Translations under genes and position numbers: made by a program
Notes under the pieces: generated by a model
What the model saw: the letters and a program-made list of their open reading frames with translations, nothing else
Database searches by the model: none
What the model was told of the DNA's origin: nothing
Assembly (NCBI GenBank): GCA_024400895.1
Contig: JAKSMA010000002.1
Span: 1-28,705, forward strand
Length of the DNA: 28,705 nt
Source of the DNA: Muribaculaceae bacterium
GTDB taxonomy: Bacteria > Bacteroidota > Bacteroidia > Bacteroidales > Muribaculaceae
Direction: 5' to 3'
Part shown: positions 1 to 28,705 of the stretch, in pieces
Layout of the letters: each line of letters opens with the position of its first letter
How positions within the stretch are numbered: position 1 is the first letter of the stretch

Positions 1-41
1 AAATAAATATTAAATTGCCAAATTTATTTGGTTTTCAACAT

Positions 42-55
42 AGAAGAACCGTCCC
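42..55. repeat. Dispersed motif copy AGAAGAACCGTCCC
   Basis: This 14-base intergenic motif just beyond the 3' end of the HAD gene is shared with the right hairpin loop at 17855-17869, and its complement is shown in the loop at 17809-17819. It looks like a partial or decayed copy of a small dispersed repeat; I see no convincing hairpin arms around it here. A short dyad (18-31, CCAAAT-TT-ATTTGG) lies 10 bases further out. Confidence 0.5.
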
Positions 56-61
56 GAATTA

Positions 62-895
62 CTAAAAATGGCGGGTGGCGATGTAGCGGGGGACGGCGTT
101 GGTGGTGTTGGCTTCGATTACCTCGTGGGCTGCGGCCTTTACTTCGGGGAAGGCGTTGGCAACGGCAACACTGTGGGTGGCCACTTGCATCATGGGTATG
201 TCGTTGCGGTTGTCGCCGAATACGATTACTTCCTTGGCACCAGTGTGCTGTTGCATGGCTTTTACGGCTTCGGCTTTGCTTACGCCGGGCGCGTAGATTT
301 CGAGTAGGCCAGAGGTGGGGTCGAAGATGTCGCGGTAGAATACTGCAGAGCAGGGGATGGTGGCTTTCACCTCTTCGTAGATGGGGCGAAGGCGCACGTA
401 GTCTTGCATGGAGAAGATGAGCATGGCCTCGTCGGGGCTGTGCTTATAGTCGGGGTCATCCATAATGAATTTCTTCAGCTCCAATCCCTGACGCTCTTCC
501 ACGAATTTCTCTTCTTGTGGCGAGAGTGTACCATAGTGGTGGGTGTGGATGAGGTGGCCGTGGCGGCGGTAGATGAGAGGATGGAGACCGTGGCGCTCAT
601 ACACGGCACAGATGGCTTCGACGGTGGCTTGCGGAATTACGTTGACGTGGCTGTAGTCGCCGCGTTGGCTGTCCCAAGTGGCGGCTCCGTTGAGCACGAT
701 GAATGGGAGGCGGGTGTGGAGGCGGCTAAGCATCGGCACCACGGTGGCAGGAGTGCGCGCAGTGGCCACGGTGAACTGGAGTCCCTGGTCGAGTAGTGGA
801 TTGAGGACGCTGACGGTTTCGTCGGTGATGCAGGAGTTGGCATCGAGGAGTGTGCCGTCGAGGTCGGTGATGTAGAGGGTGTCGCTGTTGGCCAT
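62..895 (-). CDS. Cof-like HAD-superfamily phosphatase (class IIB)
   Basis: The 277-aa cytoplasmic protein is predicted to dephosphorylate sugar phosphates, nucleotides or flavin phosphates; the substrate cannot be read from sequence. Motif I is DLDGT at residues 11-15 (nucleophile Asp11, acid/base Asp13), and motif IV is the GDNRNDIPMM block near residue 228, the Mg-binding loop of Cof/YidA-type enzymes. The central part, about residues 85-195, fits the C2 cap of class IIB members, and the length is usual for the family. It starts 12 bases after the rnhB stop on the same strand, so the two are probably co-transcribed. Family assignment is strong; no specific gene name is justified. Confidence 0.93.
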   Translation of the reverse strand: MANSDTLYITDLDGTLLDANSCITDETVSVLNPLLDQGLQFTVATARTPATVVPMLSRLHTRLPFIVLNGAATWDSQRGDYSHVNVIPQATVEAICAVYERHGLHPLIYRRHGHLIHTHHYGTLSPQEEKFVEERQGLELKKFIMDDPDYKHSPDEAMLIFSMQDYVRLRPIYEEVKATIPCSAVFYRDIFDPTSGLLEIYAPGVSKAEAVKAMQQHTGAKEVIVFGDNRNDIPMMQVATHSVAVANAFPEVKAAAHEVIEANTTNAVPRYIATRHF

Positions 896-907
896 ATCGT
901 GAGAGGA

Positions 908-1510
908 TTAGTCGAAGAGTGAGAGTTGCTTGTGTTCGAGGTTGAAACTTTTGCGGTGGTATGGCGTGATGCCAAACTGCTCAATGGCGGCATAGTGCTC
1001 CTTGGTGGGGTATCCCATGTTGTGGTCCCATCCGTATTGAGGAAATTCTTCAGCGATTTTTCGCATATATTCGTCGCGATGGGTTTTTGCGAGAATCGAT
1101 GCTGCTGCAATGCTCATCATTTTTCCGTCGCCCTTCACGATGGTCTGGTAGGGCGTTTCGCCATAGGGCTTGAACTTGTTGCCATCAACGAGGATGAACT
1201 CAGGGCGCACTTGCAATTGGTCGAGAGCGCGGTGCATAGCCAGAATGGAAGCATTGAGGATGTTGATGCGGTCGATTTCCTCGGGCCACACATGTGCCAC
1301 AGCCCATGCGAGCGCCTGCTCCTCGATGACGGGTCGCAGGAGATTGCGTCGGCGTTCGGTGAGTTGCTTACTGTCGTTGATGATTTCGTTGTGGAAATCG
1401 GGTGGCAAAATCACGGCTGCAGCAGTGACCGGTCCAACGAGCGGGCCACGCCCGGCCTCGTCGCATCCAGCCTCTATTCTGCCCTCCACTAAAAAGCGTT
1501 GTAATTCCAT
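908..1510 (-). CDS. rnhB: Ribonuclease HII
   Basis: Ribonuclease HII cleaves the RNA strand of RNA-DNA hybrids and starts removal of single ribonucleotides from genomic DNA. The 200-aa length is normal. The DEAGRG motif lies at residues 17-22, giving acidic residues Asp17 and Glu18; the other expected carboxylates are Asp109 in ILVDGNKF and Asp128 in VKGDGK, followed by the conserved [10 protein letters not shown] stretch (133-142) and THRDEYM. The start codon at 1510 is the first Met before the catalytic domain. It is the first gene of a probable two-gene operon with the downstream HAD phosphatase. No clear TAnnTTTG promoter was found in front; a 7-bp inverted repeat lies at 1537-1560. Confidence 0.97.
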
Positions 1511-1669
1511 AAATTGATAATATCTAACATAATAAACGCAATATTTGTGGCATTATTGCGTGGATAGTAGATATGGGGCATTAATTGCTGTGTTTCAGTA
1601 GCGAAAGGTGGAAAACAGTGCTTTTATTGATAGAAAATGTCTATTGTTGTTAAAATGTTGCATAAATAA

Positions 1670-1701
1670 TTTGTTATATATATTTTTTTTCAGTAAGTTT
1701 G
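1670..1701 (+). promoter_or_regulatory. Bacteroidetes-type promoter of the porin gene
   Basis: TTTG (1670-1673), 20 bases, then TAAGTTTG (1694-1701): an exact match to the TTTG-N20-TAnnTTTG pattern of the primary Bacteroidetes sigma factor. Transcription would start near 1708 and leave an A/T-rich leader of about 90 bases. The remaining intergenic DNA from 1511 holds only the 1537-1560 inverted repeat. Confidence 0.8.
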
Positions 1702-1800
1702 CATCAGTTAGCGTTTTATTGAAAATGAAAACTTGATGAAAAACCCTATATATAAAGAGAGAAAACAACTATTATATTAACTCATTAAAACAAAAAACTA

Positions 1801-3198
1801 ATGAAAAAATCTATCTTATTTCTTTCTGCAGCAATGCTTTCGCTGTCATCATTTGCGCAAGTAGCAGAAGATGGTGCTGAGTACAACCAGTACGGTCAAA
1901 AAGTTGAGGTTATTCCTGCTCAAGCAAAGTTCCAGGATGGTATCCTCGCATTTGAAAACAAAGACAAAGGCTTCAAGCTGTGGTTTGACACCCGCGTTCA
2001 AGCTGACGCAGGTTTCTTCTTCGGTGGTCCAGACTTCACCAAGGAAGAAAAAATTGACGGTAAGCTTAATCCTGACCACATTGGTAATGGTGCAACTCTT
2101 CGCCGCACCCGTTTCGCTGTAAAGGCTCAACTCGGCAAGAACTGGTATGGTGAAATCGACGCCGACTTCTCAAGAGGTACATTCGAACTCAAAGACGCAA
2201 TCATCGCCTTCACCGGTATTGATGGTTTGGAAATCAAGGCTGGTAACTTCAAGGAAAACTTCTCAATGAACCGTAACAGTACTTCACGTTACTTGTTGTT
2301 CATGGAACGCCCAATGGCCACTTACTTGGCTCCATCTCGTCACCTCGGTATCAACGCCACTTATTCAAGCCCTTATGTATGGGGTGCTTTTGGTGTGTTT
2401 GGTCCAGAAGTAGAGGGTGCTGATATTCAAACACTCTCAGAAGATGCAAACAAGGCTGGTCAGAACGAAGGTCTTTCTTACACCGGTAAGCTCGTTCTTC
2501 GTCCATTCGGTGGCAAGGGTGACTTTATGCTTCACGCAGGTGCTGCATTCACCTACCGCGCTCCTAAGACTTCTGCAGAAGAAGGTTGGCGTGCCGTTCG
2601 TTACAGCACTCGTAACTCTACAAGTATCAACCGCAAGAAATATGTTGATACCGACGTAATTTCTGGTGTAGACCACGAAATCGGTTGGACTGCTGAACTT
2701 GCTGGTCTTTACAAGGGTCTCCGTTTCGAAGGTGCTTACATCGCTCGTGGCGCTTATCTCGATCGCAGCGTGAACGACAAGGACGCTCAATGGTTCGACG
2801 GTTGGTATGCTGAAGCATCTTACTTGCTCTTCGGCGGTAAGCAAAACTACGACGCAGGTGGCGCTAAGTTCACCCGCATCGATCCAGGTAAAAAGTGGGG
2901 TGACCTCGAACTCGCAGTTCGTTATCAAGAAATCGACCTCAACTCAAAGGACTACTACGGTGGTGCTTCTGGTATGTGGCAATTTGGTTTGAACTACTAT
3001 CCTTGCCGCAACGTGAAACTCGTTGTTAACTATGGTATCGTAAACAACGACCGTTATGCAAACGGTAAGGGCAAGCTCAATGTTGGTTACGACGCAGATG
3101 GCAAGCCAACCAAGGACTACACAAAGGTTGTTGACGCTAAGGGTAAGGCTGGTGTAGATTACCAACAACTCACTTTCCGTGCTCAAGTTGCTTTCTAA
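1801..3198 (+). CDS. Porin, OprO/OprP (phosphate/polyphosphate-selective) family
   Basis: The 465-aa outer membrane protein has a Sec signal peptide (MKKSILFLSAAMLSLSSFAQ, cleavage after about residue 19-20), then a short linker and an all-beta region rich in alternating aromatic strands, ending in Phe (RAQVAF) as beta-barrels do. The segment on LWFDTRVQADAGFFFG, RRTRFAVKAQLGKNWYGEIDADFS and LEIKAGNFKENFSMNRN matches the Porin_O_P pattern: a barrel start followed by the 'tested on a reference strand' blocks typical of phosphate porins. Codon use is strongly biased (AAG, GGT and mostly GAA), as in highly expressed genes. It is first in a run of same-strand genes including a lipoprotein and two CYTH-type proteins. 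Ligand specificity (phosphate, polyphosphate, other anions) is inferred from family only. Confidence 0.85.
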   Translation: MKKSILFLSAAMLSLSSFAQVAEDGAEYNQYGQKVEVIPAQAKFQDGILAFENKDKGFKLWFDTRVQADAGFFFGGPDFTKEEKIDGKLNPDHIGNGATLRRTRFAVKAQLGKNWYGEIDADFSRGTFELKDAIIAFTGIDGLEIKAGNFKENFSMNRNSTSRYLLFMERPMATYLAPSRHLGINATYSSPYVWGAFGVFGPEVEGADIQTLSEDANKAGQNEGLSYTGKLVLRPFGGKGDFMLHAGAAFTYRAPKTSAEEGWRAVRYSTRNSTSINRKKYVDTDVISGVDHEIGWTAELAGLYKGLRFEGAYIARGAYLDRSVNDKDAQWFDGWYAEASYLLFGGKQNYDAGGAKFTRIDPGKKWGDLELAVRYQEIDLNSKDYYGGASGMWQFGLNYYPCRNVKLVVNYGIVNNDRYANGKGKLNVGYDADGKPTKDYTKVVDAKGKAGVDYQQLTFRAQVAF

Positions 3199-3248
3199 TA
3201 TAAGAGAATCGAGAAATTCAAATTAAATAATCATACAGACAATATATT

Positions 3249-4052
3249 ATGAAAAAGATATTTTCAATCGCGCTTCTCGCATGCGCGCTCGTATTCAGCT
3301 CATGTGTAAAGGATGAAGTGTATCCTTTCCCAACAGTATCGGGTGTAACCACCAATGATGGTTACCTCAAAGGTCAGGAAATCGTGGTTACTGCTAAGGT
3401 TTCTGCCCTCATCGACGTGGAAAGCGTAACGCTCAACTATGCAACCGATGGCAAGAACTTCAAGCAAGTGCCTATGAAGTTGAACGGCAAGAACTACGAA
3501 GGTGCAATCCCTGCTCAACCAAACGACACTGAAGTTACTTACTTTGTGTCTGCTCGCACTTCTGCTGGTAAGGAATCTGCTTCAAAGCCTGCTACTTTCA
3601 AGGCTGGTAAGGAAAAAGTTAGCTTCAAGGGTCTCGTGCTTAACGAACTCAATGGTAGCGACAAGTTTATCGAAATTTACAATGGTAGCGATAAAGACCT
3701 CGACCTCACAGGTGTGAAGATGTACAAGGACGCTGTAGGTGAAGTGTTTGATGGTGAAACTTGGGTTGGTAGCATGACTATCAAGAAGGGTGAATACTTG
3801 GTTCTCTGGACTACAGGTACTCCTGACATTGATCCTGCTTACATCTTCAACAGTGGTCTTTCTGGCAAGAAGGCTGTTCGTATCACTTTGCTTGACCCAG
3901 ATGGTGGTGTGATCGACGACTTCAACACTTCTAACTCTGTTGACTTCAAGGGTTCAATGGGCCGCAACGCTGATGGCAAGTGGTACTATCAAGACACCAA
4001 GACTCCAGGTGCAAAGAACGTGGACGGTGTTGACCTTCTCCCAATGAAGTAA
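3249..4052 (+). CDS. Lipoprotein with Ig-like and lamin-tail (LTD) domains
   Basis: The 267-aa protein begins with a lipoprotein signal (MKKIFSIALLACALVFSSC); the Cys at residue 19 is the likely lipidation site, so it should sit on the outer membrane or cell surface. Residues about 28-120 look like an Ig/fibronectin-type sandwich (repeated V-T-L-N-Y and V-T-Y-F-V patterns). Residues about 127-240 fit a lamin-tail domain: LVLNELNGSDKFIEIYNGSDKDLDLTG is the usual LTD opening, closing with GSMGRNADGKWYYQDTKTPGAKN. It follows the porin by 50 bases and shares its biased codon use, so it is probably co-transcribed. LTD domains in secreted bacterial proteins are often adhesion or scaffold modules; a direct partnership with the porin is inference. 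Confidence 0.85.
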   Translation: MKKIFSIALLACALVFSSCVKDEVYPFPTVSGVTTNDGYLKGQEIVVTAKVSALIDVESVTLNYATDGKNFKQVPMKLNGKNYEGAIPAQPNDTEVTYFVSARTSAGKESASKPATFKAGKEKVSFKGLVLNELNGSDKFIEIYNGSDKDLDLTGVKMYKDAVGEVFDGETWVGSMTIKKGEYLVLWTTGTPDIDPAYIFNSGLSGKKAVRITLLDPDGGVIDDFNTSNSVDFKGSMGRNADGKWYYQDTKTPGAKNVDGVDLLPMK

Positions 4053-4064
4053 ACATAAACTAAT

Positions 4065-4100
4065 AATGTAATGGCCACTGGGAAATGTGGTCATTACATT
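4065..4100 (+). terminator. Strong hairpin after the porin-lipoprotein pair
   Basis: Arms AATGTAATGGCCAC (4065-4078) and GTGGTCATTACATT (4087-4100) pair over 14 positions with one G-U wobble and an 8-base loop. No U-run follows, only an AT-rich stretch, so it may be a terminator, a partial terminator or an mRNA 3'-end stabiliser that sets different levels for the upstream pair and the downstream CYTH genes. Confidence 0.6.
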
Positions 4101-4142
4101 ATATAATAAATTCACTTACTAATAATAAAATAAAAAAAAACA

Positions 4143-4787
4143 ATGGCAAAAGAAGAAATGAAAATTGGTGAAATTTCAAAGCCACGCTTTGAATTCCGTA
4201 GTTTTGGTCAATGCTTCTGCGAAGCACACAAGCGCATGGCACGCCTTTCTGTTCCTGTTCCTGAAAAGGTTTGGGAACGCGAAAGCGATGAAATTTACAT
4301 CATTTCAAACACCAACGATATCAACAACACCAAGATTCGCAACGGTAAGATGGACATCAAGACTTATGTTCAAACCGTTGACGGTCTCGAACAATGGAAC
4401 CCATTGATGAAGGGCGAATTCCCAATCAGCCGCGAAGTGCTTGAAAAGGAAGTGTTCCCTGCATTTATGGTTGATATGCCAGCCCTCGACAAGGACGAAT
4501 ACACCTACGATGAATTCATCGCAATGGTAAAGGCTAATCCAAACCTGGCAGCAGTGCGCGTTCACAAGCAACGCTTCGGCTACATGGTGAACGACACCAT
4601 CTGCGAAGTGGGCAATGTGCTCATCAACGGTGCAAAGGTTGTGACCATCAACTCTGAATCTACCGAAATCGAAGACATCAAGAAGACTATCGCTGACCTC
4701 GGCCTCGAAGGTGTGGAAAATATCAACTACCTCCAAGCTATCAAGCGTGTGATTGGTATGAGCGACAAGGCTCTTGCTAACGAATAA
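4143..4787 (+). CDS. Divergent CYTH/triphosphate-tunnel-like protein
   Basis: The 214-aa protein lacks the canonical EIERK start but has the layout of a CYTH (TTM) barrel: FEFR at 16-19, a KIR strand (64-66), DIK (71-73), GLEQWNP (81-87), KGEFP (90-94), then CEVGNVLINGAKVVTINSES (154-173) with Glu155 and Glu172, and a C-terminal LGL...INYLQAIKRVIG helix like the closing part of CYTH enzymes. Alternating basic and acidic residues on strands are what a triphosphate/metal tunnel needs. It directly precedes a canonical CYTH gene with a nearly identical translation start (A-run, then ATGGCAMAAGAA), uses GAA for essentially all Glu, and so seems highly expressed. The CYTH link is my inference by pattern; it would otherwise be a conserved hypothetical protein. 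An alternative Met lies at residue 6. Confidence 0.6.
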   Translation: MAKEEMKIGEISKPRFEFRSFGQCFCEAHKRMARLSVPVPEKVWERESDEIYIISNTNDINNTKIRNGKMDIKTYVQTVDGLEQWNPLMKGEFPISREVLEKEVFPAFMVDMPALDKDEYTYDEFIAMVKANPNLAAVRVHKQRFGYMVNDTICEVGNVLINGAKVVTINSESTEIEDIKKTIADLGLEGVENINYLQAIKRVIGMSDKALANE

Positions 4788-4797
4788 TTGGATTTTT

Positions 4798-4826
4798 AGA
4801 AGTTAGAAATTAGACTTTTAGATAAA
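4798..4826. repeat. Heptanucleotide repeat, short copy
   Basis: Four imperfect 7-base units of the TTAGAAA type (TTAGAAG, TTAGAAA, TTAGACT, TTTAGAT) fill the spacer between the two CYTH-type genes. They are the reverse complement of the longer TAATTTC array at 10421-10511. Confidence 0.6.
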
Positions 4827-4835
4827 TAAAAAACA

Positions 4836-5306
4836 ATGGCACAAGAAATTGAAAGAAAATTCCTCGTTAAGGGTGACTTCAAGGCTGAAGCATTCAAGGA
4901 AACTCGTATCACTCAAGGTTATCTCTGTTCAGTACCAGAACGTACCGTACGCGTACGCGTGAAAGGCGACAAGGGCTTCATCACCGTGAAGGGTATTGGC
5001 AACGCTAGTGGCGCATCTCGTTTCGAATGGGAAAAGGAAATCCCAGTGGATGAAGTACGCTCTTTGCTCGAATTGGCAGAACCTGGCGTAATCGACAAGA
5101 CTCGCTACTTGGTGAAGGCTGGTGAACACACCTTCGAAGTGGACGAATTCTATGGCGACAACGACGGCCTCACTGTGGCTGAAGTTGAACTCAGCGACGA
5201 AAATGAAGCATTCGACAAGCCAGAATGGCTCGGAGAAGAAGTGACAGGTGACCCTAAATACTTCAACTCAATGCTCATGAAGAACCCTTACAAGAACTGG
5301 AAGTAA
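4836..5306 (+). CDS. CYTH-domain inorganic triphosphatase (TTM family)
   Basis: The 156-aa cytoplasmic protein is a single CYTH domain of the size of bacterial triphosphate-tunnel metalloenzymes. The signature ExExK is exact at residues 4-8 (EIERK). Further expected tunnel residues: Arg39, Arg41 and Lys43 (RVRVK), Lys52, Arg62/Glu64/Lys67 (SRFEWEKEIP), Lys88-Arg90 (DKTRY), Glu101-Asp103 (EVDEF) and Glu116/Glu118 (VAEVELS). Small bacterial CYTH proteins of this type usually hydrolyse inorganic tripolyphosphate; that activity is by family, not shown here. It lies 48 bases after the divergent CYTH-like gene and 53 before the SLC13 gene, and has the same highly biased codon use (Glu as GAA throughout). 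Confidence 0.93.
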   Translation: MAQEIERKFLVKGDFKAEAFKETRITQGYLCSVPERTVRVRVKGDKGFITVKGIGNASGASRFEWEKEIPVDEVRSLLELAEPGVIDKTRYLVKAGEHTFEVDEFYGDNDGLTVAEVELSDENEAFDKPEWLGEEVTGDPKYFNSMLMKNPYKNWK

Positions 5307-5359
5307 TTTTTTTTCGGTGAACTAAAAAAACATCAATCCACCCCAATAAAAAAGCAACA

Positions 5360-6961
5360 ATGGAAGAAACTAAGAAAACGGAAGCGGTTTTTGATCCGCT
5401 GGATATGAAAAATTACCGTGTAGAAAAACTGCCCAAGATGCCGAAGTCGAAGTTTGAAACTTGGCTGGCTCGGCTGGGTGGCCCGATAGCCATTCTTGCA
5501 TTTGTGCTGATATATTGGGTGAGTTCAATAGGCTTTATCGACGGTATCGATACCGCCAATCTCGCAGAATCAGCTCAGAAGAGGCTTTCCGAACTTGGTT
5601 CGGAAGGCTTCCTCCGGGCAAATTATGCAATGCTCGCCATTTTTGTAGCAGGCATTATCCTGTGGCTGACCGAAGCATTGCCAAATTACCTCACATCACT
5701 CCTCATCATCTTGGCAACCGTGGTGTTTGGCGTGACTACTCAAAAGGTTGCCCTCAACCAGTTGGGTCATCCTGTGATGTGGCTCAACATCCTCTCTTTT
5801 GTGCTGGCAAGTATGCTGGTGAAGACCCAGTTTGCCAAGCGTATGGCGCTCGCTTTTGTTATCCGTTTCGGGAAATCGGCCAAGGGTGTGCTATGGAGTT
5901 TCCTGCTCATCAACCTCATTCTTTCGGCATTCATCAGCGCCACTACGGTGAAAGCCACCATTCTGCTCCCCATCTTCATGGTGGTATGTGCCATTTATGG
6001 TGCTTCCGACGGCAATCGCAACAACTTTGGGCGTAATCTCGTGATTCAGAATCTGTTTCAGGTAAATATCGGCGCCACATCGTTTTTGACAGGAGCTGGT
6101 GCCAACCTGCTTGCCATATCGCTCATACTTGGCTTCTTCAACGGTCTGGAATTCGGCTATGCCGATTGGCTGATGGCCATTACCCCAATGAGTGTCATTA
6201 TCCTTCTTGTGGGCCTTTTTGCCGGCACCTATCTCTTCTTCCCCGTGAAAAAGGAAGAACAGGTGCCTCAAATCTCTGGTGGTCTCGACCGATTGCGCGA
6301 CGAGCTCAACGCAATGGGCAAAATGAGCATGGAAGAATGGAAATCGGTAGGCATCTTCTGCCTTGTGCTGTTTCTGTGGGTGACCAAAGGCACATTCCAC
6401 GAAATCGACGAAACCATGGTAGCGCTCATAGGCGCCATTTTGGCACTGTTGCCAGGCATCGGCGTGGTGCACTGGAACGATGTGGACATCCCATGGCACT
6501 TGATGCTCTTCTCGGCAGGTGCGTATACGCTCGGCAGCGGTTTGAATGCCACCGACCTTCCCAGCACCATGGTGAACGCTGCGTTCAACTCATTTGGCAT
6601 AGGCACCGACACACCGTTCTGGATGCTTTACGTGATATTCACCGGCATTATGATGTTTTCCGCCATCGTGTTTGAGTCGAAAACCATTCGCGCAATGGTG
6701 TTTATCCCCATTGCCCTTGGTGTGGAAAAGCGCTTCAATCTGCCCCCGATGTCGCTGTCGCTGCCGATGACAGCGCTCATCAATCATGTGTATGTGCTTC
6801 CATTCAATAGCAAGCCAGCTGCTTTGCTCTACAACACCAACCACTACAGCATGACCGACGCCTTCAAATACGGAATGTTCATGATGGTGTTCTCTTGGTT
6901 GCTACTGCTCGTTTGGGGAGGCACGGTTTATGCTTGGCAGGGTATTACACCAGGATTTTAG
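5360..6961 (+). CDS. SLC13/DASS-family sodium:anion symporter
   Basis: The 533-aa inner membrane protein has a hydrophilic N-terminus (about 35 residues) and about 11-13 hydrophobic helices. It follows the divalent-anion:Na+ symporter plan with two pseudo-repeats: the first signature is at NIGATSFLTGAGANLLAIS (near residue 235-255), the second in the C-terminal half at VYVLPFNSKPAALLYNTNHYSM, i.e. the Asn/Ser/Thr-rich hairpins that bind Na+ and anion. The family transports dicarboxylates, citrate, sulfate or, in some eukaryotic members, phosphate; the substrate here is not readable. It follows the two CYTH-type genes on the same strand, which raises the possibility of a phosphorus-containing or carboxylate substrate. 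Confidence 0.9.
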   Translation: MEETKKTEAVFDPLDMKNYRVEKLPKMPKSKFETWLARLGGPIAILAFVLIYWVSSIGFIDGIDTANLAESAQKRLSELGSEGFLRANYAMLAIFVAGIILWLTEALPNYLTSLLIILATVVFGVTTQKVALNQLGHPVMWLNILSFVLASMLVKTQFAKRMALAFVIRFGKSAKGVLWSFLLINLILSAFISATTVKATILLPIFMVVCAIYGASDGNRNNFGRNLVIQNLFQVNIGATSFLTGAGANLLAISLILGFFNGLEFGYADWLMAITPMSVIILLVGLFAGTYLFFPVKKEEQVPQISGGLDRLRDELNAMGKMSMEEWKSVGIFCLVLFLWVTKGTFHEIDETMVALIGAILALLPGIGVVHWNDVDIPWHLMLFSAGAYTLGSGLNATDLPSTMVNAAFNSFGIGTDTPFWMLYVIFTGIMMFSAIVFESKTIRAMVFIPIALGVEKRFNLPPMSLSLPMTALINHVYVLPFNSKPAALLYNTNHYSMTDAFKYGMFMMVFSWLLLLVWGGTVYAWQGITPGF

Positions 6962-7054
6962 AATTATAAGTAAATAGTATATTTAAGTAAGTGGGGTAGA
7001 GTAGTGGGGGGAATTCTCCCTTACTCTTTCCCTCTTCATTCACTACAGAGAAAG

Positions 7055-8527
7055 ATGATAGATGTTAATACGAAAATACACGACAAATTCTCCATTGAGT
7101 TCAAGACGAGCTTTGTGGCGAGGCGTAAGGTGAAGGAAAACGACTTCTCCGCCTATATGTGGTTTTTCGTGCCCTATAGCCTCGACATCAATCATGAAAC
7201 ATATCCGAAGTCGCGTTTCTATCAAGATATCAAATCGTATGTGCGAGTGAAGACCCCCCAGTTTCTGCTACAGGATATTGTGGGTGGCAACGCCATTCCT
7301 TACGACAACCTGAAGAACGCCTTCCAAAACTTGGCGTCCACTCCCACACGCACTACCACCAAGGAATATGAATACCAGGTGAAGATGTTTGCCGCCATCA
7401 CCCACAGTGCGGCCCGCGACGCCTGCCACAATCTGATGTCGAAGCACATTATGGTGGAAGACGTGCCATCGCTCGCACTGCAGTATCTGCAAGCGTATGG
7501 CGAGGTGCTGGCCACTTATCGGTCGCTACGCACATTGGTGAGCCAACCCACTATCAGCGACGATATCCGCAGTTATTTCCGCTATGGCGACGAGTTTATG
7601 AGCAATATGTTCAAGCTCTACACCACCCGCATTCTCGACTTTATGCTCAAGCATAAAGAGCACAGCGGCTTGTTTGCCGAATCGGTGGAAATGCTGCGAA
7701 GCGAAATTCGGAAAGAGAGCGAATACCGCGAAAAGGTGGGCTACGTGAATCTCAAAGAGAATGATGCAGAGGGGAATCGCAATATGGTGTTTCGCAGCGG
7801 TGTGCTGAAGAAATATGTGGATAGCGACCTTTATCTCACCGTGCCAAAAAGAAAAGACGGCAAACTGGTGGAACAGCTCTATCTGGGCATTGCCGCCGGG
7901 CTGGCGATGATGTTTGCCACGGTGGTGAGTTTCACCTTCCAGCAGAAATTCGGAAATTTCACACTTCCGTTTTTCATTGTGCTGGTGATTAGTTATATGA
8001 TAAAGGACCGCATCAAAGAGCTTTCGCGCTATTATTTTGCCCATCGCATCGGTAGCAAATATTTCGACAATAAAGCCGAAATCCTCTTGAAGGAGGAGAA
8101 AATTGGCACCATCAAGGAGGGTATGGACTTTATCAAAATGAGCAAAGTGCCCGAAGATGTGAAGCGTGTGCGCTACAGCAAGCGATTGATGGAGGTGGAA
8201 AACAGAGTGACCGATGAAAAGGTGATGCTTTACCGTATGGCACTGCACATCAACAGGGAGAAACTCAACGACCTCACGCCCTACGAAACCACGGGTATCA
8301 ACGATATCATTCGCTTGAATGTGAATAGTTTCCTTCAAAAGATGGATAATCCGAAGGTGAACATGCTCAATATGAACGAGGATGGGTCGGTGGCATCGAT
8401 TCCGTGCGATAAGATATATTACCTCAACATCGTGCTGCAACTCAGTTATGAAGACGAGCTCACGCTACGCCGATTCCGCGTGGCGCTCACCCGTGCCGGC
8501 ATTGAATTCATCCAAGAAGTGAAATAA
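7055..8527 (+). CDS. Conserved hypothetical protein with two transmembrane helices
   Basis: I do not recognise a characterised family. The start is placed at 7055 (MIDVNTKIHD, 490 aa) because it follows a purine-rich AGAGAAAG; an in-frame upstream ATG at 7004 would add 17 poorly protein-like residues. The protein has a long soluble N-terminal half (about 275 residues, helical and charged), a hairpin of two hydrophobic helices around residues 275-297 and 300-320 (LGIAAGLAMMFATVVSF and FTLPFFIVLVISYMI) and a soluble C-terminal part of about 170 residues with a beta-rich end (YYLNIVLQLSYEDELTLRRFRVALTRAGIEFI). It lies 93 bases after the SLC13 gene on the same strand, and its stop overlaps the first repeat copy at 8524. 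Confidence 0.85.
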   Translation: MIDVNTKIHDKFSIEFKTSFVARRKVKENDFSAYMWFFVPYSLDINHETYPKSRFYQDIKSYVRVKTPQFLLQDIVGGNAIPYDNLKNAFQNLASTPTRTTTKEYEYQVKMFAAITHSAARDACHNLMSKHIMVEDVPSLALQYLQAYGEVLATYRSLRTLVSQPTISDDIRSYFRYGDEFMSNMFKLYTTRILDFMLKHKEHSGLFAESVEMLRSEIRKESEYREKVGYVNLKENDAEGNRNMVFRSGVLKKYVDSDLYLTVPKRKDGKLVEQLYLGIAAGLAMMFATVVSFTFQQKFGNFTLPFFIVLVISYMIKDRIKELSRYYFAHRIGSKYFDNKAEILLKEEKIGTIKEGMDFIKMSKVPEDVKRVRYSKRLMEVENRVTDEKVMLYRMALHINREKLNDLTPYETTGINDIIRLNVNSFLQKMDNPKVNMLNMNEDGSVASIPCDKIYYLNIVLQLSYEDELTLRRFRVALTRAGIEFIQEVK

Positions 8528-8584
8528 TCCCAGAAAGTTCATTAGTGGCAATGTCATATTCATACCCTGATGTACTTTATAGGA
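8524..8584. repeat. Dispersed inverted-repeat element, degenerate copy
   Basis: The left arm (8524-8545) is 22 bases long and identical to 15193-15214. After a short spacer a degraded right arm (8565-8584) matches the right arm at 15257-15276 at about 16 of 20 positions. The left arm includes the stop codon of the preceding gene. It looks like a shorter, older copy of the 15193-15280 element. Confidence 0.7.
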
Positions 8585-8639
8585 AAAATAGAAGAGATAG
8601 GGAAATAGAAGTTCTCATACCATTTTAGTTAGTATCAAT

Positions 8640-8675
8640 AATCGCCTGTAGCTTTGTGTTAAGCCACAGGCGATT
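8640..8675. terminator. Bidirectional terminator-like hairpin
   Basis: AATCGCCTGT (8640-8649) pairs with ACAGGCGATT (8666-8675); after one mismatch GCTT pairs with AAGC, leaving loop TGTGTT. It lies between two convergent genes (the membrane protein ending at 8527 and the PreA-like gene ending at 8717) and probably serves both. Confidence 0.75.
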
Positions 8676-8716
8676 ACTGATTTATAATGATTGTGCTTTT
8701 CCTCCCGCGAGCCGGA

Positions 8717-10180
8717 TTAGTGGCAGTGCGAAGGCTTGTTTACACGCTTGCCGGCGATGATGGCGTCGGCAGGGCATACGAGCATACAGAGGTGACAACC
8801 CACACAGTTGCGTCCGATGAGGTGTGGGCGGCGTTCTTCGGCATCGAATCTGATGGCTTGGTGTCCGCCGTCGAAGCATGAGATGTAGCAGCGTCCGCAA
8901 CCGATGCACTTGTCGTGCTTGAACACGGGAAGCACGAATGTGGCACGGTCCATCTGGTCGGTGCTCACGAATTGGCTGAGAGCCTTACCGCGTACATCTT
9001 CGAGTGTGGCATAACCTTTTCGCTTCATCCATTCCTGGATACCGAGTTTGATATCGTCGATCACGCGATAGCCGTACTGCATCACAGATGTGCAGATTTG
9101 TACATTGCTGCATCCCAGCACGATGTATTGAACAGCGTCGCGCCACGATTCCACACCGCCAATGCCGCTCATCGGCATGTCGGCAAGTTCGGGGTCTTTC
9201 ATCATATCGAGGATGAAGCGCTGTGCAATAGGCTTCACAGCCTTGCCGCTATACCCTGAGACAGTAGCCTTTCCTGCGACCTCAGAACGTCTTTTCATCG
9301 TGATGCTCTTGATGGTATTTATTGCAGCACCAGCCTCGGCACCACCTTCCTTGGCAGCGATGGCGGGCTCTTCGATGTGGGTGATGTTAGGAGTCATCTT
9401 GGCGATGACAGGAATGGTGACGGCCTGCTTCACCACTTGTGAATAATGTTGCACCAAGTCGGGATTTTGGCCCACGTCGCTGCCACGTCCTTTTGCTGCC
9501 ATGTGAGGGCATGAGAAATTACATTCAATCATGTCGGCCCCGGCTGCTTGAGCCATTTGTGCGAGTTTCGCCCATTCTTCGTCGTTGCTACCCATGATAG
9601 AAGCCACCATCACCTTGGTGGGGAATTCCTTTTTAAGGCGTGAAATGATGGCAAAGTCTTCTTCGGGAGTGTTGACAGAAAGTTGTTCCATGTTGCGGAA
9701 TCCCACAAATGGTGTGCCTTCCTTACCTACCTGGTCGAAGCGAGGCGACACTTCTGTGATGTCGCTGAAAGTGATTGTTTTGTACACAGCGCCACCCCAA
9801 CCCATGCTGAGGGCTTTTGCAATCATCTCGTAACTGCTGGCAATCACCGAAGAGCCTAAGAAAAAAGGGTTTTCGCATTTGATGCCGCAAAAATCGATAG
9901 CGAGCGAAGGCTGTGATTCGATGTGGGTTTCTTCGGGCTTCACTTGTTGGGCCATTTGCTGGATGCGGATGGGGAAATCGGGGTGTATGCACGCCTTTTG
10001 GCAAGGTGCATCGCAATCGGCACAGGTGTCGCTATTAAAAAATAGGCCAGTGCAGTGGTCGTTTTCGAAACGTATGGAGCGTATGCCGCGAGCAGGGTCG
10101 GTGCCTTGTTTCTTGCACGCTGCTGTGCAAGGAGCTTCGTGGCACAGCAAGCATCTATTGGATTCTGAATGGATATTCAT
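8717..10180 (-). CDS. PreA-like dihydropyrimidine dehydrogenase/DHODH-family Fe-S protein
   Basis: The 487-aa protein has three parts. Residues about 8-85 are a Cys-rich region (CLLCHEAPCTAAC, CADCDAPCQKAC) like the N-terminal cluster domain of PreT, GltD and animal DPD. Residues about 90-385 are a dihydroorotate-dehydrogenase-type FMN barrel with GADMIECNFSCPHM; the Cys in NFSCPH matches the catalytic Cys of dihydropyrimidine dehydrogenases. Residues about 430-475 are a two-[4Fe-4S] ferredoxin (CIGCGRCYISC and CVGCHLCMLVC). This corresponds to DPD domains I, IV and V; the FAD and NAD(P)H domains II/III are absent, and no PreT-like gene is adjacent. It probably reduces uracil/thymine or a related substrate using a separate electron donor. 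A clear promoter lies upstream at 10218-10248. Confidence 0.88.
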   Translation of the reverse strand: MNIHSESNRCLLCHEAPCTAACKKQGTDPARGIRSIRFENDHCTGLFFNSDTCADCDAPCQKACIHPDFPIRIQQMAQQVKPEETHIESQPSLAIDFCGIKCENPFFLGSSVIASSYEMIAKALSMGWGGAVYKTITFSDITEVSPRFDQVGKEGTPFVGFRNMEQLSVNTPEEDFAIISRLKKEFPTKVMVASIMGSNDEEWAKLAQMAQAAGADMIECNFSCPHMAAKGRGSDVGQNPDLVQHYSQVVKQAVTIPVIAKMTPNITHIEEPAIAAKEGGAEAGAAINTIKSITMKRRSEVAGKATVSGYSGKAVKPIAQRFILDMMKDPELADMPMSGIGGVESWRDAVQYIVLGCSNVQICTSVMQYGYRVIDDIKLGIQEWMKRKGYATLEDVRGKALSQFVSTDQMDRATFVLPVFKHDKCIGCGRCYISCFDGGHQAIRFDAEERRPHLIGRNCVGCHLCMLVCPADAIIAGKRVNKPSHCH

Positions 10181-10217
10181 GATTGTAGTCTTTTTAAAAA
10201 TTTAGTTATTGATGGCG

Positions 10218-10248
10218 CAAAGGTATGTTTTATTTTTTTATTACGAAA
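10218..10248 (-). promoter_or_regulatory. Promoter of the PreA-like gene
   Basis: On the minus strand: TTTC (10248-10245), 19 bases, then TACCTTTG (10225-10218), an exact TAnnTTTG element. Transcription would start near 10211, about 30 bases before the ATG at 10180. No riboswitch-like structure is visible in this short leader. Confidence 0.7.
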
Positions 10249-10420
10249 CAGTGAAAGCCGCAGATGCAATAATTGGACAATATTGGATTGTGCGGGATGG
10301 TGGTAATTGGAATTTAGGATTATTCTGTATAATTTTGTGAGAGATTATTGAGACAGAAGGCTTTTTTTGAAGGCCTACTAATATAGAGAAACTATAAAAA
10401 CTAGTGAAATCTATAAAATC

Positions 10421-10511
10421 TATCTTCTAATTTCTATCTTCTAATTTCTATCTTCTAATTTCTAATTTCTAATTTCTAATTTCTAATTTCTAACATCTAA
10501 TTTCTAACATC
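10421..10511. repeat. Heptanucleotide tandem array (TAATTTC type)
   Basis: Thirteen consecutive 7-base units: TATCTTC alternates with TAATTTC three times, then TAATTTC is repeated, then TAACATC alternates with TAATTTC. The array ends 14 bases before the ATG of the sialate esterase, so it forms the end of that gene's leader. A short array of the opposite orientation is at 4798-4826. The rest of the 10249-10420 gap is AT-rich with no gene I can support. Confidence 0.85.
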
Positions 10512-10525
10512 TAACTAATGCTTTG

Positions 10526-12493
10526 ATGATGAATTTTTTCCGCATACTGTTTTTGTTGTTTGCATTGGCGCTGCATGCTGCGACGGCCCATGCCACTGTG
10601 GCGGTGCCTGCCTATTATAGCGACAATATGGTGGTGCAGCAATCGGCTGTAATCACTATAAAGGGCACTTCTTCCCGCGGTGGAAAAGTGTTCGTGGGGG
10701 CGAGTTGGAGCAAAAAGAAATATACTGGCACTGCCGATAAGCAAGGGTGTTTCGCCATAGAGTTGCCCACTCCTAAGGCTTCGCTGAAGGCTCACACTAT
10801 CACCATTAGCGATGGCGATGTGCTCACGCTGCGAAATGTGCTCGTGGGCGAGGTGTGGCTGTGCGCTGGCCAGTCGAACATGGAGATGCCTGTGGGCGGA
10901 TGGGGAAAAGTGGACAACTTTGAAGCAGAGATTCGTGATGCCCAATATCCCCAAATACGCTTGCTGCAAGTGAAGAAAGGCATTGCTTACAAGCCTATGG
11001 ATTGGCCGGAGGTGAATGGCGGTGGCTGGCAAGTGTGCTCGCCACTGTCGGTTGAGAATTTCTCTGCCACAGCCTATTTCTTCGCGCGCCAGTTGTGGAA
11101 TAAATCGGGCGTGGCAGTGGGTGTGATTGATTCTTCGTATGGCGGAAGTCCGATTGAGGCGTGGACCAGCCTTGGGGCGCTGAAGCATGCTCCGGGATGC
11201 GAAGCAGATGCTGCAGAACTTGAGGCGATAGCAGGCGACGAGCAAAAACTTTTGGAAAAACACAGTCGCGATATGAAACGCTGGCGTGTGGAGTTTGAAC
11301 ATGCCGATGCCGGCATGGATGGCGAGCGTCCGCGCTGGGTGGGGGATATCGACGACGAACAGGCGTGGTATAAGATGAATGTGCCAGGCCCGATGACCGA
11401 CAATGGAATGGACAACTACGACGGCATCGTATGGTTTCGCAAGGTGGTTGAATTGCCCGCTCATTGGGTGGGCCGCGACCTCACGCTGCGATTAGGCCAA
11501 GTGGATGATGAAGACATGACCTGGTTCAATGGCACTGTGGTGGGCGGCACCAAGGGAAAGTCGCTCCAGCGCACTTATCATGTGCCCGCATCGATGGTGA
11601 CGGGGCGTAGGGCTGTGATTGCGGTAAGAGTTTTCGACGAAGTGGGAGCCGGTGGATTGTGCGGCGAGCCCGACTCGTTGACGCTCACGATGGATGGCGA
11701 AACCATTTCGCTCGCTGGCGAATGGCTCTATCGCGAGGGCATCTCGCTTTACGGCGAGCACCGTATGCCACAGCCGCCGAGTAGCCATAAGTATTGCAGC
11801 AATTTATATCACTCCATGGTGTATCCGCTTCGCGATGTGGCTTTCAAAGGCGTGATATGGTATCAGGGCGAAAGCAATGCCTTCAGATGGCAGTACTATT
11901 CTTCGCTGTTTAAAACGATGATAGGCGACTGGCGCACGCTTTGGAAACGCGATTTCCCATTCTATTTCGTGCAAATTGCACGTTGGCAACAGCCGCAGAT
12001 TGTGCAACCTGATGCCACTTGGGCGCACTTGCGCGAGGCTCAAGCCGATGCACTTTCGATAGCAGGAACGGCAATGATTTCGGCTATCGATATGGGCGAC
12101 CCTGTAGACCTTCACCCGAAAAACAAGCAAGAGGTGGCCCGCCGATTGGCTCAGGCGGTACTTGCCCACACCTATCATCAGGGAACATACAACCCGCCCG
12201 CTTATGCTGGGCAGATGGTAGTAACCAGCAACAAAGCAGTGCTCACCTTCAACCAGCCGCTCACCGTCGACGGCGACCGTGCAGAAGGCTTTGTGGTGGT
12301 AGGGGAAGACGGACAGTGGCACGAAGCGAATGCTACAGTCGACGGCAATAAAATCACGATATGGAGTCCAGAAGTGGCTAATCCTGTGGCTGTGCGCTAT
12401 GCTTGGGCCAACTATCCACACAACAATGTGCGTTCTGCCGACGGCACCCTCCCCCTCGCACCCTTCCGCACCGACCGCGATACCGCCCCCTAA
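10526..12493 (+). CDS. Sialate O-acetylesterase (SGNH family), secreted
   Basis: The 655-aa protein is predicted to remove O-acetyl groups from sialic acids (or acetylated xylan-type sugars) so that glycosidases can act. It has a signal peptide (MMNFFRILFLLFALALHAATAHA) and then the typical VPAYYSDNMVVQQ opening. The SGNH block I is AGQSNMEMP with Ser117 as nucleophile; block III is GVIWYQGESNA; the catalytic Asp528/His530 pair is in DLHPKN. Between residues about 260 and 420 lies the inserted jelly-roll domain seen in this family (HWVGRDLTLRLGQVDDEDMTWFNG). The start is ATG 10526 (a second ATG follows at once). No sialidase or transporter is adjacent. Confidence 0.92.
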   Translation: MMNFFRILFLLFALALHAATAHATVAVPAYYSDNMVVQQSAVITIKGTSSRGGKVFVGASWSKKKYTGTADKQGCFAIELPTPKASLKAHTITISDGDVLTLRNVLVGEVWLCAGQSNMEMPVGGWGKVDNFEAEIRDAQYPQIRLLQVKKGIAYKPMDWPEVNGGGWQVCSPLSVENFSATAYFFARQLWNKSGVAVGVIDSSYGGSPIEAWTSLGALKHAPGCEADAAELEAIAGDEQKLLEKHSRDMKRWRVEFEHADAGMDGERPRWVGDIDDEQAWYKMNVPGPMTDNGMDNYDGIVWFRKVVELPAHWVGRDLTLRLGQVDDEDMTWFNGTVVGGTKGKSLQRTYHVPASMVTGRRAVIAVRVFDEVGAGGLCGEPDSLTLTMDGETISLAGEWLYREGISLYGEHRMPQPPSSHKYCSNLYHSMVYPLRDVAFKGVIWYQGESNAFRWQYYSSLFKTMIGDWRTLWKRDFPFYFVQIARWQQPQIVQPDATWAHLREAQADALSIAGTAMISAIDMGDPVDLHPKNKQEVARRLAQAVLAHTYHQGTYNPPAYAGQMVVTSNKAVLTFNQPLTVDGDRAEGFVVVGEDGQWHEANATVDGNKITIWSPEVANPVAVRYAWANYPHNNVRSADGTLPLAPFRTDRDTAP

Positions 12494-12512
12494 TCCCCAT
12501 TCTGTACCAAAA

Positions 12513-12617
12513 CGTCGCAAATTCTGCGACGATTTTGTTTGATAAATTTGGAAATGCGACGATATTCTTGTATTTTTGTCGCAAAATATGCGACGTTATT
12601 TGTCTGCTAATGTCGCA
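12513..12617 (+). promoter_or_regulatory. Palindromic operator array over the fic promoter
   Basis: Two full dyads GTCGCA-N5-TGCGAC (12514-12530, extendable to 7-bp arms at 12513-12531; and 12578-12594) plus half-sites TGCGAC (12555-12560) and GTCGCA (12612-12617). If each half-site is the arm of a degenerate dyad, centres fall at 12522, 12552, 12586 and 12620, about three helical turns apart. The half-site lies inside the promoter spacer and the second dyad starts at the last base of the -7 box, so binding should block transcription. The gene's product carries a winged-helix domain, making autoregulation the simplest reading. Confidence 0.8.
12547..12578 (+). promoter_or_regulatory. Promoter of the fic gene
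   Basis: TTTG (12547-12550), 20 bases, TATTTTTG (12571-12578): exact Bacteroidetes promoter. Transcription would begin near 12585, inside the second dyad, and give a leader of about 48 bases to the ATG at 12633. This makes the in-frame ATG at 12576, which lies within the -7 box, impossible as a start. Confidence 0.82.
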
Positions 12618-12632
12618 AAATCGTTGGTTGTT

Positions 12633-13925
12633 ATGAAATATATACACGAAAAAGATAATTGGACGGCATTTAGATGGGATGCTTCGTCAATCACAGCTTT
12701 GCTTGAAAAAGTAAGTAGGAAGCAAGGCCGCCTTTACGGCAGGTTGTCGTCGTTGGGATTCGACAGTCAACTTAGAGCGGTGGCTGAAAACCTAACATAC
12801 GATGTGGTTTACTCATCGGAGATTGAAGGTGTTCGCCTTAATGTAGACGATGTTCGTTCATCGATTGCGAAAAAATTGGGAATCGAAAATATCAAACAAA
12901 CCTCACCTTCTCATTACGTTGATTCGGTGGTGGCTGTGGTGCTTGACGCCATGAATCATTACGACCAAAAGCTGACCAAAACAAAACTTTGTGCATGGCA
13001 AGCAGCGTTTTTCCCCTCCGGCTATAGTGAAGGTGCTCAGATTGAAATAGGCAAATATCGCACCCACGAAGAGCATATTGTGTCGGGAGGATTTGGACGA
13101 GAGAGGATTCACTATATAGCTCCATCACCAGATAGAGTGGAAGGTGAAATGGAAGAGTTTCTTCGCTGGTTTAATACAGAGGAAGATGCGAGTTCTTTGA
13201 TTCGCTCTGCCATTGCCCACTTATGGTTTGTCAGTATCCACCCGTTTGAGGACGGTAATGGAAGATTGGCGCGCATTCTTTCAGATATACTGTTGGCACG
13301 AGCCGACCAAAGCGAGTTCCGATTCTATAATATATCTTCCCAGATCAATAAAGACAAGCATCACTATTATCAAATATTAGAGCGCGTTCAACGTGGCGAT
13401 GGCGACATCACAGAATGGATTATTTGGTATGCCGAAACGCTTTCGCGTGCACTTGACGAGGCAGAGTCGATCGTGACCACAGTTTTAAACAAAGGCTTCT
13501 TTTGGCAGCGAGTTGGTGCGGTGGTAATGACCGAGAGGCAGAAGAAAATGCTGAACCTTTTCCTTGATGGCTATGAGGCGAAAATTACTTCAAAGACATG
13601 GTCGACGCTGGCGAAATGCTCAAAAGACACTGCAATTCGCGACATTCAGGATTTGATGGACAAAAACATTCTTCGAGAAGATATTCCTGGGGCAAAGCGA
13701 CCGAGTTACTCTATCGTTTATGCTCTCGATGATATCGCGAGTTTTTTCACGGGTGTGGAAGTGATAATGGAAAATGGGAATTATTATCTAACGGCATTAT
13801 ATAAAGGCTCCGCGAGCGTTCGTGAAAGATTGCTGACACTTGATGCCGAAAGATTTAAGAAGGGAGACCTGCCGCTTGCCCATCTTCTAAACAAATATTG
13901 CTCTTATATGCATATTGGCAAATGA
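12633..13925 (+). CDS. fic: Fic-family AMP-transferase with C-terminal winged helix
   Basis: The 430-aa protein is predicted to transfer AMP (or another nucleotide part) to Ser/Thr/Tyr hydroxyls. Residues about 1-90 resemble the N-terminal helical domain common in Fic proteins (DUF4172 type) and contain the inhibitory motif SSEIEG at 61-66, matching (S/T)xxxE(G/N) of class II Fic proteins. The active-site loop HPFEDGNGRLAR begins at His203 and is canonical. From about residue 298 a winged-helix segment (MTERQKKMLNLFL ... TWSTLAKCSKDTAIRDIQDLMDKNIL) should bind DNA, followed by a short C-terminal extension. The start is fixed by the promoter at 12547-12578. The gene stands alone, 19 bases beyond the esterase stop its operator begins, and a strong terminator follows. 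Confidence 0.95.
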   Translation: MKYIHEKDNWTAFRWDASSITALLEKVSRKQGRLYGRLSSLGFDSQLRAVAENLTYDVVYSSEIEGVRLNVDDVRSSIAKKLGIENIKQTSPSHYVDSVVAVVLDAMNHYDQKLTKTKLCAWQAAFFPSGYSEGAQIEIGKYRTHEEHIVSGGFGRERIHYIAPSPDRVEGEMEEFLRWFNTEEDASSLIRSAIAHLWFVSIHPFEDGNGRLARILSDILLARADQSEFRFYNISSQINKDKHHYYQILERVQRGDGDITEWIIWYAETLSRALDEAESIVTTVLNKGFFWQRVGAVVMTERQKKMLNLFLDGYEAKITSKTWSTLAKCSKDTAIRDIQDLMDKNILREDIPGAKRPSYSIVYALDDIASFFTGVEVIMENGNYYLTALYKGSASVRERLLTLDAERFKKGDLPLAHLLNKYCSYMHIGK

Positions 13926-13953
13926 GTTTTCTGGACTTAAGGATATAAATATG

Positions 13954-13989
13954 AATCGCCAGAAGTCGTTGTGAGGACTTCTGGCGATT
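13954..13989. terminator. Strong bidirectional terminator between fic and argF'
   Basis: Perfect 14-bp arms AATCGCCAGAAGTC (13954-13967) and GACTTCTGGCGATT (13976-13989) with an 8-base loop. On the plus strand it continues TTTTATG, and on the minus strand A/T-rich sequence follows. It separates two convergent genes. Confidence 0.88.
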
Positions 13990-14016
13990 TTATGTTTGTG
14001 GCCTTATGGGCTGCGA

Positions 14017-14970
14017 TTACAGGTTTTCGAGGATACGTTTGAGCACCACTTGGCAAGATATTTCGCGGTTGGCAGCCTCTGGAATCACCAGTGAGCGTGG
14101 ACTTTCAATCACATCGTCGCTCACAATCATGTTGCGGCGTACGGGCAGGCAGTGCATGAAGTGGCCATTGTTGGTGAGCGCCATCTTTTCGGTGGTGATG
14201 GTCCAGTTCATGTCGCGGCTGATGATTTTGCCATAGTTAGGGTCGCGGAAGCATGACCAGTTTTTTGCGTATACGAAGTCGGCACCACGCAAAGCCTCGT
14301 CCTGGTCGTGAGTCACCTTGGCGCCGCGTGTGAATTGCTCGTCGAGTTCATAGCCTTCAGGACATGCAATCACGAAATCGTAGTCGGTAGCAGTCATCCA
14401 TTCTGCGAAAGAGTTGGGCACAGCTTGTGGTAGCGCTTTTGGGTGAGGCGCCCAAGTGAGCACCACCTTGGGGCGCTCCACTTCCTTGTGCTCCTCAATG
14501 GTGATGAGGTCGGCAAAGGCCTGCAGAGGGTGCACAGTGGCAGTTTCCATAGCGAAAACAGGACGTCCGGAGTATTTCACGAATTGGTTGAAGATAACTT
14601 CTTCATAATCGTCTTTCTTGTTTTCGAACCGAGCAAACGAACGTACGCCAATCACGTCGCAGTAGCTGCCCATCACAGGGATGGCTTCGAGGAGGTGTTC
14701 GCTCTTGTCGCCGTCCATAATCACGCCGCGTTCGGTTTCAAGTTTCCATGCGCCTTGATTCACATCGAGCACAATCACATTCATGCCCAAGTTCATCGCT
14801 GCCTTTTGTGTGCTGAGGCGAGTGCGCAGACTGGAATTGAAGAACACCATCAAGAGGGTTTTGTTTTCACCGAGAGCCTTGTGTGCAAAGCGGTTTTGTT
14901 TCACTTCAAGTGCTTCCTTCACAGCGGCATTCAAGTCGCCAATATCACTTACATGTTGAAATACTTTCAT
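14017..14970 (-). CDS. argF': N-succinyl/N-acetylornithine carbamoyltransferase (SOTCase type)
   Basis: The 317-aa enzyme of arginine synthesis transfers a carbamoyl group to the delta-amine of an N-acylated ornithine; in Bacteroides the substrate is N-succinylornithine. The carbamoyl-phosphate loop is FFNSSLRTRLST at residues 43-54, the W-KLETERGVIMDGDK segment is the 80s loop, HPLQAFADL is the second carbamoyl-phosphate site, and HCLPVRRNMIV is the C-terminal motif (HCLPVRR) that distinguishes acyl-ornithine enzymes. Residue 90 is Ser (DGDKSEH), where I recall Pro in the Bacteroides fragilis enzyme and Glu in acetylornithine enzymes, so exact acyl specificity is less certain. Gene stands alone between convergent fic and a divergent unknown gene. 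Confidence 0.93.
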   Translation of the reverse strand: MKVFQHVSDIGDLNAAVKEALEVKQNRFAHKALGENKTLLMVFFNSSLRTRLSTQKAAMNLGMNVIVLDVNQGAWKLETERGVIMDGDKSEHLLEAIPVMGSYCDVIGVRSFARFENKKDDYEEVIFNQFVKYSGRPVFAMETATVHPLQAFADLITIEEHKEVERPKVVLTWAPHPKALPQAVPNSFAEWMTATDYDFVIACPEGYELDEQFTRGAKVTHDQDEALRGADFVYAKNWSCFRDPNYGKIISRDMNWTITTEKMALTNNGHFMHCLPVRRNMIVSDDVIESPRSLVIPEAANREISCQVVLKRILENL

Positions 14971-15026
14971 AATTTACACGATTGAGTTGCGGGAGCTTCC
15001 CAAAGCGGAATGCACCCATAGTTATC

Positions 15027-15035
15027 CAAATTATA
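15027..15035 (-). promoter_or_regulatory. Possible promoter box for argF'
   Basis: On the minus strand TATAATTTG lies about 57 bases upstream of the ATG. It is one base longer than the TAnnTTTG pattern and has no well-placed TTTG partner, so the call is tentative. No ArgR-type palindrome was seen. Confidence 0.4.
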
Positions 15036-15091
15036 GTGCAAGTTACCAATTTTTTGTGAAACCGCCGCCCTCTTGATGCGAAATTAATGCG

Positions 15092-15099
15092 CCGTCCCC
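15092..15099. repeat. Dispersed motif copy CCGTCCCC
   Basis: CCGTCCCC followed by a T-run matches the core of the repeats at 42-55 and 17855-17869, but the flank is GC (GCGCCGTCCCC) rather than GAACCGTCCC. It lies in the divergent spacer between argF' and the 418-aa gene. Confidence 0.4.
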
Positions 15100-15140
15100 T
15101 TTTTTTGTGAGAATTGGGGAGTGTTTTCGGTTTTTATTAT

Positions 15141-15148
15141 TACTTTTG
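15141..15148 (+). promoter_or_regulatory. Probable promoter -7 box of the 418-aa gene
   Basis: TACTTTTG is an exact TAnnTTTG element; the -33 partner is weak (TTGG at 15114-15117 is 23 bases away). Transcription from here would give a leader of about 170 bases that contains the inverted-repeat element 15193-15280. Confidence 0.5.
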
Positions 15149-15192
15149 CGTTGGGCGTTGGGTAATGTGCCTACCATAATGTTGAAACACAC

Positions 15193-15280
15193 ATAATCCC
15201 AGAAAGTTCATTAGGAGCAAATCCTGACACTATGATAATCTAAAATTTCATCCATGCCCTAATGCACTTTCTGGGATAAT
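15193..15280. repeat. 88-bp inverted-repeat element (MITE- or REPIN-like)
   Basis: Left arm 15193-15214 and right arm 15257-15280 are inverted repeats matching at about 20 of 22 positions, with a 42-base AT-rich middle. The left arm is identical over 22 bases to 8524-8545. No open reading frame or clear target-site duplication is present, so a non-autonomous mobile repeat is the best reading. It would fold into a long hairpin in the leader of the next gene. Confidence 0.75.
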
Positions 15281-15328
15281 GCACTCCTGATGTCGATAAT
15301 AAATACCTAATTTCAGAAAAACAGAATA

Positions 15329-16585
15329 ATGAAAAACGATTTTAAATCTTTGAGAAAAGCCATCCTGGAAAGGAGAGGCGACCGCGCCTTTTTGAAGTTG
15401 ATGGCGAATGGTCTTGGCGAAGATGTGGTGGAAGAATTGGTGAGCGATTTTGAAAAATACTCCGATGGCAACTATCATCTCATTGCGCCCTTCAGAGGGG
15501 CGTTAGACAGAATTCAGAGAGGCAATGAGTTTAAGGACAGGATGCGAGAAGGATTGTGCAAAAGGAATGAGCCGCTTGCCCAGCTACAGGCATGGTATGC
15601 CGACAAGAAGAGCGGTAAGGTGGTGTATGCCCGCAAGCAAATTCAGAAGCGGTTTATGCACCTCGACTATGCCGACCAGTTGAAACTGATGCGGACGATG
15701 CTTAATGGTGGAAAAACCGAGCGCGCATGGTGCTACGCCACCTTACGAAAATGGTGGTCGGATGAGTTGGTCGGCGATGTGGAGCGTGTGTGGAATGCTC
15801 ATCACGAAGAGCGATGCTCTTGGCTTTTTTCCCGATACATGCCGATAGACATTATAAGGAAATATGTGGACGAATTGAGTGTGAACTCAAACTATTACAA
15901 CCTGTGCAAGTGCCTTGTGGGCGAGCCGTGGTTTACGGTTGACAAAGAGAAACTGCGTCAAGTGGTAGACGACTACAAATATATGTGGATCATGTCGCAA
16001 ACGAAGGAAGGCCTCACGAGCGAAGAGGCGCAGGAGGTGGTGTTTAACCGCATTGCCTACACCTATAAATATCTCGTTTACATTCGTGCTCGTGAAAAAG
16101 AAATCTCGTTGGTGCACATGGATAGTTCTATCGTGAATTTGAACAGATGGACTTCGATTGCAGACGAATTATATATGTGCAAACTTCCCAATATGGACAA
16201 GATGTTCTCGAGCATGTGTCGTATGGGATTGTGGGAAGACGTGGAGCAATTCATGAAATTCGATAGCTTTATTCATGACGATTTTTTGAGAATAGAAGGT
16301 GCGGTATTGGAACCGAAATTCAGTTTCAGAACCGGATGGGTTGAAGAGTATTCGTTGGAGGGCGAAGAAGAACCGTGGGAGTGGCTTTTTAAGTTTGTCC
16401 AGTATTATGTAAAGCAATTTCCGTCGCAATACAAGAGCTTGCTGGTGTGTCCGCATAACGTTTTTGGCGATGCAAATGGCGGGTATTTCCTCACTGGCTA
16501 TCTGGCTGATAAAGCAGCAATGGATGGAGGGATAATGGGCGAGCCGTTTTCGGAGTCGGGCAGCGACGACAACCTACCATTCTGA
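15329..16585 (+). CDS. Hypothetical protein with SSB-like C-terminal tip
   Basis: I do not recognise this 418-aa protein. It has no signal peptide or membrane helix and is rich in charged and aromatic residues with a mostly helical look; a run of W/Y-rich segments (QLQAWYADKKSGKVVYARKQ, RAWCYATLRKWWSDELVGDV) lies in the first half, and HEERCSWLFSRYMPIDIIRKYVDEL in the middle. The last 45 residues are Gly/Ser/acidic and end in SDDNLPF at the stop codon, closely like the SSB C-terminal tip (acidic residues followed by (I/L)PF). That tip docks DNA-maintenance proteins in other bacteria; whether it does so here is untested. The gene stands alone with its own promoter. Confidence 0.85.
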   Translation: MKNDFKSLRKAILERRGDRAFLKLMANGLGEDVVEELVSDFEKYSDGNYHLIAPFRGALDRIQRGNEFKDRMREGLCKRNEPLAQLQAWYADKKSGKVVYARKQIQKRFMHLDYADQLKLMRTMLNGGKTERAWCYATLRKWWSDELVGDVERVWNAHHEERCSWLFSRYMPIDIIRKYVDELSVNSNYYNLCKCLVGEPWFTVDKEKLRQVVDDYKYMWIMSQTKEGLTSEEAQEVVFNRIAYTYKYLVYIRAREKEISLVHMDSSIVNLNRWTSIADELYMCKLPNMDKMFSSMCRMGLWEDVEQFMKFDSFIHDDFLRIEGAVLEPKFSFRTGWVEEYSLEGEEEPWEWLFKFVQYYVKQFPSQYKSLLVCPHNVFGDANGGYFLTGYLADKAAMDGGIMGEPFSESGSDDNLPF

Positions 16586-16644
16586 AAAAGTGCGGTTGGG
16601 TGGTTTTGTTGGCGATTACTGTAAATTTCCGAAAAAATGGTAAC

Positions 16645-16673
16645 TTGTGTTTCGTTAAAATGCTGTATATTTG
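16645..16673 (+). promoter_or_regulatory. Promoter of the DUF362 gene
   Basis: TTG (16645-16647), 18 bases, TATATTTG (16666-16673), an exact TAnnTTTG box. It lies 27 bases before the ATG at 16701 and rules out the in-frame ATG at 16671 that overlaps the box. Confidence 0.72.
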
Positions 16674-16700
16674 CAAAGAAATCAATTAAAACTCAAAACG

Positions 16701-17645
16701 ATGAAAAAGACTATTCTTTTGATTTTGGTGGCTGTGTCTTGTTGCATGGCAGCTATGGCGCAGCCAAAGGTGTATATGACCAAGGAAATTAGCCCAGAGG
16801 CTTTGGTGCGAATCTATAAAGCACTTGGCAAGAAGGCTACAGGCCGCGTGGCAGTGAAAATTAGCACCGGTGAAATGGGTGGCGAAAACTATCTTCGCCC
16901 CACGCTCATTCGCGATTTGGTGGATGAGGTGAACGGTACGCTTGTGGAATGCTGCACCGCGTATGGCGGCAGTCGCCAAGATGTGAAGAAACACTGGGAA
17001 ACAGTGCATGCACATGGTTTCGACAGCATAGCTGCGGTCGACATCATGGATGAATTTGGGCAAATGCGTATTCCTGTGAACGACAAGAAGCACATTAAAT
17101 ACGACATTGTGGGCGAACACCTCGGCAACTACGACTTTATGATTAATCTTGCACATTTCAAGGGCCACGCGATGGGTGGCTTCGGCGGCGTGCTGAAGAA
17201 TCAGTCGATTGGTGTGGCCTCAACCGCTGGTAAGGCTTATATCCACACTGCCGGAAAGACCGATGATGCAAGCAAACTGTGGCAAAACCTTCCAGAGCAG
17301 GACGCTTTCTTGGAAAGTATGGCTGCCGCTGCACAAGGCGTGGCCAACTATTTCGGCGAAAACATTCTCTACATCAATGTGATGAACAACATGAGTGTGG
17401 ACTGCGACTGCAGCAGTCATCCTGCCGACCCTAAGTTGAAAGATATGGGCATCCTCGCCTCTACCGACCCTGTGGCGCTCGACCAAGCATGTCTGGATTT
17501 GGTGTTTGGCCATAAAGCAGCTCCTGGCGACGACGAAAAGCCACTTATTGAGCGCATCAACCGCCAGCACGGCACCCACATCACCGACTATGCCGAAAAG
17601 ACAGGCCTCGGCAGCAAGAAATACCAACTCGTGATGATTAAATAA
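16701..17645 (+). CDS. DUF362 family protein, exported
   Basis: The 314-aa protein has a clear signal peptide (MKKTILLILVAVSCCMAAMAQ) and then one DUF362 domain over nearly its whole length: VAVKISTGEMGGENYLRPTLI, ECCTAYGGSR, the INLAHFKGHAMGGFGGVLKNQSIG block and the C-terminal DMGILASTDPVALDQACLDLVF block, all hallmarks of the family. DUF362 domains elsewhere are often linked to ferredoxin modules; here no CxxCxxC cluster follows, only scattered Cys (VDCDCSS). The biochemical role is unknown. The gene is single, with its own promoter and a terminator after it. Confidence 0.9.
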   Translation: MKKTILLILVAVSCCMAAMAQPKVYMTKEISPEALVRIYKALGKKATGRVAVKISTGEMGGENYLRPTLIRDLVDEVNGTLVECCTAYGGSRQDVKKHWETVHAHGFDSIAAVDIMDEFGQMRIPVNDKKHIKYDIVGEHLGNYDFMINLAHFKGHAMGGFGGVLKNQSIGVASTAGKAYIHTAGKTDDASKLWQNLPEQDAFLESMAAAAQGVANYFGENILYINVMNNMSVDCDCSSHPADPKLKDMGILASTDPVALDQACLDLVFGHKAAPGDDEKPLIERINRQHGTHITDYAEKTGLGSKKYQLVMIK

Positions 17646-17669
17646 TTCGACTCAAGCGACGACGCATAG

Positions 17670-17710
17670 AGAGGGCGACTGCATCAATGCATGCAGCCAC
17701 CCTCTTTTTG
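17670..17710 (+). terminator. Rho-independent terminator after the DUF362 gene
   Basis: AGAGGG (17670-17675) pairs with CCCTCT (17700-17705), and CTGCAT with ATGCAG inside, followed by TTTTT. It is 25 bases after the stop codon. Confidence 0.82.
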
Positions 17711-17798
17711 GTTCGCCCAGCACGATAGCCCCCCCACTGTAAAAAATGCGATTTTTAAGGTTTTATAAATCATTGAAAAATAGTAAAATAACAATAGA

Positions 17799-17882
17799 TT
17801 ACATCAAAGGGACGGTTCTTTTGATGTAAATATGGAGGGTTAAAAAATGGCTAAGAAGAACCGTCCCCTTTAGCCATTTTTT
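17799..17882. repeat. Twin hairpins with complementary loops (REP-like)
   Basis: Hairpin 1: arms TTACATCAAA (17799-17808) and TTTGATGTAA (17820-17829), perfect 10 bp, loop GGGACGGTTCT. Hairpin 2: arms AAAAAATGGCTAA (17842-17854) and TTAGCCATTTTTT (17870-17882), perfect 13 bp, loop GAAGAACCGTCCCCT. The stems are unrelated in sequence but the loops carry the same motif in opposite orientation, so GGGACGGTTCTT and AAGAACCGTCCC can pair. Partial motif copies are at 42-55 and 15092-15099. No transposase is in the window. Confidence 0.8.
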
Positions 17883-17906
17883 GGGGGGCAGGATGCCGTT
17901 TTGGCG

Positions 17907-17938
17907 TTGACAAAATGGTGGCGTGGGGCGTAACTTTG
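17907..17938 (+). promoter_or_regulatory. Promoter of the 190-aa gene
   Basis: TTG (17907-17909), 21 bases, TAACTTTG (17931-17938). Transcription would start near 17945, only about 8 bases before the ATG at 17953, implying a leaderless or nearly leaderless message, and excluding the in-frame ATG at 17923. Confidence 0.65.
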
Positions 17939-17952
17939 CGACAAAAACGACC

Positions 17953-18528
17953 ATGGAAAACACTTCTCAATTTATGCGCCTGGATGAGGGCGAAATGCTC
18001 AATCTCTGGAAAACGATTATGCATCTGCAACCTGTACGTCGCGACTGCACTATAGAGCGTGAAGACGGCATCGATGTGGATGAGTTTTTGCTGGTGAGAA
18101 TTCGCCAGTGGTATGCCAACTTACTTTTGTCGGCACCAGAGGGTGTGGTGCCTGTGGAGGATGTGAAGGACCAGTTGTCGCTGATGATGGCTGACAACGG
18201 GGTGGTAACGGCGATGGTGCCGCCCGAATGTGTTCGCCCTGTGGAGTGGAAACTTGCGGCTTGGAAAAAGAGTGTGACTCTGTTTCTGCAGCCCGATGTG
18301 CCAGAAGTAGCCTACCTGCACAATGAGTGGACACAACCGGGGGTGTGCGAGCCTGCCGCTGTGGATTATGGCAATCGCATTTTGCTCTTTTCGCTTCCTG
18401 AAGGCGAACTTCCGATTTTCGACATGGCGCGGTGTGTGGTGCGTCCTGCCGACGGCACCTACTCCTTCCACGCCTCTGCCCTCTCTACAATACCCTCTTG
18501 GGCAGCCACCCTTCCGCCCATGCCTTGA
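17953..18528 (+). CDS. Hypothetical protein, 191 aa
   Basis: I do not recognise this protein. Its start is set at 17953 (MENTSQFMRLDEGEML) because the upstream in-frame ATG at 17923 lies before the promoter box. It has no signal peptide or membrane helix. The first third is helical (LVRIRQWYANLLLSAPEGVVPVEDV), the middle has a beta-rich stretch (VTLFLQPDVPEVAYLHNEW), and the last 60 residues are beta/Pro-rich (YGNRILLFSLPEGELPIFDMARCVVRPADGTYSFHAS), a layout that might suit a small structural or partner protein. Codon use is unremarkable. It stands alone, 70 bases after the twin hairpins and before a strong terminator. Confidence 0.75.
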   Translation: MENTSQFMRLDEGEMLNLWKTIMHLQPVRRDCTIEREDGIDVDEFLLVRIRQWYANLLLSAPEGVVPVEDVKDQLSLMMADNGVVTAMVPPECVRPVEWKLAAWKKSVTLFLQPDVPEVAYLHNEWTQPGVCEPAAVDYGNRILLFSLPEGELPIFDMARCVVRPADGTYSFHASALSTIPSWAATLPPMP

Positions 18529-18576
18529 TGAGGGTCGGGAAATTCGATTTTTCCAGGAATTTCGGTATAAAACGAG

Positions 18577-18608
18577 GCGCCCTTGCCATACTCGCTTGGC
18601 AAGGGCGC
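18577..18608. terminator. Bidirectional terminator hairpin
   Basis: Perfect 12-bp arms GCGCCCTTGCCA (18577-18588) and TGGCAAGGGCGC (18597-18608), 8-base loop. On the minus strand CTCGTTTTAT follows. It lies between convergent genes ending at 18528 and 18631. Confidence 0.82.
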
Positions 18609-18630
18609 TATGTCGTATTTCTGGGATAGG

Positions 18631-19647
18631 TTATTTTAGCCAGCCGGCTTGTTTGTACCAGGCGATGGCTTCTTTCACGCCGCGCTCCAGATCGTATTGC
18701 GGGGTGAAGTGGGAGTCGCGCTCTGTGTCGGCGGTTTCGCAGAGCCAGTTGCGCTGCTTGAGGATGCGGAACTTGTCGACATTGAGGGTGGTGGGTTTGC
18801 CGGTGAACTTGGTGTAGATGGTGCAGAACACACACACCATCTGCACGAGCCAGATGGGGCAGGTGATGGGAATCACGAACTTTTTCTTCAGCTCGGCACA
18901 CACTATTTTGCGGAATTCCTTCTGAGTGTAGCCTTTGTTTTCGCTGATGAAGTAGGCGCGATATTTTGGCCCGGCTTCAAGGGCATTCATCACCGCAGTG
19001 GCGAGGTCTTTCACATAGATGAAAGTGAGCATCTGCTTGCGGAATCCGACGCTGAAGTCGAACCCCGATGCGATAGATTTCATCATCAAGAAATAGTCGC
19101 GTTCGTGAGGTCCGTACACACCTGTACATCGGAAGATGGTGTAGGGGAAGTCGGAAACCATCTTCAGATAGTTTTCGGCTTTAGCCTTCGACATGCCGTA
19201 GCGAGTGTTGGGCACGGGGTCGTCGGTGATTTTGAATGGCGTGTAGTTCTCGTCATCGCCCACACCCATCACGCTGAGGCTGCTCATGAGCAGGAACACT
19301 TCTGGCACGGCATCGATGGCTTTCAGCGTGTCGACGAGCAGTCGCATGTAGCCATAGTTGATGCGCTCAAAGTCGAGGTAGTTGGCCGCCTTGGTGGCAC
19401 CAAGGTTGTGCACCACATAGTCCCACTTGCCGCCATTCGCGGCGATGGTTTGCTCAAGTGTGGATTTGAGTGCTTCTTCATTGGTGAAGTCGAGTTCGAT
19501 GAAATGAATGCGTTCGTCTTGCAAAAACTCACGGTTGGTGCTCTTGCGTACGGCAGCCCAGGTCTCGAAGCCACGGTTGAGTGCTTCTGCCACGATAAAA
19601 CCGCCGATGAATCCACCGGCACCAGTTACGAGAATTCTTTTAGCCAT
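18631..19647 (-). CDS. NAD-dependent epimerase/dehydratase (extended SDR)
   Basis: The 338-aa protein has the Rossmann motif GAGGFIG at residues 9-15 (GxxGxxG), the catalytic SS pair at 122-123 and the YxxxK pair Tyr150/Lys154 (RYGMSKAKAE), so it should oxidise/reduce or epimerise a nucleotide sugar or related substrate using NAD(P). The C-terminal part has a hydrophobic stretch (ITCPIWLVQMVCVFCTIYTKFTG) unusual for a soluble SDR, perhaps a membrane-contact segment. It is the last gene of an operon with DUF4254 and GT9: its start overlaps the GT9 stop by 8 bases. The exact substrate is unknown; surface glycan is implied by the GT9 neighbour. Confidence 0.9.
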   Translation of the reverse strand: MAKRILVTGAGGFIGGFIVAEALNRGFETWAAVRKSTNREFLQDERIHFIELDFTNEEALKSTLEQTIAANGGKWDYVVHNLGATKAANYLDFERINYGYMRLLVDTLKAIDAVPEVFLLMSSLSVMGVGDDENYTPFKITDDPVPNTRYGMSKAKAENYLKMVSDFPYTIFRCTGVYGPHERDYFLMMKSIASGFDFSVGFRKQMLTFIYVKDLATAVMNALEAGPKYRAYFISENKGYTQKEFRKIVCAELKKKFVIPITCPIWLVQMVCVFCTIYTKFTGKPTTLNVDKFRILKQRNWLCETADTERDSHFTPQYDLERGVKEAIAWYKQAGWLK

Positions 19648-20677
19648 ATATCACTTTCTTGATTTTGTTCACAATAGTTTCGGGTTGGATGTCGCCGAGG
19701 CATTGATAGTCGCCCAGTCGGCATGGTTTTTGCCCAAACACGGAGCAAGGTCGGCATGGGAGGTCGAGTTGCACGGCATTAGCCTCGTCTTGCTTCCATC
19801 CCATAAAGCCACAGTGGGGGTGGGTTGCTCCCCACACGCTCACTACGGGCAGACCAGCCACCGATGCGAGGTGCATATTGGCGGAGTCCATAGAGAGCAT
19901 TACATCGCACTTTTGCATCAGAGCGATTTCGTCGGTGAAGGTGTGTTTGATTTCGGCAATCGACACCGAGTGTTCATACTTCTTCACCAATGGGCGTAGC
20001 GCCTTTTTTTCTTTGTCGCCACCGCCGAAAAACATCACCGTCACGCCATCAATTTTCGTAAGGCTTTCCACCACTTTTTCAATCAGCGGTAGTGGATATT
20101 CCTTGCCTCGGTGCTGCGAAAATGGCGCTACAGCCACCCAGCGCTCGCCTTCTTGTTTGTCGGGCACGAGTTGGCTGTGGGTGATGGGTGCAAAGCCGCT
20201 GAACGATTCTTCCCACTCAAAACCGAGTGAGCGGAACACCTGTTCGTAGCGGTCGTGAGAAGTGGTGAGTTGGTGATGGATTTTGCCTTTCACCAATGCG
20301 CGTTTTTCCTTGCGACCTTTGTCGATGCGCACCACCTTCACGCCGTGCAGACGCATAAAGAAGCCGATGACCCAGGTGCGCATCACGCTGTGCAAGTCGG
20401 CCATGTGTGTGACGGCGTATTTCTTGCGGAGTTCAGAGGCGAGTCGTCGCACACCCAGCAGTCCTTCGTATTCCTTAAGGTTCACACCTTCTACGGTGAG
20501 GTTGTCGGGGCGCTGAATCATCGTTTCGGCAGGCCACGGGCGCGTGACGAACACAAAGTGCACATCGGGATTGGCGCGGCACACCGAGTAGACCACTGGC
20601 ACACTGATGACCACATCGCCCAACGCCGAAAAGCGGGTAATGAGAACGGTTTTGCCGTATGTTTTATTTTTTGCCAT
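19640..20677 (-). CDS. Glycosyltransferase family 9 (heptosyltransferase-like)
   Basis: The 345-aa cytoplasmic enzyme is predicted to add a sugar (heptose-like) to lipopolysaccharide core or lipid-linked glycan. It opens with VLITRFSALGDVVISVPVVYSVCRANP, the GT9 N-terminal motif, and has the late signature MLSMDSANMHLASVAGLPVVSVWGATHPHCGF, the nucleotide-sugar binding D-S-x-x-H-L-A block. The start at 20677 (MAKNKTYGKTVLI) gives a 14-base overlap with the end of the DUF4254 gene; an in-frame Met at 20704 would lengthen the overlap. It is translationally coupled to both neighbours. Confidence 0.93.
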   Translation of the reverse strand: MAKNKTYGKTVLITRFSALGDVVISVPVVYSVCRANPDVHFVFVTRPWPAETMIQRPDNLTVEGVNLKEYEGLLGVRRLASELRKKYAVTHMADLHSVMRTWVIGFFMRLHGVKVVRIDKGRKEKRALVKGKIHHQLTTSHDRYEQVFRSLGFEWEESFSGFAPITHSQLVPDKQEGERWVAVAPFSQHRGKEYPLPLIEKVVESLTKIDGVTVMFFGGGDKEKKALRPLVKKYEHSVSIAEIKHTFTDEIALMQKCDVMLSMDSANMHLASVAGLPVVSVWGATHPHCGFMGWKQDEANAVQLDLPCRPCSVFGQKPCRLGDYQCLGDIQPETIVNKIKKVIYG

Positions 20678-21269
20678 AAAGTACCGGATTGGTGGCCGGA
20701 TCATTGTAGAGTTTCATTTGGCGATACACCTTCATGAATTTTCTGCCAGCTGCGATATCGTCGAGCAGCTGGTCGATAGCAGTGGTGAGGTCGACGCGTT
20801 GTTCGAGCAGCACCGCCAATTTTGCGTTGCAACGCTGTAGGTGTTCGTCGTCCACATCGGTGCGTGAAGCCTGTTCGCGCATGTGGTAGATTTTGAGCGC
20901 CAAGATAGAGAGGCGGTCGACAGCCCACGCAGGACTTTCAGTGTTGATAGTGGCATCGTCGAGCACTTTCACATCAGCGAATTTTTCGCGGAAGTAAGTG
21001 TCGATTTCTTCCACCAGGTCGGTGCGGTCTTGATTCGACTTATCGATGCGGCGCTTCAGTGCCAAGGCATCTTTTGGGTCGATTTCAGGGTCGCGGATAA
21101 TATCTTCGAGGTGCCATTGCACGGTGTCAATCCAGTTTTTTACAAACAAGTCGGCTTCGATAGAGCCATTTTCGTAAGGATTAGTGACTTTAGCGTCCAC
21201 ATCATCGGTCTGGTGATAGAGCGCAACAGTGGCATCGAAAAGTTCGTTACATTTTTCTGCAAATTTCAT
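20664..21269 (-). CDS. DUF4254 domain protein
   Basis: The 201-aa protein matches the Bacteroidetes DUF4254 family by its opening (FAEKCNELFDATVALYHQTDDVD), the NPYENGSIEADLFVKNWIDTVQWHLEDIIRDPEIDP segment and a fully helical, charged body without signal or membrane helix. Function is unknown. It is the first gene of a tight operon with GT9 and an SDR epimerase, so a role in envelope glycan synthesis is the best inference from context. The promoter is at 21350-21380, giving a leader of about 75 bases. Confidence 0.88.
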   Translation of the reverse strand: MKFAEKCNELFDATVALYHQTDDVDAKVTNPYENGSIEADLFVKNWIDTVQWHLEDIIRDPEIDPKDALALKRRIDKSNQDRTDLVEEIDTYFREKFADVKVLDDATINTESPAWAVDRLSILALKIYHMREQASRTDVDDEHLQRCNAKLAVLLEQRVDLTTAIDQLLDDIAAGRKFMKVYRQMKLYNDPATNPVLYGKK

Positions 21270-21349
21270 AATAGATAATCTTGTATTTTTTTTGGGGGTT
21301 ACAAAGTGCTAAATTGCTATTGCAAGCACATATTATTCCAATTAATGCA

Positions 21350-21380
21350 CAAAGATACGAAACCGCCCACATATCCACAA
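21350..21380 (-). promoter_or_regulatory. Promoter of the DUF4254-GT9-epimerase operon
   Basis: On the minus strand TTG (21380-21378), 20 bases, TATCTTTG (21357-21350), an exact TAnnTTTG element. Confidence 0.78.
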
Positions 21381-21416
21381 TTTTCCACCCTATTTTTTGC
21401 AATAACCCCAAAAAGA

Positions 21417-21462
21417 GACATGAACCCTGAAAGGTTTTTGGACAACATTCGTGGTTCATGTC
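21417..21462. repeat. Perfect 10-bp inverted repeat
   Basis: GACATGAACC (21417-21426) and GGTTCATGTC (21453-21462) with a 26-base spacer. It lies between the methyltransferase stop (21493) and the promoter of the DUF4254 operon. It could end transcription from the former, or be an operator or a small repeat; nothing decides between these. Confidence 0.6.
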
Positions 21463-21492
21463 AGTGTTGAAAGGAATGGGGAACGGACTTCA

Positions 21493-22245
21493 TTATGAAA
21501 TCTGTTTTGGACTCTTTATGCTTTTGATAAGGAAGGCGCGCCTACCGATGTGTGAGTATTGCAAAACTTCAAATCCAGCCATTTCCTCTATCCTGTTCAT
21601 TTCTTTCTTGCCGTAGATGTGGTAGTCGCCATTATTGGAGAACCGAAGCAGAGGATTGAGCAATCCTCTTACTGGCTGAGGCACAAAAGGGTCGGCAATC
21701 AGCATAGCGGCGCCAGGTTTCATTACCCGATAGAATTCCTTGAGCACGGTATCTGGATGTGTGTAGTGGTGAAAGGCGAAAGTGCATGTGAGCACATCGA
21801 CCGATGCGTCGGCAAATGGCAAATGTTCGGCCGATTCCACTTCAAGGCGTGCTTTGTCGCCGAGGCGTTTTCGCGCTTCTTTTATCATCTTCGGAGAGAA
21901 ATCTACACCGCAGAGATGGAGAGGAGTGTCGGTGAGCCTCGACAGCAATTCTCCGTTGCCACAGCTCACATCGAGCAATGTTCCAGACTGAGTGTTGGCG
22001 AGGATACTGTGTATTACTTCGTAGATAGGCTCGCAGAATCTCCCATCATGTGAATTGGCATATTTTGGTGCTATTTCGTTGAAATGGCGAATGCTCTTTT
22101 CTTCGTTAGTTGTCATTTTTTCGTTGTCGTTATAAGTTATTCTACCTATGGCCATTCCAGCCAAGAATCCTATTATTATTGTGGTCAGGAATCCTTCTGC
22201 CAGTGATGGAAGGGCTGATATGATAATATCTGATAGAGTGTGCAT
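21493..22245 (-). CDS. Class I SAM-dependent methyltransferase
   Basis: The protein has a complete Methyltransf_11-type domain: LLDVSCGNGELLSRL (motif I), CGVDFSPKMIKEARKRLGDKARLEVESAEHLPFADASVDVLTC (motifs II-III), FHHYTHPDTVLKEFYRVMKPGAAMLIADP (motif IV and post-motif). The target is unknown; quinones, lipids or small molecules are all possible. Two starts are plausible: 22245 gives 250 aa with a hydrophobic N-terminal helix (EGFLTTIIIGFLAGMAIG) that could anchor it in the inner membrane; 22116 (MTTNEEKSIRHFNEIAPKYA) gives 207 aa that start right at the usual domain boundary. Lying after the barrel gene on the same strand, 73 bases away, it may share its transcript. Confidence 0.88.
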   Translation of the reverse strand: MHTLSDIIISALPSLAEGFLTTIIIGFLAGMAIGRITYNDNEKMTTNEEKSIRHFNEIAPKYANSHDGRFCEPIYEVIHSILANTQSGTLLDVSCGNGELLSRLTDTPLHLCGVDFSPKMIKEARKRLGDKARLEVESAEHLPFADASVDVLTCTFAFHHYTHPDTVLKEFYRVMKPGAAMLIADPFVPQPVRGLLNPLLRFSNNGDYHIYGKKEMNRIEEMAGFEVLQYSHIGRRAFLIKSIKSPKQIS

Positions 22246-22267
22246 ATTCGTGTTAGTTTTCTGCCCC

Positions 22268-22291
22268 CCCCCCTCTACAGGGAGAGGGGGG
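22268..22291. terminator. C/G-rich hairpin with a poly-C run
   Basis: CCCCCCTCT pairs with AGAGGGGGG (loop ACAGGG); the left arm is part of a run of ten C (22264-22273). It lies just after the barrel gene. No U-run follows on the minus strand, so a terminator role is only possible. The homopolymer is a likely spot for slippage. Confidence 0.45.
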
Positions 22292-22318
22292 TAGCATGAA
22301 ATGTTTGGATATTTGTTG

Positions 22319-24697
22319 TTATTTTCCCATACGGGCTTTTTGCTTTTCGCCAGCGCCAGAGCCGCGGTATTTCTTGCTGGTTTCGTTGAGTTTCCATGTC
22401 ACGCTCACTTGGAAGGTGCGGTGTGCAGGGGTGGTCAAGGCGAGTTCGCGAACCCCGAATATGGTGGCACCAGTCTTGTGCAAGTGGAATGGGTCGTAGC
22501 AACGCACGTCGAGGGTGAGTCGTCCGGCAGCGCGCAAGTTGAAGTCCTTTTGCACACCAAGTTGGGTGTCGATTTGTGCACGGTCGAGTCGGAAGTTGGT
22601 GTAGTCGCAGCCTTTAGGCACGAATTGGATAGCGGCGTTGAGTCGGAAGTTGTGAGGAAGTTCGAAGTCGTTTTTCCATGCCACCTGTAAGAATGGGTGG
22701 TTGAGGGTCATCTTTTCGCCTTTCATATTGAGGCTCTTGTAGTTTTGCAAAATCAGTCCCACGCTCCACATAGGGTGCCAAGCGCTAAACACAGGGCGGT
22801 AAGATGGGCTAATCATCATGCGATTGAACTCGTCGCCGTTAGCAGGGTGAATCAAGCTAACCAATGGGTCGGAAGAGCCGGGGAATGGTTCGGTGATCAT
22901 CGTCACGTTGTCTTTTGTGCGCTGGAAGTTCATATTGAGGTTGAACGCGTTCCAAGCCAAGTTGTAGACCAGAGAGTGGGTGTAGGTTGGGCGCAAGTAA
23001 GGGTTACCGCTTTGGTAGGTATACTTGTTGATGTAGATAGTGCTTGATGTGAGGCTCGAGTAGGCAGGTCGGTCGATGTCGCGTCGGTAAGAGAGCGACA
23101 TTTGTGTTTTGCCCACCGGCATTGCGAGCACCACAGTTGGGAACCAGTCGCCATAGTTGCGGCACACTTCGTCTTGGCGTACGCCAAAGTTGTAGTAATT
23201 GTTGCTCAGGTGCTCGTAGCGAATGCCAGCTTGTGCATAGAGTTTGCCGAATTGGTGACCGTATTCAACGAATCCGCTTGCCATGTTTTCCTTGATGCGG
23301 CTGTCGGTGTTTTGTACGGGCAGACTTTGTTCGCTCACGAAAGAATAAGAGTCGGCGCGGTTGTTGTGCGAGTATTCAGCCCCCATGGTGAGGTTGCCTC
23401 CCCAGAGCGGGTGTGTGAGCACGAGTTTGGTGGCCCAGAAGTTGTTCTTGCTCACGGTGAGGTTGTTGATGTTGGTCACCGTTTTGTTGCCATCTTTGTC
23501 GACGATGGTTTCGCGAGTGGAGTTAGGGTCGTTGGTGTTGTCGAAGAGTCCGTCCACGTTGAAATCGATGCCCAGATTTCCCACCTTACCATTGTAGTAA
23601 GCGTTGAAAATGTGCTTTTTGAACGATTCTCTTTGGTTGATGTCGCTTTCAGAGTGTTCGGAGCGCGCGCCATTCTCGTAACTGTCGCAAGTGAACGTGG
23701 CGGTGTTGTCGGATGCTGGATGGCGGTCCCACTTGTAGAACGCACCGATAGAGTGGTTTTCGTTGAATTGATAGTTGAGTTGGATTTGTGGTGAGAAACC
23801 TCTCCAAATCTTTTTCTGTTCGCTATAGGATTTGCCTTCGATGAAGTCGGTGCCGTTGTAGTACGAGAGCACATTGTCTTGAGGTGATTGGCTGTTGTAT
23901 TGTCCTGCCCACACGTTGAGCGTGACGTCGAGGCCACCGGTGCGGTAGTTGATGTCGATATCGTCGAGCACGGTCCATTCGTATTGGCGGTAGGAGTCGA
24001 AAAAGTTGGCAATGCTGAATCCGTCGCCTTTCTTTTTCTTCAAAGTGATGCGCACCACCGCCTTGGTGCTTGCTGCATAGCGAGCCCCCGGGTTTTGCAC
24101 CACGTCGACACTTTGGATTTGGTCGGATTGCAGGCGGGAGAGTTCGGAAAGGTCTTGAACCTTTCTACCATTGATATACACTTCTGCCGCCCCGCGTCCG
24201 AACACCTCCACTGCGCCATCTTTTTCCGCCTTCAGCGCAGGAATCTTCTTGAGCGCATCGCTGGCGGTTCCGGCTTTTTCCAGGATGGTTCCAGCCACCG
24301 TTGTGCGCATGGCGTCGCCTTTCACGTGTGTTCTTGGCAGTGTGCTTTTCACCACCACTTCACCGAGCATGTGGCTGTCTTCGCTCATGCGAATCGGGTC
24401 TGATGCCATGTAGCCATTTTTGATATTGATATATATAGTTTGATATCCAATGCTTGAAATTTTCAGGATACCGTTTTTCACAGTGCTGCCAAGATTAAAC
24501 TTGCCAGCCTCGTCGGTGGTGGTTCCGGTCACGAAGGTGGAGTCGTTGTTGAGGAGTACCACATTCACGAAAGGCATCGCTGTGCCATTTTGTTCTTGAA
24601 TAGTTCCAACATAGGTAGTGGCTTTGTCGTTTTGTTTTGCCAGGGCAGCTGTAATGCCCATCATTAATACAAAGAGAATGCAAATAAATTTTTTCAT
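22319..24697 (-). CDS. Outer membrane beta-barrel protein, TonB-receptor-like (OMP_b-brl_3 type)
   Basis: The 792-aa protein has a signal peptide (MKKFICILFVLMMGITAALA), a carboxypeptidase-regulatory-like domain at about residues 26-100 (VGTIQEQNGTAMPFVNVVLLNNDSTFVTGTTTDEAGKF), a plug-like region at about 120-225 (EVVVKSTLPRTHVKGDAMR ... DGAVEVFGRGAAEVYINGRKV, and VQNPGARYAASTKAVVRITLK), and then about 560 residues of alternating barrel strands ending near the C-terminus. Such barrels import glycans, peptides or metal complexes across the outer membrane; no SusD partner is present. The start is 24697, fixed by the promoter at 24829-24860; an upstream in-frame ATG at 24886 lies before it. It is divergent from a TPR-TM-HTH regulator, a likely controller. 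Confidence 0.9.
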   Translation of the reverse strand: MKKFICILFVLMMGITAALAKQNDKATTYVGTIQEQNGTAMPFVNVVLLNNDSTFVTGTTTDEAGKFNLGSTVKNGILKISSIGYQTIYINIKNGYMASDPIRMSEDSHMLGEVVVKSTLPRTHVKGDAMRTTVAGTILEKAGTASDALKKIPALKAEKDGAVEVFGRGAAEVYINGRKVQDLSELSRLQSDQIQSVDVVQNPGARYAASTKAVVRITLKKKKGDGFSIANFFDSYRQYEWTVLDDIDINYRTGGLDVTLNVWAGQYNSQSPQDNVLSYYNGTDFIEGKSYSEQKKIWRGFSPQIQLNYQFNENHSIGAFYKWDRHPASDNTATFTCDSYENGARSEHSESDINQRESFKKHIFNAYYNGKVGNLGIDFNVDGLFDNTNDPNSTRETIVDKDGNKTVTNINNLTVSKNNFWATKLVLTHPLWGGNLTMGAEYSHNNRADSYSFVSEQSLPVQNTDSRIKENMASGFVEYGHQFGKLYAQAGIRYEHLSNNYYNFGVRQDEVCRNYGDWFPTVVLAMPVGKTQMSLSYRRDIDRPAYSSLTSSTIYINKYTYQSGNPYLRPTYTHSLVYNLAWNAFNLNMNFQRTKDNVTMITEPFPGSSDPLVSLIHPANGDEFNRMMISPSYRPVFSAWHPMWSVGLILQNYKSLNMKGEKMTLNHPFLQVAWKNDFELPHNFRLNAAIQFVPKGCDYTNFRLDRAQIDTQLGVQKDFNLRAAGRLTLDVRCYDPFHLHKTGATIFGVRELALTTPAHRTFQVSVTWKLNETSKKYRGSGAGEKQKARMGK

Positions 24698-24828
24698 TGT
24701 TTTTTTATTTTTCGTATTTTTATTTTTTTCATCGTAGGTTCGAAACTCATCTCGGGTGAAAGGATTGGCGCCGTTGCATTTTTTTGACGCCGGTCCGACG
24801 AGAAAAGGTTTCGTGCGATTTCGTGGTG

Positions 24829-24860
24829 CAAAAGTAGAAATGTTGAAAAAACCGCGCAAG
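24829..24860 (-). promoter_or_regulatory. Promoter of the barrel gene
   Basis: On the minus strand CTTG (24860-24857), 20 bases, TACTTTTG (24836-24829), an exact -7 box with a near -33. The leader would be about 125 bases. Confidence 0.72.
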
Positions 24861-24879
24861 AAATACGCGAGACGGGGGT

Positions 24880-24910
24880 GTGACACATGAAAATGTCACG
24901 CATTTGTCAC
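24880..24910. promoter_or_regulatory. Candidate operator GTGACA/TGTCAC
   Basis: GTGACA (24880-24885) and TGTCAC (24894-24899) form an 8-spaced inverted repeat; a further TGTCAC (24905-24910) is a direct repeat 11 bases on, one helical turn. The set lies about 20 bases upstream of the barrel gene's -33 and about 50 upstream of the regulator gene's -7, where an activator would bind. Confidence 0.6.
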
Positions 24911-24962
24911 GTTTTTCGGCGAAAAAACTTCAAAAACGGCGAATGTTGTAGTGTTTTTTTTA

Positions 24963-24970
24963 TAATTTTG
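24963..24970 (+). promoter_or_regulatory. Probable -7 box of the TPR regulator gene
   Basis: TAATTTTG is an exact TAnnTTTG box, 46 bases before the ATG at 25017; the -33 partner (TTG at 24946) is too close, so the element may depend on an activator. Confidence 0.5.
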
Positions 24971-25016
24971 TGCCGTAGAAACGAAACTTCTTTTTTGTGA
25001 ATTTTTATTACTCCGC

Positions 25017-26429
25017 ATGAAATATTTAGTACACTTCTGTTTTATTCTTTTGCTGATTCCGGTGATGTTTGGCTGCAAAGATGCCGGGCAAGAAGCACAA
25101 CAAGCTTTCGATGAAGGCACCCAATTTTTGGCACAGCAAAAGTGGAATGAGGCAGGCGAACGCTTGCTCCATTCGTTGGCTTTGCAAGATGAGAAAACAC
25201 CTTCTCCGCTATTGGCGCTCACCTACAACAACATCTCAAAAGTGTACTGGAACCAGGACTACAACAGCAAGGCTGTGGCATATGCTCTTAAAGGGCTTCG
25301 GTGTGCCAACGAGCTGGGTGTAGATTCGCTGAAATTGAAACTTACCAACCGCGTGGCGTCGAGTTATTATTTGGCGGAGAATCACGATACCGCCATCACT
25401 TACTTCAAGGACTTGGTGTCGATGGCTATCAAATGTGGAGATTCGGCAATGGTGGTGAACGCATTCAACAATATCGGTGCAGTGCTCATTTCGCAGCAAA
25501 AATTCGAGGATGCGCTCAAGGAATTCGATAAGGCACAAACTTATTCCAGCAATCCCCAAAAAGACGGATACCTCTATCACTACAACCGTTCGCGCTGCTT
25601 TAGTTATCTGGGGCGCTGGGAAGAATGTGAAAAGGAGATTCGCTTATGTATGGCCCTGACCGACAGTGGCGAGGTGGAAGCAATTCAGAAACTTTATGCG
25701 CGCTTGTTTCGCTGCAAAATGGCACAAAAGCAATTCGAACAGGCATGTGTGTTTGCCGATTCTTCCGATAAGTTGAGAGATTCTTTGCTGGTGCTGAAGC
25801 AGCGTGAAGAATTGAAAAGCATTACCGAGCAGCATCAGCAAGAGAAATTCGACATGGAACAGCGACTGCAACGCATTCACTGGATGCTGGTGGTGCTTTG
25901 TATTGTGGTGGTGGCAATAGGCGTCATCGCCTATGTGCTGCACCGAAGCAAACGGCGAGCGCTGAAGTTGCAGCAACGCCTTGAGTCGCTGAAATTGCAG
26001 ATTGTACGCGAATCGGAGCGCCGTGAAAATGCTTCGGATAGCGCAGAATCGGTCCCCGACAAGAATTTGGAAAATTTGCAGATGGAGCAATTTAAAGTGG
26101 CGCGCGACCTGTATCGTATGCGCCCCGATTTCAGCAAACTTCGTCAGCTGAAATATCGCACCGACAAAAACTATCTTACCGACGAGCAGCGCATGCCACT
26201 CATCGACAGCGTGGTGGAAGTATTCCTCGATTCAATGCAAGGTTTGCGTAATGCTTATCCCGAATTGTCGACCGATGAATGCATCTATGCCGTGCTGGTG
26301 TATTTGGGTTGCAGCAATGCCACTATTTCTATCCTCACAAAGACCACAGAGGCCACATTGCGTAAGCGCCGTAGCCGATTCCACCAGAAGACCAACGACC
26401 AGATTTTCGCTTACCTGATGAAGGCATGA
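25017..26429 (+). CDS. TPR lipoprotein with TM helix and C-terminal HTH-like domain
   Basis: The 470-aa protein begins with a lipoprotein-like signal (IPVMFGC, Cys20). Residues about 25-260 hold TPR-type helical repeats (LALTYNNISKVYWNQDYNSKAVAYA; NAFNNIGAVLISQQKFEDALKEFDKA). A single transmembrane helix follows at about 289-308 (WMLVVLCIVVVAIGVIAYVL), then a coiled coil and a C-terminal domain with a degenerate LuxR-like helix-turn-helix (LSTDECIYAVLVYLGCSNATISILTKTTEATLRKRRSRFHQK). Bacteroidetes have many such one-component envelope regulators: the TPR part senses outside, the HTH part acts in the cytoplasm. The lipobox next to a TM helix is odd. Its divergent neighbour, the barrel gene, is the likely target. 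Confidence 0.9.
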   Translation: MKYLVHFCFILLLIPVMFGCKDAGQEAQQAFDEGTQFLAQQKWNEAGERLLHSLALQDEKTPSPLLALTYNNISKVYWNQDYNSKAVAYALKGLRCANELGVDSLKLKLTNRVASSYYLAENHDTAITYFKDLVSMAIKCGDSAMVVNAFNNIGAVLISQQKFEDALKEFDKAQTYSSNPQKDGYLYHYNRSRCFSYLGRWEECEKEIRLCMALTDSGEVEAIQKLYARLFRCKMAQKQFEQACVFADSSDKLRDSLLVLKQREELKSITEQHQQEKFDMEQRLQRIHWMLVVLCIVVVAIGVIAYVLHRSKRRALKLQQRLESLKLQIVRESERRENASDSAESVPDKNLENLQMEQFKVARDLYRMRPDFSKLRQLKYRTDKNYLTDEQRMPLIDSVVEVFLDSMQGLRNAYPELSTDECIYAVLVYLGCSNATISILTKTTEATLRKRRSRFHQKTNDQIFAYLMKA

Positions 26430-26473
26430 TACATGCCCCTATATTATAATGCGAAATTGGGTGTTTTGTAGGG

Positions 26474-26500
26474 AAGCTCGGCTCGAGCAAATATTTTTTT
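26474..26500 (+). terminator. Candidate terminator after the TPR regulator
   Basis: GCTCG (26476-26480), loop GCT, CGAGC (26484-26488), then AAATATTTTTTT. The stem is short, so efficiency is uncertain. From here to 26630 the DNA is AT-rich with no gene I can support. Confidence 0.5.
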
Positions 26501-26630
26501 GCGACCTTCAAATTGGGAATAGATTGTTCCCGATTCTTGGAAGTAGAATGGAATCGATAAAAATCGAGTTGCATTTTGCCTCCCCATTTCTTGTGGTGGG
26601 AATTATGTAAGATTAAATTTATTTGTATTC

Positions 26631-26661
26631 TTGCAATTCATTTTAATTATTTCTAAATTTG
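26631..26661 (+). promoter_or_regulatory. Promoter of the CoiA-like gene
   Basis: TTG (26631-26633), 20 bases, TAAATTTG (26654-26661), exact TAnnTTTG. Start near 26668; the in-frame ATG at 26659 overlaps the box, so translation starts at 26701. Confidence 0.75.
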
Positions 26662-26700
26662 CATTATCACTTTGTAAAACTAATTCATAGAAAAACGATT

Positions 26701-28293
26701 ATGTCAAAATTAACTTATGGCATCAATAGAAAGACGGGCTCCCTCGTTTTCATTGGAGATGTGGAGAGAGGGGATAAATGTGATTGTATTTGCCCAAATT
26801 GTAAAGCTCCACTTGTTGCTAAGAAAGGAAAAATTAAAGAACATCATTTTGCACATAGAAGCGAAATTGAATGTAAAGGTGCTTGCGAGTCGGCACTTCA
26901 TTTATTGGCAAAAGAAATACTTGAAGAAAGAAAAATTTTAAGATTGCCTATTTTGGGTCATGCAGTGGTGTTTGATAAAGTGTTGCTGGAAAAAAAAGAC
27001 CATGAAACAGGTCTTGTTCCTGATTGTGTGGGGATAGTGGGTAATACCGAGATTTGGATTGAATTTTTTAAAACTCATGCAGTTGACGACGGGAAAACCC
27101 AAGAAATACGAAAAACTTCAAGACTATGCATAGAAATAAATTTAAACGATGTAGAGTTGGATAAAGAAGAAGTTCAATCTTTTTTGGAGTCAAAAATTGA
27201 AGGTAGAAAATGGGTTAATCCGACGGACAATAGCTTATATAAGTATGCATTAACAGAAGATGAATCACTTGTGGACATAAATAGCGACATTCTCCACAAG
27301 CATTTGCATTTTTACTGTATTTCTTGTAAGCAAGAGGTGTATCCTGTTTTGGTGAACGGGAAACCTTTGTTCTTTTTTCACAAAACTTATAATTCAAATT
27401 GCAAAGCCAATGATTATTTGGTAGATTTGGGGATATATGCAATCAAAAAGCAATTGCAGAGTAGGCCAACTTTAATGGTGAAAACGATTATTGATGAAGA
27501 GTGCAAATCAAGACATAAATGCCCATACAAGAATGAAGATTGTGTAAAGCATAGTATTCAAGTCGTTGATGCTTATGAAGATGGTTATAGTAAAAGAACT
27601 ATTGAAACTTATAAAGATAATTGTTTTTATGGGGTAGTGCTAAAGAGTGATAATCCTCAAAAGCCAAACATATTAATTGGAATAGTTAGAGAGGAAAAAG
27701 AAGAGAGCTTCATGAGATTCAATCATTTTGACTCTAATAATCATGACGTTATTATAGATGATGACAGCCAGAATACAGTAATTCTCTCTAATGATTTGTT
27801 TTTGAACGAGGACTACTTAATGGATGTTATTTCACAAAGGAACTTGTTACAAAAAGACATGTTGCAAGGTGCATTATTTTGTATAAAAATCCCACACTCC
27901 GTTCAAAAGGATAGAAAATGTTTCAATAGAAACTTTTATCGTTTTTCGCTTTACGAAACAGGGGAGACGTCCGTAGTTAAGGTTTTTTGTAATGATATCA
28001 AAAGAGGGCAACTCTCTCGGAATTCAATATTAGATATTTATCTGTACAAGAACAGAGACTACAACTTTTCTGCCGTTAAAAGAATTGGATTGAATTATTG
28101 CTTGAAGCATAATTATATAACAGACTACTGTGAAATTTGCAAAAATGTTGTGTGGCAAAAAGGTTGCGTTGCACCACCCCAAATGAGCACAAACCATATG
28201 GGAACAATGGTTTGCAAAAACTTTGAAAGATACGAAGCTTGTTTGTTAGAGGTGTTTGTAGATGAAGATGAGCCAATTATAGTCGTAAAATAG
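26701..28293 (+). CDS. CoiA-like zinc-ribbon nuclease family protein
   Basis: The 530-aa protein opens with a treble-clef-like finger (Cys31, Cys34, His49/His52 in CPNCKAPLVAKKGKIKEHHFAH), as in CoiA-like proteins, then ESALHLLAKEIL and a PD-(D/E)XK-type segment: PD at 107-108, IEFF with Glu121, then KTH...VDDGK and IRKTSRLCIEINL. This order (D, E, T-H-x-V-D-x-x-K) is typical of CoiA-like nuclease domains. The rest, unknown to me, is Cys-rich: ISCKQEVY, a HKCPYKNEDCVKH group, and a C-terminal four-Cys finger (YCEICKN ... GCVAPPQMSTNHMGTMVC). CoiA itself acts in DNA uptake or recombination. The gene is much more AT-rich than its neighbours and stands alone, pointing to transfer. A role in defence or DNA processing is inference. 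Confidence 0.82.
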   Translation: MSKLTYGINRKTGSLVFIGDVERGDKCDCICPNCKAPLVAKKGKIKEHHFAHRSEIECKGACESALHLLAKEILEERKILRLPILGHAVVFDKVLLEKKDHETGLVPDCVGIVGNTEIWIEFFKTHAVDDGKTQEIRKTSRLCIEINLNDVELDKEEVQSFLESKIEGRKWVNPTDNSLYKYALTEDESLVDINSDILHKHLHFYCISCKQEVYPVLVNGKPLFFFHKTYNSNCKANDYLVDLGIYAIKKQLQSRPTLMVKTIIDEECKSRHKCPYKNEDCVKHSIQVVDAYEDGYSKRTIETYKDNCFYGVVLKSDNPQKPNILIGIVREEKEESFMRFNHFDSNNHDVIIDDDSQNTVILSNDLFLNEDYLMDVISQRNLLQKDMLQGALFCIKIPHSVQKDRKCFNRNFYRFSLYETGETSVVKVFCNDIKRGQLSRNSILDIYLYKNRDYNFSAVKRIGLNYCLKHNYITDYCEICKNVVWQKGCVAPPQMSTNHMGTMVCKNFERYEACLLEVFVDEDEPIIVVK

Positions 28294-28321
28294 TGATTTT
28301 TGTGTAGCATAAGATTGGGAA

Positions 28322-28705
28322 TTATTGGTTGAGGGTGGCGAGGATGCCAGCGAGGAGGTTGGCGGTCTCGAGGGTGTCGGTGGCTGTTTCGATATTGGTG
28401 GAGTCGAAGCGGAGTTGCGCCTTGCTGTAGAACGGCTCTCGTTCGGCGAGTTTTTCCTTCACAAATCCGAGAATTTCTTCATTGCTCTTGTCGGCGATGA
28501 GCGGTCGTTTTGCCTTTTGTTCAGGCAAGCAGAGGCGAGCCGCAATGCGTTCGGGCGCAGTGGTGAGCCAGATGGTAAGTCCCATCTCGTTCATCAATTC
28601 CATGTTGCCGGCAAAGCATGGTGTGCCGCCACCGCACGCCACGATGCCACCCATGCCCGCTACTTCGCGCAGGGATATCCGCGGTGCCATGGAGATGCTC
28701 ACGCG
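28322..28705 (-). CDS. aroK: Shikimate kinase, 3' part (cut at window edge)
   Basis: The visible 127 codons (the frame continues beyond 28705) cover the C-terminal two-thirds of a shikimate kinase, which phosphorylates shikimate at O3 in aromatic amino acid synthesis. Visible landmarks: VACGGGTPCF (the shikimate-binding Gly triplet GGG), LTTAPERIAARL, then KRPLIADKSNEEI (the lid region with the conserved R-P-L) and the REPFYSKAQLRFDS end. The N-terminal Walker A and the start lie outside the window. The gene converges with the CoiA-like gene, 28 bases apart. Confidence 0.92.
   Translation of the reverse strand, partial: RVSISMAPRISLREVAGMGGIVACGGGTPCFAGNMELMNEMGLTIWLTTAPERIAARLCLPEQKAKRPLIADKSNEEILGFVKEKLAEREPFYSKAQLRFDSTNIETATDTLETANLLAGILATLNQ

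What the first reader, a model, noticed from the sequence alone, without database searches (positions are those of the whole stretch)
12513..12632. Four-site GTCGCA/TGCGAC operator array wrapped around the promoter of a winged-helix Fic gene
Seen: two perfect dyads with 5-bp spacer and two half-sites, nearly evenly spaced at 30-34 bp, with one half-site inside the promoter spacer and one dyad at the transcription start. The only downstream gene encodes a Fic protein with a C-terminal winged helix. Inference: the Fic protein binds its own promoter, possibly controlled by its AMPylation state, with cooperative binding along one DNA face.
Basis: partly seen in the sequence, partly recalled or inferred. 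Interest (0 to 1): 0.72.

Follow-up and report, generated by a model that had tools for sequence, protein, structure and literature searches.

The report
Self-recognised operator array of Fic regulators
A bacterium's AMP-transferring Fic enzyme very probably binds, through its own DNA-reading domain, a regular row of sites across its own promoter, and relatives of this enzyme carry matching, co-evolving rows, which gives a concrete DNA target for testing how DNA controls such enzymes.

Summary
The GTCGCA/TGCGAC array is real: six 12-bp half-sites (12508-12617), and the perfect dyad occurs in the 2.18-Mb assembly only here. It is not peculiar to this gene. Most sampled DUF4172-Fic-winged-helix genes, chiefly from Bacteroidota, carry half-sites (consensus TGCGGNGAATAA) in alternating orientation at 17-bp steps over the promoter. 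A convergent pair so spaced occurs in 92 of 107 representatives and 75 of 84 fresh genes; coding controls give 0 of 321 and 0 of 252. Recognition-helix residues 331, 335 and 336 covary with half-site bases 6, 5 and 2. They are the top three background-corrected pairs, agree on a tree built without that domain, and 331 and 335 held in a fresh test stated beforehand. So the Fic protein's own wHTH very probably reads the array. Its position over the predicted promoter, and the published autorepressor CccR, make autorepression likely. Control by AMPylation is untested. Fic autoregulation is known; the shared operator grammar and recognition code are, as far as my searches show, new.

The parts
12508..12519 (-). 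half-site 1 (CAAAACGTCGCA), upstream dyad, left arm
   Evidence: PWM 9.0 bits; perfect dyad
12525..12536 (+). half-site 2 (TGCGACGATTTT), upstream dyad, right arm; the dyad also scores as a terminator-like hairpin
   Evidence: PWM 12.7 bits; upstream dyad within 3 mismatches in 20 of 30 other close-orthologue loci
12547..12550 (+). candidate -33 promoter element TTTG (Bacteroides consensus, recalled)
   Evidence: sequence; 20-bp spacer to the -7 element
12555..12566 (+). half-site 3 (TGCGACGATATT), in the promoter spacer
   Evidence: PWM 11.1 bits; within 1 mismatch in 18 of 30 other loci
12571..12578 (+). candidate -7 promoter element TATTTTTG (TAnnTTTG, recalled)
   Evidence: sequence; TAnnTTTG in 67 of 98 Bacteroidota upstreams v 13 of 189 control windows
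12572..12583 (-). half-site 4 (ATTTTTGTCGCA), core dyad, left arm, overlapping the -7 element
   Evidence: PWM 13.0 bits; core dyad within 2 mismatches in 29 of 30 other loci
12589..12600 (+). half-site 5 (TGCGACGTTATT), core dyad, right arm, near the predicted transcription start
   Evidence: PWM 8.2 bits
12606..12617 (-). half-site 6 (GCTAATGTCGCA), in the 5' leader
   Evidence: PWM 5.3 bits; within 1 mismatch in 26 of 30 other loci
12633..13925 (+). fic gene, 430 aa: DUF4172, Fic domain and C-terminal winged helix, plus a C-terminal extension of about 65 residues
12639..12884 (+). DUF4172 domain (residues 3-84); holds the dimer interface in CbFic2 and SoFic according to PMC10628234
   Evidence: Pfam PF13776, E 7.6e-29
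12813..12830 (+). inhibitory motif SSEIEG (residues 61-66), class II Fic
   Evidence: sequence; such a motif in 104 of 107 representatives
13239..13265 (+). Fic catalytic motif HPFEDGNGR (residues 203-211), intact
   Evidence: sequence; such a motif in 105 of 107 representatives
13533..13715 (+). winged helix-turn-helix (residues 301-361)
   Evidence: AlphaFold2 helices 301-311, 320-327, 331-343, strands 347-349 and 359-361; ten-residue blocks from 301 to 370 have pLDDT 73-94
13623..13661 (+). recognition helix (residues 331-343); K331, I335 and R336 covary with half-site bases 6, 5 and 2
13953..13990 (+). terminator-like hairpin after fic

Best explanation
The array is the fic gene's own operator. 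The C-terminal winged helix of the Fic protein reads a 12-bp half-site (here TGCGAC plus an AT-rich tail; family consensus TGCGGNGAATAA) through recognition-helix residues 331, 335 and 336. Half-sites in alternating orientation every 17 bp are filled by several Fic subunits, probably side-by-side dimers, over the -33/-7 region, the transcription start and the leader. That would block RNA polymerase, so the protein limits its own synthesis. Shown by computation: the array, its conservation, its fixed geometry, and its covariation with the recognition helix. Inferred: physical binding, dimers as the binding unit, repression rather than activation, and any coupling to catalysis.
For: Held-out half-site model: at least 2 sites at 10 bits in 43 of 53 and 48 of 54 held-out upstreams, v 0 of 159 and 0 of 162 coding windows and 0 of 102 and 0 of 105 other upstream windows. 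Geometry: convergent pair at 24-26 bp in 92 of 107 and divergent dyad at 8-9 bp in 84 of 107, v 10 and 5 of 1070 shuffles, 0 and 0 of 321 coding windows, 0 and 1 of 207 other upstream windows (model trained on these 107, spacing not used in training). Longest alternating 17-bp chain at least 3 in 76 of 107, v 0 of 321 (5 bits). Without any site model: 29-bp palindromes matching at 8 or more of 9 outer bases in 54% of 191 genes, v 2.4% of 382 coding windows. Beyond Bacteroidota: 8 of 9 plasmid genes have the convergent pair. Recognition code: top three APC-corrected residue-base pairs are R336-base 2, K331-base 6, I335-base 5, all in predicted helix 331-343. Independent pairs on a tree without the wHTH: 5.5 v 0.0 of 7 (335 I/L v base 5), 6.8 v 0.0 of 12 (331 Q/P/H v base 6 A), 2 v 0 of 2 (336/2). 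Fresh test stated beforehand: I335 gives non-G5 in 5 of 6 and L335 gives G5 in 60 of 66; K/R331 gives C6 in 13 of 15 and Q/P331 gives A6 in 28 of 36; R336 gives G2 in 80 of 82 (Fisher p 2e-4 and 1e-6). Precedent: CccR represses itself through its HTH (PMC9755527, section 10 part 1 read).
Against: No binding, footprint or expression data for this protein. 15 of 107 first-round and 9 of 84 fresh genes lack the convergent pair with this model, among them the partly orthologous L011 (51% identity), and one divergent relative (L203) has no site at all. Promoter elements are recalled consensus matches, and TAnnTTTG is missing upstream of 31 of 98 Bacteroidota representatives. Residue classes for the tree test were chosen after seeing the first table; two other groupings are weaker (335 non-L: 5.4 v 0.0 of 9 pairs, median p 0.06; K/R331 v C6: 4.2 v 0.2 of 7, median p 0.13). 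In raw mutual information R336-base 2 ranks ninth. No N336 gene was in the fresh set, so the N336-T2 rule rests on about 3 changes on the tree. L011 has R336 with T2. The AlphaFold2 model is only moderate overall (mean pLDDT 68). The left flanking half-site is weak (2 or more mismatches) in 12 of 30 other orthologue loci and the upstream dyad is missing or poor in 10 of 30.
Confidence: 0.87

Rival explanations
1. The sites belong to another regulator of the cell, and fic is just one of its targets.
For: No direct binding data exist. The dyad alone does occur elsewhere in some relatives: 11 of 30 matches in 28 genomes lie away from the upstream of fic (hand count).
Against: Off-fic matches do not exceed the reversed-pattern control (11 v 15; 23 v 43 for the 25-bp pair). 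In the own assembly both patterns occur only here. Half-site bases follow this protein's recognition helix, and in 12 of the 13 multi-copy genomes that I compared at least two paralogues differ in both.
Confidence: 0.04
2. Fic binds the array but activates its own transcription, or the array mainly serves as a DNA ligand that sets enzyme activity, with little effect on transcription.
For: CbFic2, the closest solved relative, shifts towards a deAMPylating dimer on DNA (PMC10628234; abstract, passages and discussion part 1 read). The array extends into the leader and upstream of the promoter.
Against: Sites overlap the predicted -7 element and start, the usual place for repression. CccR is a repressor.
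Confidence: 0.1
3. The dyads are RNA hairpins or terminators rather than protein sites.
For: Both dyads score as terminator-like stems; the first lies 20 bp after the upstream ORF's stop.
Against: Single half-sites at fixed 17-bp steps cannot fold alone. Upstream DNA differs between orthologues while the core of the array stays. Covariation is with a protein helix, not between stem arms.
Confidence: 0.03
4. Mobile-element repeats or recombination sites that travel with fic.
For: fic is patchy (46 of 198 family genomes at E 1e-40). In L204 a stretch with the upstream dyad is repeated just after fic.
Against: Copies elsewhere do not exceed the reversed-pattern controls. Geometry and sequence track the wHTH.
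Confidence: 0.02

Closest known systems
CccR of Yersinia pseudotuberculosis (PMC9755527; passages and section 10 part 1 read)
   Same: Fic protein with N-terminal inhibitory helix and C-terminal HTH that binds inverted repeats in its own promoter and represses itself; a dimer-interface mutant binds about 148-fold less well.
   Different: Its footprint is two 10-bp repeats separated by 26 bp, with another sequence; here there are six 12-bp half-sites, four of them in unbroken 17-bp alternating steps. CccR is also a secreted toxin, for which I have no evidence here.
CbFic2 of Coxiella burnetii, PDB 8CIL (PMC10628234; abstract, passages and discussion part 1 read)
   Same: Same architecture (DUF4172, Fic, wHTH), closest solved structure by sequence (E 8.3e-71) and by fold (rank 1). 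DNA binding through the HTH.
   Different: Only random DNA was used, and the authors name a specific binding sequence as future work. At 378 residues (paper) it is shorter; its match to the window protein ends at window residue 360.
SoFic of Shewanella oneidensis (3EQX, 3ZCN)
   Same: Fic with C-terminal wHTH; found by sequence and fold.
   Different: Only about 16% identity in the fold match. PMC10628234 (2023) states that DNA binding of SoFic had not been shown; newer SoFic entries in the PDB (such as 9tc4) have papers that I did not see.
Correlation studies of regulator residues and operator bases, such as those for the GntR and IclR families (PMC4494728, PMC8222616; search listing only)
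   Same: Same kind of inference of protein-DNA contacts from covariation.
   Different: Done there for ordinary transcription factor families, not for a Fic enzyme.

Membership tests
DUF4172-Fic-wHTH proteins (CbFic2 type) | DUF4172 followed by a Fic domain | tested here: met
   PF13776 E 7.6e-29 and PF02661 E 2.3e-17
DUF4172-Fic-wHTH proteins (CbFic2 type) | intact catalytic motif HPFx(D/E)GNGR | tested here: met
   HPFEDGNGR 203-211
DUF4172-Fic-wHTH proteins (CbFic2 type) | N-terminal inhibitory helix motif (class II) | tested here: met
   SSEIEG 61-66
DUF4172-Fic-wHTH proteins (CbFic2 type) | C-terminal winged helix | tested here: met
   AlphaFold2 helices and wing strands at 301-361; fold match to 8cil over 366-372 columns. 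No Pfam HTH match
DUF4172-Fic-wHTH proteins (CbFic2 type) | AMPylation and deAMPylation activity switched by DNA | not testable with these tools
   needs biochemistry
Self-repressing Fic regulators (CccR type) | inverted repeats over the own promoter | tested here: met
   the promoter itself is predicted
Self-repressing Fic regulators (CccR type) | the repeats are read by the protein's own HTH | tested here: inconclusive
   strong covariation but no binding experiment
Self-repressing Fic regulators (CccR type) | 10-bp repeats 26 bp apart | tested here: not met
   12-bp half-sites at 17-bp steps
Type II toxin-antitoxin operon | adjacent antitoxin gene in the same operon | tested here: not met
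   the nearest long ORFs are a sialate-esterase-like one upstream and a convergent carbamoyltransferase-like one downstream (my readings); no ATG-started frame of 20 codons lies wholly in either gap

The most novel reading that the evidence does not exclude
The operator array doubles as the enzyme's off-switch. Subunits lined up on the 17-bp alternating half-sites are held in the dimeric, deAMPylating or silent state, so one promoter both stops synthesis and stores inactive enzyme. This would be a one-gene toxin-antitoxin-like circuit in which the antitoxin role is played by the gene's own DNA, used across phyla with co-evolving site codes that keep paralogues in one cell apart.
Probability: 0.22. 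Interest if true: 0.8.

Novelty: new variant of a known kind. Interest (0 to 1): 0.64.

Why it matters
DUF4172-Fic proteins are abundant (7960 of 8000 scored candidates at E 1e-20 in a capped search), yet the closest relative studied with DNA was tested with random sequences, and its authors call for a specific site. The half-site, its 17-bp alternating grammar and the three-residue reading code supply a candidate site for most of the family members examined. They make it directly testable whether cognate operator DNA sets the AMPylase or deAMPylase state. They also show that paralogues in one genome usually carry different codes, so they need not interfere.

Tried and rejected
Searches failed because I gave a coordinate one base off; the Pfam, NCBIfam and solved-structure searches were then repeated, the PADLOC scan was not. 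The search for related loci on genome contigs found one near-identical locus only. A simple repeated 9-mer statistic gave a modest excess (142 of 164 upstreams with 3 or more copies, but also 253 of 820 shuffles) and was replaced by a held-out half-site model. A wider regulon was looked for and not supported: off-fic matches stay below the reversed-pattern control. I inspected 5 of the 11 off-fic dyads and one off-fic convergent pair: three dyads (L205, L206, L207) lie inside mechanical ORFs, one (L208) between genes with no fic gene in the stretch, one (L204) just after fic, and the pair (L209) between two convergent ORFs; the other six dyads were not looked at. Terminator and recombination readings of the dyads were considered and ranked low. 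Not every hit was fetched: of those that searches did not deliver as loci I chose 80, leaving out the tail of the lists, most fragments and many hits with stops inside; of those that one search did not deliver none was fetched for the first round; of those I chose 60 and left 12 new places out.

Full report
Observation. The window holds GTCGCA-N5-TGCGAC at 12514-12530 and 12578-12594 and single hexamers at 12555 (TGCGAC) and 12612 (GTCGCA). In the assembly (2.18 Mb, 67% complete) the perfect dyad occurs only at these two places, and the reversed control pattern nowhere. TTTG at 12547 and TATTTTTG at 12571 match the Bacteroides promoter as I recall it, so the array covers the predicted promoter, the likely start and the leader of fic (ATG 12633). 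A terminator-like hairpin follows the gene.

The gene. The 430-residue product has DUF4172 and Fic domains, the inhibitory motif SSEIEG and the catalytic motif HPFEDGNGR. Its closest solved relative by sequence and fold is Coxiella CbFic2, 8CIL. The AlphaFold2 model (36 aligned sequences, mean pLDDT 68) shows a winged helix at 301-361 with recognition helix 331-343; blocks from 301 to 370 have pLDDT 73-94.

Homologues. Genome searches at E 1e-40 gave hits in 46 of 198 (family), 32 of 101 (genus), 110 of 393 (order) and 44 of 395 (phylum) genomes (the draws overlap and each includes the window's genome). I fetched 80 further hits and 11 plasmid copies, two from Bacteroidota, eight from Pseudomonadota and one from Spirochaetota. 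The gene was located in 201 loci. Four were dropped (L010, L104, L105, L169), leaving 197, or 107 representatives at 80% identity: 98 from Bacteroidota and 9 from elsewhere.

Close orthologues. One search compared 31 loci, the window's own among them; L010 and L105 (fragments) and L033 and L034 (near-identical to the window) were left out. In the other 30 (59-80% identity, many closely related to each other) the core dyad is within 2 mismatches in 29, the right half-site within 1 in 26, the left half-site within 1 in 18, and the upstream dyad within 3 in 20. In the exception (L008) a near-perfect core lies just outside the range searched, next to the start codon. Upstream DNA beyond the array has no detectable similarity to the window except in L033 and L034, so the array goes with fic and not with the neighbouring gene.

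Family-wide half-site. A 12-bp model (TGCGGNGAATAA) trained on half the representatives and tested on the other half finds at least two sites at 10 bits in 43 of 53 and 48 of 54 upstreams. Coding windows give 0 of 159 and 0 of 162; other upstream windows 0 of 102 and 0 of 105.

Grammar. Adjacent convergent half-sites are exactly 25 bp apart (centre of TGCG to centre of CGCA) in 132 of 170 cases. Adjacent divergent ones are 9 or 8 bp apart in 109 of 136. Same-orientation neighbours (65 and 14 cases) show no such single peak. In terms of 12-mers this is one rule: alternating orientation every 17 bp (sometimes 16). A convergent pair is present in 92 and a dyad in 84 of 107 representatives; shuffles give 10 and 5 of 1070, coding windows 0 and 0 of 321, other upstreams 0 and 1 of 207. 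The full 25-9-25 tetrad is found in 37 of 107. Alternating chains of at least 3 half-sites occur in 76 of 107 v 0 of 321 coding windows (5-bit threshold). A test that uses no site model finds 29-bp palindromes in 54% of 191 genes v 2.4% of 382 coding windows and 2.1% of shuffles; neighbouring odd lengths (25-31) are also raised. Of the 9 plasmid genes outside Bacteroidota, 8 have the convergent pair and 6 the dyad; L203 has no site. L201 and L202 (29-35% identity) keep the spacing with other half-site sequences. In the window the four downstream half-sites start at 12555, 12572, 12589 and 12606.

Who reads it. Mutual information between protein columns (at least 80% filled) and half-site bases over 105 genes, after background correction, puts R336-base 2, K331-base 6 and I335-base 5 first; uncorrected, R336-base 2 is ninth and Q89-base 5 fourth. 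All three residues lie in the predicted recognition helix. The tables: R336 goes with G2 in 94 of 96 and N336 with T2 in 9 of 9; L335 with G5 in 58 of 61; I335 with non-G5 in 21 of 24; K/R331 with C6 in 28 of 29. On a tree of 188 proteins built without the wHTH, independent pairs go the same way 5.5 v 0.0 times (335 I/L v base 5, 7 pairs, median p 0.03), 6.8 v 0.0 (331 Q/P/H v base 6 A, 12 pairs, median p 0.016) and 2 v 0 (336/2, 2 pairs); two other groupings are weaker, 5.4 v 0.0 of 9 (335 non-L, median p 0.06) and 4.2 v 0.2 of 7 (K/R331 v C6, median p 0.13). In 12 of the 13 multi-copy genomes that I listed, at least two paralogues differ in these residues and in their sites. In G105 both copies carry the same three residues and near-identical sites; in G227 two of three share both. 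Other multi-copy genomes were not compared. The window genome's second copy (L095) has TGCAAC sites.

Fresh test. Before fetching more genomes I wrote down the rules. Class and family searches and further fetches gave 89 new loci. One was a fragment, one was at least 95% identical to an earlier gene, three were redundant among themselves, and 84 remained. With the frozen model, 75 of 84 have the convergent pair and 72 of 84 the dyad; coding windows 0 of 252. R336 gives G2 in 80 of 82; I335 gives non-G5 in 5 of 6; L335 gives G5 in 60 of 66; K/R331 gives C6 in 13 of 15; Q/P331 gives A6 in 28 of 36. No N336 gene turned up, so that rule was not retested. L234 and L294 had fewer than two sites and were left out of the code counts.

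Regulon. In 28 genomes with close orthologues (the window's included), 19 of 30 dyad matches and 25 of 48 convergent-pair matches lie upstream of fic (hand counts). The rest (11 and 23) do not exceed the reversed-pattern controls (15 and 43). This fits a regulator that acts on its own gene only, within the sensitivity of exact patterns.

Mechanism. The wHTH reads the half-site; several subunits line the 17-bp array and cover the promoter. The covarying bases (2, 5, 6) lie about 21-22 bp apart in a convergent pair, roughly 71-75 A by my arithmetic. That is near the 70.2 A between DNA-binding helices reported for the CccR dimer, so I favour one dimer per convergent pair with dimers touching at the divergent dyad; this is inference. 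Repression is inferred from site position and from CccR. Whether DNA binding changes catalysis, as reported for CbFic2, is open.

Novelty. Fic autorepression is published (CccR), and DNA-regulated Fic activity is published (CbFic2, with random DNA). A 2026 review (PMC12894286, passages only) mentions both and nothing further of this kind in those passages. My searches (open-licence PMC only) showed no description of this operator grammar or recognition code. Subscription literature was not searched.

On recounting I removed the window's own gene from the orthologue counts, added the weaker tree groupings, corrected the phyla of the plasmid copies, and listed which stray sites were inspected.

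Noticed in passing
L204:1940-2040 (G200, just after the fic gene): A stretch that includes the upstream dyad before fic is repeated directly just after the gene, as if the cassette were flanked by direct repeats.
   Followed up: partly
L208:2046: A lone GTCGCA-N5-TGCGAC with the same AAAAAC lead-in lies between genes with no fic gene in the stretch fetched; possibly a scar of a lost fic cassette.
   Followed up: no
window 13728-13922: Residues 366-430 form a predicted small alpha-beta extension after the winged helix. Hits in the close orthologues and some others (such as L012 and L015) cover it, while most other hits end near residue 362; no Pfam match.
   Followed up: no
L095 (G000:C213): The same genome has a second DUF4172-Fic gene (43% identity) with a different array (TGCAAC half-sites) and a recognition helix with R331, I335, R336.
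   Followed up: partly
L193 (OY726045.1): A 73% identical copy with a similar array (4 sites, convergent pair and dyad) sits on a 146-kb Phocaeicola massiliensis plasmid; 433 plasmid records match the protein at E 1e-15, 339 over at least 80% of it.
   Followed up: partly
window 12513-12531: The upstream dyad, 20 bp after the upstream ORF's stop codon, also scores as a terminator-like hairpin on both strands.
   Followed up: partly
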